A DNA stretch of 64,000 nucleotides. Source: Pseudonocardia acidicola. GTDB lineage: Bacteria; Actinomycetota; Actinomycetes; Mycobacteriales; Pseudonocardiaceae. The stretch is taken from NCBI RefSeq assembly GCF_012911935.1, contig NZ_JAAXLA010000024.1, positions 1-64,000 on the forward strand, given 5' to 3'. The notes beneath the pieces are model-generated. The model was not told where the DNA came from, made no database searches, and saw only the letters and a list, made by a program, of their open reading frames with translations. A program made the translations under genes and the position numbers. Every line of letters begins with the position of its first letter. Position 1 is the first letter of the stretch. Shown piece after piece: positions 1-64,000 of the stretch.

Positions 1-3
1 GGG

Positions 4-1338
4 TCAGGGGGCGGGCCAGCGGACCTCGAGCCGGGCTCCGCCGTCGGCGGCAGCGCCGGCCACGACCGTTCCACCGCGACCGCGGACCAGCGCCGCGACC
101 AGGGCCAGGCCGAGGCCCGCACCGCCGCCCCCGGCCTCCGGGGCCAGCCGGGTGAAGCGGTCGAACACGCGTTCGCGGTCGGCCTCGGGGATGCCGGGGC
201 CGTCGTCCTCGACGACGAGCCGCACCCAACGGCCGGCCGGCAGCACGCCGATCCGGACCACCGAACGGGCGTAGCGGCATGCGTTGCCCAGCAGGTTGTC
301 CAGGACCAGCCCGACCTCGGCCGGGCTGGCGGCGGCCTTGGCCGGGGACGGCGCGACGAGCTGCAGTACCGGTCCGTCGCCGTTGTCGATCATCGCCGCT
401 CGCCCGATCGCCTCCCGGGCGGCCTCCACCAGGTCGACCGGCTGGGCGGCCGGACGCTGCCCGGCGTCGGCCCGGGCCAGCGCGAGCAGGTCGGAGAGCA
501 GCACCGACAGCCGCTGCGCCTCCACCGCGACTCCGCGCAGGGTCTCGTCGGCCAGTGTCGGGTCGGGGTGTGCGACCGCGACCTCGGCCTGCGCGCGGAT
601 CGCGGCCACCGGCGAACGAAGCTCGTGCGCGGCGTCGCCGGTGAACCGCTCCAGCCTGGTCACGGCGTCGTCGCGCCGGGCGAGCAGCGAGTTGATCTCC
701 TCGGCCAGCGCGTACAGCTCGTCGCGGGCGGTGGGCAGCGGCAGCCGCTCCCCCGGCGGGAGTTTCGCCGCGGCCAGGCGCATCCGGTCGACCGGGCGCA
801 ACGCGGCCCGGGTCGCGACCCACGCCGCCAGCGCGACGGCCACGGCCGCCAGCAGCGCGGCCAGCAGCAGCCCCAACGCCCCCCGGGCCAGCAGCGTCCC
901 CGCGCCCACCAGGTCGCCGGAGGCCACCACGAGGCGGGTCGAGCCGTCGGGGAGGATCGCCGGCACCGCCAGCCAGCGCCGCGGCTCGCCGTTGCGGAAG
1001 ACGTTCACCGACTCGCCGGCCGCCAGGTCACGTATCTCCCCCGGGCGCAGCGGCAGCGGCCCACGGCCGTCGACCGGGGTGCCGGCGGTGTCCACCACCC
1101 GGACCGACTCCTGCGGCGCCAGGGCGTCCACCGGTGTGCCGGCGGCGATCCGGCCGGCGGCGGCCCGGGCCTGCCCGCGCAGCTCGGCGTCGGCCGCGCT
1201 GAGCAGCGTCGACTGCAGCAACCCGGCGCCCAGCTGGCTCAGCGTGATCAGCGCGCAGAGCGCGACCACCCCGACGACCAGCGTGATCCGGAACCGCAGC
1301 GTCCGGGCGGCCCACCATCGGCGCAGCCGGCGGATCAC
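4..1338 (-). CDS. Two-component sensor histidine kinase
   Basis: Membrane sensor kinase of 444 residues that would phosphorylate the regulator encoded immediately upstream. Two hydrophobic segments (about residues 17-45 and 150-178) bracket an extracellular loop of about 100 residues. A HAMP-like stretch follows, then the phosphoacceptor His (about 238) in DAAHELRSP, an N box (LLGNACRYA) and G boxes (EDDGPGIP, GAGLGLALV). The GTG start at 1336-1338 overlaps the TGA of the regulator (GTGA), so the two are translationally coupled. The stop codon lies at 4-6, so the gene is complete although it abuts the window edge. The HisKA/HATPase family is clear but the stimulus is unknown. The divergent LolA-like/ABC operon is a possible target by position only. 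Confidence 0.93.
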   Translation of the reverse strand: MIRRLRRWWAARTLRFRITLVVGVVALCALITLSQLGAGLLQSTLLSAADAELRGQARAAAGRIAAGTPVDALAPQESVRVVDTAGTPVDGRGPLPLRPGEIRDLAAGESVNVFRNGEPRRWLAVPAILPDGSTRLVVASGDLVGAGTLLARGALGLLLAALLAAVAVALAAWVATRAALRPVDRMRLAAAKLPPGERLPLPTARDELYALAEEINSLLARRDDAVTRLERFTGDAAHELRSPVAAIRAQAEVAVAHPDPTLADETLRGVAVEAQRLSVLLSDLLALARADAGQRPAAQPVDLVEAAREAIGRAAMIDNGDGPVLQLVAPSPAKAAASPAEVGLVLDNLLGNACRYARSVVRIGVLPAGRWVRLVVEDDGPGIPEADRERVFDRFTRLAPEAGGGGAGLGLALVAALVRGRGGTVVAGAAADGGARLEVRWPAP

Positions 1339-2018
1339 GCAGAGCCGACCAGGTACCCGTAGCCCCGCACGGTGCGCACGACGTGTCCGGCGCCGACGGC
1401 GTCGAGCTTGCGCCGCAGGTAGCCCACGTAGACCTCGACGACGTTGCGGCTGGCGGCCTGCTCGTCTCCCCACACCAGCCGGAGCAGCTCGTCCTTGGCC
1501 ACGGCGGTGTCCGGGTGGGTCGCCAGTGCGTGCAGCAGCGCGAACTCCCGGGGCGAGAGCTCGACGGGCCGGCCGTCCCAGGTGACCGTGCGCGCCGCCG
1601 GGTCGACCACCAGCGACCCCAGCCGCACCCGCTGCCCGGTCCGGCCCAGCGCGGCGTCGCGCCGGCGCAGCATCGCCCGCAACTGCGCGACCAGCACGAC
1701 GAAGGAGAACGGCTTGACCAGGTAGCCGTCGGCTCCGAGGTCGAGACCGTCGGCCTGGTCGATCTCGCCGTCCTTGGCCGACACCAGCAGCACCGGGGTG
1801 TCGACGCCGCCCGCTCGCAGGCGTTCGAGCACCCGGTAACCGGACAGCCCGGGCAGGATGATGTCCAGGACCACGGCGTCGAAGCTGCCGGTCATCGCGG
1901 CGCGCAGGGCGGACGGGCCGTCGCCGACCGCGACGACCTCCATGCCCTCGGCGGTCAGCCCCCGGGCGAGTGCGGTCCGCACCCCGGGTTCGTCGTCGAC
2001 CACCAGCACTCGTGCCAT
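1335..2018 (-). CDS. OmpR-family response regulator
   Basis: DNA-binding response regulator of 227 residues, first gene of a two-gene operon with the downstream kinase. The receiver domain (about 1-115) carries the acidic pair Asp8/Asp9, phosphoacceptor Asp52 (VVLDIILPG), the switch Ser80 and Lys102 (LVKPF). The C-terminal winged helix (about 130-225) has the usual LSPREFALL, VWGDE, VYVGYLRRKLD and VRGYGYLV blocks. The ATG at 2016-2018 is followed directly by the receiver fold (MARVLVVDDE). The gene is divergent from the LolA-like gene across about 80 bp, so that interval must hold both promoters and is the likely place for autoregulation. Confidence 0.95.
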   Translation of the reverse strand: MARVLVVDDEPGVRTALARGLTAEGMEVVAVGDGPSALRAAMTGSFDAVVLDIILPGLSGYRVLERLRAGGVDTPVLLVSAKDGEIDQADGLDLGADGYLVKPFSFVVLVAQLRAMLRRRDAALGRTGQRVRLGSLVVDPAARTVTWDGRPVELSPREFALLHALATHPDTAVAKDELLRLVWGDEQAASRNVVEVYVGYLRRKLDAVGAGHVVRTVRGYGYLVGSA

Positions 2019-2097
2019 CGGCGGCGACGCTACTGGTCCGGACGCGGCCGCGGGAACGTCGTGCCGGGCCCGTCACCTCAGACATCTCTCAGCCGCG

Positions 2098-3168
2098 ATG
2101 CGTCAGGCTGTGCCCATGGCTGTAGGGCGCACGGGCTGGATCAGGGTCGGGATGGGCGTGACGGTCGCCGGTGCCGTCGGGCTGGGGCTGCTCGCGGTGC
2201 CGGCGGGGGCCGGGGCGGCTCCGCAGCTGCCACCGGTCTCGCCGGAGGATCTGGTCAGCTCGGTGCTCTCGGCGAAGCCGGGGCCCTTCAACGGCACCGT
2301 CGAGCTGGACAACGCGCTCGGCCTGCCCCCGATCCCGCAGCTGCCGCAGGCCGCGAACGGGACGAGCACGGCGCGGGTGTGGTCCGACGGCGATCACAAG
2401 GGCCGGCTGGCGGTGCCCACCGCGCAGGGTGAGCGCACGATCGTCGCCGACGGGACGACGGTGTGGTCCTGGAACTCCGCCGACCGCACCGTCACCCGCA
2501 AACCGGAGGGTGCCGGGGACCGGACGGCGCCCGAGTCGGCCATGACCGACCCGAGTGGCGCCGCCACCCAGGCGATCCGGAAACTGCGTACGACGAGCAC
2601 GGTCAGCGTCGACGGCACCGCCGAGGTCGCCGGGCGGCCGGCCTACGAGCTGGTGCTCGCGCCGGCGCCGACCGAGCGGACCCTGCTGCGTGAGGTCCGG
2701 ATCGCGGTGGACGCCCAGAAGCGGGTCCCGCTGCGGCTGAGCGTGCTGGCGAACGGCTCGTCCGCCCCGGCGCTGCAGATCGGGTTCACCGACGTCACGT
2801 TCGGCCCGCAGGACGGGTCGCTGTTCAGCTTCACCCCGCCACCCGGGGCCACCGTCACCAACGCACCGGCCGAGCACGGGCCCCAGGGCCAGCAGGGCCC
2901 GCCACCCGGGACGAAGGTCATCGGTGACGGCTGGGACGCCGTGGTGATCGGCAAGGTGCCCACGACCGGCGGCAGCCAGGGTGGGGCGCCCGGCGCGGGC
3001 CGCGGCAACGTCGCCGACCTCGCCGGCCTGGGCAAGCCGGTGAGCGGTAGCTGGGGCAGCGGCCGGGAGATCACCACCGCGGTCGCGACGGCGATCATCA
3101 CCGGCGACGGCCGGATCGCGGCCGGCGCGGTGCCGGAGCAGGTCCTCACCGAAGCCCTGTCGAAGTGA
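2098..3168 (+). CDS. Secreted LolA/RseB-like protein
   Basis: Exported protein of about 356 residues, first gene of an operon with an ABC transporter. The N-terminus has a basic head, a hydrophobic core (VGMGVTVAGAVGLGLLAVPA) and an Ala-rich cleavage region, so it is a signal peptide. The mature part has a repeated beta pattern with GTTVWSWNSADRTV and a later FTPPPGATV segment, as in LolA/MucB-like folds found beside actinobacterial ABC exporters. In diderms such proteins carry lipoproteins; here the ligand is unknown. The start is uncertain: ATG 2098 and ATG 2116 are both in frame and neither has a convincing Shine-Dalgarno. The stop overlaps the next GTG start (GTGA at 3165-3168). Confidence 0.8.
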   Translation: MRQAVPMAVGRTGWIRVGMGVTVAGAVGLGLLAVPAGAGAAPQLPPVSPEDLVSSVLSAKPGPFNGTVELDNALGLPPIPQLPQAANGTSTARVWSDGDHKGRLAVPTAQGERTIVADGTTVWSWNSADRTVTRKPEGAGDRTAPESAMTDPSGAATQAIRKLRTTSTVSVDGTAEVAGRPAYELVLAPAPTERTLLREVRIAVDAQKRVPLRLSVLANGSSAPALQIGFTDVTFGPQDGSLFSFTPPPGATVTNAPAEHGPQGQQGPPPGTKVIGDGWDAVVIGKVPTTGGSQGGAPGAGRGNVADLAGLGKPVSGSWGSGREITTAVATAIITGDGRIAAGAVPEQVLTEALSK

Positions 3169-4145
3169 CCCTGACCCCCGACAATGCGCGGGTGGCCGTC
3201 GCACCGTCCGATGTTCCAGAGGTCACCACCGCGCCGCCCGCCGCGCGTGCCCGCGGGCTGCGCAAGGTGTTCGGGCGGACCGTGGCCGTCGACGGGATCG
3301 ACCTGGACGTCCCGGCCGGTTCCGTGCTCGGGATGCTCGGCCCGAACGGTTCGGGCAAGACCACGCTCATCCGGATGCTGCTCGGGCTGACCCGTCCGAC
3401 GGCCGGCACCGCCGAGTTGCTCGGCTCCCCGGTGCCCGAGGCGGTGGCGTACGCCCTGCCCGACGTCGGGGCCCTGGTGGAGGGCCCGGGGTTCCACCCG
3501 TTCCTGTCCGGCCGGGAGAACCTGCGCCGCGCGGCCGCCGCCGAGCCGCGGCTGGCCGGGCGGGCGATCCCGGGCGCGGTCGACGCCGCACTGGGGCGGG
3601 TGGGCCTGGCCGACGCGGCCGACCGTCGCTACCGCGGCTACTCCCTCGGCATGAAGCAGCGGCTCGGGCTGGCCGCGGCGCTGCTCGTGCCGCGCCGTCT
3701 GGTCGTCCTCGACGAGCCGACGAACGGCCTGGACCCGGCCGGTACCCGCGACGTGCGGCGGGTCATCGCCGAACTGCACGCGGGCGGCGCGACGGTGCTC
3801 GTGTCGTCACACCTGCTGGCCGAGGTGGAGGCGACGTGCACGCACGTCGCCGTGCTGCAGGCCGGCTCGCTGGTCGCCGCCGGTGAGCTGCGGACACTGC
3901 TCGAGGCCGACACCGGCGGGCTCGTGATCAGCACCCCGGACGTCGACGAGGCGTTGCGGGCGTTGCGGGGCGCGGGGGCCACGGCGTTCCGGGAGGGCGA
4001 CGCGGTGGTCGTCGCCGACGACGGCCCGCCGGCGCCGGAGATCATCGCGTTGCTGGTCCGGGCCGGGGTGGCGGTGCACGAGGCGCGCCGGCGCCGCGCC
4101 CGGCTGGAGGAGCTTTTCGCGCGGCTGACGGAGGAGGCCCGGTGA
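3165..4145 (+). CDS. ABC transporter ATP-binding protein
   Basis: Cytoplasmic ATPase subunit (326 residues) of an ABC-2 type exporter. Walker A is GPNGSGKT at about residues 59-66, the signature is YSLGMKQRLGLA, and Walker B is LVVLDEPTNGLDPAG, followed by the switch His in VSSHLLAEVE. The first 30 residues are a low-complexity extension before the nucleotide-binding domain. Start and stop both overlap neighbours by GTGA (3165-3168 and 4142-4145), so LolA-like protein, ATPase and permease are translated as one coupled unit. The substrate cannot be read from the sequence. Confidence 0.94.
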   Translation: MTLTPDNARVAVAPSDVPEVTTAPPAARARGLRKVFGRTVAVDGIDLDVPAGSVLGMLGPNGSGKTTLIRMLLGLTRPTAGTAELLGSPVPEAVAYALPDVGALVEGPGFHPFLSGRENLRRAAAAEPRLAGRAIPGAVDAALGRVGLADAADRRYRGYSLGMKQRLGLAAALLVPRRLVVLDEPTNGLDPAGTRDVRRVIAELHAGGATVLVSSHLLAEVEATCTHVAVLQAGSLVAAGELRTLLEADTGGLVISTPDVDEALRALRGAGATAFREGDAVVVADDGPPAPEIIALLVRAGVAVHEARRRRARLEELFARLTEEAR

Positions 4146-5002
4146 CCACAGCAGTGCCGCTCGCGGCGGACCCGGCGACCCACCCGCGCACCGCTGCGCC
4201 GCTGGGCCGGCTGCTCGCCGCCGAGGTCCGCTGGGTGCTGCGCCGCCCGCGCACGCTGGTGATGCTCGGCCTGTTCGCGCTGATGCCGGTGCTGATCTCG
4301 ATCGGGGTGGTGATCGCGGACCGGCAGAGCGGCGGCGGGTTGATCGGCGCGATCGCCGGCAACGGCCTGGTGCTGCCGATCGCGACGATGACGCTGGCGC
4401 TGGCCCTGCTCCTGCCGCTGGCGGTCGCGATGGCTGCGGCCGATGCGATCGCCGGGGAGGCGACGCACGGGACGTTGCGCGGGCTGCTGCTGGCGCCGGT
4501 CGGGCGGCTGCGGCTGGTCGGGATGAAGGCATTCGGGGTGCTGGTGGTGGCCGTGCTGGCCACCGGGGTCATCGCGGTGGTCGGGGTGCTGGCCGGGCTC
4601 GTGGTCGTGGGCGGGGCCGACGGGCAGCTGGTGACGCTGTCGGGCACCACGGTGGGGCTCGGCGACGCGCTGGGCCGGGTGGCGCTGGTGGTGGTGTGGA
4701 CGGTCGGGCAGCTGGCCGCCGTGGGGGCGATCGCGCTGGCGGTCTCGGCGCTGACCGAGCACCCGCTGGTCGTGCTGGCCGCAGTGCTCAGCGGGCTCAT
4801 CGTGTTCGGCGTGCTCGGTGCGATCCCGGCGCTGGACTGGCTGCAGCCCTACCTGCTCACCTCGGGCTGGGGCGCGGGCGCCGACGCGCTGCGCGACCCG
4901 CTGCCGCTCGACGGGATGGTGCAGAGCTCGCTGCGGGCGCTGTGCTACATCGCCGTCGGCGGCGGGCTGACCATGGTCCGGATGCTGCGCCGCGACGCCT
5001 GA
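4142..5002 (+). CDS. ABC-2 type transporter permease
   Basis: Integral membrane subunit of 286 residues pairing with the ATPase just upstream (GTGA overlap). After a short hydrophilic N-terminus there are about six hydrophobic segments: LVMLGLFALMPVLISIGVVI, one around ATMTLALALLLPLAVAMAAA, then a long pair around VLVVAVLATGVIAVVGVLAG, one around VALVVVWTVGQLAAVG, and two more towards the C-terminus. GEATHGTLRGLL before the third segment is typical of ABC-2 permeases. A GC-rich hairpin follows 6 nt after the stop. Confidence 0.92.
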   Translation: MTTAVPLAADPATHPRTAAPLGRLLAAEVRWVLRRPRTLVMLGLFALMPVLISIGVVIADRQSGGGLIGAIAGNGLVLPIATMTLALALLLPLAVAMAAADAIAGEATHGTLRGLLLAPVGRLRLVGMKAFGVLVVAVLATGVIAVVGVLAGLVVVGGADGQLVTLSGTTVGLGDALGRVALVVVWTVGQLAAVGAIALAVSALTEHPLVVLAAVLSGLIVFGVLGAIPALDWLQPYLLTSGWGAGADALRDPLPLDGMVQSSLRALCYIAVGGGLTMVRMLRRDA

Positions 5003-5008
5003 CCCGTC

Positions 5009-5048
5009 GTGCGCGGTGAGTGGTGCGTCAGCGCCACCCACCGCGCAC
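5009..5048 (+). repeat. Intergenic hairpin, copy 1 of a 38-nt family
   Basis: Inverted repeat with 18-nt arms (GTGCGCGGTGAGTGGTGC at 5009-5026, partner at 5031-5048) and a 4-nt loop; one wobble pair and one mismatch. It begins 6 nt after the permease stop and ends just before the Shine-Dalgarno of the next gene (GGGAGG, 5057-5062). A second copy with identical arm and loop lengths lies at 59943-59980. It could act as a Rho-independent terminator or belong to a REP-like family. Confidence 0.7.
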
Positions 5049-5071
5049 GGGTGTACGGGAGGATGGCGCGC

Positions 5072-5368
5072 ATGGCTGATCTGCTCGACGACGCTGCGAT
5101 CACCTCCGCGCTGGACGGCCTGCCCGGCTGGGAGCGCGACGGCGACTCCTTCGTCCGCACCGCGAAACTGCCCAGTTTCCCCGCCGCGATCGCTGTGGTG
5201 GACCGTGTCGCCGCCATCGCCGAGGAGCGCGACCACCACCCCGACATCGACATCCGCTGGCGGACCCTGACCTTCCGGCTGTCCACGCACTCCGCGGGCG
5301 GGCTGACCGAGCTCGACGTCGGGCTGGCCCGCGCCATCTCCGAGCAGCTCGACGCCGCGCAGGGCTGA
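5072..5368 (+). CDS. phhB: 4a-hydroxytetrahydrobiopterin dehydratase
   Basis: Pterin-4a-carbinolamine dehydratase (98 residues), which dehydrates 4a-hydroxytetrahydrobiopterin after aromatic hydroxylation; in organisms lacking that pathway its role is unclear. The active-site block EERDHHPDIDIRW (His55, His56) and the later STHSAGGLTELD are diagnostic, and the length is normal for the family. ATG 5072 is preferred over in-frame ATG 5063 because GGGAGG at 5057-5062 is 9 nt upstream of 5072 but touches 5063. No aromatic hydroxylase gene is adjacent. Confidence 0.95.
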   Translation: MADLLDDAAITSALDGLPGWERDGDSFVRTAKLPSFPAAIAVVDRVAAIAEERDHHPDIDIRWRTLTFRLSTHSAGGLTELDVGLARAISEQLDAAQG

Positions 5369-5376
5369 GCGGCGGC

Positions 5377-5997
5377 TCAGGAGCCGGCGCGCTGCGCGGG
5401 GATCGTGTGGTCGACGAAGAACCGCTCGTCGGCGGGCACCGCCGGCAGGCCCAGCGCGTAGCGCTTGCGGCGGGCTTCCTCGGCGGTGAGCGGGCACCGG
5501 GTCGCCCATTGCCGGACCGGCGCGTCGGCGGGCAGGTAGCGGATCAGGTCGGTGTGGTAGATCCCGGCGGCCAGCCGCGCGGCCCGGCTGAGCACGGCCC
5601 GCTCGGTCCGGACGGTCAGCGGCGCCGGCGCCAGCATCGCGAGCCCGGGATCCGGGTCGAAGCCGACGATCTCGCTGAGCGCGGCGAGTACGTCGTTGCC
5701 CGCCCCGCGGGGCACCGGCCGCGACAGCCCCAGCCGGATCCGCGGGACCTCACGCAGCCCGAGGCGGGAGAACCTGCGGGCGACGGTCGTGCTGGAGCAG
5801 ACGCCGTCGGTGACCAGGAGGACCTCGATCGCGGCTCCGTGAGCCGCCAGCCGCAGCAGCAGCCCACCTGCTTCGGCGAGCAGCTCGAACGGCTCGACGG
5901 CGAGCGCGACGACGCGGTGCACACGTTCGAGTACGGGCGCCGGGCCCCCGAGACTGGCCGGGTTGTCCGGCGCGGCGGTGCGCCGGGTGTCGCTCAC
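5377..5997 (-). CDS. PIG-L/LmbE-like protein lacking the metal motif
   Basis: Protein of 206 residues whose N-terminal half follows the pattern of LmbE/PIG-L deacetylases (VVALAVEPFE, then AGGLLLRLAAHGAAIEV and LLVTDG), but the catalytic HPDDE is replaced by VEPFE and no HxxH motif is evident. It is therefore probably not an active zinc deacetylase, if it belongs to the fold at all. The GTG start at 5995-5997 has a GAGGAGG upstream. It is convergent with phhB (8 nt between stops) and divergent from ppk2. A comparison point lies in the same window: the mca product at 55202-56134 keeps HPDDE and HPDH. Confidence 0.7.
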   Translation of the reverse strand: MSDTRRTAAPDNPASLGGPAPVLERVHRVVALAVEPFELLAEAGGLLLRLAAHGAAIEVLLVTDGVCSSTTVARRFSRLGLREVPRIRLGLSRPVPRGAGNDVLAALSEIVGFDPDPGLAMLAPAPLTVRTERAVLSRAARLAAGIYHTDLIRYLPADAPVRQWATRCPLTAEEARRKRYALGLPAVPADERFFVDHTIPAQRAGS

Positions 5998-6147
5998 GGC
6001 TCCTCCTCGCAGACACCGCTGGATTCGCGTCCGTCACCCGTCGCGTTACCCACCCCGGATGCGGCGTACTCGCTGCTCGGCCGCCGCCGGACCCATCCCG
6101 GCGCCGTCAGGGGGAGACTGGGCGCCTGCCGACCCATGGGAGCACTG

Positions 6148-6966
6148 ATGACCGGGACCGAGCGGCCGCAGGCCCAGCGGCTGCCACGCAGGCTCTACGA
6201 GGCCGAGCTGCTGCGGTTGCAGAGCGAGCTGGTGCAGCTGCAGGAGTGGGTGCGCGGCAGCGGTGCCCGGCTCGTCGTGATCTTCGAAGGGCGGGACGCG
6301 GCGGGCAAGGGCGGCGCGATCAAAAGGGTGTCGGAGTACCTGAACCCGCGGATCTGCCGCATCGTGGCGCTGCCCGCGCCCACCGAACGGGAGCGCACCC
6401 AGTGGTACTTCCAGCGCTACGTCGAGCACCTGCCGGCGGCCGGGGAGATCGTGCTGCTCGACCGCAGCTGGTACAACCGCGCCGGCGTCGAGCGCGTGAT
6501 GGGGTTCTGCACGCCCCAGGAATACAAGCGGTTCCTGCGCCAGTGCCCGATCTTCGAGGAACTGCTGATCGACGACGGCATCGAGCTGCGCAAGTACTGG
6601 TTCTCGGTGAGCGACGCCGAGCAGGAGCGGCGCTTCCGCGGCCGGCTCTCCGACCCGATGAAGCAGTGGAAGCTCTCCCCGATGGACCTGGAGTCCATCA
6701 GCCGCTGGGAGGACTACTCGCGGGCCAAGGACGAGATGTTCGTGCAGACCGACACCCGCACGTCGCCATGGCTGGTGGTCGAGGCCGAGGACAAGCGGCG
6801 GGCCCGGATCAACATGATCGCCCACCTGCTGTCCAGCGTGCCGTGGCGGCCCGTGGAGCGGCCCGAGCTGACCCTGCCGAAGCGGCCACGATCACAGGGC
6901 TACCTGCGGCCGCCCCGGGAGATGTTCAACGAGGTGCCCGACCACGCGGCGACGCTGAAGGACTGA
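6148..6966 (+). CDS. ppk2: Polyphosphate kinase 2 family protein
   Basis: PPK2-type kinase (272 residues) that transfers phosphate between polyphosphate and nucleoside phosphates. Walker A is GRDAAGKGG (about 48-56), Walker B/lid region is LLDRSWYNRAGVERVMGF, and the family blocks RWEDYSRAKDEMF and ELRKYWFSVSDAEQERRF are present; length and single-domain form fit class I. ATG 6148 is chosen because GGGAG at 6138-6142 lies 5 nt upstream; ATG 6136 is in frame but has no ribosome-binding site. The 150 bp before it separates it from the divergent PIG-L-like gene. Confidence 0.95.
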   Translation: MTGTERPQAQRLPRRLYEAELLRLQSELVQLQEWVRGSGARLVVIFEGRDAAGKGGAIKRVSEYLNPRICRIVALPAPTERERTQWYFQRYVEHLPAAGEIVLLDRSWYNRAGVERVMGFCTPQEYKRFLRQCPIFEELLIDDGIELRKYWFSVSDAEQERRFRGRLSDPMKQWKLSPMDLESISRWEDYSRAKDEMFVQTDTRTSPWLVVEAEDKRRARINMIAHLLSSVPWRPVERPELTLPKRPRSQGYLRPPREMFNEVPDHAATLKD

Positions 6967-6976
6967 CCGGCACGGA

Positions 6977-7765
6977 TCAGAACCGGCGGTTGGCCAGCAC
7001 CCCGGTCCGCGCCCGAGCCGTCTCGGCCTGGTCGAGGTCGAGGTCGGCGACCAGCAGCCCGGGCTCGGCCCCCAGCTGCGCGACGACGGCGCCGAACGGG
7101 TCGGCGACGAGGCTCGCCCCGATCCCGGTGGGTGCCTTGCCCGCCTCACCGCCCACGGTCGTCGGGTCGGCCTGGTCGCACGCCGCGACGAACGCGCCGG
7201 AGTCCAGCGCGCGGGCGCGCACCAGCACGTCCCACTGCTCACGCTTGCCGCGCCCGGCCCCCCATGACGCGGGCAGCACGATCAGCGCCGCCCCGCGCCC
7301 GGCCAGCTGCTGGAACAGCCCGGGAAACCGCACGTCGTAGCAGGTCGCGAGACCGACGGTGTGGCCGTCGACGTCGGCGGTGACCGGCTCGCGGCCCGGC
7401 GCGACGGTGTCGGACTCGGCGAACCCGAAGGCGTCGAACAGGTGGATCTTGTCGTAGGACGTGTCGACGCCGCCGCCGGTGGCCAGCAGCGTGTTGTGCA
7501 CCCGCCCGTCCGCGGACGGGGTGAACATGCCGGCGACCAGCGTGATCCCGGCGTCGGCCGCGATGGCCCGGACCCGTGTCGCCCACGGCCCGTCCAGCGG
7601 CTCGGCCACCGGCCCGAGCGGGACGCCGAACCGGCACATCGCCGCCTCCGGGAACACCACCAGGCGGGCGCCGGCGTCGGCGGCCCGCCGGGTGTAGTCG
7701 TCGATCAGCTTCAGGTTGTCCTCGGGCTCGGTCGAGGAGGCGGCCTGGGCGAGGGCGATGCGCAT
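6977..7765 (-). CDS. Carbon-nitrogen hydrolase (nitrilase superfamily)
   Basis: Omega-amidase/nitrilase-family enzyme of 262 residues. The catalytic triad is visible as Glu40 (VVFPEAAM), Lys106 (YDKIHLFD) and Cys142 (ATCYDVRFP). The pattern, including NTLLATGGG and RALDSGAFVAACDQ, resembles the Nit1/Nit2 (deaminated glutathione or alpha-ketoglutaramate amidase) branch, but the substrate is not fixed by these motifs. ATG at 7763-7765 starts directly with the fold (MRIALAQ). It is convergent with ppk2 (10 nt apart) and divergent from the aromatic leader region. Confidence 0.93.
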   Translation of the reverse strand: MRIALAQAASSTEPEDNLKLIDDYTRRAADAGARLVVFPEAAMCRFGVPLGPVAEPLDGPWATRVRAIAADAGITLVAGMFTPSADGRVHNTLLATGGGVDTSYDKIHLFDAFGFAESDTVAPGREPVTADVDGHTVGLATCYDVRFPGLFQQLAGRGAALIVLPASWGAGRGKREQWDVLVRARALDSGAFVAACDQADPTTVGGEAGKAPTGIGASLVADPFGAVVAQLGAEPGLLVADLDLDQAETARARTGVLANRRF

Positions 7766-7806
7766 GCCGGAGATGATCCCCGTACGAGGCCCGCACGGCG
7801 AACCGC

Positions 7807-7819
7807 TAGAGTCGAGCCC
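7807..7819 (+). promoter_or_regulatory. -10 element of the DAHP synthase leader transcript
   Basis: TAGAGT at 7807-7812 followed by 7 nt places a likely transcription start at the GTG at 7820. That makes the leader peptide leaderless, the usual arrangement for actinobacterial attenuator peptides. No clear -35 was recognised. Confidence 0.55.
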
Positions 7820-7885
7820 GTGCAGCGCCAGTACTGGTTTGGACGCCCGGCCCCGGATGGGCCGGCAGGCGTCTCGCTGCGCTGA
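7820..7885 (+). CDS. Aromatic leader peptide (Tyr-Trp-Phe)
   Basis: A 21-residue ORF starting at GTG 7820 and ending in TGA 7883-7885, about 80 nt before DAHP synthase. Its fifth to seventh codons are TAC TGG TTT, giving three different aromatic residues in a row (QRQYWFGR). TTT is a rare codon in this genome. It starts at the predicted transcription start and is followed by competing hairpins. This is the layout of ribosome-mediated attenuation; a leader peptide (AroR) is described upstream of the DAHP synthase gene aroF in Corynebacterium glutamicum. Starvation for any one of Tyr, Trp or Phe would stall the ribosome in the same place. The function is inferred from structure and context. Confidence 0.72.
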   Translation: MQRQYWFGRPAPDGPAGVSLR

Positions 7886-7943
7886 CCTCCCATCCCCGAG
7901 CCGGATCGACAAGCCGGCTCGACGGGACCGACGAGGCGGCTTG
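7847..7943 (+). promoter_or_regulatory. Attenuator: competing hairpins before aroF
   Basis: Pairings found: CCGGCCC 7847-7853 with GGGCCGG 7859-7865; GGATGGG 7855-7861 with CCCATCC 7889-7895; CGAGCCGG 7897-7904 with CCGGCTCG 7914-7921; and CAAGCCGGCTCG 7910-7921 with CGAGGCGGCTTG 7932-7943 (11 of 12). The first two are mutually exclusive, as are the last two. A ribosome stalled on the Tyr-Trp-Phe codons (7832-7840) would cover the left arm of the first hairpin and release the second. The last hairpin ends 4 nt before the purine-rich ribosome-binding site (about 7947-7953), so control could be transcriptional or translational. Confidence 0.65.
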
Positions 7944-7963
7944 CCGGAAAGGAAGCCCCCGTC

Positions 7964-9052
7964 ATGTCTCTCACCGCCCACCCGGCGGACGCCTGCGACC
8001 AGGTGCTCGACGACCACCGCACCAACCGGATCAGTCCGCTCCTGTCCCCCGCGTTGCTGCGCCACGAGCTGCCCGTCGACGCGGCCGTGGCGGAGACGGT
8101 CACCCGTGCCCGCGCGGAGATCGTCGACGTCCTCGACGGGCGTGACGACCGGCTGATCGTGGTCGTCGGACCGTGCTCGATCCACGATCCCGAGGCCGCC
8201 CTGGACTACGCCCACCGGCTGGCCGCGCACACCGCGGGTGTCAGCGACCGGCTCCTGGTCGTCATGCGGGCCTACTTCGAGAAGCCCCGGTCCACCCTCG
8301 GCTGGAAGGGCCTGATCAACGACCCGGGCCTGGACGGGACGTTCGACGTCAACACCGGCCTGCGGCTGGCCCGCAAGCTGCTGCTCGACGTCTCCGCGCT
8401 CGGGCTGCCCGTCGGCTGCGAGTTCCTCGACCCGATCACCCCGCAGTTCATCGCCGACACGGTCAGCTGGGGCTCGATCGGCGCCCGGACCGCGGCCAGC
8501 CAGGTGCACCGTCAGCTGTGCAGTGCGCTGTCGATGCCGGTCGGGATCAAGAACTCGACCGACGGTGACGTCCAGGTGGCGGTCGACGGCGCGCGGGCGG
8601 CCGCGGCGAGCCACGTGTTCATGGGCATCAACCGCGACGGGCTCGCGGCGCTGATCACGACGTCGGGCAACCCGGACTGCCACGTCATCCTGCGTGGCGG
8701 GTCGGCCGGGCCCAACCACGACGCCGTCACCGTCGCGCACACGATGGAGCGGCTGCGCGCGGCCGGGCTGCCCGAGCGCGTGCTCATCGATGCCAGCCAC
8801 GGCAACAGCGGCAAGGACCACGTGCAGCAGGCCGCCGTGGTCCGCGACGTCGCCGCGCGGATCGCCGCGGGCGAGCGGGGTGTGGCCGGCGTGATGCTGG
8901 AGAGCTTCCTGGCCGCCGGCCGCCAGGACCTGACGCTCGGTGCGCGCGACGAGCTCAGCTACGGCCGCAGCATCACCGACGCCTGCATGGACTGGGACAC
9001 GACCGCGGCGCTGCTCGACGAGCTCGCGGCGGCGGTGCAGACCCGGCGCTGA
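7964..9052 (+). CDS. aroF: 3-deoxy-7-phosphoheptulonate synthase, class I
   Basis: DAHP synthase (362 residues), the entry enzyme of the shikimate pathway, joining phosphoenolpyruvate and erythrose 4-phosphate. Class I (AroF/G/H) blocks are clear: VVVGPCSIHDPEAALDYA, MRAYFEKPRSTLGWKGLIND, PVGCEFLDPITPQF, GARTAASQVHRQL, VGIKNSTDG and LIDASHGNSGKD. ATG 7964 has AAAGGA 10 nt upstream. The Tyr-Trp-Phe leader peptide and alternative hairpins upstream suggest attenuation by aromatic amino acid supply. A perfect 16-bp inverted repeat follows the stop. Confidence 0.96.
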   Translation: MSLTAHPADACDQVLDDHRTNRISPLLSPALLRHELPVDAAVAETVTRARAEIVDVLDGRDDRLIVVVGPCSIHDPEAALDYAHRLAAHTAGVSDRLLVVMRAYFEKPRSTLGWKGLINDPGLDGTFDVNTGLRLARKLLLDVSALGLPVGCEFLDPITPQFIADTVSWGSIGARTAASQVHRQLCSALSMPVGIKNSTDGDVQVAVDGARAAAASHVFMGINRDGLAALITTSGNPDCHVILRGGSAGPNHDAVTVAHTMERLRAAGLPERVLIDASHGNSGKDHVQQAAVVRDVAARIAAGERGVAGVMLESFLAAGRQDLTLGARDELSYGRSITDACMDWDTTAALLDELAAAVQTRR

Positions 9053-9068
9053 GGCCCGGCACCACTGT

Positions 9069-9129
9069 CGCGCGCGGCTTCACGTCGTGGTCGCCGGCCG
9101 GAAACGACTACCGCGTGAAGCCGCGCGCG
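9069..9129 (+). terminator. Hairpin after aroF
   Basis: Perfect 16-bp inverted repeat CGCGCGCGGCTTCACG (9069-9084) with its complement at 9114-9129 and a 29-nt interior that can pair partly. It begins 17 nt after the aroF stop and ends before the -10 of the next gene. There is no T-tract, as is common in high-GC terminators. Confidence 0.6.
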
Positions 9130-9173
9130 GGCGCTCCCTGCGGATGCCGCCGCAGCGCCGTAGGTTCGGCGGC

Positions 9174-9446
9174 ATGCCCGACCCGCGGCTTCGAGTCTTC
9201 GTGGAGAACGGTCCTCGCGGGGGCGAGTGGGTGACGATCGAGGCCGGATCCGACGGCGCGCCACCGCCCCGCATCGAACTGCTCGACCCGGCGGTGGCGC
9301 AGGTCGTCGACGACAACACGTCGATGCCGCTGCCACCGGCGCAGCGGAAGCTGTCGACGTACGAGCGCACCGGGGTCCGGCACGCCGACGGCAGCGCGGT
9401 CTACCGGTGGTCGGGGCCGACGGACGCGCCACCGACTCGGCGGTGA
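9174..9446 (+). CDS. Small conserved-looking hypothetical protein
   Basis: A 90-residue soluble protein starting MPDPRLRVFVENGPRGGEW. Its alternating hydrophobic pattern suggests a small beta-rich domain ending in GSAVYRWSGP. TAGGTT at 9161-9166 lies exactly 7 nt before ATG 9174, supporting a leaderless transcript and this start. I do not recognise a family. No signal peptide or membrane segment is present. Confidence 0.65.
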   Translation: MPDPRLRVFVENGPRGGEWVTIEAGSDGAPPPRIELLDPAVAQVVDDNTSMPLPPAQRKLSTYERTGVRHADGSAVYRWSGPTDAPPTRR

Positions 9447-9643
9447 GCCGCAGAGGTGCAAGCCCGGCAAACACGGGCGAGTGGTACCCTTTCGGTCGAA
9501 TCCGGCGCGCCGCAGCCCCACGTTCGATCACGGAACGCAATTCACAGCGGGCGCTCCGACTGCCTCCATTAGCACGATCCGGCGACGGTCGTTCGCCAAC
9601 CCCTTCCTCCGTGGTCGCCGCGCAAGCGTGCCACTCTGCTGCC

Positions 9644-10432
9644 GTGGCGACCGGCGACATGGAGCAGACAGTGCCCCTGGCCCGCACGCGGCACCTGCTC
9701 TGCAAGGTTCCCGAAGCGACGGTGTACTTCTGGATCATCAAGGTGCTGACCACCGGGATGGGCGAGGCCGCGGCCGACTACCTGGACCACGCGCTCAGCC
9801 CGGTGCTCGCGGTCGCACTCGCCGGCGTGGGGCTGGTGGCCTCACTGACGCTGCAGTTCACCGCCCGCCGGTACGTGGCGTGGATCTACTGGCTCGCCAT
9901 CGTCATGGTCAGCGTGTTCGGCACGCTGGTCGCGGACGGTGTGCGCCTGGCCCTGGGGTTGTCGTACCTGGAGTCCACCCTCGGGTTGGTGGTCGTGCTG
10001 GCACTGGTCTTCGCGGCCTGGTACGCGAGCGAGAAGACGCTGTCCATCCACAGCATTCACACCCGGCGCCGAGAGTTCTTCTACTGGGCCGCGGTGATGA
10101 CCACGTTCGCGCTCGGCACGGCAGCGGGCGACCTGACCGCGAGGACCCTGGCGCTGGGCTACCTCGCGTCGGGTGTGCTGTTCGCCGTGGTGATCGCGGT
10201 CCCGGCGGTGGCGCATCTGCGGTTCGGCCTCAACGCCATCCTGGCCTTCTGGCTGGCCTACATCGTGACCCGGCCGCTGGGCGCCTCGTTCGCGGACTGG
10301 GCGGCGGTGCCGCCCGCTGCAGGCGGCCTCGGGCTGGGCACCGGGACGGTCAGCGTGGGCCTGGCGATCGTGATCCTCGGTCTCGTCGGCTTCCTGAGCG
10401 CCACCCGCGGGGACGTCGCCTCGCAGTCCTGA
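9644..10432 (+). CDS. COG4705-like multispanning membrane protein
   Basis: Membrane protein of about 262 residues with eight or so hydrophobic segments. Two halves share a motif: FWIIKVLTTGMGEAAADYL near the N-terminus and FYWAAVMTTFALGTAAGDLT in the middle, indicating internal duplication. This matches uncharacterised membrane-anchored proteins of the COG4705 type. GTG 9644 is taken because CACTCT at 9632-9637 lies 6 nt upstream (leaderless pattern); ATG 9659 is an alternative. The 200 bp before it holds no other gene. Role unknown. Confidence 0.78.
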   Translation: MATGDMEQTVPLARTRHLLCKVPEATVYFWIIKVLTTGMGEAAADYLDHALSPVLAVALAGVGLVASLTLQFTARRYVAWIYWLAIVMVSVFGTLVADGVRLALGLSYLESTLGLVVVLALVFAAWYASEKTLSIHSIHTRRREFFYWAAVMTTFALGTAAGDLTARTLALGYLASGVLFAVVIAVPAVAHLRFGLNAILAFWLAYIVTRPLGASFADWAAVPPAAGGLGLGTGTVSVGLAIVILGLVGFLSATRGDVASQS

Positions 10433-10622
10433 TCGGACAGTCCGCCCGGGATGCTCACCGCGTCCTGGCCGGCCGCCCCCGAACACCGCTGACGCGCTGA
10501 CCTGCGGGCGCGCGATCGCCCGCGCCCGGCTATCGCCGCGGGGGTGGAATCGCGGCGCGGATTTCGGCCTCCCAGCAGCAGGCGCCGCCCGACCCTGCGC
10601 GTCACCCTGACCGGAGGAGTAC

Positions 10623-10704
10623 GTGCGCACGTCCGCAGAAGCGGTGCACGTCCGCGGGGAAGCGGGTGCGTACGTCCGTGAAAGCGCGTGCGCACGCCGT
10701 GGCC
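10623..10704 (+). repeat. Four direct repeats of about 21-22 nt
   Basis: Units begin at 10623, 10644, 10666 and 10688; the first reads GTGCGCACGTCCGCAGAAGC and the others share GTGC..ACGTCCG..AAGCG (the fourth is partial). They lie 100-180 bp upstream of the UbiX/UbiD cluster. Spacing of two helical turns suggests a row of operator sites for a regulator not encoded here, but they also lie within an open frame. The rest of 10433-10622 shows nothing else. Confidence 0.6.
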
Positions 10705-10805
10705 TGGAACGGCCGCCCGGGCAGATGCACCGGGCCCGCACCGGTCGACCAATGGTGATCACTCGGTGTCCACGGGCGGCCGAACCGTTCGAGGAGGACA
10801 AATGA
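10623..10805 (+). CDS. Possible 60-residue leader ORF coupled to ubiX
   Basis: Open frame starting at GTG 10623, with GGAGGAG at 10613-10619 just upstream, and ending in a TGA that overlaps the ATG of the next gene (ATGA, 10802-10805). It encodes a basic peptide (MRTSAEAVHVRGEAG...) with no known domain, and its first third is made of the direct repeats. Ribosome-binding site and coupling argue for translation; the repeat content and lack of family argue that it may only be a leader. It could control translation of the decarboxylase genes. Confidence 0.4.
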   Translation: MRTSAEAVHVRGEAGAYVRESACARRGLERPPGQMHRARTGRPMVITRCPRAAEPFEEDK

Positions 10806-11452
10806 CCGAAGGCATGACGCAAGGCCGGAACATCACGGTGGCCATCACCGGTGCAGGCGGCACCGGAGCCGCCAAGCGGCTACTGCAGGCCCTGCAGCAG
10901 GACACCCGCGTCTCGCACGTCGACCTCATGGTCTCGGACAACGGACGCAAGCTGGTGGCCTTCGAATTCCACACCGGGGAGGACCAGAACTCGGTGCTGC
11001 AGGCCCTCGGCGTGACCTCGCCGAAGGTGCGGGTGCTGGATCCCGACGACATGAGCGGACCGGTGACCAGCGGCAGCTATCGCAACGATGCCATGATCGT
11101 GCTGCCGTGCGCGGCCGGCGTGCTGGGCCGGATCGCGCAGGCCCAGGCGCTGACCCTGATCGAACGAGCCGCGGACGTGGCCCTCAAGCAACGCCGCACG
11201 CTGATCCTGTGCCTGCGGGAAGCGCCGTTGAACCTCGCCCACCTGCGCAACATGGTCGCGGTCACCGAGACCGGCGCGATCGTCTACCCGATGATCCCGA
11301 CCTACTACAACGTCCCGCAGACCCTGGGGGAGTTGCAGGACGAGTTGGTCGAACGGCTGCTGGAACTCATCGACCTGCCGGAGACCGACCGCTACCAGTG
11401 GGACGGCCACGAGACCGTTGCCCACCGCGAGCACGTCCTCGAACACCGGTAA
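10802..11452 (+). CDS. Divergent UbiX-like flavoprotein
   Basis: Protein of 216 residues with the UbiX flavin-prenyltransferase fold: an N-terminal nucleotide loop (VAITGAGGTGAAKRLLQAL), SGSYRNDAMIVLPCAA, ERAADVALKQRR and LREAPLNLAHLRNM. It differs from the canonical partner downstream: GAGG for GATG or GASG, LKQRR for LKERR, REAPL for RETPL and PTYYN for PAFYT. It may make a modified prenyl-FMN, form a heteromer with the second UbiX, or have another role. A strong GAGGAGG precedes ATG 10802. It is the first large gene of the decarboxylase cluster. Confidence 0.85.
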   Translation: MTEGMTQGRNITVAITGAGGTGAAKRLLQALQQDTRVSHVDLMVSDNGRKLVAFEFHTGEDQNSVLQALGVTSPKVRVLDPDDMSGPVTSGSYRNDAMIVLPCAAGVLGRIAQAQALTLIERAADVALKQRRTLILCLREAPLNLAHLRNMVAVTETGAIVYPMIPTYYNVPQTLGELQDELVERLLELIDLPETDRYQWDGHETVAHREHVLEHR

Positions 11453-11496
11453 CCGGTCCGGAGAACCGGCTTCCCGCACGTCAGAGGAGAAACTCC

Positions 11497-12099
11497 GTGC
11501 GAGTCGTGGTCGCGATGACCGGCGCCACCGGGGCGGTGCTCGGCATCCGGATGCTGGAGGCGTTGCGCGAACTCGAGGTGGAGACACACCTGGTGGTGAG
11601 TCGCTGGGCGCGGGCGACGGTGGCGCACGAGACGCCCTATTCGATCCGGGACGTCACCGCGTTGGCGTCTGTGACCTACAGCCCGGACGATCAGGGCGCG
11701 GCGATCTCCAGCGGCTCGTTCCCGACCGACGGCATGGTCGTGGCGCCGTGCAGCATGAAGACGCTGGCCGGCATCAGGACCGGATACGGCGAGGGACTGA
11801 TCGCCCGCGCGGCCGACGTGACGCTGAAGGAGCGGCGCCGACTGGTACTGGTGGCCAGGGAGACGCCGCTCTCGGCGATCCATCTGGAGAACATGCTGGA
11901 CCTGACCCGGATGGGCGCGGTGATCCTGCCGCCGATGCCCGCCTTCTACACCCGGCCGACGAGCGTCGCCGAGATCGTCGACCACATCGTCGGCCGTGCT
12001 CTGGATCAATTCGGCCAGTCGCTGCCGTCCGTGCGGCGGTGGGCGGGGATGGGCACAGCGCCCTCGACCCGACTCGCCGCGGTCCGACCTGAGGAATGA
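11497..12099 (+). CDS. UbiX family flavin prenyltransferase
   Basis: Canonical UbiX (200 residues), which prenylates FMN to make the cofactor of UbiD. Motifs: MTGATGAVLGIRML, VVSRWARATVAHET, SSGSFPTDGMVVAPCSMKTL, ARAADVTLKERRRLVLV, RETPLSAIHLENM and PPMPAFYTRPTS. The GTG start at 11497 has AGAGGAGA upstream; the length is typical. It lies directly before ubiD (2 nt), so the pair is a VdcB/VdcC-type arrangement as in Streptomyces vanillate decarboxylase clusters. Confidence 0.93.
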   Translation: MRVVVAMTGATGAVLGIRMLEALRELEVETHLVVSRWARATVAHETPYSIRDVTALASVTYSPDDQGAAISSGSFPTDGMVVAPCSMKTLAGIRTGYGEGLIARAADVTLKERRRLVLVARETPLSAIHLENMLDLTRMGAVILPPMPAFYTRPTSVAEIVDHIVGRALDQFGQSLPSVRRWAGMGTAPSTRLAAVRPEE

Positions 12100-12101
12100 A
12101 C

Positions 12102-13517
12102 ATGGCGTACTCGGATCTACCTGACTTTCTGTCCCATTTAGACAACAACGGCCAGTTGCTGAAGATCACCGACACGGTGAAGCCCGAGCCGGACCTGGGC
12201 GCGGCGGCCCGAGCGGTGTCCAACCTGACCGATCGCGGGCCGGCGCTGCTGTTCAACAACATCTACGGCTACGAACACGGGTCGGTGGCGCTCAACGTGA
12301 TCGGCTCGTGGCCGAACCACGCGCTGATGCTGGGCTTGGACAAGGACACCCCGGTCAAGGAGCAGTTCTTCGCGTTCGCCCGTCGCTGGGACGACTTCCC
12401 GGTCGCCGTGGAGCGCCGGGACGACCCGCCGTGGCGGGAGCACACCATGGACGGCGGGATCAACCTGTTCGACCTGTTCCCGTTGTTCCGGCTCAACCGC
12501 TACGACGTGGGCTGCTACATCGACAAAGCCGCGGTGGTCAGCCGCGATCCCGACGACCCGGACGACTTCAACAAGCAGAACGTCGGCATCTACCGCATCC
12601 AGGTCAAGGACATCGACCGGCTGGGGATCCAGCCGCTGCCCACCCACGACATCGGGCTGCACCTGCGCGCAGCCGAGGAGCGCCGGGAGAACCTGCCGGT
12701 GGCGATCACGATCGGCAACGAGCCGGTGATCACCACCGTCGGCGGCATGCCGCTGACCTACGAGCAGTCCGAGTACGAGATGGCCGGCGCCATCCAGGGC
12801 AGCCCGTACCAGATCGCCACGGCGCCGCTGACCGGCTTCGACGTGCCGTGGGGGTCCCAGGCGGTCCTGGAGGGCGAGATCATCGCCGGGGTCCGCGAGA
12901 TCGAGGGCCCGTTCGGCGAGTTCACCGGACACTACTCGGGTGGACGCCGGCAACCGGTGATCCAGATCCGCAAGGTCAGCTACCGGACGAACCCCATCTT
13001 CGAGCACCTCTATCTCGGCATGCCGTGGACCGAGATGGACTACACGCTGGCCCTGAACACCAGCGTGCCGCTGTATCAGCAACTCAAGAGGGACTTCCCC
13101 GACGTCATCGCGGTCAACGCGATGTACACCCAGGGGCTGTTGGCCATCATCTCGGTCAAGCAGCGCTACGGCGGCTTCGCCAAAGCAGTCGGCCTGCGCG
13201 CCATGGCCACCCCGCACGGCCTCGGCTACTGCACCGTCATCATCATGGTCGACGACACGGTCGACCCGTTCAACCTGGCCCAGGTGATGTGGGCACTGTC
13301 GGTCAAGTTCCACCCGCACTACGACATCGTGACCGTGCCCAACGCGTCGGTGCTGCCGCTCGATCCCAGTTCCGATCCGCCCGGGATCATCCACAAGGTG
13401 GTGCTGGACGCGACCACTCCGATCGCGCCGGAGACCCGTGGCCACTACTCCCAGCAGGTCGACTCGCCGATGGGTACGAGGGAATGGGAAGAGAAGCTCA
13501 AGGGGCTGCTGCGATGA
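12102..13517 (+). CDS. UbiD family decarboxylase
   Basis: Prenyl-FMN-dependent (de)carboxylase of 471 residues. The E-R-E catalytic set appears as Arg165 (VGIYRIQVKD) with Glu268 and Glu273 (EGPFGEFTGHYSGG), matching Arg173/Glu277/Glu282 of Fdc1. Further blocks include LFDLFPLFRLNRYD, LEGEIIAGVREIEG and MPWTEMDYTLALN. ATG 12102 is preferred since GAGG at 12091-12094 lies 7 nt upstream; ATG 12096 is in frame but too close. Substrates of close relatives are hydroxybenzoates, vanillate or protocatechuate; none can be assigned here. Confidence 0.95.
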   Translation: MAYSDLPDFLSHLDNNGQLLKITDTVKPEPDLGAAARAVSNLTDRGPALLFNNIYGYEHGSVALNVIGSWPNHALMLGLDKDTPVKEQFFAFARRWDDFPVAVERRDDPPWREHTMDGGINLFDLFPLFRLNRYDVGCYIDKAAVVSRDPDDPDDFNKQNVGIYRIQVKDIDRLGIQPLPTHDIGLHLRAAEERRENLPVAITIGNEPVITTVGGMPLTYEQSEYEMAGAIQGSPYQIATAPLTGFDVPWGSQAVLEGEIIAGVREIEGPFGEFTGHYSGGRRQPVIQIRKVSYRTNPIFEHLYLGMPWTEMDYTLALNTSVPLYQQLKRDFPDVIAVNAMYTQGLLAIISVKQRYGGFAKAVGLRAMATPHGLGYCTVIIMVDDTVDPFNLAQVMWALSVKFHPHYDIVTVPNASVLPLDPSSDPPGIIHKVVLDATTPIAPETRGHYSQQVDSPMGTREWEEKLKGLLR

Positions 13518-13765
13518 CCAAGTCCGACGAATTGCCGACCATCTGCCCCCGCTGCGACGATCACGACATCCGGGTGCTCACCGTCTCTCCGGTCCCCGGC
13601 GCGTGGACCATGTTCTCCTGCCACACGTGTTTCTACAGTTGGCGCAGCACCGAACCCTCCTACGCCACCGATCCGGCCACGTACCCGGAGGTCTTCAAGA
13701 TCGACCCGAAGACCATTCCGGAGATGCCGGTGTTCCCGTCGATTCCCGAGCCCCGGCAGCAGTAG
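13514..13765 (+). CDS. VdcD-like small zinc-ribbon protein
   Basis: An 83-residue protein with CPRC near the N-terminus and CHTC about 30 residues on, separated by a hydrophobic core (VLTVSPVPGAWTMFSC) and followed by RSTEP and a Pro-rich tail. Size, cysteines and position directly after ubiD (ATGA overlap at 13514-13517) match the third subunit (VdcD/PadD/BsdD type) of non-oxidative phenolic-acid decarboxylases, whose exact role is not well understood. It strengthens the view that the UbiD acts on an aromatic acid. Confidence 0.85.
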   Translation: MTKSDELPTICPRCDDHDIRVLTVSPVPGAWTMFSCHTCFYSWRSTEPSYATDPATYPEVFKIDPKTIPEMPVFPSIPEPRQQ

Positions 13766-13810
13766 CGCCCGCGGCAGCGTCGAGGATCGGCCACGACAGG
13801 GGAAGCACCC

Positions 13811-14209
13811 ATGCCCTTCTACCAATGCACCACTCGTGCCGGGCTTCTGACCGGCGAACAGAAGGCCCGCCTGGCCAGGGAGATCACGCGCATCCACTGC
13901 GCGACAACGGGTGCACCGGAAAGCTTCGTCACGATGTCCTACAACGAGGTGTCACCGGCCGATCTGTTCGTCGCCGGCGAACCGTCGTCGGCATCGCGGA
14001 TCACCGGCCTGATCCGTGCGGGGCGGCCGGAATCGGTCACCCTCCAGCTGCTCACCGGCATCTCCCGCGCGTGGAGCGCGGTCACCGGCCGGCCGGAGAA
14101 CGATGTCGCCGTCTTCCTGCAGGAGATCGAGGCGCAGCACGTCATGGAGGGTGGCCGGGTCCTGCCCAGGCCGGGCGGGGAGCAGGAGTGGCTCGCCCAC
14201 CGGAACTGA
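13811..14209 (+). CDS. Tautomerase-superfamily protein, cis-CaaD-like
   Basis: A 132-residue protein starting MPFYQC, so that Pro would be the N-terminal residue after Met removal. Counting from that Pro, His28 (TRIHCATTG), two Arg in LIRAGRPE (about 68 and 71) and Glu112 (VMEGG) are close to Pro1, His28, Arg70, Arg73 and Glu114 of cis-3-chloroacrylic acid dehalogenase; the Tyr103 equivalent is not evident. It may hydrate or tautomerise an unsaturated acid. A ribosome-binding site (AGGGGAAG) precedes ATG 13811. It lies 45 nt after the vdcD-like gene, in the same direction. Confidence 0.85.
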   Translation: MPFYQCTTRAGLLTGEQKARLAREITRIHCATTGAPESFVTMSYNEVSPADLFVAGEPSSASRITGLIRAGRPESVTLQLLTGISRAWSAVTGRPENDVAVFLQEIEAQHVMEGGRVLPRPGGEQEWLAHRN

Positions 14210-14264
14210 CCGGCCGCGGCGGCATCGGCTGAACTGCCGCGGCACCGAGGGGAAGCAGGCTGGG

Positions 14265-14753
14265 ATGGCCCGGTTGATCGGCGACCGTCTTCCTCCCGAG
14301 CTCGTCGAGGCACTCGGCGACGACGCTCTGGCCGGCGAGGATCAACCCGCCTATCTGCTGAGCACCTGCGACGATTCCGGCAACCCGCGGATATCCATGC
14401 TGAGCGTGGGCGAGCTGGTGGTCCCGGACGACCGGCACCTCCGGGTCGCGCTGTGGCAGGACACGCACACCGGCCACAACCTACGGGCCGGACGACCGGC
14501 GCTGTTCAGCTCCATCGCCCCGGGGTCGGTGCTGTACGTCCGCACCGACCCCGCTCCCCTGCCGGCGCCGCCCGGCTCCCGCCTGGACTTCTTCGAGCTG
14601 ACGGTCACCGCCGTCGAGTCGGACGAGCACATCGGCATGCCGGTGACCAGCGGCATCACCTTCACGACGGCCGGCGCGGACGCCGGCCACGACGACATCG
14701 TGGCGACCTGGCGCCGTCAACGGGGACTGCTGGCCGCCGCACCCCGATCATGA
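14265..14753 (+). CDS. PPOX-fold flavin/F420-binding protein
   Basis: A 162-residue protein of the split-barrel pyridoxamine-phosphate-oxidase-like type: AYLLSTCDDSGNPRISMLSVGEL, then LRVALWQDTHTGHNLRAGRPAL, as in flavin- or F420-binding PPOX domains. The short length and lack of the PLP-binding tail argue against a true PdxH. GAGGGGAAG about 9 nt before ATG 14265 supports the start. Position suggests it works with the decarboxylase and tautomerase, perhaps as a reductase; this is inference. Confidence 0.75.
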   Translation: MARLIGDRLPPELVEALGDDALAGEDQPAYLLSTCDDSGNPRISMLSVGELVVPDDRHLRVALWQDTHTGHNLRAGRPALFSSIAPGSVLYVRTDPAPLPAPPGSRLDFFELTVTAVESDEHIGMPVTSGITFTTAGADAGHDDIVATWRRQRGLLAAAPRS

Positions 14754-14861
14754 TTCCGGCGAGCTGCGACCCTCATCCTCGCCGGGTGAGGCGGCGCCGG
14801 GACGGCCGCCCTAGCGTCCGGTCGGTCAAAGCACCTGATTCCGTCCGACCGAGGAGCTGGG

Positions 14862-17261
14862 ATGGCAGCCGCCTTCGACCGGAGCACGCTGCCCATCCGC
14901 CGTCCGCCGTTCGGCGGCACGACGAGAAGGACCCTCGAGGGGTCGGTTCCGGATTGGGACCAGGCGTCGCACGTCAAGCCACCCGACGGGGCGCCGAACG
15001 TGTTGCTCGTGCTGATCGACGACGCGGGCTTCGGCAACCCGAGCACGTTCGGCGGTGCGATCGACACCCCCAACTACACGCGCATGGCCGACGGCGGCCT
15101 TCGGTACAACCGCTTCCATGTGACGGCGGTGTGCTCGCCGACGCGAGCGGCGCTGCTCACCGGCCGCAACCAGCATCGCGTCGGGTTCGGTCTGGTCAGC
15201 GAGTTCTCCGGGCCGTTTCCCGGCTACAACGCCACGATCCCACGTGACTGCGCGACGCTGCCGCGTGTCCTCTCCGACAACGGCTACCTCACCGCAGCCA
15301 TCGGGAAGTGGCACCTCACTCCGGATGATCAGCAGGGCGCTAGCGGCCCGTTCGACCGCTGGCCGACAGGACTGGGATTCGACTACTTCTGGGGATTCCT
15401 CGGTGGCGAGGCGGGCCAGTACGACCCGCTGATCACCGAGAACCAGAAGACGGTCGGCGTCCCCACCGGAACGAACGGCGAGCCGTACTACTTCCCCGAC
15501 GACATGGCCCGCACGACGATCGACTGGCTGCACCGGGTACGGGCGGAGGACCCCGAGACACCGTGGTTCGTGTACTACGCGACCGGCTGCAGCCACGCCC
15601 CGCACCATGTGCCGAAGCGATGGTCCGAGAAGTACGCGGGGAGGTTCGACCGGGGCTGGGACGTGGTGCGCGAGGAGACCCTGGCCCGGCAGAAGGCCCT
15701 CGGCGTGGTTCCCCCCGAGACCACGTTGCCGAGCAACGATGCGTTCCCGGCCTGGGACTCCCTCGACGAGACGCACAAGCGGCTCTACGCCCGCCAGATG
15801 GAGGTCTACGCGGGCTACTCGGAGAACGCCGACTGGAACGTCGGCCGGGTGCTCGACTCGATCGAGGAGATGGGCGAGCTCGACAACACGCTGATCATCT
15901 GGATCTGGGGTGACAACGGGGCGAGCATGGAAGGGACGCTCACCGGGACGTTCAACGAGCTGACCACGCTCAACGGCATCTCGCTGACTCCCGAACAGCA
16001 GATGGGTCTGCTGTTCGAGCACGGCGGCCTGGAGGCCTGGGGCAGCGAGGAGCTGGCTCCGCACTACTCGGCGGGGTGGGCGTGGGCCGGTAACTGCCCC
16101 TTCGACTGGGGCAAGCAGGTGGCCTCCCACCTCGGCGGGACGCGCAACCCCCTCGTGATCCACTGGCCTGGCCACATCGACGCTGCCGGGCAGTTGCGAA
16201 CGCAGTTCACCCACGTCACCGACCTCGCCCCGACGATCCTCGACATCGCCGGCATTCCGCGGCCAACCCATGTGGACGGCATCGAGCAGGAGCCGCTGCA
16301 CGGCTTCTCGTTCGCCGACTCGTTCACCGATGCGCAGGCCCCCGAGCGACACACCCAGCAGTACTTCGAGGCCGTGGGCAACCGTGCGATGTACAAGGAC
16401 GGCTGGTGGCTGGCGATGCGGCTGCCCCGGATCCCGTGGGAGCTTCATCCGCAGGCCCTGCGCCGCTTCGGCCCCGGCTGGGACCCCGACGCGGACCCCG
16501 TCGAGCTCTACTACCTGCCCGACGACTTCGCCCAGGCCCACAATCTCGCGGACGGGCACCCGGAGAAGGTCGAGGAGCTGCGCGCGCTGTTCTGGCAAGA
16601 GGCCGAGCGCTACCAGGTCCTGCCGCTGCTCGGTGGCCTCTCGTCCTTCTACGGCATCGTGCCGCCCGTCCCGAAGGTCTCGACGTTCACCTACCGCGGG
16701 CGGATCGAGAACGTCCCGGCCGGGATGATCCCGCGCATCTACAACCACTCGTACTCGATCAGCGCCGACCTCGTCATCCCCGAACGAGGCGCCGAGGGGG
16801 TGATCGTCGCCGCCTTCGACCACCTCGGCGGGTTCGCGCTGTTCGTCGAGGACGGACGACTCAAACACACCTACTCGATGCTCGGCGTCCTCGTGTACAC
16901 GCAGGAGGCCCCCGAGCCGCTGCCGTCCGGCGAGGTCAACGTCACGATGGTGTTCGCCGCCGACGCCCCGGAACCGGCGACCGGCGGCGATGTGACGCTG
17001 TCCGTCAACGGAAAGCCCGTGGCCCGTGGCCACATGGAGCACACCGTGCCGGCCCGGTTCTCCGGCTACGCCGGGATGGACATCGGCTGTGACAACGGGC
17101 TCGTCGTCGATCCCCGCTACGCCGCGAAGGCGCCGTTCCGCTTCACCGGCGAGATCAAGCAGGTGGTGTTCGACATCAACCCCGACCTACGGGCCGAGGA
17201 CACCCGTGCGCTCCACGAGCACGCCGCGCGGGTGCTGGCCACCTACGGCGCGAACGCCTGA
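14862..17261 (+). CDS. Arylsulfatase (formylglycine sulfatase)
   Basis: Sulfatase of 799 residues. The metal site begins with LLVLIDDAGFG (Asp53, Asp54), and the formylglycine signature is Cys91 in AVCSPTRAALLTGRNQH. IGKWHL, THVTDLAPTILDIAGIP and other sulfatase blocks follow; about 250 C-terminal residues form a beta-rich extension (FDHLGGFALFVEDGRL, DVTLSVNGKPVARGH). No signal peptide is visible, so it is likely cytoplasmic. GAGGAG precedes ATG 14862. It might release an aryl sulfate that feeds the decarboxylase cluster, but 108 bp and a possible promoter separate them. A formylglycine-generating enzyme is not in the window. Confidence 0.95.
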   Translation: MAAAFDRSTLPIRRPPFGGTTRRTLEGSVPDWDQASHVKPPDGAPNVLLVLIDDAGFGNPSTFGGAIDTPNYTRMADGGLRYNRFHVTAVCSPTRAALLTGRNQHRVGFGLVSEFSGPFPGYNATIPRDCATLPRVLSDNGYLTAAIGKWHLTPDDQQGASGPFDRWPTGLGFDYFWGFLGGEAGQYDPLITENQKTVGVPTGTNGEPYYFPDDMARTTIDWLHRVRAEDPETPWFVYYATGCSHAPHHVPKRWSEKYAGRFDRGWDVVREETLARQKALGVVPPETTLPSNDAFPAWDSLDETHKRLYARQMEVYAGYSENADWNVGRVLDSIEEMGELDNTLIIWIWGDNGASMEGTLTGTFNELTTLNGISLTPEQQMGLLFEHGGLEAWGSEELAPHYSAGWAWAGNCPFDWGKQVASHLGGTRNPLVIHWPGHIDAAGQLRTQFTHVTDLAPTILDIAGIPRPTHVDGIEQEPLHGFSFADSFTDAQAPERHTQQYFEAVGNRAMYKDGWWLAMRLPRIPWELHPQALRRFGPGWDPDADPVELYYLPDDFAQAHNLADGHPEKVEELRALFWQEAERYQVLPLLGGLSSFYGIVPPVPKVSTFTYRGRIENVPAGMIPRIYNHSYSISADLVIPERGAEGVIVAAFDHLGGFALFVEDGRLKHTYSMLGVLVYTQEAPEPLPSGEVNVTMVFAADAPEPATGGDVTLSVNGKPVARGHMEHTVPARFSGYAGMDIGCDNGLVVDPRYAAKAPFRFTGEIKQVVFDINPDLRAEDTRALHEHAARVLATYGANA

Positions 17262-17291
17262 CCGGCCCCTCCACCGCGAAGCGAGGTGCAC

Positions 17292-17813
17292 ATGGCGAAG
17301 AACGGATCGCTCGACGTCCTCATCGCGCTCTACCTGATCCCCGACCTCGCACGCCGGGACTTCGACGCGTGCACCCGGCTCGTCGACGACTTCGCGGTGT
17401 CCACCGCGGGCCTCGCGCTCATCGTCAGGGACACCCACGGCGAGGTCCACGTCAAGGAGACCGGCGACCACGCAGTGCGCAACGGCCTCACCAAAGGCGC
17501 CCGCCTGGGCCTCGTCATGGGGCTGTTCGCGCTGCCGCTCATCGGCCTGACGGTCACCGGCGGCGCGGCGCTCGGCGCGCTGGCCGGGGCGTTCGCGCGC
17601 CGCCGGATGCTGGCCGGGATCGCCGACAAGATGCGCGAGGCCCTGCCCCCGGGATCGGCCGGGATCATCGCCGTCTACGGCCATCCCCACGCCGACGCAG
17701 TGGGCCGGGTCCTGCCGAACGCCATTCGGACCGCCACCGCACAGATCGAGCAAGGGTCCCCCGGCGAGCTCACAGAGGGCCTGCAGAAGGCCTCGGCCGG
17801 CCTGGCGGGCTGA
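17292..17813 (+). CDS. DUF1269-like membrane protein
   Basis: Protein of 173 residues with the DUF1269 pattern: a ferredoxin-like N-terminal half (DVLIALYLIPDLARRDFDAC, then VRDTHGEVHVKETGDHAV), a Gly/Ala-rich hydrophobic hairpin (LGLVMGLFALPLIGL, TGGAALGALAGAF) and a soluble tail ending in a Gln/Glu-rich helix. Function unknown. ATG 17292 is chosen with AAGCGAGG 5 nt upstream; GTG 17286 overlaps that site. It is 30 nt after the sulfatase and may share its transcript. Confidence 0.85.
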   Translation: MAKNGSLDVLIALYLIPDLARRDFDACTRLVDDFAVSTAGLALIVRDTHGEVHVKETGDHAVRNGLTKGARLGLVMGLFALPLIGLTVTGGAALGALAGAFARRRMLAGIADKMREALPPGSAGIIAVYGHPHADAVGRVLPNAIRTATAQIEQGSPGELTEGLQKASAGLAG

Positions 17814-17888
17814 GACAGGCCAGGCCGCACCCGACGGGCCCGCGAAGCGGTTCGCCGACCCGGCACCGGACCGAGAAGGCGAGCGTCC

Positions 17889-18052
17889 ATGATCCGCCTG
17901 ATCGAGGGACTTCCGGGCGGCGTGATCGGCATCGAGGCGATCGGCACCGTGACAGCCGACGATGACCGGGCCGTCGTCACGCCGGAGCTGCACCGCTCTC
18001 GTGGGAGCGCATCGCCGTCGTGACGGGCCTGACCGCGGTTCGCGCCCGCTGA
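17889..18052 (+). pseudogene. SpoIIAA-like (STAS) gene remnant
   Basis: From ATG 17889 the frame reads MIRLIEGLPGGVIGIEAIG then TVTADDD, the N-terminus of SpoIIAA-like proteins (usually about 120 residues). After about 35 residues the match stops; a piece of the C-terminal half, SWERIAVVTG, follows in another frame (from about 17999) to TGA 18050-18052. The middle has been deleted and the frame lost. GAGAAGG precedes the ATG. It sits between the DUF1269 gene and furA. Confidence 0.65.
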
Positions 18053-18055
18053 TTC

Positions 18056-18091
18056 TTGATTCATTCCAGAAACTAGGCCACACTTCGGCGC
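18056..18091 (+). promoter_or_regulatory. furA promoter with FurA operator
   Basis: TTGATT (18056-18061), 17 nt, CACACT (18079-18084), then 7 nt to the GTG at 18092: a leaderless promoter. The stretch TTGATTCATTCCAGAAACTA closely resembles the AT-rich FurA operator over the -35 of mycobacterial furA-katG, so autorepression relieved by oxidation is expected. Confidence 0.75.
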
Positions 18092-20778
<2,687 letters not shown>

Positions 20779-20796
20779 TCCCCGGCTGATCCCGAT

Positions 20797-20829
20797 GTCC
20801 AGGTCGGCCGCTCTGCGGCCGACCTGGAC
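20797..20829 (+). terminator. Terminator 1 after katG
   Basis: Perfect 15-bp stem (GTCCAGGTCGGCCGC, 20797-20811, with 20815-20829) and a 3-nt loop, 18 nt after the katG stop. No T-tract. Confidence 0.8.
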
Positions 20830-20896
20830 CACCGCGAGATCAGGATCGGCAGGCACCCGGTCCGCCGAAACCGACTCGCACCCCTGAGCCCGCACG

Positions 20897-20935
20897 CAGG
20901 AACCGGCCCGGCCGCTACGGCCGGGCCGGTTCCTG
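20897..20935 (+). terminator. Terminator 2 after katG
   Basis: Perfect 18-bp stem (CAGGAACCGGCCCGGCCG, 20897-20914, with 20918-20935) and a CTA loop. With the hairpin 70 bp upstream it insulates furA-katG from what follows. From here to the helR start at 21407 there is no gene, only repeat copy A and the helR promoter region. Confidence 0.82.
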
Positions 20936-21142
20936 GCGCCGGGTCAGGCCGGAGCCGGCAGGTCGTCCAACTCGACGAGCCGGTGAATCATCAGAAATCG
21001 CGTTGCCGCTCCCTCGTCGTCTCGGGCTGGCTCCGGTCGCTCATGGCCGAGGTCGCCAGGTCCGCGGACAGGCGCGCTGCGGACTCCCTGCGGGCTCCAG
21101 GCGAGAGATAGGCCTCTGACCGGTGCGAACACCCTTCCCCAC

Positions 21143-21240
21143 ACGTTGAACCGGAACGAATCACGGCAGATCGGCCACCAGCGGCGATACCGGGGACACC
21201 CGCACTGACCTGCGTGGACCTGCTCCGCGGTTCGTCGTGA
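21143..21240. repeat. Direct repeat copy A upstream of helR
   Basis: A 98-nt block that recurs at 23877-23974 on the far side of helR in the same orientation, with about ten mismatches concentrated near positions 36-50 of the block and an identical core GCGGCGATACCGGGGACACC. A weaker match continues for about 30 nt to a shared CTGACGAACG. On the minus strand both copies read through as a peptide ending in RDSFRFNV, so they may be relics of a coding sequence or mobile element. Confidence 0.8.
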
Positions 21241-21406
21241 TCCATCGCCTTGGTGAGTGCCCTGACGAACGATCGACGATGCCAGGCTTGCCCGGTGACG
21301 CACCCATGCGATTCACCGATGTGACGGTGCACAGCGATATGCGGAAAAGCTATTCTGAACGGTGCGATCAGAGAATGAATTCCTAGCTCCGCAATTCAAG
21401 GATAGC

Positions 21407-23743
21407 ATGGGCGGGGAGAGCGTCGACAGGCCCCCTTTCGAGCAGGAGTTGGAGGCGGAGACCCGGCAGATCCGCCGGCTGCATGCGCTGCTCGCCACCG
21501 AGCTCGCGGCCACCACGGCCCGGGCGCAGGGCATGCTGGCCGCGCCGACGGGCGGGGAGCTCAGCGCCCGCTGGGAGCGCGACGTCTCCGTGCACCGCTG
21601 GTCCGGGCGGGTGGCCGCGCTGACCGCCGCCCGCTCGGGGTTGTGCTTCGGTCGGCTCGACCACACCGACAGGTCGACGAGCTACATCGGCCGCATCGGG
21701 CTCACCGATCCCGCGGATTCCGAAAGCGCGCTCATCGACTGGCGGGCGCCCGCCGCCCGGCCGTTCTACTGCGCAACGTTGGCCACGCCACTCGGCGTGA
21801 CCCGGCGACGGCATTTCCAGCTCGCCGGGACGGCGCCCGACGAGCGGGTCGCGACTTTCCACGACGATGTGCTGGACCGGGCAGCCCTCGCGCGCGCCGA
21901 TTCCGAATCCGCTTCCGATCCGGCGCTGCTCGCCGCGCTGAGGGCGCCGCGCGGGTCGACGATGCGCGACATCGTGACGACGATCCAGGCCGAGCAGGAC
22001 GCGATCATCCGGCTGCCGCTCTCCGGCGTCGTCGTGATCGAGGGCGGCCCGGGGACCGGGAAAACCGCTGTTGCGCTGCACCGCGTCGCCTACCTGCTCT
22101 ACACCCATCGCGAGCGGCTGGCCCGCAGCGGCGTGCTGGTCGTCGGTCCCAGTGCCGGGTTCATCCGGTACGTCGGAGGCGTGCTCCCCGCGCTGGGCGA
22201 GTCGGCGGTGGTGTTCACCACTCCCGGCCGACTGGCGCACGGCGTCGTCGCGACCGCCGTCGATCAGGACGAGGCGGCCCGCACGAAGGGCGGGCTGGCG
22301 ATGCTGGACGTACTGCGCCGCGCCGTCGCCGAGCGGCAGGAGCTGCCCGGGTCGCCGATCGCGATCGAGCTCGACGACGTCACCGTCGAGATCGACCGTG
22401 CGACGGCGGCAGAAGCCAGGAGACGCGCCCGGGCCACCGGCCTGCCCCACAACGCTGCACGGACGACGTTCCGCGACACGCTCGGCAGCCTGCTCGTCCA
22501 GCAGGGCGTCGAGCGGCTCGACCAGGACCTGGAGGACCCGCCCGAGCTCGCCGACATCCTCCGCGAGCTCAGCGATCTCCCGGAGATCGCGCCGGCAGGT
22601 GCGGCGCAGGTGTCGGCAGAGCTGCGCCACGGGTTGCGCGACGACCTGCGCTCGGACCTCGGCTTCCACGCGGCGGTCGAGCGGCTCTGGCCGGTGCTGA
22701 CCCCGCAGCAGCTCCTCGCCGAACTCTTCGCGTCGCCGGACCGGCTGGCCTCGGCCGGCGGCGGGATCGACCTCTCCGGGCTGTACCGCGCCGAGGGCTC
22801 CGCGTGGACGGTGGCGGACGCGCCGCTGCTCGACGAGCTGGCCGAGCTGCTCGGTCCCCCGCCCGGCCCGCCGGGTGGGCGGGGCGAGCCGGAGCGCGAA
22901 CCCGACAGCGCCTACGCCGCGGAGGTACTGAGCATCCTGGAGTCGGCCGACCGCCAGCTCGCCGGGGAAGATCCCGACGAGCTGCGCCCGACCGACTTCG
23001 TCACCGCGGACGTGCTCGCTGCCCGGCAGGTTCCCGAGCACCTCATGACCGTCGCCGAGCGGGCGGCCGCCGACCGGGACTGGCGGTTCGGGCATCTCGT
23101 CGTCGACGAGGCGCAGGAGCTCTCCGCCATGGACTGGCACGTCCTGCTGCGGCGCTGCCCTTCCCGTTCGATCACCGCGGTGGGCGACCTCGCGCAGCGC
23201 AGCGCCCCCGCGGGAGCGCATGCGTGGGCGGACGTGCTCTCCCCGCACCTCGGTTCCCGGTGGACCCACCGGACGCTCACGGTGAACTACCGGACGCCCG
23301 CCGAGATCATGGCGCCGGCCGCTGCCGTGCTGGCCGAGTTCGCGCCCGACCGGCAGCCGCCCGAATCGGTGCGGGCGACGGGCGAGGATCCGTGGCAGCG
23401 CACCGTGCCCGCGACCGACCTCGCAGCCGAGGTGCGCAAGGTCGTCGAGGCGGAGGTGGCGCGGCTGGGCCACGGGACGCTGGCGGTGATCGCCGCCGAC
23501 CCGACGCATGTCCTGGGGGTCAACGCCGCGGCGGAGCAGGGCGGGGATCCCCAGGTGAAACAACTGAACGGCCTTGCCGGTCTTCCCGCCCAGGTGCACA
23601 CCCCGGTGTCGGCAAAAGGTCTCGAGTTCGACGCCGTCGTGATCGTCGACCCGGAGCGGATCCGGGCACACAACCCCGCCGACCTCTACGTCTCGATGAC
23701 CCGCGCCACCCAGCGGCTCGGGCTGCTGCACGTCGAGCACTGA
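21407..23743 (+). CDS. helR: HelR/HelD-like RNA polymerase-associated helicase-like protein
   Basis: UvrD/Rep-like superfamily 1 protein of about 778 residues. An N-terminal coiled-coil arm (FEQELEAETRQIRRLHALL) and the YIGRIGL...LIDWRAPAARPFY block precede Walker A GGPGTGKT (213-220) and AYLLYTHR. The C-terminal half has VVDEAQELSAMDW (Walker B), GDLAQR, TLTVNYRTPAEI and SAKGLEFDAVVIVDP with a final SMTRATQRL. This is the HelD/HelR layout; HelR of Streptomyces displaces rifamycin from RNA polymerase. ATG 21407 (AAGGA upstream) is preferred over GTG 21362, which has a TATTCT box 5 nt before it. No clear palindromic rifamycin-associated element was found upstream. Confidence 0.85.
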   Translation: MGGESVDRPPFEQELEAETRQIRRLHALLATELAATTARAQGMLAAPTGGELSARWERDVSVHRWSGRVAALTAARSGLCFGRLDHTDRSTSYIGRIGLTDPADSESALIDWRAPAARPFYCATLATPLGVTRRRHFQLAGTAPDERVATFHDDVLDRAALARADSESASDPALLAALRAPRGSTMRDIVTTIQAEQDAIIRLPLSGVVVIEGGPGTGKTAVALHRVAYLLYTHRERLARSGVLVVGPSAGFIRYVGGVLPALGESAVVFTTPGRLAHGVVATAVDQDEAARTKGGLAMLDVLRRAVAERQELPGSPIAIELDDVTVEIDRATAAEARRRARATGLPHNAARTTFRDTLGSLLVQQGVERLDQDLEDPPELADILRELSDLPEIAPAGAAQVSAELRHGLRDDLRSDLGFHAAVERLWPVLTPQQLLAELFASPDRLASAGGGIDLSGLYRAEGSAWTVADAPLLDELAELLGPPPGPPGGRGEPEREPDSAYAAEVLSILESADRQLAGEDPDELRPTDFVTADVLAARQVPEHLMTVAERAAADRDWRFGHLVVDEAQELSAMDWHVLLRRCPSRSITAVGDLAQRSAPAGAHAWADVLSPHLGSRWTHRTLTVNYRTPAEIMAPAAAVLAEFAPDRQPPESVRATGEDPWQRTVPATDLAAEVRKVVEAEVARLGHGTLAVIAADPTHVLGVNAAAEQGGDPQVKQLNGLAGLPAQVHTPVSAKGLEFDAVVIVDPERIRAHNPADLYVSMTRATQRLGLLHVEH

Positions 23744-23770
23744 GGCGGCACGACCACGCAGACCGTGTGG

Positions 23771-23804
23771 GGTCCTCGCCGGGTGCACACACTTTGCGAG
23801 GACC
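23771..23804 (+). terminator. Hairpin after helR
   Basis: Perfect 9-bp inverted repeat GGTCCTCGC (23771-23779) with GCGAGGACC (23796-23804) and a 16-nt loop, 28 nt after the helR stop. Confidence 0.55.
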
Positions 23805-23876
23805 TCACGAGGTCTTCGAAGTGACGAACGGCGGGGCCGGTTAGCCCGCCGACCAGGCAAAACAGCCCGCCGCCGG

Positions 23877-23974
23877 ACGTTGAAGCGGAACGAATCCCGG
23901 CCGAACAGCCACCAGCGGCGATACCGGGGACACCCGCACTGACCTGCGTGGACCTGCTTCGCGGTTCGTCGTGA
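23877..23974. repeat. Direct repeat copy B downstream of helR
   Basis: Second copy of the 98-nt block at 21143-21240, same orientation, 2.73 kb away, so the pair brackets helR and its terminator. The two could support excision by recombination or mark the edges of an inserted segment. Confidence 0.8.
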
Positions 23975-24076
23975 CCTCTCGCTGTTGGTGGGGCTCCTGA
24001 CGAACGGCGGTCGTGGCCCGTCACTACCCACGCGCTACCGGGGCGCGGCCTGCCGACCGATGAGCGGATCGGCGGG

Positions 24077-24158
24077 CCGAGGCTCGGCGGGAGGGCGCTG
24101 GCACCTTTGATCGAACACCGTCCCTGCAGCGGCTGCACCGCTGTTTTCCGAGCCTCGG
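24077..24158. other. Nested inverted repeat in a gene-free stretch
   Basis: CCGAGGCTCGG (24077-24087) is perfectly complementary to CCGAGCCTCGG (24148-24158); inside lies a smaller hairpin CAGCGG-CTGCA-CCGCTG. The 270 bp from repeat copy B to the phasin-like gene hold no convincing ORF, so this may be a structured RNA, a terminator or an operator. Confidence 0.4.
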
Positions 24159-24273
24159 CTCGGACTACTCTGCGCCGAGCGCGGGTGCCACGGAACCCCC
24201 GACCCCCCGCGGCACTGTGGCAGACGTCGGGGCGCGGCCCGGGACGCGCCCCGGCCCCGAGATCCGCTTCGGG

Positions 24274-24666
24274 TCATCCGTCCTTACGCGCGGCGCTGGC
24301 GCGGGACGCCCGGGACGCGTCCCGGGCCGCCTCGGTCGCCCCCTGAGTGGTCTCCTGCGTCGCTTCCTGCGTCGCTTCCTGGGTCGCTTCCACCGCGCGG
24401 GACGTGGCGTGGCTCACCGCGTCAAGCACCGGTGTGCCGATGCTGAGCAAGGCCTTTGCGAACTCGCGCTGCGCCGCGAGTGCCTCCTGAGCAGCGTCGA
24501 ACCAGGCGTCAACGAGCCGGTCCGGACCCGGAACGTCGCCCGTGCGGCCCGCCCCCAAGCCGATGACGGTCTGCGCCGTCTCGCCCCAGCTGCGGATCGC
24601 GGTCGACATCGCTTCCTGGCCAGTTCGGGCGGCACGGGTGATGTGCTCCTGGGCAGTTGCGGTCAT
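24274..24666 (-). CDS. Phasin-like helical protein
   Basis: A 130-residue, Ala/Gln/Thr-rich helical protein: about 90 residues with heptad-like hydrophobics (AMSTAIRSWGETAQTVIGL, DAWFDAAQEALAAQREF), a repeat ATQEATQEATQETTQGAT, and a basic Arg/Ala/Lys tail. The pattern resembles phasins that coat polyhydroxyalkanoate granules, but no PHA gene is nearby. The DNA repeat (GTCGCTTCCTG units, 24360-24392) makes the linker length prone to slippage. ATG at 24664-24666 has GGGGAGA upstream. Confidence 0.65.
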   Translation of the reverse strand: MTATAQEHITRAARTGQEAMSTAIRSWGETAQTVIGLGAGRTGDVPGPDRLVDAWFDAAQEALAAQREFAKALLSIGTPVLDAVSHATSRAVEATQEATQEATQETTQGATEAARDASRASRASAARKDG

Positions 24667-25081
24667 GGTGTCTCCCCACTTCCTGACCTCGTGACGGCAC
24701 GGGCGGATCGCTGTCACCCCTCGACCACCCTGGGCCAAGGCCGGCCTCTGACCATGCGGCCCACCTGACTCGCCGCATCGACCGGCGCGGCCACGGATCC
24801 CAACCCGCATCGAACGTACGGGGCAACCGAGCTGACACAAGACCAGCGCGAGCACATCACGGAGAACGCACCACGCAGTTCCTCCGCCCGCGCCGGGTCG
24901 CGGCCGAGCCGGTGAACTGACCGGGGTAATCGGGACCGAACGACCTGCTCCCCCCACACAAACACAATCAGTGACGTTATGCCCAACAGGGACTCTGACT
25001 CGGCCCCGTGGAATTCGTGGCGGCCCCACGTCCTCCCCTTTTCGAGATCCGGCAGTGGCGATACGGTGCCGACGGCGCGGG
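24667..25081. other. Divergent promoter region, no gene seen
   Basis: 415 bp between the phasin-like gene (minus) and the helicase-associated-domain gene (plus). It is less GC-biased around 24950-24980. Short frames on both strands have no ribosome-binding sites or recognisable domains. Confidence 0.5.
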
Positions 25082-25546
25082 ATGGACGGCGATCGGATGA
25101 TCAACACTCGGGAAGCCGCCTGGGAGCGGGGCCTGAACGCCCTGCGCCGCTACGCCGCGGTCAAGGGCACGGCGCGGGTCCCACCCGGCGCCCGCGCCGA
25201 CGGGGTGGAGGTCGGAGCGTGGGCGGCGGCGCAACGTGCGCAGTACTGGGCGGGCGCGCTCGCCCCGCAGCGGGTCGCACTGCTGGAGCGCCTTCCCGGC
25301 TGGGACTGGAGCGGGGCCCATCAGCGGAAATGGGAGTCGCGGCTAGCCGCGCTGACGCGGTATGTGCGCGCCCACCCCACCGCGCAGGTCCCTGCCGGGG
25401 CTGTCATCGATCACGTGCACATCGGCGCGTGGGCCGCCGCCCAGCGCGCTGCGTACGTCGCGGGCACGCTGCCCGCCTGCAACGCCGGCCTCCTCGAAGC
25501 GCTTCCCGGTTGGACCTGGGCAACCGAGGACCGATCCCACGTGTGA
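25082..25546 (+). CDS. Orphan protein of two helicase-associated domains
   Basis: A 154-residue protein built of two copies of the helicase-associated (HA) motif: W..GLNALRRYAAVKG with VPPGA, VGAWAAAQR and LERLPGWDW (about 10-75), and W.SRLAALTRYVRAHP with VPAGA, IGAWAAAQR and LEALPGWTW (about 80-148). Such repeats usually form C-terminal tails of actinobacterial helicase-like proteins, where they are thought to bind nucleic acid. Here they stand alone. ATG 25082 and ATG 25097 are both possible; neither has a strong ribosome-binding site. It is not in an operon. Confidence 0.78.
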   Translation: MDGDRMINTREAAWERGLNALRRYAAVKGTARVPPGARADGVEVGAWAAAQRAQYWAGALAPQRVALLERLPGWDWSGAHQRKWESRLAALTRYVRAHPTAQVPAGAVIDHVHIGAWAAAQRAAYVAGTLPACNAGLLEALPGWTWATEDRSHV

Positions 25547-25753
25547 ATTCCGAACTGGACGGGCAATGCGACAAATTTGATCGTGTTCTCGGTTGCCCTG
25601 GGGAGTGGCCTCCGGGAAGTGGAACGTCGGAGAGGAACATTCGCTGCGGTGAGGACGTATGCCACGATCAGGTTACCGCGTGATTAGCTGAGTGAAAGGT
25701 CGTCCGTCACGACAAGTACCCGTCAGGACGCTGAACTGCGACAACCCGACGCG

Positions 25754-26827
25754 CTACACGTTGAACCGGAACTCCACCACATCCCCGTCGGCCATCACGT
25801 AGTCCTTGCCCTCCATGCGCACCTTGCCGGCGGCCTTGGCCGCGGCCATCGAGCCGGCCTCGACGAGGTCGTCGTAGGACACGATCTCGGCCTTGATGAA
25901 GCCGCGCTCGAAGTCGGTGTGGATCACACCGGCGGCCTGCGGCGCGGTGGCGCCCTTCTTGATCGTCCAAGCCCGGGCCTCCTTGGGGCCCGCGGTCAGG
26001 TAGGTCTGCAGGCCGAGGGTGTGGAACCCGGCGCGGGCCAGTGCATTGAGGCCCGGCTCGTCCTGCCCGATCGACTCCAGCAGCTCGGCGGCCGACTCGT
26101 CGTCGAGCTCGAGCAGCTCGGACTCGACCTTCGCGTCGAGGAACACCGCATCGGCCGGGGCCACCATCGCGGCCAGCTCCTTGCGGCGGGCCTCGTCGGT
26201 GAGCACGCCCTCGTCGGCATTGAAGACGTAGAGGAACGGTTTGGTGGTCAGCAGCGACAGCTCGCGCAGCGGGGCACGGTCGACGCCCGCGGCGAACAGC
26301 GTGGTGCCGCCGTTGAGGATCTGCTGCGCGGCCTCGGCGGCCTCCAGAACCACCCGGCGGTCCTTCTGCATCCGGGCTTCCTTCTGCAGCCGCGGGATCG
26401 CCTTCTCCAGCGTCTGCAGGTCGGCCAGGATCAGCTCGGTCGCGATGGTCTCGATGTCGGCGGAGGGGTCGACCGCACCGTCGACGTGGACGACGTCGGG
26501 GTCGTCGAACACCCGCACGACCTGGCAGATCGCGTCGGACTCGCGGATGTTGGCCAGGAACTTGTTGCCCAGCCCGGCGCCCTCGGACGCGCCCTTGACG
26601 ATCCCGGCGATGTCGACGAACGACACCGTGGCCGGCACGACCTTGGCCGAGGCGAACATCTTCGCCAGCACGCCGAGCCGGGGGTCGGGCAGCGGCACCA
26701 CGCCGACGTTGGGCTCGATCGTCGCGAACGGGTAGTTCGCGGCCAGCACGTCGTTCCGGGTCAGCGCATTGAACAGAGTCGACTTGCCCACGTTGGGCAG
26801 GCCGACGATGCCGAGGGTGAGACTCAC
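25754..26827 (-). CDS. ychF: Redox-regulated ATPase YchF
   Basis: Obg-family P-loop ATPase/GTPase of 357 residues that associates with ribosomes. G1 is [18 protein letters not shown] at the N-terminus, then [12 protein letters not shown] and [20 protein letters not shown]; the C-terminal TGS domain ends [14 protein letters not shown]. The length is as expected, starting at ATG 26825-26827. It is the first gene of the segment collinear with M. tuberculosis Rv1112-Rv1077. The 207 bp downstream hold no gene. Confidence 0.97.
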
Positions 26828-26878
26828 GATATCCAGGGTAGACGCGGACGCCGTGGTGCCGGCGGGCGCCGCCGTGGC

Positions 26879-26905
26879 ATGAGAGCGCCCTCATCCGGCT
26901 CTCAT
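26879..26905. promoter_or_regulatory. Direct-repeat/palindrome operator candidate
   Basis: ATGAGAGC (26879-26886) and GCTCTCAT (26898-26905) form an inverted repeat; CTCATCCGG/CTCATCGTC also repeat with an 11-bp period, as in OmpR-type regulator sites. A related element is at 29488-29514. It lies between ychF and the phosphotransferase remnant. Confidence 0.4.
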
Positions 26906-26939
26906 CGTCGCGCCACGGCCGGCGGCGAGCGTGGCGGGC

Positions 26940-27440
26940 ATGACCCGCATCCCGCCGTCCGCGCCGCTGCTCGCGTCGGAGATCGACCCGCGCTGGCCGG
27001 CGCCGCTGCGGCTGCTCCTCGGTCCGCGCCACCGAGCTGCTGCGGGCCGCCCTCGGTGCCGTCGACCGCGGCGAACACCCGCCCGTGCCCGTGCACGGCG
27101 ACTTCTACGAGGCCCAGCTGCTCGTCGCGGGCGGCGCGGTCACCGGGCTGCTCGACGTCGACACGACCGGGTGCGTCGGCGCCGCCCTGAGCGGGCTCGG
27201 CCCGGCCGGCGCGGGCGTCGCGTTCGCCGACGGCGACGGTTCGCGCGCGGACGACGTGCGGCCGATCAGCGTCGACAGCGCCGACCCCGGCAACCCGGCC
27301 CCGGCCGACCTCTCGCCGGAGTCCGCGGACTCCCCGCTGGAGAGCGTGGACGACTCGATCGGCTCGCCCGTCGGCAGCCCGGACGACACCCCGGCGGGGA
27401 CGGCCCCGACACCCCCGAGGACACCCCGGGCCACGACTGA
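26940..27440 (+). pseudogene. Decayed phosphotransferase (APH-like) locus
   Basis: From ATG 26940 one frame reads MTRIPPSAPLLASEID and breaks off; in another frame (around 27020-27190) RATELLRAALGAVDRGE and then VHGDFYEAQLLV, GGAVTGLLDVDTTG are the catalytic HGD and metal-binding LLDVD motifs of aminoglycoside/choline phosphotransferases. Most of the roughly 300-residue domain is missing. The rest (to 27440) is an acidic Ser/Asp/Pro-rich stretch, itself frameshifted near 27405. No intact frame covers these pieces. Confidence 0.6.
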
Positions 27441-27450
27441 TCCCCGCCCC

Positions 27451-27491
27451 GCCCGAGCTCCCCGGAACCCTTGGGTCCGGGAAGCTCGGGC
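27451..27491 (+). terminator. Hairpin terminator
   Basis: GCCCGAGCTCCCCGGA (27451-27466) pairs with 27476-27491 with one mismatch; ACCC/GGGT extends the stem inwards around a two-base loop. It lies downstream of the decayed phosphotransferase locus. Confidence 0.65.
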
Positions 27492-27602
27492 GTTGACCCA
27501 TCACCCGATCGCGTGACACGGCTAACGAGAGCCGCAGTCCATCGATGCTCCTTGTAGATCAATGTGGTTACGACGTCCGGCCCAACGAACGGTGGTGCGC
27601 TC

Positions 27603-28055
27603 GTGCGGTTCCCCTCCCGCCAACTCCTGGTCGCAGGCTCGGTCCTGGGAGCGCTGTCGGCGAGCGGCACGGCGGCGGTCCATCTGACCGCGGCCGCAAT
27701 GCAGGCGCCCGAGGTCGCCCTCCCGCAGTTCGCGCCCGGCCTGTCGAACGCGGCGACCGGCATCCCGGCCCCCACCGCCCCGACACCGACCCTGACCACG
27801 CCGATCTCCGGCGCGCAGATCGCCGGGCACGCCTTCACCCAGGCTCAGGACAAGGCGGCGGCCATCGCCGCAGCCCAGCAGCAGGCGGAGGCCGAGCGGG
27901 CGGCCGCCGAGCAGCGCGCGGCCGCGGCCGCACAGTCCCCGGCGGCGCAGGCCGACCACGACCGGGAGCAGATGCGCGAGGAGCTGCGCCGCGCGATCCG
28001 CCAGGCGTGCGACGGCGGGAACCTGCGCGGCCCCATCTGCCAGGCCGCCGACTGA
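27603..28055 (+). CDS. Secreted Ala/Gln-rich coiled-coil protein
   Basis: A 150-residue exported protein: signal peptide VRFPSRQLLVAGSVLGALSA with an Ala-rich cleavage zone, a Pro/Thr-rich linker (about 50-75), an Ala/Gln/Glu helix (AAAIAAAQQQAEAERAAAEQ...) likely to be a coiled coil, and a C-terminus with two Cys (RQACDGGN, GPICQAAD) that could form a disulfide. No family recognised. GTG 27603 gives a proper signal peptide; GTG 27564 would add 13 residues. It converges with the decayed two-component genes. Confidence 0.72.
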   Translation: MRFPSRQLLVAGSVLGALSASGTAAVHLTAAAMQAPEVALPQFAPGLSNAATGIPAPTAPTPTLTTPISGAQIAGHAFTQAQDKAAAIAAAQQQAEAERAAAEQRAAAAAQSPAAQADHDREQMREELRRAIRQACDGGNLRGPICQAAD

Positions 28056-28070
28056 CCCTCGGCCGCCGCG

Positions 28071-28637
28071 TCAGGGCAGCTCGTCGAGCCGGTACCCCAT
28101 GCCGCGGACCGTCACGATCCGCTCCGCGCCGAGCTTGCGCCGCAGGTAGCGGACGTAGACGTCGACCACGTTGGACCCCGGGTCGAAGTCGTAGCCCCAC
28201 ACGTGGCTGAGCAGCTGCTCGCGGGACGGCACCTGCCCGGGATGGCGCAGGAACGTCTCGGCGAGCGCGAACTCCCGGGCCGACAGGTCCACCGTCCGTC
28301 CGCCGACCTCGGCCTGCCGCGTCCGCAGGTCCGGTCTCAGCCCGCCGTGGGCGAGCACGGTCATCTCGGCCGAGCGGTCGGCGGTCAGTCCCAGCCGCAC
28401 CCGGGCGAGCAGCTCCTCGAACCGGAACGGCTTGGGCATGTAGTCGTCGGCACCGCCCTCCAGCCCGGCGACGGTGTCCCCGACGCTGTCCCGCGCGGTC
28501 AAGATGATCACCGGAATCGGGTTGCGTTCGTCGCGGAGCCTGCGCAGCACCGAGAACCCGTCCGTCCCGGGCACCCCGATGTCGAGCACCAGCAGGTCGA
28601 AGCCGCCGGTCATCGCGTAGTCGTGGGCCGACGGGCC
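28071..28637 (-). pseudogene. Response regulator lacking its N-terminal third
   Basis: The reading frame keeps the receiver from about residue 40 (GGFDLLVLDIGVPGTDGF with the phosphoacceptor Asp, then LTARD and MPKPFRFEELL) and an intact OmpR winged helix (LSAREFALAETFL, VWGYDFDPGSN, VYVRYLRRKLG, VRGMGYRLDEL). The acidic pair and first helices are gone: upstream, the same frame runs into the ATPase domain of a sensor kinase (GELRFWVSDGP). A deletion has joined kinase to regulator. The DNA-binding domain could still be made from an internal start. Confidence 0.75.
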
Positions 28638-29246
28638 GTCGGACACCCAGAACCGCAGCTCACCACCCGCCGGCTGAGAACCGATCGCGATCCGGTCCCG
28701 GCTGCGGTGTACCGGCAGGCGTTGTCCGCCAACGCGATCAGCGCCTGCGTGACCCGCTGCGGGTCGAGCACGCAGTCGACTTGAGCGGCGGTCTCCACCA
28801 CCCATTCCCGGTCGCCGAGCCCGGCCAGCTTGCCCAGGACATCCGCGGTCGGCGCGGCGACGTCGACGGGCGCGGGATGCAGGAACGCCAGCTGGCCGAA
28901 ACGGGTCTGCAGCAGCAGGTCGGAGACCAGAGGAACTTCTCGTTCGGCCGCGCCAGGTTGTAGGTGATCGCGAGCTTCAGCACCTCGTTCACGGACGCGA
29001 CCCGCCGGCCGGTGGTCGGGTTGATCCCGATTCGGTGAGCGCCGCGAACTCGCCGACCTCGGCGCGCAGCGACGCGTCCACCCGCTCGTCGATGCCCTGG
29101 ATCAGCAGCCGCCAGGTCACGAACGTGACGACGGCCAGCGCTGCGAGCACCAGCAACAGGACCCAGCCGATGATCCGGGTGCGCGCCGACGAGGGCCGCG
29201 GCAGCAGCCGGCGGCGCGACGGCGCGGGCTCGGCCTGCGTGGTCAT
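28638..29246 (-). pseudogene. Sensor histidine kinase remnant
   Basis: From ATG 29246 the frame begins as a kinase: basic head, one membrane segment (IIGWVLLLVLAALAVVTFVT) and the start of an extracellular domain. It then shifts frame twice (near 29030 and 28930). Between NLARPNEKFLW and LLLQTRFGQLAFLHP about 150 residues are missing, including the second membrane segment, HAMP and phosphoacceptor His. The N box (QALIALADNACRYTAAG) remains, then another frameshift leads into GELRFWVSDGP and the regulator. The unit cannot signal. Confidence 0.75.
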
Positions 29247-29321
29247 CGACGTCCTCGGGGTTCGCGATGATGATCCACGACCATCGTCGCGGAGATCGGC
29301 GGAGGCGCCGGGGCCGGGCGG

Positions 29322-29453
29322 TCAACCGTCGTCATCGCCGGCGCCGGGCCACCGGGCCCGGACGCGGAGCGCAGCGCAGCGCAGCGCCACGAAGCCGAGC
29401 GTGACCCCGGCGACCAGCGGCACCGCGGTCACGACGAGCAGCGGGACGCGCAC
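29322..29453 (-). CDS. Possible small hydrophobic protein
   Basis: A 43-residue frame from GTG 29451-29453: VRVPLLVVTAVPLVAGVTLG with one membrane segment and a basic/acidic tail (RARWPGAGDDDG). GGAAGG lies just before the start but very close. It sits upstream of the decayed kinase and downstream of the operator-like repeat at 29488. It may be a small membrane protein or another relic. A GCGCA-type short repeat runs through it (29380-29400). Confidence 0.3.
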   Translation of the reverse strand: MRVPLLVVTAVPLVAGVTLGFVALRCAALRVRARWPGAGDDDG

Positions 29454-29487
29454 CCTTCCGAGGCGCGCCCTCCCGGGTGGAGAGTGG

Positions 29488-29514
29488 ATGAGACGCGCAC
29501 GAGAGCCCTCTCAT
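29488..29514. promoter_or_regulatory. Second operator-like repeat
   Basis: ATGAGA ... TCTCAT ends with an internal GAGAGCCCTCTC palindrome; on the minus strand TCTCGTGCGCG/TCTCATCC repeats with an 11-bp period, as at 26879-26905. It lies upstream of the decayed two-component unit and may have been its autoregulatory site. Confidence 0.4.
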
Positions 29515-29590
29515 GCGGCGCCGCCCGGCCCGGCGGCCACGTCCGATTCCCGCCAGAATCAGGGTGCGCGCGGGTGGCAGCATCGACGCC

Positions 29591-31075
29591 GTGCTACTCG
29601 ACCAGGACCGTTGCTACCGCGCCGTCGCCTCCCGCGACGCACGCTTCGACGGGCTGTTCATCACCGCCGTGCGCACGACCCGGATCTACTGCCGCCCGTC
29701 CTGCCCGGCGACGACCCCCAAGCGCGCCAACGTCGAGTTCCTGCCGACCGCGGGTGCCGCACAGCAGCGCGGCTACCGGGCCTGCCGGCGCTGCCTGCCC
29801 GACGCCGTTCCGGGCTCCCCGGACTGGAACAGCCGCGCCGACCTCGCCGCCCGCGCGATGCGGCTGATCACCGACGGTGTCGTCGAGCGCGACGGAGTCA
29901 CCGGCCTCGCCGCACGCCTCGGCTACTCCGAGCGGCAGCTGAACCGGGTGCTGAGCGCCGAACTCGGTGCCGGCCCGCTCACGCTGGCCCGGGCGCACCG
30001 CGCGCACACCGCACGGCTGCTCATCGAGACCACGCCGCTGGGCATGGCCGACGTCGCGTTCGCGGCCGGATTCGCGAGCGTCCGGCAGTTCAACGACACC
30101 GTGCGCGAGGTCTACGGGGTGCCGCCGACGACGCTGCGCACCGAGTCCCGTAACCGCCGGGGCCCGGTGCCCGCGGTGGCCGGAACCCTCGTGCTGCGGC
30201 TGCCGTACCGCCGGCCGTTCGACGCCGCCGGGCTGCTGAACTTCTTCGCCGCCCGCGCACTCGACGGTGTCGAGTCCGTCGCGGACGGCACGTACCGGCG
30301 CACGCTGCGGCTGCCCCACGGCGCCGCCACCGTCGCGCTGACTCCCGCCGACGGGCACGTCGCCGCCACGCTGCGGCTGGCCGATCCGCGCGATCTGGGG
30401 CCGGCGGTGGCGCGGCTGCGCCGGATGCTGGACCTGGACGCGGATCCGGTCGCGATCGACGAGGTGCTCGGCGCCGACCCCGCACTGGCGGCGTCGGTTG
30501 CCGCCACTCCCGGGATCCGGCTGGCGGGGACCGTCGACGGCACCGAGCAGGCCGTGCGCGCGGTGCTCGGCCAGCAGGTCTCGGTGGCCGGCGCCCGCAC
30601 CACGACCTCCCGGCTGACCGCGGCGCTCGGCGAGCGGCTGCCGGCGGCACTCGCCGCCGGCGGTCCCGACCTGTTGTTCCCCACCGCCGAGGCGATCGCC
30701 GAGCGCGGCGCCGAGGCGATGACCGGGCCTGCCCGCCGGACCGCGTCCGTGGTCGGGCTGGCCGCGGCCGTGGCCGACGGCACGCTCGTGCTCGACCCGG
30801 CGCGCGACCCCGACGACCTGCACGCCGCGCTCACCGCGCTGCCCGGGATCGGGCCGTGGACCGCCGGCTATCTGTCCATCCGCCTGCTCGGGGCGCCCGA
30901 CGAACTGCTGCCCGGCGATCTCGCCGTCCGTCGTGGCGCCGGGGTGCTCGGCCTCCCATCCGATGTGGATGGTCTGAGCCGGCACGCCGGGCGCTGGCGC
31001 CCCTGGCGGTCCTACGCCGCCACCCACCTGTGGCGGGCAGCCGCCACCAACCCACGTACCCGGAGGAACGCATGA
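29591..31075 (+). CDS. Ada-AlkA fusion: methylation regulator and 3-methyladenine glycosylase
   Basis: A 494-residue three-part protein. Residues 1-75 are the Ada N-terminal zinc domain with four Cys (RIYCRPSCPA, RACRRCLPD), the first of which accepts methyl groups from phosphotriesters. About 80-180 is an AraC-type helix-turn-helix (LGYSERQLNRVL, DVAFAAGFASVRQFN). The rest is an AlkA-like glycosylase with helix-hairpin-helix LPGIGPWTAGYLSIR and the catalytic Asp in PGDLAVRRG. GTG 29591 starts just before the Ada block; GTG 29564 is in frame but no better supported. Its stop overlaps the ATG of ogt (ATGA). It probably activates its own operon after alkylation. Confidence 0.93.
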   Translation: MLLDQDRCYRAVASRDARFDGLFITAVRTTRIYCRPSCPATTPKRANVEFLPTAGAAQQRGYRACRRCLPDAVPGSPDWNSRADLAARAMRLITDGVVERDGVTGLAARLGYSERQLNRVLSAELGAGPLTLARAHRAHTARLLIETTPLGMADVAFAAGFASVRQFNDTVREVYGVPPTTLRTESRNRRGPVPAVAGTLVLRLPYRRPFDAAGLLNFFAARALDGVESVADGTYRRTLRLPHGAATVALTPADGHVAATLRLADPRDLGPAVARLRRMLDLDADPVAIDEVLGADPALAASVAATPGIRLAGTVDGTEQAVRAVLGQQVSVAGARTTTSRLTAALGERLPAALAAGGPDLLFPTAEAIAERGAEAMTGPARRTASVVGLAAAVADGTLVLDPARDPDDLHAALTALPGIGPWTAGYLSIRLLGAPDELLPGDLAVRRGAGVLGLPSDVDGLSRHAGRWRPWRSYAATHLWRAAATNPRTRRNA

Positions 31076-31599
31076 CCGGCAACGACACCGCAACATGGTC
31101 CACACTGGACACTGTGATCGGCCCGTTCACCGCCGTGGTGGACGCCGACGGGGCCGTGCTGGCCTCGGGCTGGACCGCGGACCTGGACGCGCTGCTGCCG
31201 CAGGTGCACCTGTCGCTGCGGCCGTCCACGCTGACCCACGGCGACCTGGGCCCCGCGGGGGCGGCCGTCACCCGCTACCACGACGGCGACCTGTCCGCGG
31301 TCGACGACGTCCCCGTCCGGCAGCGCTCCGGCGGGTTCCTCGAGCACGCCTGGGAGGTGCTGCGCACGGTCCCGGCCGGCAGCCCGGTGAGCTACACCGA
31401 GTACGCCGCCAAGGCCGGCCGGCCCGCGGCGATCCGGGCCGCCGCGTCGGCCTGCGCCCGCAACGCCGCGGCGCTGTTCGTGCCGTGCCATCGGGTGCTG
31501 CGCTCGGACGGCTCGCTGGGCGGGTTCCGCTGGGGTGTCGGCGTGAAGCGGTGGCTGCTCGACCACGAGTCGCAGAACTGCGCTTCACGTACTGCGTGA
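31072..31599 (+). CDS. ogt: Methylated-DNA--protein-cysteine methyltransferase
   Basis: O6-methylguanine-DNA methyltransferase (175 residues), a suicide repair protein. The acceptor Cys is in FVPCHRVLRSDGSLGGFRWG; SYTEYAAKAGRPAAIRAAAS is the recognition-helix region. CGGAGGA precedes ATG 31072, which overlaps the AlkA stop, so the two alkylation-repair genes are coupled. The next 215 bp have no gene. Confidence 0.96.
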   Translation: MTGNDTATWSTLDTVIGPFTAVVDADGAVLASGWTADLDALLPQVHLSLRPSTLTHGDLGPAGAAVTRYHDGDLSAVDDVPVRQRSGGFLEHAWEVLRTVPAGSPVSYTEYAAKAGRPAAIRAAASACARNAAALFVPCHRVLRSDGSLGGFRWGVGVKRWLLDHESQNCASRTA

Positions 31600-31814
31600 G
31601 GCGTAGGAGCTCGGCCGGGTGACGGTGCCGCCGACCCAGGCGGTCGCCACGGCCCTCCGGACGCGGCGGCACGGATCCGCCCTCCCGGGCCGGGCCTCCC
31701 GGATCGACCGTCTGTTCGACCGCCCGCCGAGCGGGGAACGCCGCTGGCCGTCCCCCGGCCGGGTGCCGGGCGTGCCGGGCGGGAACTGTCGGACGCCGGG
31801 TGCACAGTGTCGGC

Positions 31815-33362
31815 GTGGATCTCGTGACAGCGGTGAACGTGCTGCTCATCGGGCTGCTCGTCGGGCTGGCCGTCGGCGCCGGCGTCACCTGGCTGTTCGC
31901 CGGGTCCCGGCAGAAGGTGGCGGCCGCGGAGGCCGGCCGCCGGGCCGCCGACGCCTCGGCCGGTGCCCGTGCCGAGGCCGCCGGCCTGCGTGCCGAACGG
32001 GCCGGGCTGCTGGAGCGCATCGAGGACCTCACCGAGCAGGTCGGGCAGACCGGCGAGCGGCTGCGCCGGGCCGAGTCCGAGGCAGCGGCCGCCGCCGCGG
32101 CGCTGCGCAGCGAGCGCGAGGCGAGTGCCGCCCGCGAGGAGCTGATCGCGCGCCGCGACGAAGAGCTCAAGCAGGCCTTCCGGGCGCTGTCGGCCGACGC
32201 GCTCGCCCGCAACAACGAGCAGTTCGTCGCGCTCGCCGAGGGCCGCATCAAGGAGGCCACCGCCGCGCTGGCCGCCAAGGCCGAGGGCGATGCCACCGCC
32301 CGCGCACAGGCCATCGGCGCCCTGCTCGACCCGATGACGGCCACGCTGCAGCGCGTCGAGGGCCAGCTGCGGAGCGTCGAGAAGGAGCGCGAGTCCGCCT
32401 ACGCCGGGCTGCGCGAGCAGGTCACCGCGATGCACCGCAGCTCCGAGCAGTTGCAGAACGAGACCAAGCAGCTGGTCAACGCGCTGCGCGCGCCGCAGGT
32501 TCGCGGCCGCTGGGGCGAGCTGCAGCTCGAGCGGATCGTGCAGCTCGCCGGCATGGTCGAACACTGCGACTTCTCCACGCAGGTCACCGCGGGCGGCGAG
32601 GGCGGCGTGATCCGCCCGGACATGATCGTGCACCTGGCCGGCGGCAAGCAGATCGTCGTCGACGCGAAGGTGCCGTTCGCCGCATACCTGGAGGCGGTGG
32701 AGAGCCGCGACCCCGAGGTGCACGCCGAGCGGCTCACCGCGCACTCCCGCCAACTGCGCCAGCACGTCGACGCGCTGGCCGCCAAGGCCTACTGGGCGGC
32801 GTTCGAGCCGACCCCGGAGTTCGTGGTGCTGTTCGTTCCCGGCGACCCGTTCCTCGAGGCCGCGCTGCAGGCCGACCCGTCGCTGCTGGAGCACGCGTTC
32901 TCCCGCAACGTCGTCGTGGCCACCCCGACCACGCTGATCGCGCTGCTGCGCACGGTCGCCTACAGCTGGCGGCAGGAGGCCCTCGCCCGCAACGCCGCGC
33001 AGGTCCACCAGCTCGGCAAGGAGCTGCACGGCCGGCTGGCTACCATGGGCACGCACATCGCCAAGCTCGGCCGTAGCCTCGACACCGCGGTCGACAGCTA
33101 CAACAAGACGGTGTCGTCGCTGGAGTCGCGCGTGCTGGTCACGGCGCGCAAGCTCACGGAACTGAAGGTCGCCGACGACGAGCTCGCCACGCCCGGGCAG
33201 GTCGAACGGGCCCCGCGCACCGTGGCTGCTCCGGAGCTGGTCGCCTCGGCCGCGGATTCCCTGGTCGCGCTGCACGAGGTGACTCGTGACGGTGGCCGCG
33301 AGCAGGGCCGCGAACACGCCGCCGACACCGACGACGAGCCTCGGGCTACCGTGAACGGGTGA
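31815..33362 (+). CDS. rmuC: DNA recombination protein RmuC
   Basis: RmuC-family protein of 515 residues. An N-terminal membrane anchor (NVLLIGLLVGLAVGAGVTWL) is followed by a long Ala/Arg/Glu coiled coil (about 35-180) and the RmuC nuclease-like domain (RGRWGELQLERIVQLAGM, VVDAKVPFAAYLEAVE, VLFVPGDPFLEAAL, VATPTTLIALLRTVAYSW). It limits inversions in E. coli. GTG 31815 has CACAGT 6 nt upstream (leaderless pattern); an earlier in-frame GTG at 31800 is less likely. Its stop overlaps the next GTG. Confidence 0.93.
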   Translation: MDLVTAVNVLLIGLLVGLAVGAGVTWLFAGSRQKVAAAEAGRRAADASAGARAEAAGLRAERAGLLERIEDLTEQVGQTGERLRRAESEAAAAAAALRSEREASAAREELIARRDEELKQAFRALSADALARNNEQFVALAEGRIKEATAALAAKAEGDATARAQAIGALLDPMTATLQRVEGQLRSVEKERESAYAGLREQVTAMHRSSEQLQNETKQLVNALRAPQVRGRWGELQLERIVQLAGMVEHCDFSTQVTAGGEGGVIRPDMIVHLAGGKQIVVDAKVPFAAYLEAVESRDPEVHAERLTAHSRQLRQHVDALAAKAYWAAFEPTPEFVVLFVPGDPFLEAALQADPSLLEHAFSRNVVVATPTTLIALLRTVAYSWRQEALARNAAQVHQLGKELHGRLATMGTHIAKLGRSLDTAVDSYNKTVSSLESRVLVTARKLTELKVADDELATPGQVERAPRTVAAPELVASAADSLVALHEVTRDGGREQGREHAADTDDEPRATVNG

Positions 33363-34246
33363 CGGCTTCCCGGGGTGCTGCGTCCGGACAGAAGAGGCAG
33401 CCGGCGTCCAGCGGGCGCTGGCCCGTCTCGGAACGCTCCATCCTGGGCACCGTACTGGGGATCCCGCCGCTGGCGGCGGTCGGTGTCGCCCTCGCCTTCA
33501 CCGCGCTCGGCGTGCTCGTCGACATCCTGCGTCTGGGCACCCTCGGGACCATCTTCAAGATCTGCTACTTCGCCGGCTGCGTGCTGGCCGTGGCCTGGGT
33601 CCGGCGGCGGAACCTGTTCGGCCCGATGGTGCAACCGCCGCTGCTCATCGCGGTCGCGGTGCCCGTCGTGGTGCTGCTCGTCGGTTCGCCGGGGCCCGGC
33701 GCCGGGATCACTCAGAAGCTCCTCGTGATCGGCGCCCCGTTGATCAACGCCTTCCCGACGATGGCGGTCACCACCGGCGTCGTCGTGGCCCTCGGGGCCG
33801 CACGACTGCTGCTGCAGCGCGGCGACCGTCGCGGCCGCCCGGCCGCCCGGCCGGGCGGCAACCGCACTCCCCGCGGATCGGCCCGCGGCGGCGGCTCCGG
33901 CGCGACCGGCCGCGGCCGGTCGGCGGGGACGGGCCGGGGCGGCAGCGCGACAGGACGCGGCGGCGGAACCGGCCGGGGCGGCACCGGGTCGGGCCGGACC
34001 GGCGGTACCCGCGACACCTCCACCCGCGGCGGACCCCGTGACGCCCCGCGCGAGGCCGTGCCCCATGGCAGCGGCGCCCGGGGGCCGGGCGGCGCCGGCG
34101 CGACCCGCAACCCCGGCCGCGGCGGCGACCCCGGATACGGCTCGCCCCGGACCGGCGCCCCGCGCGCCGGCGGATCTACCGGACAGCGCGGTTCGGACGC
34201 AGCTCGCGGGGCAGGGAGAACGTCAGCGTTTCCTCCGCGGTATTGA
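33359..34246 (+). CDS. DUF6542-like membrane protein with Gly/Arg-rich tail
   Basis: A 295-residue protein coupled to rmuC (GTGA at 33359-33362). Residues about 25-155 hold four hydrophobic segments ([73 protein letters not shown]). The remaining 135 residues are a low-complexity tail of Gly, Arg, Thr and Pro, probably cytoplasmic. The last 71 nt overlap the 3' end of ispH on the other strand. It corresponds in position to Rv1111c. Function unknown. Confidence 0.85.
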
Positions 34247-35135
34247 TCTCCTCGACGTCCTCCCAGCCGCGCTCGGCCAGGTAGTCGATCACGCCGCGGA
34301 CGAGCACCTCGGGCACGGACGCGCCGCTGGTCAGGCCGATCGTCTGCACCCCGTCCAGCCAGGCGTCGTCGATCTCCCGAGCGAAGTCGATCAGGTGCGC
34401 GGCGCCCGCGCCGGCAGACAGCGCAACCTCGACCAGCCGCACCGAGTTCGACGAGTTGCGCGAGCCGACCACCAGCACCAGGTCGCACTGCGGGGCCATC
34501 GCCTTGACCGCGACCTGCCGGTTCTGGGTGGCGTAGCAGATGTCGTCGCTCGGCGGGTTCTGCAGCGTCGGGAACCGCTCGCGCAGCGCCCGCACCGTCT
34601 CCATGGTCTCGTCGACGCTCAGCGTCGTCTGCGAGAGCCACACGACCTTCTCCGGGTCGCGCACGGTCACCGCCGCGACGTCATCAGCGGTCTCGACGAG
34701 CTGGATGTGCGCGGGCGCCTCACCGGCGGTGCCCTCGACCTCCTCGTGGCCACGGTGGCCGACGAGCAGGATGTCGTAGTCCTCGCGGGCGAACCGCTTC
34801 GCCTCCTGGTGCACCTTCGTGACCAGCGGGCACGTCGCGTCGATCGTGCGCAGCTCGCGTCCGCGGGCCTGGTCGCGGACGGCCGGCGAGACGCCGTGCG
34901 CGGAGAACACCACGAGGGCCCCCGGGGGTGCCTCGTCGGTCTCGTCGACGAAGATCGCGCCGCGTTCGCTGAGCGTCTCCACGACGTGGCGGTTGTGGAC
35001 GATCTGCTTACGCACGTAGACCGGCGGTCCGTGCTGCTCCAGCGCCTGCTCCACGGCCTCGACGGCCCGGTCGACGCCGGCACAGTAGCCACGCGGCTTG
35101 GCCAGCAGGATGCGCTTGCTCATCGATCCGGACAT
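34176..35135 (-). CDS. ispH: 4-hydroxy-3-methylbut-2-enyl diphosphate reductase
   Basis: IspH/LytB (319 residues), last enzyme of the MEP isoprenoid pathway, an iron-sulfur reductase giving IPP and DMAPP. The three cluster Cys are in [22 protein letters not shown] and [17 protein letters not shown] and [11 protein letters not shown] are also conserved. ATG at 35133-35135 lies 7 nt after TACCCT (35148-35143), indicating a leaderless message; ATG 35123 is the alternative. It overlaps the convergent DUF6542 gene by 71 nt at the 3' end. Confidence 0.97.
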
Positions 35136-35269
35136 GTCCGCCAGGGTACGGGGAGGGCAGCAGACGGGCTGCGGCGTGACGGCCCGGGTGACGGGACCCA
35201 CGCCCACCCGGTGCCGGATTCGTCCGCCCCCGGGTGCCGCGCCGCGCAGGACAGGGGAGAATGCCCAGC

Positions 35270-35899
35270 ATGAAGCCGCTACCGATGCCGGTGCGGATCG
35301 CCGCCGGCCTCGTCGCCACCGCCGTCGAACAGGTCCGCGACCTGCCCCGGCTGGTCGTCGAGTTCCCGGTCACCGCCGTGAGCCAGGCCCTGCAGGCGTC
35401 GATGCGCGTGCAGCAGAAGATCACCGAGCTCGCGATCAAGGGCGACCGCGCGCTCGGCACGCTGCGCCCGGTTGCGGATTCCCCCAGCTGGGCGACCTTC
35501 GACGACGAGCCCCCCGCCACGCGCAACGGCGCGAGCACCGTCACCCCGCTGCGCCCGCCTTCGCGCCCGGCGGACCCGATGGACGACCCGATCGACGGGC
35601 CGCAGAACGAGGACCCGCCGGCCAGCCCCGCCGCCGCGGCCGCGGCCGCCGTCACCGCGCGCGCCGCGGCCGGCGAGACCGCCGGGGTCGAAACCGGAGA
35701 CGACTCCGACTCCGAGGCCGGCGGCCCCAACGTGCTGCCCGGCTACGCCGACATGACCATCCCGCAGCTGCGGGCACGGCTGCGGAAGCTGGACGTCGAC
35801 GGCCTGCGCGTGCTGCTCGCCTGGGAGACCGCGCACGCCAACCGCCCACCGTTCGTCACCATGCTCGGCAACCGGATCACGACGGTCACCGAGGGGTGA
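35270..35899 (+). CDS. Lipid droplet-associated-type protein
   Basis: A 209-residue protein: an amphipathic N-terminal helix region ([20 protein letters not shown], then [18 protein letters not shown]), an acidic Pro/Ala-rich middle (about 90-150) and a C-terminal helical domain ([38 protein letters not shown]). Its place between ispH and xseA and its pattern match Rv1109c-type proteins annotated as lipid-droplet associated. AGGGGAGA ends 9 nt before ATG 35270; the in-frame ATG 35261 is too close. Confidence 0.8.
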
Positions 35900-35939
35900 G
35901 CCCGGCTCGCGTCGGGCGCCTGCGCGGGGCGGCCCGCAG

Positions 35940-37253
35940 GTGAGCCGGTCGACATCTCCGCCGACCACGCAGGACGCCCCCTGGCCGGTTCGCACGGTCG
36001 CCCGCAAGATCGCCGAGTGGGTGGACCGGCTGGGCGCCGTGTGGGTCGAGGGCCAGCTCGCCCAGGTCACCGCCCGCGCGGGCACCGGGACCGCGTTCCT
36101 CGTGCTGCGTGACCCGGCCGCCGACGTGTCGCTGCAGCTCACCTGCCCCGTCGCCCTGGTCCGCGAGGGCGGACCCGCGGTCGCCGAGGGCAACCGGGTG
36201 GTCGTGCACGGCAAGCCGTCGTTCTTCCTGGGCCGCGGCACGCTGAGCCTGCGGGTAGACCAGATCCACGCGGTCGGGCTCGGCGAGCTGCTGGCCCGCA
36301 TCGAACGGCTGCGCAAGCTGCTCGCTGCGGAAGGCCTGTTCGACCCGGCCCGCAAGCGTCGCCCGCCGTTCCTGCCCGGCTGCATCGGGCTGATCACGGG
36401 GCGGGCGTCGGCGGCCGAGCACGACGTGCTGTCGAACGCGACGGCGCGCTGGCCGTCGGTCCGGTTCCGGATCGAGAACACCGCGACGCAGGGCGCGCTG
36501 GCCGTCCCGCAGATCGTCGAGGCGCTCGGGGTGCTCGACCGGGACGCGGCCGTCGACGTGATCGTGCTGGCCCGTGGCGGCGGCAGCGTCGAGGACCTGC
36601 TGCCGTTCTCCGACGAGACGCTGTGCCGCGCCGTCGCCGCCTGCCGGACGCCCGTGGTGTCCGCGATCGGTCACGAGCCGGACACCCCGCTGGTCGACCA
36701 TGTCGCCGACGTCCGCTGCTCCACTCCCACCGAGGCCGGCCGCCGGCTGGTACCCGACCTCGCCGAGGAGACCGCCCGCATCGCCGGGCTGCGCGACCGG
36801 GCCCGGCGGGCACTGTCGGGCTGGGTGGACCGCGAGCAGCGGCTGCTCGACGCGCTGCGTGCCCGCCCGGTGCTGGCCGATCCGCTGCGTGGTCTCCAGG
36901 CCCGGCACGTCGAGGTCGAGCGACTGCGGGACGGCACCCGCGACGCCCTGGAGCGCCGGCTGACCCGCTCGGAGACCGAGATCGCGCACCTGCGGGCCCG
37001 GCTCACCGCGCTGGGCCCCGCGGCGACGCTCGCCCGCGGCTACGCCGTCGTACAGCGGGTGCCCGCCGGCGGCACGGACCCGGGGGCCGGTGTGGCCTGG
37101 CCGGTGCTGCGCTCGGTCGACGAGGTGACCGTGGGCGACCGGCTGCGGATCCGGGTCGCCGACGGCGCCGTCGCGGCCGCCGTGCTGGCGGAGGAGGATG
37201 CGGCGCCGGTGGCGAAGGCCGAGCCGCGCAGGAAGAAGGCGAACGCGACATGA
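35940..37253 (+). CDS. xseA: Exodeoxyribonuclease VII large subunit
   Basis: Large subunit of exonuclease VII (437 residues). The N-terminal OB domain ([20 protein letters not shown]) is followed by the catalytic core with [58 protein letters not shown] and [13 protein letters not shown], then a coiled-coil and the C-terminal [11 protein letters not shown] segment. GTG 35940 starts the gene. It overlaps xseB by ATGA. Confidence 0.97.
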
Positions 37254-37486
37254 GCACCCCGCAGCGGCCCGACGTCGGCGGGCTGGACTACGAGCAGGCT
37301 CGCGACGAGCTGACCGAGGTGGTGCGCGCCCTGGAGGTGGGCGGGCTCAGTCTCGACGAGTCGGTGGCCCTGTGGGAGCGCGGCGAAGCGTTGGCCCGGC
37401 GCTGCGAGGAACAGTTGGCCGGCGCCCGCACCCGGGTGGAGGCGGTCCTCGACCGGGCCGATACCGCCACCCCCACCGACTCCTGA
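37250..37486 (+). CDS. xseB: Exodeoxyribonuclease VII small subunit
   Basis: Small subunit (78 residues) that joins XseA to form the active exonuclease. [20 protein letters not shown] followed by [20 protein letters not shown] is the family pattern. The ATG overlaps the xseA stop (ATGA at 37250-37253). Confidence 0.97.
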
Positions 37487-37498
37487 TCCGCGGCGGGC

Positions 37499-38197
37499 TC
37501 AGTTCGTGGGCGCGGTACCGGCGGGGAGCAGCTCGCCGGTCAGGGTGGCGGTGGCCATGGTGCGGAACTCGTCCTCGGTGCCGCTGCCGGTGATCAGCAA
37601 GCGGACGGGCGGGCTGCCCGGCGTCGCGACGTCGGCCACCCAGAACGGCTCCGCGCCGGGCTGGCCGTAGACCACCCAGTGCTGACCCGCCGCGTCGACC
37701 GTGCCGCGCCCGGTCTGCGGACCTCCGGCCTCCGCGGCGACCAGCGCCTCCTCGGCCGCGTCGCTCTGCACGATCTTCACGTACCGGCCATCGGGTGTGA
37801 TCCAGCCGACCCGCACCGCCCGGCCGCCCCCGGCCACCGGGCCCTGATCGGTGGCGTTCGCCCGCCACCCGGCCGGCACCGCCGGGATGCGCAGCCCGAA
37901 CGGCACCCGGGGCGCGAACTCGCGCAGCCGGGCCGCGGCGTCGACCGCCGGGACCGCGTCGGAGGACACCGTCGGGCCGCCGGGGCTGAACGTGCACGAC
38001 CGCATCGCACCGGCCATGAGCAGCACGATCGGCACCATCACGGCCAGCGCGATGATCATGTCGCGCATGCTCAGCGCGGACCGGGCGGGTTTCACGGGCG
38101 GTGGAAGCGGGCCACCGGAAGGCTGCGTCCGGACCTCGTCCTCGGATCGCGGAGACGGGCCGGCCGGGTCCTGCTGGGGGTCGGAGGCGGTGCTCAC
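37499..38197 (-). CDS. DUF4245 membrane-anchored protein
   Basis: A 232-residue protein with a Pro/Ser-rich cytoplasmic head (1-40), one membrane segment ([19 protein letters not shown]) and an extracytoplasmic domain with [39 protein letters not shown] and WVVYGQPG. This is the actinobacterial DUF4245 family; its role is unknown. It converges with xseB (12 nt) and is divergent from glpX, as in M. tuberculosis. Confidence 0.9.
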
Positions 38198-38359
38198 AAC
38201 ACCATCGTCTCAGTCGCCGACCGCACCGCGCGCGGCGGTGATCTGCCAGGATCGGCTCAAACCCCCGCCGACCGGCACACGCCGGAACCGCCGCGGGGCG
38301 CGCGCACCGCTCCGTTCGACCTCGGAGCGGGGCAGGCGACGAGCCGAAGGAGGCCGGAG

Positions 38360-39436
38360 ATGACCATGTCCGGGACGAGTGAGGGACAGCATGAGCGGCG
38401 GCGGGAGGCACCCGACCGCAACCTCGCGATGGAACTGGTCCGGGTCACCGAGGCCGCAGCGATGGCCGCGGGCCGCTGGGTCGGCCGCGGCGACAAGAAC
38501 GGCGGTGACGGCGCAGCGGTCGACGCGATGCGCCAGCTCATCGGCACCGTGTCCATGCGCGGCGTCGTGGTGATCGGCGAGGGCGAGAAGGACGAGGCGC
38601 CGATGCTCTACAACGGCGAGGAGGTGGGCAACGGCGAGGGCCCGTGGTGCGACGTCGCGGTCGACCCGATCGACGGCACCACCCTGATGGCCAAGGGCAT
38701 GCCGAATGCGCTGGCCGTGCTCGCGGTGGCCGAGCGGGGCTCGATGTTCGACCCGTCGGCCGTGTTCTACATGGAGAAGATCGCCGTCGGCCCCGAGGCG
38801 GCCGACGCGATCGACCTCACCGCACCCGTCGCGGAGAACATCCGGCGGGTGGCCGCGGCCAAGCACACCGACGTCGCCGACGTGACGGTCTGCATCCTCG
38901 ACCGGCCCCGCCACGAGGCGATCGTGAAGGAGGTCCGCTCGACCGGGGCACGGATCCACTTCATCTCCGACGGCGACGTGGCCGGCGCCATCTCCGCGGC
39001 CCGCCCGAACACCGGTGTCGACCTGCTCTACGGCATCGGCGGCACCCCGGAGGGGATCATCGCCGCGGCCGCGCTCAAGTGCATGGGCGGCGCGATCCAG
39101 GGCCGGCTCTGGCCGACCGACGACGCCGAGCGGGAGAAGGCGGTGGCCGCCGGCCACGACCTGGACCGGGTGCTGACCACCGACGACCTGGTCCGCGGGG
39201 ACAACGTGTTCTTCTGCGCGACCGGGGTGACCGACGGCGATCTGCTCCGCGGTGTGCACTACCGGGCCGGCGGCTGCACCACGCAGTCGATCGTGATGCG
39301 GTCCAAGTCGGGCACCGTCCGCATGATCGACGGCTATCACCGGCTCACCAAGCTGCGCGAGTACTCCTCGATCGACTTCGACGTGCCGGGCGAGGCGGCG
39401 GGCTCCTCGGAGATCAACACCCCGCCGCTGCCGTGA
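38360..39436 (+). CDS. glpX: Class II fructose-1,6-bisphosphatase
   Basis: GlpX (358 residues), the gluconeogenic phosphatase of actinobacteria. Motifs: [59 protein letters not shown] (metal-binding DPIDGT), [20 protein letters not shown] and [23 protein letters not shown] at 38347-38353 lies 6 nt before ATG 38360. fum follows in the same direction after about 290 bp. Confidence 0.97.
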
Positions 39437-39441
39437 TCCGA

Positions 39442-39696
39442 TCACGCGGCGCCGTTGCGCTGATCGGCTGAGCGGACCGGCCGGCGCGGGACTGCGCCCT
39501 GTCCCGCGCCGGATCCCGGCACCGGGCCGGTGGCCGTGGGCGGGGCGCGGTCCGCCACCCGGGACAGCTCCGGGACCTGGCGGTCCAGGCCGCGCGGCAG
39601 CCGCCACACCCGCTGTCCCGGTTCGAGCTCGCTCACGGAGAACGGCCGGCCACGTCCGAGCATGACCCGTTTCACCGGAGGTGTTATCCCGCTCAT
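39442..39696 (-). CDS. Possible small hypothetical protein between glpX and fum
   Basis: A frame of up to 84 residues on the minus strand: [20 protein letters not shown] then [20 protein letters not shown] and a low-complexity Pro/Gly/Arg tail. The middle part looks protein-like. ATG 39696 has GGTGGGG upstream; an inner ATG at 39663 or GTG near 39676 could be used. I recognise no family. It fills the 293-bp gap between two plus-strand genes. Confidence 0.42.
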
Positions 39697-39729
39697 CCCC
39701 ACCTGCGGCCGCGCCGGACCGGGGACAAC

Positions 39730-41145
39730 ATGGCGGGCATGACCATCGACAGCGACGCCGGCGAGTTCCGTGTCGAACACGACACGATGGGCGAGGTGCG
39801 GGTGCCCGTGGATGCGCTGTGGCGGGCGCAGACCCAGCGCGCGGTGCAGAACTTCCCGATCTCCGGCCGCGGCCTGGAACGGGCCCAGATCCGGGCGCTC
39901 GGCCTGGTCAAGGGCGCGGCGGCGCGGGTGAACGGGCGGATCGGTGTGCTGCCGGAGCCGCTGGCGGCGGCGGTCGCGGCGGCCGCGGACGAGGTCGCGG
40001 CCGGGCAGCACGACGCGCACTTCCCGGTGGACGTGTTCCAGACCGGCTCCGGCACGTCGTCGAACATGAACGCCAACGAGGTCATCGCGACACTGGCCAG
40101 CAGGGCCACGGGCGAGAACGTGCACCCGAACGACCACGTCAACGCGTCGCAGTCGTCGAACGACGTGTTCCCGACGACCATCCATCTCGCCGCGACCGAG
40201 GCGCTGACCGTCGACGTGATCCCGGCGCTGGAGCACCTGGCCGCCGCGCTGCGCCGGCGCGCGGCCGACTGGGCCGAGGTGGTCAAGGCCGGGCGCACCC
40301 ACCTGATGGACGCCGTGCCGATCACGCTGGGCCAGGAAGCCGGCGGCTGGGCGACCCAGACCGAGTACGGCGCAGACCGGATCCGCGACGCGCTCCCCCG
40401 GCTGGGTCAGTTGCCCATCGGTGGCACCGCGGTGGGCACCGGGCTGAACGCACCCGACGGGTTCGGCGCCGGTGTCGTCGAGGAGCTGCGCGCGGCCACC
40501 GGGCTGGAGGCACTGTCGGAGGCGGCCGACCACATCGAGGCCCAGGGCGCCCGCGACGGGCTGGTGGAGGCCTCCGGCGCGCTGCGCACCGTCGCGGTGT
40601 CCCTGTTCAAGATCGCCAACGACCTCCGCTGGCTGGGTTCCGGGCCGCGCACCGGGCTGGCCGAGCTGCACCTGCCGGACCTGCAGCCGGGCAGCTCGAT
40701 CATGCCGGGCAAGGTCAACCCGGTGATCTGCGAGGCGACCATGATGGTGGCCGCGCAGGTGATCGGTAACGACGCCACGGTCGCGTTCTCCGGCACCCAG
40801 GGCAACCTCGAGCTCAACGTGATGATGCCGGTGATGGCCCGCAACGTGCTGGAGTCGGCGCGGTTGCTGTCCGCGGTCGCGCGGCTGCTCGCCGACAAGG
40901 TCGTCGACGGCGCTGAGGCCGACGTCGAGCGCACCCGGGAGTACGCCGAGTCCTCACCGTCGGTGGTGACGCCGCTGAACTCCTACCTCGGGTACGAGGA
41001 GGCCGCCTCGATCGCGAAGCAGTCGCTGAGGGAGCGCAAGACCATCCGCGAGGTCGTGCTGGAGCGCGGGCACGTCGACAAGGGAACGCTCACCGTGGAG
41101 CAGCTCGACGCCGCACTCGACGTACTCGCGATGACGCGGAGGTGA
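39730..41145 (+). CDS. fumC: Class II fumarate hydratase
   Basis: Fumarase C (471 residues), TCA-cycle interconversion of fumarate and malate. The superfamily signature [11 protein letters not shown], the [16 protein letters not shown] and [18 protein letters not shown] blocks and the C-terminal [11 protein letters not shown]-type region ([15 protein letters not shown]) are all present. ATG 39730 has GGGGAC upstream; ATG 39739 is an alternative. A 7-bp hairpin follows the stop. Confidence 0.97.
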
Positions 41146-41188
41146 GCCGCCGCTGACATAGCACTCAGAGTGATCGTCTAGTAACCAG

Positions 41189-41206
41189 CTCGGCCGATTG
41201 GCCGAG
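41189..41206 (+). terminator. Short hairpin after fumC
   Basis: CTCGGCC (41189-41195), GATT loop, GGCCGAG (41200-41206). Downstream, CAACTGTTC occurs at 41218 and again at 41270 as a direct repeat in an AT-richer stretch that must contain the promoter of the next gene. Confidence 0.45.
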
Positions 41207-41310
41207 TGGGCGTCGCCAACTGTTCACTCGGTGTACGCAATACTCATGGGTAACCGTGATTGAGTAGCAACTGTTCCGCTCGCAACTACCTGGGGAATGG
41301 GCGAACTCGG

Positions 41311-42501
41311 ATGACGGACCACGAACGTTTCTGCTTCGAGCCGCTGTTCAACCTGCAGACCGCCCGGGTTGTCGGGTTCGAGGTCAAACCGCGCAATCCA
41401 CGCGACCAGGTCGGCGTCCGGGCGGTGGGCACGGTCTGGGGGACCCGCCAGATCGTCGACCTCGACGCCGGCATCGCGCTGGCCTCCCTGGCCTTCGCCA
41501 CCGACTACGACGCGACGGTGCCGCTGCACGTCAACGTGCTCGCCGACACCGTCGTGGCCGCGCGGCGCAGGCTGCGGTCGATGCTCGACGGGCTGGCCCA
41601 GCGCGAGCAGGTGATGCCACCGGTCGTGCTGGAGGTCAACCCGGCAGCCTCGGCCGCGCCGGTCGAGGCGCTGGTCGAGGGACTCCACGAGCTGCGCAGC
41701 TGGGGTTTCCAGATCGCGCTGGACGCGGTGGGCCGCGGCTTCGGCCTCGATCTCGTGCCCACGATCCGGCCCGACCTGGTCAAGCTCGACGAGCACCTGG
41801 TGGCCGGCCTGACCGGCGGCGGGACGGCCGAAGTGGTGGTGCAGGCGGTCTGCGACGTATGCGCCGCCGTGGGTACCCGGATCGCCGCCACCGGCGTGGC
41901 GACCCGCGACCAACTCGCCGAGCTCCCCGGACGCGGCGTGTCGTGGGCGCAGGGACCGCTGCTGGACATGCCGCGCCGTCGCCCGTCCACCGGCTCGGTC
42001 CCGCTGCCCCCGGAACTGATCGCGCTCACCGCTCGCCGCACCGTCACGGCGTTGCCGGGGGCCCAGAAGGTCCCGAGCCCGCGGCCGCGGCCCCGCCCGA
42101 CCGTGGTCCGGGATCTCGCACAGGCCGCCGTCTCGCTGCCCGACACGTCGACGGCCGACGCCGCCCGCCGGGCGCTGGCCGACCACCCGCTGGCCGGCGG
42201 CCTGGTGCTGCTCGACGGACACCGCCGGCCCACCGGCTACCTCGACCGCAACCGGTTCATGCTGGCGATCTCCGGACCGTACGGCCGCGCGCTCTACGCG
42301 TCCCGACCGGCGAAGACCCTGGCCGAGGCGCCGCGGCTCGTCGACGAGCTGACCCCCGTCCAGGACGCGCTGGCCGCGAGCCTGCGTGGCGACCGGGCCC
42401 GCAGCTACGACGATGTCGTGCTCACCGCCGCCGACGGCACCTGCAGCGGCGTGGTGCGGGTGGCCGACCTCCTGCGCGACGCCCCGGCCCCCGCCGCATA
42501 G
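41311..42501 (+). CDS. Degenerate EAL-domain protein
   Basis: A 396-residue protein whose first 240 residues follow the EAL fold: FCFEPLFNLQTARVVGFEVK (EVK replaces EAL), VPLHVNVLAD, VVLEVNPAAS, ALDAVGRGFGLDLV (replacing DDFGTG) and RPDLVKLDEHLV. The C-terminal 150 residues (LVLLDGHRRPTGYLDRNRFM, YASRPAKTLAEA) resemble the domain that follows EAL in GGDEF/EAL proteins of the GBS-Bsp type. Several metal ligands of c-di-GMP phosphodiesterases are altered, so it is more likely a ligand sensor than an enzyme. ATG 41311 is chosen over upstream in-frame starts since the EAL fold begins at once. Confidence 0.75.
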   Translation: MTDHERFCFEPLFNLQTARVVGFEVKPRNPRDQVGVRAVGTVWGTRQIVDLDAGIALASLAFATDYDATVPLHVNVLADTVVAARRRLRSMLDGLAQREQVMPPVVLEVNPAASAAPVEALVEGLHELRSWGFQIALDAVGRGFGLDLVPTIRPDLVKLDEHLVAGLTGGGTAEVVVQAVCDVCAAVGTRIAATGVATRDQLAELPGRGVSWAQGPLLDMPRRRPSTGSVPLPPELIALTARRTVTALPGAQKVPSPRPRPRPTVVRDLAQAAVSLPDTSTADAARRALADHPLAGGLVLLDGHRRPTGYLDRNRFMLAISGPYGRALYASRPAKTLAEAPRLVDELTPVQDALAASLRGDRARSYDDVVLTAADGTCSGVVRVADLLRDAPAPAA

Positions 42502-42596
42502 GCGCCTCGCAGCGCGCGACACGTCGTGCCCCGGCGCCACTGCCGCGCACGAGCGCACAGCGCGCGGTCGTCGGTGGGCGCTGCGACACTGCGTGC

Positions 42597-45619
<3,023 letters not shown>

Positions 45620-45656
45620 CCCGCCTCTAGCCCGCCTCTAGCTCCGCTCCCCCGTT

Positions 45657-45710
45657 GTCACGAACGGCACTTCCGCTCAATAGGTGTGAACGAAAGTGCC
45701 GTTCGTGACA
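45657..45710. terminator. Long inverted repeat between convergent genes
   Basis: TGTCACGAACGGCACTTCCG (45657-45676) pairs with 45691-45710 with one mismatch across a 14-nt loop. It lies between guaB1 and phoH2, which converge, so it can serve both as terminator. Shorter GACGAACGG/TGACGAACGG motifs also occur around 21262 and 23822, so this may belong to a dispersed family. Confidence 0.7.
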
Positions 45711-45725
45711 GAACGGGCGGGGCGG

Positions 45726-47069
45726 CTAGGCGCCGGGGCCCTCCAGGAGCTCCGTGACCAGGGCAGCGATCGGGCTCCGCTCACTGCGCATGAGCGTGAC
45801 GTGGGCGAACAGCGGGTGCCCCTTCAGCTTCTCGATCACCGCCGCGACGCCGTCGTGCCGGCCGACGCGCAGGTTGTCGCGCTGCGCGACGTCGTGCGTG
45901 AGCACCACCCGCGACGCCGTGCCGAGCCGGGAGAGCACCGTGAGCAGCACGTTGCGCTCCAGCGACTGCGCCTCGTCGACGATCACGAAGGTGTCGTGCA
46001 GCGAGCGGCCGCGGATGTGGGTCAGCGGCAGCACCTCGAGCATCCCGCGGGAGAGCACCTCGTCGATGACGTCCTGGCTGACCAGTGCGCCGAGGGTGTC
46101 GAACACCGCCTGCGCCCAGGGCGACATCTTCTCGCTCTCGCTGCCCGGCAGGTACCCGAGCTCCTGCCCGCCGACGGCGTAGAGCGGCCGGAACACCACG
46201 ATCTTGCGGTGCTGCTGGCGTTCGAGCACCGCCTCCAGCCCCGCGCACAGGGCGAGCGCGGACTTCCCGGTGCCGGCCCGGCCACCGAGGGAGACGATGC
46301 CGACCTCCGGGTCGAGCAGGAGGTCGAGCGCGACCCGCTGTTCGGCCGACCGGCCGTGCAGGCCGAACGCCTCGCGGTCGCCACGGATCAGCCGCACCCG
46401 TTTGTCGGCCGTGACCCGGCCCAACGCGGACGCCGATCCGGCGAGCAGCCGCAGCCCGGTGTTGCACGGCATGTCCCGCGCCGCGTCGTGGTCGATCACG
46501 CCCTCCCGGAAGAGGAGGTCGACCTCGTCCTGCGTGACGTCCAGATCGGCCATCCCGGTCCAGCCGGAGGGAACGACGTCCTGACCGTGGTAGTCGTCGG
46601 CCGGCAGACCCACCGCGGCGGCCTTGACCCGCAGCGGCATGTCCTTGGTGACGAGAATGATCTCGCGCTTGCCCGCCGCTTCCGCGCGGAGGTTCAGCGC
46701 ACAGGCCAGGATCCGGCTGTCGTTGCTGTCGGTCCGGAAGCCGGCCGGCAGCACCATCGGATCGGTGTGGTTCAGCTCGACGTGCAGAGTGCCGCCTGCG
46801 GTGCCGATCGGCACCGGGGAGTCCAGGCGGCCGTGCTGAATGCGCAGCTCGTCGAGCTGACGCAGCGCCGTGCGGGCGAACCACCCCAGTTCGGGGTGGT
46901 GCCGCTTGCCCTCGAGTTCGGAGATCACCACCAACGGCAGCACCACGTCGTGCTCCTCGAACCGGGTCAGTGACCACGGGTCCGACAGCAGCACGGAGGT
47001 GTCGAGCACGTAGCAGCGGGACGCGGTGTCGGTGCACTCCGAAGTGGGGGCGATACGACGTTCGGTCAC
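45726..47069 (-). CDS. phoH2: PhoH2: PIN domain fused to PhoH ATPase
   Basis: A 447-residue fusion. Residues 1-170 are a PIN RNase-like domain ([13 protein letters not shown] with Asp23, and [13 protein letters not shown]). The rest is a PhoH ATPase with Walker [51 protein letters not shown] and [18 protein letters not shown]. Mycobacterial PhoH2 is an RNA helicase/RNase. GTG at 47067-47069 has GAGGGAG 6 nt upstream. A linker (about 170-230) joins the domains. Confidence 0.95.
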
Positions 47070-47451
47070 GGATGCTCCCTCGTGGGCGCGGCACCACGCC
47101 CACACTCTGGTGGGCCGGCTGACCCTGGAGCGGGACGTCCCGACGGCCTCGAGCTCGCCGCCGAGCACGCCCGCGAGGGCCGGGTGCCGGCCCCCTCGGG
47201 TGCTAGTGACACCACGACCAGGGCCCTCCCGAGCGATACGCATCGGGTACGCACCGCCGATGCGAACGCTACCGGCGGTCACCCGGGTGCGGTCAACAGC
47301 AACACCGTGTCATCTCGGACGGCAGAACCGAGAATTAACAGAACGGTCTACCGCTCATCGCTCGCCGAACACCGTCCGTCGTCGCAGACGACACAGATGT
47401 GACACGGCCGGCCGCCCACCGTCCGGCCGTCACGTCGGACCGCCATCCGGG
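47070..47451. other. Gene-free region upstream of phoH2
   Basis: 382 bp between the phoH2 start and the end of the DUF885 gene, both on the minus strand. It holds the phoH2 promoter and a small GTCGTC-GCA-GACGAC hairpin near 47377-47391. No frame with a ribosome-binding site or recognisable domain was seen. Confidence 0.5.
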
Positions 47452-48675
47452 TCAGCCGTGCCCTGCGGCTGCGACGGTCAGGTCCGCCCGGATGGCTGCG
47501 GGGACCAGCGGTTCGTCGAGCAGCCGGCGGTAGCGCTCGACCCGCGTGCCCGGCCCGGGTCGCGTCAACCAGTCCTGCAGCAGCAGGTAGCCCTCGACAT
47601 AGGTCGTCGTGTAGGCGCGCCACAACGGGTGACCGAGGAAACGGAGCATCTGCCGGGCACGCGGCTCACCGATCAGCAGCCACCGGCACAGGTGAGCGAG
47701 CACCTCCTCCTCGGGCGCGTGCCTGTCGTGCAGCAGCAGCGCAGCGTCCTGCCGGACCCGCAGCAGACCGAGCGATGCCGCGGCGATCCGCTCGGCCACC
47801 TCACCGTCGAGGTGCAGCCCGGCGCCGGCCAGGATCTGCTGCGCCCACGGGCCCCAACCCGGGCCGACGACGGTCTGCAGGCCGAGATCCGCCGTCCCCT
47901 CGGCCATCAGGGCCTGCGGGGTGTTGACGAGGACGATCGCCTGCTCGGCCCGGCGGTCCCCGGCCGCCCACCGCGCCTGCCTGCGACAGCGTTCGGTGTG
48001 GTGCCCGGGGTAGGACTCGTGGGCGATCAGCCGCGGCAGCTGTGCCAGCCGCAGCCCCGCCCCCGCGTTGAGTGCGACCTCCGAACGGTAGCCGCCGAGG
48101 TAGCGGTGCAGCCCACTCCACGGGCGATCGTCGACGATCCGGTAGGAGACGGTTTCCCGCTCCGGCAACGCGAACAGCCCCCGGACCCGGGCGCGCAGGG
48201 CCCCGGAGAGGGCGTGCACCGCGGCGGCGAGGCGCGGCGGGGCGATCGTGTCGCGCCGGCGGTACGCGGCCAGTCGCTCCGCCAACGGCCCGCGCCCGGG
48301 CAGCAGCTCGTCGAGCTCGCGGTGGGCCCGGCGGTACTCGTCCTCGTCACCGGTGCCGATACGCACGTCGAAACAAGCCTCGACCTCGGCCACGAACCCC
48401 ACGGTCTCCCCGGCCACCCTCCGGGCGATGCACTCCAGGGCGGCCAGCTGCCCGGCCAGGAATCGCTCGCGACGGAGCGAGAACCCGGCGCCGGGCAGCT
48501 CGCGACACAAACGCCGCGCGGTCCGCAGCAACCCACCGGCATCAGGGGCGCCCTCCGCGGCGACGTGGCGACGGAGCCACTCGTCACCGGTGTAGGTGTC
48601 GACGAGACCCGGCACGAGACGGTCCAGGCGCAACCCCAGCAACAGGTAGTCACGCACCAGCAGGTCCCGCACCAC
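47452..48675 (-). CDS. DUF885-family protein (putative metallopeptidase)
   Basis: A 407-residue, mostly helical protein. LIAHESYPGHHTERCRRQ contains the HExxPGHH-type zinc motif of DUF885 proteins, and LMAEGTADLGLQTVVG supplies the downstream Glu expected for the metal site; LLLHDRHAPEEEVLAHLCRW is another family block. It is shorter than many DUF885 proteins (500-600 residues) and has no signal peptide. GTG 48673-48675 lies 6 nt after TAGGTT (48687-48682), a leaderless pattern. Substrate unknown. Confidence 0.82.
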   Translation of the reverse strand: MVRDLLVRDYLLLGLRLDRLVPGLVDTYTGDEWLRRHVAAEGAPDAGGLLRTARRLCRELPGAGFSLRRERFLAGQLAALECIARRVAGETVGFVAEVEACFDVRIGTGDEDEYRRAHRELDELLPGRGPLAERLAAYRRRDTIAPPRLAAAVHALSGALRARVRGLFALPERETVSYRIVDDRPWSGLHRYLGGYRSEVALNAGAGLRLAQLPRLIAHESYPGHHTERCRRQARWAAGDRRAEQAIVLVNTPQALMAEGTADLGLQTVVGPGWGPWAQQILAGAGLHLDGEVAERIAAASLGLLRVRQDAALLLHDRHAPEEEVLAHLCRWLLIGEPRARQMLRFLGHPLWRAYTTTYVEGYLLLQDWLTRPGPGTRVERYRRLLDEPLVPAAIRADLTVAAAGHG

Positions 48676-48841
48676 GGGCGCAACCTAACCCCCGCCGCAC
48701 CGACGCGGCGGTCGATCGAGCCGCGACCCCTTGCTACGGAACGTCCACCATCGAAAAAGATACGGTTCCGAACGGGTGAGAGCAGCTCACGTTGCGTGAC
48801 GTTACCACTGGTAGACCTGGGGACCACCGGATGGAAATACC

Positions 48842-49021
48842 CCCGATTGGATGCGTAACTAAACGTAAAGTGCTGCACTCACACGATAGTGTTGCCGGAT
48901 TTGGTGTATGGACTGCCTGCCGATAACTTTTTCCTCAGTCAGCGCGGGCTCCCCGGTCAGACGCTGGCAGTACACGGCGACGACTCGCATCGTCGCCAGA
49001 TGACTCAACAGGAGATGAACT
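48842..49021 (+). promoter_or_regulatory. 5' region of secreted protein gene, copy 1
   Basis: About 180 bp shared with 49633-49814. Conserved blocks: a distal GGATGCG..TAAACGT..CACACGAT region (probable promoter), then CAGTCAGCG.GGGCTCCCCG GTCAGACGCTGGCA, a hairpin and AACAGGAGATGAACT with the ribosome-binding site. Here the hairpin is GGCGACGA (48976-48983)/TCGTCGCC (48990-48997). The rest of the 346 bp upstream gap shows nothing else. Confidence 0.6.
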
Positions 49022-49408
49022 GTGCTGAAGAAGGCTGGAATTGTCGTGGCTGCGGCCGCTGCCGGTCTGCTCGCGGTGAGCCCGCTCGCCTTCGCTGGCG
49101 ACAAGGGTGGCGACTGGGGCCACGGCGCCGACCAGGTCAACAGCAGCAAGGAGCTGCACCAGGGCCTGGTGAACGTCTCGGACAACAACGTCAACGTGCC
49201 GATCCAGGCCTGCAACAACGACGTCCCGGTCGCCGTCAACGGCATCGGTGCCGCCGTGGCCGCCCAGAAGGTCGCCACCCCGCTGTCCTCCGCCCTGGGC
49301 ATCCTGGCCCCGGCCTCGTCGGAGACCAACAGCGTCATCAAGGACCAGCGCGCCTGCGGCCAGGACTCCAACGCCGGCGACGTGAACACCCAGGCGAACA
49401 AGCACTGA
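49022..49408 (+). CDS. Small secreted two-cysteine protein, copy 1
   Basis: A 128-residue exported protein. The signal peptide MLKKAGIVVAAAAAGLLAVS ends at AFA; the mature part (about 103 residues) is Asn/Val/Ala-rich with LVNVSDNNVNVPIQACNNDV, PVAVNGIGAAVAAQKV and ACGQDSNAGDVNTQ. Two Cys could form a disulfide. The hydrophobic beta-like VNVPIQACNNDVPV recalls chaplin-type surface proteins but the family is not matched. GTG 49022 has GGAGA upstream. It is a tandem paralogue of 49815-50189, with an own promoter region and terminator. Confidence 0.82.
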   Translation: MLKKAGIVVAAAAAGLLAVSPLAFAGDKGGDWGHGADQVNSSKELHQGLVNVSDNNVNVPIQACNNDVPVAVNGIGAAVAAQKVATPLSSALGILAPASSETNSVIKDQRACGQDSNAGDVNTQANKH

Positions 49409-49425
49409 GCTTCACCGCCTGACTG

Positions 49426-49460
49426 AAAATGGCGCCGGGCCTTGTGCCCGGCGCCATTTT
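49426..49460 (+). terminator. Intrinsic terminator of copy 1
   Basis: Perfect 15-bp stem AAAATGGCGCCGGGC (49426-49440) with 49446-49460 and a 5-nt loop, ending in ATTTTCGT. One of the few with a T-tract in the window. Confidence 0.9.
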
Positions 49461-49632
49461 CGTGCACCCATAACGAGTGGTGCCGAGCCGTGCGACCCGC
49501 CGGCAGATCAGTCACCGGCCGCCCCCGAGGGCCGGGCTTCGAGGTCGGCATCGACCGCCAATCGGGTGCAACAGCCTCAGCGAGGGGCCGGGTCGTCGAC
49601 CCACATGCACGACCCAGCGTGATCCACAACCG

Positions 49633-49814
49633 CCCAATCGGATGCGCATCTAAACGTCAATCATCCATCTCACACGATGGTGGTACGGGATTTGATCATC
49701 GGGTTCGCCGGGCGTTAAATTCTGCTCAGTCAGCGTGGGCTCCCCGGTCAGACGCTGGCACTGGAGGGGGCCGATTTTCGAATCGGCGCCAGAGTACTAA
49801 ACAGGAGATGAACT
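49633..49814 (+). promoter_or_regulatory. 5' region of secreted protein gene, copy 2
   Basis: Duplicate of 48842-49021. The CAGTCAGCG and GACGCTGGCA blocks and the ribosome-binding site are kept, but the hairpin sequence differs: GCCGATT (49770-49776), TTCG tetraloop, AATCGGC (49781-49787). Structure kept with changed sequence suggests the hairpin is functional. The stretch 49461-49632 shows no gene. Confidence 0.6.
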
Positions 49815-50189
49815 GTGCTGAAGAAGGCTGGAATCGTCGTGGCTGCGGCCGCTGCCGGTCTGCTCGCCATGAGCCCGCTCGCCTTCGCCGGTGAGGGCCA
49901 CCACGGCGCCGACCAGGTGAACAGCAACAAGGAGCTGCACCAGGGCCTGGTCAACGTCTCGGACAACAACGCCAACGTGCCGGTCCAGGCCTGCAACAAC
50001 GACGTCCCGGTCGCCGTCAACGGCGTCGGTGCCGCCGTGGCCGCCCAGAAGGTCGCGGTCCCGCTGTCCTCGGCCCTGGGCATCCTCGGCCCGGCCAAGT
50101 CGGACACCAACAGCGTCATCAAGGACGAGCGCGCCTGCGGCCAGGACTCCAACGCCGGCGACGTGAACACCCAGGCGAACAAGCACTGA
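49815..50189 (+). CDS. Small secreted two-cysteine protein, copy 2
   Basis: A 124-residue paralogue of the protein at 49022-49408: same signal peptide (MLKKAGIVVAAAAAGLLAMS), same two-Cys core (VPVQACNNDVPVAVNGVGAA, then ERACGQDSNAGDV). It lacks four residues of the DKGGDW stretch after the signal peptide. Most differences are conservative, so the duplication is under constraint or recent. GTG 49815 has the same ribosome-binding site. Confidence 0.82.
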   Translation: MLKKAGIVVAAAAAGLLAMSPLAFAGEGHHGADQVNSNKELHQGLVNVSDNNANVPVQACNNDVPVAVNGVGAAVAAQKVAVPLSSALGILGPAKSDTNSVIKDERACGQDSNAGDVNTQANKH

Positions 50190-50205
50190 GCTTCACCGCC
50201 TGACT

Positions 50206-50240
50206 GAAAAGGCGCCGGGCCGCGTGCCCGGCGCCTTTTC
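50206..50240 (+). terminator. Intrinsic terminator of copy 2
   Basis: Perfect 15-bp stem GAAAAGGCGCCGGGC (50206-50220) with 50226-50240, 5-nt loop, then a T-rich tail. It also faces the end of the convergent prenyltransferase gene. Confidence 0.88.
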
Positions 50241-50290
50241 GTTTGCCTCTATAACGAAAAGCCAACAAAGAGATTACGATTGAGTAGCGT

Positions 50291-51058
50291 TCAGGAACCG
50301 AACCGGCGGTGCCGGGCCGCGTAATCGCGCAGGGCCCGCAGGAAATCGACCCGCCGGAACTCGGGCCAGTACGCCTCGCAGAACCAGAACTCCGAGTGGG
50401 CCGACTGCCACAGCAGGAACCCGGAGAGCCGCTGCTCCCCTGACGTCCGGATGACGAGGTCGGGGTCCGGCTGCCCCGACGTGTACAGGTGCGCGGCGAT
50501 GTGGTCGACGTCGAGCACCTCGGCCAGTTCCTCGATCGACGTGCCCGACTCCGCGTGCTGCAGCAGCAGCTTGCGCACCGCGTCCGCGATCTCCTGCCGG
50601 CCGCCGTACCCGACCGCAACGTTCACCTGCAGGCCCGACCGCCCGATCGTCCGCGCCGCCGCGGCCGACAACCGCTCCGCGATCTCGGAGGGCAGCAGCT
50701 CCAGCGCACCCACCACTCGCAGCTGCCAGGATGCCGTCGGCTCGCTCAGCTCGTCCACGACGTCGGCGATGATCTCGAGCAGGGGCTCCAGCTCGTCGGC
50801 CGGCCGGTTCAGGTTGTCCGTGGAGAGCAGGAACAGGGTCACGACCTCGACATCGGCCTCGCGGCACCACTCGAGCAGATCCGCGATCTTGGCCGCTCCC
50901 GCCCGGTGGCCGTCGTTGACGTCGACGAAGCCCGCATCACGGGCCCAGCGGCGGTTCCCGTCGAGCATGAGCGCCACGTGGCGGGGCCGTATCGCACCAC
51001 TCAGCTGTCGGCTGAGCTTGCGCTCGTACATCGAGTAGAGCAGGTCGCGCACGCCCAC
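50291..51058 (-). CDS. Isoprenyl transferase (cis-prenyltransferase)
   Basis: UppS-family enzyme of 255 residues. The active-site block HVALMLDGNRRWARDAG (Asp33) and LFLLSTDNLNRPADEL, VNVAVGYGGRQEIADAV, DLVIRTSGEQRLSGFLLWQS and SEFWFCEAYWPEF are conserved. By position it corresponds to Rv1086, a short-chain Z,E-farnesyl diphosphate synthase, so the product may be short. The GTG start at 51056-51058 lies 8 nt after TAGGCT (leaderless pattern). Confidence 0.95.
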   Translation of the reverse strand: MGVRDLLYSMYERKLSRQLSGAIRPRHVALMLDGNRRWARDAGFVDVNDGHRAGAAKIADLLEWCREADVEVVTLFLLSTDNLNRPADELEPLLEIIADVVDELSEPTASWQLRVVGALELLPSEIAERLSAAAARTIGRSGLQVNVAVGYGGRQEIADAVRKLLLQHAESGTSIEELAEVLDVDHIAAHLYTSGQPDPDLVIRTSGEQRLSGFLLWQSAHSEFWFCEAYWPEFRRVDFLRALRDYAARHRRFGS

Positions 51059-51187
51059 GAGTGATCAGCCTACGCCGGGGCCGCTCGATGACGGCCACGC
51101 GCACCACCTCGACCTCGCGACCACCCGGTGGCGGGGGTTCACATGCACACAACCCGGCGGAAACCCGGGGTGCCGTAATGTCGGGGC

Positions 51188-51880
51188 GTGACCGCCGGGA
51201 CCTTCGCGCCGCCGCCCGCCGGCCAGCCACTGGTGAAGCCCCGGATGCGCGGCTGGATCCATCTCTGGTCGTTCGTCGTCTCCGTCGCCGCCTGCGCCGT
51301 GCTCATCTCGGTGTCGGCCGCGCTGGTCGGGACCACGGCCGCGCTGGCCACCACCGTGTACAGCGTGACGGTATTGGGGCTGTTCGGGATCAGCGCGCTG
51401 TACCACCGGCACACCTGGACCACGCTGCGCAGCCGCAAGATCATGCGGCGGCTCGACCACTCGATGATCTTCCTGTTCATCGCGGGCACCTACACCCCGG
51501 TGGCCGTGCTCGCCATGGACACGGGCACCGCGCGCTGGGTGCTCACGGTGGTCTGGGCCGGAGCGATCGCCGGGGTCGCACTGAAGATGGCCTGGCCGAC
51601 GGCGCCCGCGTGGGTCGGCGTCCCGATCTACCTCGCGCTCGGCTGGGTCGCGGTCTTCGTGCTCCCCGACCTGCTGACCAACGGGGGCGTCGCGGCCCTG
51701 GTGCTGCTGCTCACCGGCGGGCTGTTCTACACCATCGGCGCAATCATCTACGCCACCCGCAAGCCGAACCCGTGGCCGCGGACGTTCGGGTACCACGAGT
51801 TCTTCCACGCCGCGACGGTGCTCGCCGCGGCGTGCCACCAGATCGCGATCTGGCTGGTGCTGCTACCCGTGAGCGGATAA
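51188..51880 (+). CDS. Hemolysin III family (PAQR) membrane protein
   Basis: Seven-helix membrane protein of 230 residues. The family motifs are FGISALYHRHTW, RLDHSMIFLFIAGTYTPVAV and the final FHAATVLAAACHQIAIWL, which supply the Ser/His/Asp zinc site of the PAQR fold. Its role in bacteria is not settled. GTG 51188 lies 6 nt after TAATGT (51176-51181), a leaderless pattern. It is divergent from the prenyltransferase, as Rv1085c is from Rv1086. Confidence 0.94.
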   Translation: MTAGTFAPPPAGQPLVKPRMRGWIHLWSFVVSVAACAVLISVSAALVGTTAALATTVYSVTVLGLFGISALYHRHTWTTLRSRKIMRRLDHSMIFLFIAGTYTPVAVLAMDTGTARWVLTVVWAGAIAGVALKMAWPTAPAWVGVPIYLALGWVAVFVLPDLLTNGGVAALVLLLTGGLFYTIGAIIYATRKPNPWPRTFGYHEFFHAATVLAAACHQIAIWLVLLPVSG

Positions 51881-51916
51881 CGCTGTTCTGACGACTGTTT
51901 CCGCGCACGAGCAGCG

Positions 51917-52534
51917 TCAGCTGCCTTCGCCGGTCGGGCCCTTCGCGCGCAGCTCGTCGACCTTCGCCATCGCCGCGCGCAGTTCACCGAGCCACTCCTC
52001 GGCATGCTCCCCGACCAGCCGCACCGCCCAGGCCAGCGCATCCGAGCGGGACCGGGCCACCCCGGAGTCGACCAGCGTGTCGAGCACGATGCGCTCCGGC
52101 TGGCGCAGCCGGGTCATCACCGGCACCGAGGCCGTGGTGAACAACTCCTGGGTGTCGCCGATCCTGGCGCCCCAGGCGACTTTGCGCTGGTAGCGGCGCT
52201 CGGCCTGGCGCGCGATATCGATACGCTCGTCACGGGTCTGCTCCCGGAACCGGGAGATCCGCCCGGCGGCGGCCGCGGCGCGCTCGGCGCGGCCTGCCTC
52301 GGTGTCGGGGAAGTCGCCCTCGACGGGCGGCAGCTCGCCGACGATCACGATCTCCTCGCGGTCGACGGTCACCTCCGGCGCCGAGACGAACCAGTCCCCC
52401 GGCAGCCGGCCCTGCAACCAGGCAGCCGCGTCATCGGCCGCCGGCAGGTCGGCCTGCTGCCACCCGCCGCGGCCCGGTCCGCGACCACCTCTGCCTCCCG
52501 GTCCGTGCCATCCGTGGTGCATCCGTCCGGACAT
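51917..52534 (-). CDS. Conserved-looking hypothetical with C-terminal helical motif
   Basis: A 205-residue soluble protein. A Gly/Arg/His-rich head (GRMHHGWHGPGGRGGRGPGR) is followed by a domain with DWFVSAPEVTVDREEIVIVG, a basic helical stretch (REQTRDERIDIARQAERRYQ) and VLDTLVDSGVARSRSDALAW, which looks like a ribbon-helix-helix or antitoxin-like helix pair. Function unknown; DNA binding is possible. ATG 52532-52534 has GGAGGTGA 4 nt upstream. It is convergent with hemolysin III. Confidence 0.7.
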   Translation of the reverse strand: MSGRMHHGWHGPGGRGGRGPGRGGWQQADLPAADDAAAWLQGRLPGDWFVSAPEVTVDREEIVIVGELPPVEGDFPDTEAGRAERAAAAAGRISRFREQTRDERIDIARQAERRYQRKVAWGARIGDTQELFTTASVPVMTRLRQPERIVLDTLVDSGVARSRSDALAWAVRLVGEHAEEWLGELRAAMAKVDELRAKGPTGEGS

Positions 52535-52621
52535 CACGTCACCTCCGCCTGCTGTGTCAATTACGAGATTACACAGCAACAAACCTGGTAGCCACGGTGC
52601 GCCACACCCGACCCCCACCCC

Positions 52622-52718
52622 GCGAGTCGGCACTTCTCGGCTACCGAGTCGGCACTGCGGGGAGTGCCGACCCTCCCGAAACTGCCGACTCGCCCTTCCG
52701 AAACTGCCGACTCGCGGG
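52622..52718. repeat. Cluster of GAGTCGGCA direct and inverted repeats
   Basis: GCGAGTCGGCA (52622-52632), CCGAGTCGGCACTGC (from 52645), GGAGTGCCGAC, then CTGCCGACTCGC twice (52682 and 52704) with CTTCCGAAA between. Outer units are inverted relative to inner ones and can fold in several ways. It starts 1 nt after the end of the DUF255 gene, so it probably terminates that transcript. Confidence 0.65.
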
Positions 52719-52719
52719 G

Positions 52720-54744
<2,025 letters not shown>

Positions 54745-54757
54745 GGCGCCCAGCCTG

Positions 54758-55084
54758 TCAGCCCTTGCTGCTCCCGGCATTCCCCGTGCCCGGATCGGTG
54801 TCCGTGCCCGGCTCGGTCGGCGCGCCAGGCTCAGCGGCATCGCCCTGCTGGTCGAACGATGTCGGCACCTTCCGCAGGTGCTTGGTCATCGAGCGGATCA
54901 GCAGCACGGTGGCCAGCCCCAGCAGCACGATCACGACGAGCGCGATCGGCGAGGACTCGCCGAACTCCTCACCCTTGCCCGGTGGCGGTGCCGGGCTCTG
55001 CGCCGGCACCGCGACAGCGGCCACGACCTCGCTCGAGCCCGGCGTCCCGCCCAGCTCGACCAGCACCCCGGCCACGTCCAGCAC
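54758..55084 (-). CDS. Small single-pass membrane protein
   Basis: A 108-residue protein: Pro/Glu-rich N-terminal part, one membrane segment ([20 protein letters not shown]), a basic patch (MTKHLRKVP) and a hydrophilic Pro/Thr/Gly tail. The orientation is probably N-out/C-in. It sits 13 nt before the DUF255 start and after mca, the place of Rv1083, and is likely in that operon. Role unknown. Confidence 0.82.
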
Positions 55085-55201
55085 CTCCGCTAATCACCCC
55101 GGAAACCGGCCGACCCCGGCCGCCCGGCCACGGGCGACACGTGCGCGCCCGTATGTGGACAACCTACGCACCACCCGACCGGGCCCGGCGCGCAGCCCGG
55201 C

Positions 55202-56134
55202 TCAGCCGGCCCGCAGCGCGGGTTGCACCAGGCCGGCGAACAGATCGTCCTCCGGTGGCGAGCTGTCCACCAGGGAACGCACCAACTCGTAGTCCTCGGT
55301 CGGCCATACCTTCCGCTGGATCTCGTGCGGGACGAAGAACCAGCGGCTGGTCGGGTCGATCTGGGTGGCGTGCGCCTTGAGGGCCTCGTCGCGGACGCTG
55401 AACCACTCGTCGCAGCGCACCCGGGTGGTGACCCGCAGGCCCGGGTCCTGGCGCTCCTCCGGCCAGTTGGCCAGCCATTCCTCGTACGGCGACTCCAGGC
55501 CGTGCGACAGCAGCGCCTCGTGGAACGCCACCAGCCGGGCCTTGGAGAACCCGTGCGAGTAGTACAACTTCAGCGGCTGCCACGGGTCGCCCGCCTCGGA
55601 GAACCGGTCCGGGTCGCCCGCCGCGTCGAAGGCCGCCACCGAGATCTCGTGGCAGCGGATGTGGTCCGGATGCGGGTAGCCACCGTTCTCGTCATAGGTG
55701 ACGACGACGTGCGGGCGGAACTCACGGACCACCGTGACCAGCGCCGCGGTGGCCTCCTCCAGGTCGGCCAGCGCGAAACAGCCCTCGGGCAGCGGCGGCT
55801 TGGGGTCACCCTCGGGCAGCCCGGAGTCGACGAAGCCGAGCCACCGGTGCCGCACCCCGAGGATCTCCGCGGCGCGCGCCATCTCCGCCCGCCGCACGGC
55901 CGGGATGTCGGCCTTCACCTCGGGCCGGTCCATGGCCGGGTTGAGGATGCTGCCGCGCTCGCCGCCGGTGCACGTCACGACCATGACCTCGTGCCCCTCC
56001 GCGGCGTAGCGCGCGGTGGTGGCGGCGCCCTTGCTCGACTCGTCGTCGGGATGGGCGTGCACGGTCATCAGCCGGAACCCCGGGGCCCCGTCCGGGCGGG
56101 CCTGATTCATGTGCGTCGGATCGGGATGGGTCAT
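55202..56134 (-). CDS. mca: Mycothiol S-conjugate amidase
   Basis: Mca (310 residues), a zinc amidase that cleaves mycothiol-toxin conjugates to GlcN-Ins and a mercapturic acid. Zinc ligands are in [13 protein letters not shown] and [30 protein letters not shown] and [13 protein letters not shown] are also typical, and Mca rather than MshB is indicated by length and by the [19 protein letters not shown] region. ATG 56134 or ATG 56110 could start it. It marks the organism as a mycothiol producer. Confidence 0.95.
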
Positions 56135-56690
56135 GGGTCGACCGCGGTCCTTCCGGTTCGTCGTCAGCTGGGTCAGCCGGTTCGTCCGGCGGGCCGGCGC
56201 AGATCGTTCCAGAGCACAACGACATTCCGCCTGCCGACGGTTGCCAACGCCACGTCACCGCGGGATCTTCCCCGACCGGGCGAACGACCACGCTGCGCCG
56301 GCGGCCCGGTCACGCAGCGCCACCGCACCTGCAGCCCGCGAGGGGCCGGCCGGCCCGGCGGCCGCACGCTGCGGCGGCTGCGCCGGCCCCACCGCCCAGT
56401 GCAGCGACGAACACGTCCGTTCGGACCCGCCACATCCGCCCGACCGGCCCCTTCCCACCCGGGACACAGCTTCTACCTGCAAATACATCGAAGCCGGGAA
56501 CCTTTGGGACACGGCAACCGTTCGTCGAAAGACCGCGACGAGCGGCAAGCACCGTGTTACCGTGGCGTTCACACGGCCCGCCCGCGGGTCGTGTTTTTCC
56601 TTACTCGGGGCTATGCCGCCCGCACCAGGGCCTGCTTGTGCGCGGGCAACCGGTTCGTGGCTGACACGGACCTGGACGGCTGGAGGAGTG
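56135..56690. other. Gene-free region between mca and greA
   Basis: 556 bp of divergent upstream DNA. The left half is extremely GC-rich with no convincing ORF; from about 56460 it is less GC-rich and has promoter-like stretches (GTTACCGT near 56554, TTTTTCCTTACTC near 56593), implying a long greA leader of up to about 100 nt. M. tuberculosis has a small membrane gene (Rv1081c) here; no counterpart was found. Confidence 0.5.
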
Positions 56691-57182
56691 ATGACCGTGA
56701 CGGAAACCCAGGTGACCTGGCTGACCCAGGATGCCTACGACCGGCTCAAGCACGAACTGGATGAGCTGATCGCGAACCGCCCCGTCATCGCCGCTGAGAT
56801 CAACGCCCGTCGCGAGGAAGGCGACCTCAAGGAGAACGGCGGCTATCACGCCGCTCGCGAGGAGCAGGGCCAGCAGGAGGCCCGGATCCGGCAGCTCCAG
56901 GAGCTGCTGCGCACCGCTCAGGTGGGCACCGCTCCCACCGACTCCGACGTCGCCGCCCCCGGGATGGTGCTGACGATCCGCTACGACGACGATGACACGG
57001 AGCAGGTGCTGCTGGGCTCGCGTGAAGAGGGCAGCCACGGCGATCTGCAGGTCATCTCGCCGAACTCCCCGCTCGGCGCCGCGCTGGTCGGCGCCCGGGT
57101 GGGCGAGACCCGCGAGTACCAGCTGCCCGACGGCGGCAACATGAAGGTCACCCTCGTCTCGGCCGAGCCCTTCACCGGCTGA
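56691..57182 (+). CDS. greA: Transcription elongation factor GreA
   Basis: GreA (163 residues), which rescues backtracked RNA polymerase by stimulating transcript cleavage. The N-terminal coiled coil has [13 protein letters not shown] and [20 protein letters not shown], which carries the acidic tip (Asp/Glu); the C-terminal FKBP-like domain has [23 protein letters not shown] 56691 has GGAGGA upstream. Confidence 0.96.
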
Positions 57183-57200
57183 CCCGGACGCCGACCCTCG

Positions 57201-58457
57201 TCACAGCGGCGCGCCGGCCACGTCGAACACGGCGTGACCGGCCGCCCGCAGGGCCTCGACCACCTCGGCACAGTGCTCGGGCCCCCGGCTCTCCATGCTC
57301 AGGGCGACGTCCACATCGCCCAGCCGCAGCGCGCCGGAGATCCGGGAGTGCTCGACATCGAGGACGTTGGCGCCCAACGCCCCGATGAGCCCGAGCAGCT
57401 CGGCGAGGGCACCCGGGCGGTCGCCGACCCGCACCCGCAACGAGAGGTAGCGCGACGCCACCGCCATGCCGTGCTGGATGACGTGCAGCAGAACCAGCGG
57501 GTCGACATTGCCGCCGGAGAGCACGGCCACGGCGGGGGTCTCGAACCGGTCCGGCTGCGCCAGCAGCGCGGCCACGCCGGCCACGCCGGCCGGCTCGACG
57601 AGCAGCTTGGCGCGTTCCAGGCAGTGCAGCAGCGCCTGGGACATGGCGTCGTCGTCGACCGTGACGAACTCGTCGACCAGGGCGGCGACCTGCGGGTAGG
57701 TGATGTCGCCCGGGCGGGCGACGGCGATCCCGTCGGCGATCGTGCGCATCGACTGCAGCGACCGCGGCTCGCCCGCCGCCAGGGAGGCCGGCCAGGCCGC
57801 CGCTCCCTCGGCCTGCACTCCCACCACGCGCGCGTCGGGCCGCAGCGCTCTCACCGCGGCGGCGATTCCGCCCACCAGCCCGCCGCCCCCGGTCGGGACC
57901 AGCACGGTGCGCACGCCGGGAACCTGCTCGAGGATCTCCAGCCCGACCGTGCCCTGCCCGGCGATGACGTCCGGGTGGTCGAACGGGTGCACCAGCACCG
58001 CACCGGCGCGCTCGGCGAACTCGGTCGCCGCCGCGATGCCGCCCTCGATCGTCTCGCCGACCAGGTGCACGGTGGCGCCGTAGCCGCGGGTGGCGTCGAC
58101 CTTGGGCAGCGCGGCCTGCTCGGGCATGAACACGGTCGCCTCGATGCCCAGCAACCGGGCGGCCAGCGCGACACCCTGCGCGTGGTTGCCCGCGCTCGCC
58201 GCGACCACGCCGCGAGCCCGTTCGTCCGCGCTCAACCGCTGCATCCGGGTGTACGCGCCGCGGATCTTGAACGAGCCGGTGCGCTGGAGGTTCTCGCACT
58301 TCAGCCACACCGGCCCGGCCGCCAGCTCGCTCAGCGCCCGGGACCGGGTCGCCGGGGTGGCCCGGATGACGTCGGTGAGCACCTCCCGGGCGGCCTGAAC
58401 ATCCGCCAAACCGACCGGCGCAACGGGACGATCGGCACCTGCCGGTTCCGCGAGCAT
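57201..58457 (-). CDS. ilvA: Threonine ammonia-lyase
   Basis: PLP-dependent threonine dehydratase (418 residues), converting threonine to 2-oxobutanoate for isoleucine. PLP Lys64 is in RTGSFKIRGAY; ASAGNHAQGVALAA and the phosphate loop PTGGGGLVGGI follow, and a C-terminal ACT-like domain (about 330-418: VRVGDRPGALAELLGLIGA) would give allosteric control. It has a single ACT unit, as in the shorter TdcB/actinobacterial IlvA form. ATG 58455-58457 has GGGAGG 8 nt upstream. It converges with greA. Confidence 0.95.
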   Translation of the reverse strand: MLAEPAGADRPVAPVGLADVQAAREVLTDVIRATPATRSRALSELAAGPVWLKCENLQRTGSFKIRGAYTRMQRLSADERARGVVAASAGNHAQGVALAARLLGIEATVFMPEQAALPKVDATRGYGATVHLVGETIEGGIAAATEFAERAGAVLVHPFDHPDVIAGQGTVGLEILEQVPGVRTVLVPTGGGGLVGGIAAAVRALRPDARVVGVQAEGAAAWPASLAAGEPRSLQSMRTIADGIAVARPGDITYPQVAALVDEFVTVDDDAMSQALLHCLERAKLLVEPAGVAGVAALLAQPDRFETPAVAVLSGGNVDPLVLLHVIQHGMAVASRYLSLRVRVGDRPGALAELLGLIGALGANVLDVEHSRISGALRLGDVDVALSMESRGPEHCAEVVEALRAAGHAVFDVAGAPL

Positions 58458-58524
58458 TCCGGCATCCTCCCATCGGCACCGGTAATCTCGGTGTGGGCCG
58501 ATTCGGTTCCCGGGGGAGGTTTCG

Positions 58525-58755
58525 ATGACGCGGCTGCGGGCGATCGTCCCGCTGCTGGCCGCCGCCGCACTCGCGGTGATCGCGGTCCTGACGGTGCGCG
58601 AGGCCGGGTGCGACAACCCCGGCCGGTACGAACTGCGCGCCGACGGGTACGAGCTGGTCGGCGGGTGTATCGCACCAGGCGACATCGTGCTTCCCGAGCC
58701 GCCCGCGAAATCCCCGGTCATCACCCCCACCCCTGGCTTCCCGGCCCGCAGCTGA
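58525..58755 (+). CDS. Small secreted or anchored protein
   Basis: A 76-residue protein: MTRLRAIVPLLAAAALAVIA signal or anchor, then REAGCDNPGRYELRADGYE and LVGGCIAPGDIVLPEPP with two Cys and a Pro-rich end. GGGGGAGG lies 5 nt before ATG 58525. No lipobox is evident. It is divergent from ilvA and convergent with metB. No family recognised. Confidence 0.75.
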   Translation: MTRLRAIVPLLAAAALAVIAVLTVREAGCDNPGRYELRADGYELVGGCIAPGDIVLPEPPAKSPVITPTPGFPARS

Positions 58756-58765
58756 CGCTGCGCCG

Positions 58766-59917
58766 TCAGCCTGCGGCAGCGTCCAGGGCCTGGCGCAGGT
58801 CGGCCATGAGGTCGTCGACGTCCTCGATCCCGACCGACAGCCGCACCAGCGAGTCCGGCACCTCCAGCGCCGACCCGGCGACCGAGGCGTGCGTCATCTG
58901 CCCGGGGTGCTCGATGAGCGACTCCACTCCGCCCAGGGACTCGGCGAGGGTGAAGATCTTCGTGCCGGCGCACATCCGCAGCGCGGCCTCACGCCCGCCC
59001 GCGACCAGGAACGACACCATCCCGCCGAACCGGCGCATCTGCTTCGCGGCGACCTCGTGGCCGGGGTGCTCGGACAACCCCGGGTAGAGCACCCTCTCCA
59101 CCCGCGGGTGCGCGGCGAGCATCTGGGCGATCAGCTCGGCGTTGTCGCAGTGCCGCTCCATCCGCACCGCGAGCGTCTTCACCCCGCGCAGGGTCAGCCA
59201 CGCGTCGAACGGACCGGGCACCGCACCCGCCGCGTTCTGCAGGAAGCGCAGCTTCTCGGCGAGCTCGTCGTCGCTGGTCACGGCCATGCCACCGACGACG
59301 TCAGAGTGCCCGCCGATGTACTTCGTCGTGGAGTGCACGACGACGTCGGCGCCGAGCGCGAGCGGGGTCTGCAGGTACGGCGAGGCGAACGTGTTGTCCA
59401 CGACGAGCCGCGCGCCCGCCGCGCGGGCCACCCCGGCCAGCGCCGCGATGTCGGCGATGCCCAGCAGCGGGTTGGTCGGCGTCTCACACCAGATCACCTT
59501 GGTGCGGCCCGGCTGGATCGCGGCCCGCAGCGCGTCGACGTCGGCCAGGTCGACCGGCGTGTGGTCGACGCCCCAGCCGGCCAGCACCTTGTCGACCAGC
59601 CGGAACGTGCCGCCGTACGCGTCGTGCGGGATGACCAGGTGGTCCCCGGGCGCGAGCAGCGCGCGCAGCAGCGTGTCCGACGCGGACATGCCGGACGCGA
59701 ACGCGACGGCGTGCCGGCCGCCCTCGAGAGCGGCCAGGCACTCCTGCAGGGCGGTCCGGGTCGGGTTAGCCGTCCGGGAGTACTCGTAGCCGCCACGGGT
59801 GCCGCCCACCCCGTCCTGCGCGTACGTGGACGTGGCGTGGATCGGGACGATCACCGCGCCGGTCGTGGGGTCCGGTTCCTGGCCGGCGTGGATGGCGTTC
59901 GTGGAGAAGCCGCGCAT
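58766..59917 (-). CDS. metB: Cystathionine gamma-synthase
   Basis: Cys/Met-metabolism PLP enzyme (383 residues). FSTNAIHAGQEPDPTTGAV, YEYSRTANPTR, ASGMSASDTLLRALL, WCETPTNPLL and the PLP Lys199 in HSTTKYIGGHSDVVGG are diagnostic. MetB joins O-succinyl- or O-acetylhomoserine to cysteine, although cystathionine gamma-lyase activity is also possible in this family. ATG 59917 lies 7 nt after TAGCGT (59930-59925), supporting it over the upstream GTG 59926. cbs lies just upstream in the same direction, pairing forward and reverse transsulfuration. Confidence 0.94.
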   Translation of the reverse strand: MRGFSTNAIHAGQEPDPTTGAVIVPIHATSTYAQDGVGGTRGGYEYSRTANPTRTALQECLAALEGGRHAVAFASGMSASDTLLRALLAPGDHLVIPHDAYGGTFRLVDKVLAGWGVDHTPVDLADVDALRAAIQPGRTKVIWCETPTNPLLGIADIAALAGVARAAGARLVVDNTFASPYLQTPLALGADVVVHSTTKYIGGHSDVVGGMAVTSDDELAEKLRFLQNAAGAVPGPFDAWLTLRGVKTLAVRMERHCDNAELIAQMLAAHPRVERVLYPGLSEHPGHEVAAKQMRRFGGMVSFLVAGGREAALRMCAGTKIFTLAESLGGVESLIEHPGQMTHASVAGSALEVPDSLVRLSVGIEDVDDLMADLRQALDAAAG

Positions 59918-59942
59918 GCGCCGCACGCTACCGTGCCGCCGA

Positions 59943-59980
59943 TGCGCGGTAAGTAGTGCTCCGGCACCACCTACCGCGCA
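59943..59980 (-). repeat. Intergenic hairpin, copy 2 of the 38-nt family
   Basis: Arms of 17 nt (TGCGCGGTAAGTAGTGC, 59943-59959, with 59964-59980) and a 4-nt loop; two mismatches. It aligns without gaps to 5010-5047. Like copy 1 it starts 6 nt after a stop codon (cbs) and precedes a gene in the same direction (metB). Confidence 0.7.
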
Positions 59981-59986
59981 CGGGCT

Positions 59987-61366
59987 TCAGCCGTTCCCGA
60001 GGAAGGCCAGCACGTCGGAGCGCGTGACCACGCCGGCCGGCTTGCCGTCGACCAGGACCAGCGCGGCGTCGGCCTCGGCGAACGCGGTCATCGCGCTGGC
60101 GAGCGACTCCCCCGCGCCCAGCGTCGGCAGCTTCGCGGACATGTGCTTCTCCAGCCGGTCGGTGAGCTGCGCCCGGCCGGTGAACAGCGCGTCGAGCAGG
60201 TCGCGCTCCACGACGGCGCCGGCGACCTCGGCGGCCATCACCGGCGGCTCGGCCTGCACGACCGGCATCTGCGAGACGCCGAACTCGCGCAGGTAGTGCA
60301 CCGCGTCGGCGACCGTCTCGTTCGGGTGCGCGTGCACCAGCTCCGGCAGCGACCCGTCCTTGCGCCGCAGCACGTCCCCGACCGTGGCGCCCTCCGTCGG
60401 CGGCAGGAAGCCGTAGCTGGCCATCCAGTGGTCGTTGAACACCTTGCCGAGGTAGCCGCGGCCGCCGTCGGGCAGCAGCACGACGACGACGGCGTCAGCG
60501 GCCTCCTCGGCCGGCAACGCCGCGGCGACCCGCAGCGCGGCCACCGTCGCCATCCCGCACGAGCCGCCGACCAGCAGCGCCTCCTCGCGGGCCAGCCGGC
60601 GGGTCATCTCGAACGAGTCGGCGTCCGAGACCGCGATGATCTCGTCGCAGATGTTCTTGTCGTAGGTCGTCGGCCAGAAGTCCTCGCCGACGCCCTCCAC
60701 CAGGTAGGGCCGACCGCTGCCGCCGCTGTACACCGACCCTTCGGGGTCGGCGCCGATCACCTTGACCCGGCCGTTCGAGACCTCCTTGAGGTACCGCCCG
60801 GTGCCGCTGATCGTGCCGCCGGTGCCGATCCCCGCGACGTAGTGTGTGATCCGGCCCTCGGTCTGCTCCCAGATCTCAGGTCCGGTCGACGCGTAGTGCG
60901 ACGCCGGGTTCTCCGGGTTGGCGTACTGGTTGGGCTTCCAGGCGCCGTCGATCTCCCGCACCAACCGGTCCGAGGTCTGGTAGTAGGAGTCCGGGTGCTC
61001 CGGGGCGACCGCGGTCGGGCAGACCACCACCTCCGCGCCGTAGGCCTTCAGCACGTTCCGCTTGTCCTCACCCACCTTGTCCGGGCAGACGAACACGCAC
61101 CTGTAGCCCTTGCGCTGGGCCACCATCGCCAGCCCCACACCGGTGTTGCCGGAGGTCGGTTCCACGATCGTCCCGCCCGGCCGCAGCTCGCCCGAGCGCT
61201 CCGCGGCCTCGATCATCCGCAGCGCGATCCGGTCCTTCACGCTGCCGCCCGGGTTGAGGTACTCGACCTTCGCCAACACCGGCGCGGTGATACCGGCGGC
61301 GACCGAACCGAGCCGCACGAGCGGGGTGTTCCCGACCAGGTCGGCGATGTGCTCGACGTAGCGCAT
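59987..61366 (-). CDS. cbs: Cystathionine beta-synthase
   Basis: PLP enzyme of 459 residues that condenses serine and homocysteine. The PLP Lys44 is in NPGGSVKDRIALRM; EPTSGNTGVGLAMVAQRKGY, GIGTGGTISGTGRYL and VGGSCGMATVAALRVA follow. The C-terminal 130 residues hold two CBS motifs (VHAHPNETVADAVHYLREFG, ESLASAMTAFAEADAALVLV) that may bind adenosyl ligands. ATG 61366 begins the conserved MRYVEHIADLVGNTPLVRL; GTG 61387 would add 7 residues. Confidence 0.95.
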   Translation of the reverse strand: MRYVEHIADLVGNTPLVRLGSVAAGITAPVLAKVEYLNPGGSVKDRIALRMIEAAERSGELRPGGTIVEPTSGNTGVGLAMVAQRKGYRCVFVCPDKVGEDKRNVLKAYGAEVVVCPTAVAPEHPDSYYQTSDRLVREIDGAWKPNQYANPENPASHYASTGPEIWEQTEGRITHYVAGIGTGGTISGTGRYLKEVSNGRVKVIGADPEGSVYSGGSGRPYLVEGVGEDFWPTTYDKNICDEIIAVSDADSFEMTRRLAREEALLVGGSCGMATVAALRVAAALPAEEAADAVVVVLLPDGGRGYLGKVFNDHWMASYGFLPPTEGATVGDVLRRKDGSLPELVHAHPNETVADAVHYLREFGVSQMPVVQAEPPVMAAEVAGAVVERDLLDALFTGRAQLTDRLEKHMSAKLPTLGAGESLASAMTAFAEADAALVLVDGKPAGVVTRSDVLAFLGNG

Positions 61367-61403
61367 GGCGTCATCGTCGCACCCCACCGTTGGGCGGCCC
61401 CGC

Positions 61404-64000
61404 TCAGCAGGGTGCGGTGTACGGCGTCTCCGGCAGGAAATGCGCCCACTCGGTGGGGGTGATCGGGTCCCCCGCGGTCGCGCACACCCAGCGCGCGGCG
61501 GCCTCCGGATCGGTCAGCCACAGCCGGACGTCGTGGTCGGCGCCCGCGGCGGCGATCTGCTGCCCGTCCGGGCTGACCCCGACCGTCCACACCGTGTTGC
61601 GGAAGCCGCCGGTGAGGGTGGCGAACGTTTCCGGCCGGGCCGGGTCCGCGACGTCCCACAGCCAGACCGTCCCGTCGCCGGCCGCGGCCGTGAGCAGCCG
61701 GCCGTCGGGGGTGTAGTCCAGTCCGAGCACCGTGTTGTTCGGGCCGGTCAGCGGGGCACCGACGGGCGCGGGCCGGTCCGGGTCCGCCAGGTCCCACAGC
61801 CGCACCGTCTTGTCCGCGGACCCGGTGGCGAGATACCGGCCGTCCGGACTGAACGCGACGGAGTAGGCGTAGCGCGTACCCGTCAGTGGGGCGCCGAGCG
61901 GCCGGGGCCGGCCCGGGTCGGTGATGTCCCAGAGCCGCACCGTCTTGTCCGCCGAGGCCGCGGCCAGGAGCCGGCCGTTCGGGCTGAACGCGGTCGCGAA
62001 GACGTAACTCGCCGGCCCGTCGAGGGTGCTCAGCAGCGCCGGGTGTCGCGGGTCGGCCATGTCGAACAACCGGACCCGCTGGTCGTCGGAGCCGACGGCC
62101 AGCACCCGCCCGTCCGGGCTGAACGTGGTGACCTCCACGAGGGCGTTGCCCGCCACGAGCGGCCGCGGCAGCCGCACCGGGGCCGCGGGGTCGGAGACGT
62201 CCCAGACCTGGACCGTGCCGTCCGTCGCGCCGGACACGATCGTGCGCCGGTCCGGGCTCAGCGCCACATTGCCGGAGAGCCCGGCGGCCTGCGGCGGGGC
62301 TGCGAGCGGCGGGGTCAGCGGGACCGGCGCCGTGCGCGTGCGGACATCCCACAGGCGCGCGGTCCTCGAGGTGCCGCCGACCCCGACCGCCAGCGACCGG
62401 CCGTCCTTCGACCAGTTCAGGGCGAAGACGGTGTCGGTGGGGTCGGTGATCACCGCGTCGCCGCCGGTCCACAGCAGCGTGGTGCCGTCCCCGCCGACCG
62501 TGACCAGCCGGCCCCCGACGAACGCGGCCTGGGTCACCGGGCCCGGGTGCGGCCGGGTGCTCGGCGGGGCGCCGGTGGTGAGGTCCCAGGTCCAGGCCTG
62601 GTTGTCCGAGGCGGCTGCGGCCAGCCGGGTGCCGTCGGCGCTGATCGCGAGTCCGTTGATCTGGGCGGTGGGCCCGGTCAGCGGGGAGCCCGCGGGCCGC
62701 GGCGCCGCCGGGGCGGACACGTCCCACAGCTGCACGGTGCGGTTCAGGCCGGCGGCGGCCAGCCGCCGCCCGTCCGGGGTGAACGCGACGGCGTAGACCG
62801 CACGGCTGCCGACGATCAGCGGTCTCCCGACCAGGGACGGGGCCGCCGGGGCGCTGAGGTTCCACAGCCGCACGCCGCCATCGGCGTACCCGGCGGCCAG
62901 CAGCGCACCGGTGGGGGCGAACGTGATCGCGCGGACCGCGCCGGACCCGGCCGGGGTCGGGGCACCGGCCGGCACCGGACGCGCCACGTCGGTCACGTCC
63001 CAGCGGTACACGCCGCCGTCGTCGCTGCCCGCGGCGAGCACGCGGCCGTCCGGGGAGAAGGCCACCGCATACACGGTGCCGCCCGGACCGGTCAGCGGAC
63101 CGCCCAGCGCAACCGGTGCCGCCGGGTCGGCGATGTCCCAGAGCCGGACGGTGTGGTCGACCCCGCCGGTGGCGGCGGTGCGTCCGTCCGGGCTGATCGC
63201 CAGGCCGTACACCGCGCCCTGGTGGCCGGTCGGGACCGGCGCGCCGAGCGGGACCGGCCGTCGCGGGTCGGCGATGCTCCAGCGGCGCAGGACGGTGTCG
63301 GTCTCGTCGGCGCCGACGGTCACCATCGTGGCGGCGTCCGGGGTGAAGGCGACGGTCTGCGCGGTGCCGCTCGGCGCCAGGATCCGGGTGGCCGAGGCGA
63401 ACGTGGTCGAGTCGAGCAGGCTGGACCGGGCCCCGGCGGTCGGGGAGATTCGGTAGGCGGCCAGCGCGAGCTGCATGGCCAGCGACGGGTCGCTGGCCCG
63501 GAGCCGGTCGGCTTCGATGGCCAGCTGCCGGGAGGTGGCCATGTCACGCTGCCGGTCGGCGGCGGCCCGCTCGCCGAACGCGAACCCGGCCAGGGCCCCG
63601 ACCAGCAGCACCAGCACGGCGAGGACACCGACCGCGGCGCGCAACCGGCGGGTCTGCCGGCGCTGCGCGGACTGTTCCTCGGCGTGCTGCTGCCGGCTCG
63701 CGTCGAGGAAGCTCAGCTCGGCCGGCAGCAGCTTGCCCCGATTCCGATCCGAGGTGGCCCACTCGGTCATCGCCGCGAGCTGCCGGCCGCGCAGCAGCGC
63801 GCCGCTGTCCCGGCCTGCGTCGCGCCAGGCCCGGGCGGCCTCGGTGAGCCTGCTGCGCACCGCACGGCTGTCCCGGTCCTCCTGCAGCCAGGCGCCCAGT
63901 CGTGGCCAGGCCGACAGCAGCACCTCGTGCGCGATCTCGACCGTGGTCGCGTCGACGGTCAGCAACCGGGCTGCGACGAACCGGTCGACGATGTCGACGA
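61404..64000 (-). CDS. STAND-type NTPase/WD40 protein, C-terminal part (cut by window edge)
   Basis: At least 865 residues are visible; the start lies beyond position 64000. The first visible part is VDRFVAARLLTVD, then EIAHEVLLSAWPRLGAWLQE, the end of the helical domain of nSTAND1/AfsR-like NTPases. Next come TEAARAWRDAGRDSGALLRG, a basic coiled region, one membrane segment (VGVLAVLVLLVGALAGFAFG), ATSRQLAIEADRLRASDPSL and 14 WD40 repeats ending in motifs such as VRLWDIADP, which share an ADP.RP.PLG.PLTG linker. Such proteins act as signalling hubs or conflict-system sensors; the N-terminal effector is out of view. It is 37 nt upstream of cbs. Confidence 0.88.
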   Translation of the reverse strand, partial: VDIVDRFVAARLLTVDATTVEIAHEVLLSAWPRLGAWLQEDRDSRAVRSRLTEAARAWRDAGRDSGALLRGRQLAAMTEWATSDRNRGKLLPAELSFLDASRQQHAEEQSAQRRQTRRLRAAVGVLAVLVLLVGALAGFAFGERAAADRQRDMATSRQLAIEADRLRASDPSLAMQLALAAYRISPTAGARSSLLDSTTFASATRILAPSGTAQTVAFTPDAATMVTVGADETDTVLRRWSIADPRRPVPLGAPVPTGHQGAVYGLAISPDGRTAATGGVDHTVRLWDIADPAAPVALGGPLTGPGGTVYAVAFSPDGRVLAAGSDDGGVYRWDVTDVARPVPAGAPTPAGSGAVRAITFAPTGALLAAGYADGGVRLWNLSAPAAPSLVGRPLIVGSRAVYAVAFTPDGRRLAAAGLNRTVQLWDVSAPAAPRPAGSPLTGPTAQINGLAISADGTRLAAAASDNQAWTWDLTTGAPPSTRPHPGPVTQAAFVGGRLVTVGGDGTTLLWTGGDAVITDPTDTVFALNWSKDGRSLAVGVGGTSRTARLWDVRTRTAPVPLTPPLAAPPQAAGLSGNVALSPDRRTIVSGATDGTVQVWDVSDPAAPVRLPRPLVAGNALVEVTTFSPDGRVLAVGSDDQRVRLFDMADPRHPALLSTLDGPASYVFATAFSPNGRLLAAASADKTVRLWDITDPGRPRPLGAPLTGTRYAYSVAFSPDGRYLATGSADKTVRLWDLADPDRPAPVGAPLTGPNNTVLGLDYTPDGRLLTAAAGDGTVWLWDVADPARPETFATLTGGFRNTVWTVGVSPDGQQIAAAGADHDVRLWLTDPEAAARWVCATAGDPITPTEWAHFLPETPYTAPC

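Follow-up and report, generated by a model that had tools for sequence, protein, structure and literature searches.

Tyr, Trp and Phe codons in a short predicted leader upstream of aroF in Pseudonocardia acidicola and its relatives suggest an attenuator acting at the ribosome-binding site

The analyzed window, a stretch of 64,000 nucleotides from Pseudonocardia acidicola, contains the gene aroF for a class I DAHP synthase (7964..9052, + strand; PF00793; TIGR00034 aroFGH). Directly upstream, on the same strand as all RNA features described below, lies a predicted leader peptide ORF of 21 codons, MQRQYWFGRPAPDGPAGVSLR (7820..7885), that extends from GTG at 7820 to TGA at 7885 and leaves a gap of 78 nt to the aroF start. 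Three consecutive codons of this ORF, TAC TGG TTT at 7832..7840, specify Tyr-Trp-Phe and are considered regulatory based on the sequence and on their conservation in relatives. The motif TAGAGT (7807..7812) would serve as the -10 box of a leaderless transcript starting near 7819-7820; it has the TAnnnT form, with 7 nt between it and the GTG, a spacing characteristic of a leaderless start. A scan of 7700-8100 with the sigma-70 consensus found no promoter-like site, and the transcription start of the leader thus stays a prediction. The initial annotation had described a 21-codon ORF, predicted to be leaderless, that contains these three codons and precedes a gene for class I DAHP synthase; the ORF and the gene are confirmed by the sequence and by the PF00793 and TIGR00034 matches. 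It had also called TTT a rare codon, in agreement with the Phe codons of aroF itself (TTT 0, TTC 6).

The window contains five short ORFs of the leaderless type, and only the one at 7820-7885 encodes Tyr, Trp, and Phe within four residues; triplets of these residues in any order occur six times over the six frames of the window. The 147-nt leader RNA is more stable than its shuffled versions (z = -3.09), with one of 200 shuffles being equally good. The DAHP synthases found in the P. acidicola genome are one class I enzyme, the product of aroF at 7964-9052, and one type II enzyme. In the three stretches upstream of trpE, pheA, and the type II DAHP synthase gene, no short ORF with adjacent aromatic codons was found. 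The divergent neighbor at 6977-7771 (- strand) encodes a carbon-nitrogen hydrolase (PF00795), whose top NCBIfam model, deaminated glutathione amidase, scores under its cut-off. Downstream of aroF, a 90-residue ORF (9174-9446, + strand) has no Pfam match.

Relatives of the DAHP synthase were found in 36 of 60 related genomes and in 124 of 200 genomes of the family. The upstream DNA was analyzed at 143 loci (30 + 6 + 27 + 80); the loci of the family-wide search that were left out have 59% identity or less, are fragments at contig ends, or were already included. A leader was recognized by the occurrence of WF, YRF, or WRF early within an ORF no longer than 36 codons. By this rule, 112 of the 143 upstream regions contain a leader, and two further leaders with a longer start (L048 and L055) were recognized by eye. 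The presence of the leader follows the identity of the downstream enzyme to the P. acidicola AroF protein. At 65% identity and above, 109 of 112 orthologs in the total of 143 regions have it; the corresponding numbers are 2 of 2 at 63-65%, 3 of 15 at 58-63%, and 0 of 14 below 58%. The 30 loci of the genus that were analyzed first all have the leader. Three orthologs from a single genus (L083, L093, and L096) have no recognizable leader ORF and retain the sequence around its stop codon together with the distal hairpins. A separate group of paralogous DAHP synthases with approximately 58-61% identity (L117, L119, and L121-L126) lacks the leader; by eye, those of its members that were inspected share a different conserved upstream stretch.

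The association can also be observed from the side of the leader. A DNA pattern composed of TGGTTT, CCGGCC, CGCTGA, and GAGCCGG with gaps, to which the enzyme does not contribute, was found in 50 of the 397 genomes scanned from the order, P. acidicola included, and the reversed control pattern in none of the 397. In a collection of named genomes the pattern was found in at least 119 stretches, 80 of which were listed. A DAHP synthase gene lies directly downstream at 78 of the 80 listed loci, and the stretches of the other two (L245 and L246) end too early. The genera among the listed matches are Pseudonocardia, Amycolatopsis, Saccharomonospora, Prauserella, Haloechinothrix, Kutzneria, Actinophytocola, Kibdelosporangium, Nocardia, Rhodococcus, Prescottella, and Antrihabitans. 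A TAnnnT box is located 6-8 nt upstream of the start in all 112 leaders (7 nt in 85 of them), a count that is partly circular because starts were chosen with preference for such a box, a boxed start being available in every leader. Other ATG or GTG triplets of the same upstream regions are preceded by the box in 4 of 1153 cases. The box is also found before the leader start at all 80 listed named loci.

All three aromatic residues are encoded in 109 of the 112 leaders, the exceptions (L054, L058, and L060) lacking Tyr; since the search rule demanded Phe and mostly Trp, only the Tyr count is unbiased. Similarly, Tyr is present in 78 of the 80 listed leaders of the pattern set, into which Trp and Phe are built. 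The order of the residues differs among clades. The arrangements among the 112 leaders include YFWF (35), YWF (24), FYFWF (7), YPWF (5), WYRF (5), YRWF (4), YWWF (3), and YWRFSW (2). In the WYRF and YWRF leaders the usual position of Trp is occupied by the Arg codon CGG and Trp is placed elsewhere. Because Trp reappears in this way, the sequences suggest that each aromatic residue is kept for its own sake. At the final Phe position, 110 of the 112 leaders use TTT; at their other Phe positions TTC predominates (57 of 59). The preference for TTT at the last position could reflect a slowly read codon or a constraint on the RNA.

The RNA between the regulatory codons and aroF may adopt several alternative helices. 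Hairpin 1:2 (7847..7865) pairs CCGGCCC at 7847-7853 with GGGCCGG at 7859-7865 inside the ORF, and hairpin 3:4 (7898..7921) pairs GAGCCGG at 7898-7904 with CCGGCTC at 7914-7920; both are present in the fold of the window. Helix P (7847..7904), supported by covariation, pairs 7847-7861 with 7889-7904, running from the middle of the ORF past the stop codon, and excludes both of these hairpins. A C-rich spacer S (7886..7897) behind the stop codon is paired with segment 2a in this helix. Two distal hairpins follow. Hairpin Y4:X' (7911..7942; 7911-7916 with 7937-7942 and 7918-7921 with 7932-7935), also detected by covariation, is a putative antisequestor. Hairpin X:Z (7938..7957), identified by a permutation test, pairs GGCTT at 7938-7942 with AAGCC at 7953-7957, and beneath it lies the Shine-Dalgarno region GGAAAGGA (7946-7953). 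Strand X is common to both distal hairpins and covaries with both partners. In addition, CAGCGC at 7823-7828 can pair with GCGCTG at 7879-7884, which would bring the start and the end of the ORF together; of the base pairs in this helix, one is conserved in 50 and another in 51 of 52 leaders, and the helix is possibly a lid opened by translation.

The initial annotation had listed four inverted repeats in mutually exclusive pairs. This was right in kind but incomplete, as the full set consists of hairpins 1:2 and 3:4, helix P excluding both, hairpins Y4:X' and X:Z sharing strand X, and the short helix of the ORF ends. Helices 2:3 and 2:4, considered as alternatives to 3:4, were rejected with mean folding probabilities of 0.00-0.02. 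Pairing of spacer S with the Shine-Dalgarno region was dismissed by eye because S varies there. Conservation of the Tyr-Trp-Phe codons and of the stems in relatives had been set beforehand as a test. The codons are kept, as described above, and the alignments of upstream regions demonstrate that the alternative hairpins are kept too, some of them covarying.

The strength of this signal differs between helices. In hairpin 1:2, 94.5% of cells are paired, and its invariance is too high for covariation; the pairs of hairpin 3:4 are almost invariant as well. In Y4:X', 92.4% of cells are paired, and changes on both sides occur in 44 cells versus 17.7 in shuffles. When partners were permuted, the own partners of X:Z and of Y4:X were superior, with 0 of 5000 permutations in each case. 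For helix P, 78.2% of cells are paired versus 75.8% in shuffles and at most 50.1% in slid registers, with a misfit of the register that affects 28 cells at one base pair and 30 cells at a second one; its covariation is weaker than that of the distal hairpins, and an anchored test was likewise positive. RNAalifold reported no base pair changed on both sides. Covariation is not visible in the 34 leaders of the Nocardia/Rhodococcus group, where the segments are very alike: permutations were equally good or better in 2790 of 5000 cases for 2a:S and in 1032 of 5000 for Y4 with its downstream partner. This set was obtained from 49 leaders by omitting L224, which has no segment 4, and near-identical sequences. 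A search of Rfam with 7000-9000 of the window and with four relatives returned microRNA models only, all under their gathering scores.

These features suggest the following scenario. A ribosome stalled at the Tyr, Trp, or Phe codons would allow helix P to form; helix P would block hairpin 3:4, so that Y4:X' could form and leave the Shine-Dalgarno sequence free for the translation of aroF. A ribosome reaching the leader stop codon would instead favor the combination of 1:2, 3:4, and X:Z, in which the Shine-Dalgarno sequence would be masked.

The scenario was modeled in 55 leaders with a ribosome footprint of 9 nt past the A-site codon, a value of our choice; a block extending only to the end of TTT approximates a stall further upstream. 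In transcripts ending at segment 3, the probability of helix P exceeds 0.5 in all 55 leaders with the Trp codon in the A site, in all 55 with the block ending at TTT, in 43 with the Phe codon in the A site, and in one with the stop codon there. Without a ribosome the same is observed in 37 of 55 leaders, a difference from classical attenuators, which avoid such folding. Once the transcript includes segment 4, hairpin 3:4 competes with P and prevails in most cases at equilibrium, even with a stalled ribosome; therefore, the switch would have to be kinetic, decided during transcription. With a wider block (TTT + 12) the leader appears unswitched, 3:4 reaching 0.97. Further downstream, Y4 pairs with its distal partner in 23 of 51 leaders when segment 3 is captured versus 1 of 51 otherwise. 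The cost of opening the Shine-Dalgarno region of P. acidicola is 5.66 kcal/mol with X:Z versus 3.60 kcal/mol, and the means are 5.14 and 3.68 kcal/mol, respectively; the increase due to X:Z exceeds 1 kcal/mol in 26 of 52 leaders, and in 7 the cost is lower with X:Z. By a simple pairing measure of the site the states are alike (0.55 and 0.53).

The end-product codons are thus situated in a short predicted ORF before a biosynthetic gene, as seen from sequence and conservation, and in silico the position of the ribosome selects between exclusive structures, both being characteristic of a ribosome-mediated attenuator. On balance, conservation, covariation, and modeling favor, with moderate confidence, such an attenuator, in which the stall would be relayed through exclusive helices to the Shine-Dalgarno sequence. 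Since no U-tract terminator was found at the locus, the output of the P. acidicola leader is probably translational, or else Rho-dependent. As far as the sequence can tell, a single peptide of 21 codons appears to combine the signals of the three aromatic end products, and the element seems to end in a ribosome-binding-site switch. In the most complete version of this reading, the leader would act as a genuine OR gate with Tyr, Trp, and Phe as its three inputs, connected to aroF translation by a terminator-free chain of helices and shared by Pseudonocardia and numerous further genera of Pseudonocardiaceae and the Nocardia/Rhodococcus group; we hold it tentatively, at a probability of roughly 0.4.

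Another scenario retains the leader and places its output at transcription termination: Rho would load on free spacer S unless a stall makes helix P hide it, and some relatives would use an intrinsic terminator. The C-rich composition of S and its position immediately behind the stop codon agree with this explanation. So does a feature of 8 of the 112 leaders, in which segment 3 is immediately followed, ahead of segment 4, by a hairpin and a T-run, as recognized by eye (L097, L101, L102, L104-L106, L112, and L118); T-runs were seen in 11 leaders, three of them without an accompanying hairpin. On the other hand, a consensus scan of 7700-8100 found no terminator-like site, and the covarying strands Y, X, and Z sit at the Shine-Dalgarno sequence. 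Moreover, in the five relatives folded up to the T-run (L104, L112, L118, L097, and L034), the terminator hairpins form irrespective of helix P and of the ribosome. We regard termination as a rather unlikely output.

The other two alternatives concern what the leader senses. A leader peptide, AroR, was reportedly described before aroF of Corynebacterium glutamicum by Neshat et al. in 2014. In the available part of one source, Phe limitation raises the expression controlled by AroR and the availability of Tyr is irrelevant (PMC11802643), and the P. acidicola leader might similarly be a sensor of Phe, its Tyr and Trp codons being passengers or merely slowing the ribosome. The last position of Phe and its nearly constant TTT codon fit this possibility. 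Evidence against it comes from the retention of all three residues in nearly all leaders and from the relocation of Trp where CGG occupies its usual place, and modeled stalls upstream of Phe yield helix P at least equally well; hence we consider a sensor of Phe alone unlikely. Finally, the tail PAxxGxxG...R* is conserved at the peptide level too, as expected if the nascent chain were an arrest peptide that itself senses free amino acids. Yet the Pro-Ala codons of segment 1 are nearly fixed (CCG in 105 and GCC in 106 of 110 leaders), and Pro is replaced by Ser through TCG in 4 of 110, TCGGCCC being readable in the alignment for L017, L114, and L115. Because the codons of segment 1 are near-invariant, the RNA is at least as conserved as the peptide tail. 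Given also that the order of the aromatic residues varies between clades, an arrest peptide seems very improbable.

If the reading as a three-input translational attenuator is true, the leader would unite the sensing of the aromatic amino acids in one element, placed where the shikimate pathway begins. E. coli distributes the control of this entry step over isozymes and repressors, each of which responds to one amino acid. The leader allows codon-by-codon tests of multi-signal integration by an attenuator. It also provides a handle on aromatic precursor supply; it is present in Amycolatopsis orientalis (L234), the producer of vancomycin.

Attenuation by leader peptides is known as a kind, and a three-amino-acid leader with such spread and architecture is not met in the literature searched: a full-text search, with most subscription papers outside its scope, found no description of such a DAHP synthase leader outside Corynebacterium. 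In its accessible text, a survey of 2005 reported that the Phe and Tyr operons of Actinobacteria are not preceded by any conserved RNA structure (PMC1262725), and the eight leaders named in the accessible part of a study of S. lividans include none for DAHP synthase (PMC8079986). As far as the same partial sources describe them, the actinobacterial trp leaders share with the P. acidicola leader a leaderless peptide, end-product codons, and alternative hairpins; they differ in having Trp codons only, intrinsic terminators, and a position before trpE (PMC1262725, PMC8079986). The ilvB-II motif of Corynebacterium, in the available description, is likewise structured, and its uORF has codons for multiple amino acids from a single pathway; it differs in that these are branched-chain amino acids and that the mechanism is described as transcription attenuation (PMC10272879). 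AroR of C. glutamicum, the known element closest to the P. acidicola leader and termed a translational regulatory leader peptide in an excerpt of one paper (PMC7356990), contains Phe-Tyr-Phe according to a portion of another (PMC4046766), in contrast to Tyr-Trp-Phe in P. acidicola. Within these partly available accounts, AroR and the P. acidicola leader have in common an aromatic-codon peptide directly before a DAHP synthase gene, and stalling in AroR raises expression.
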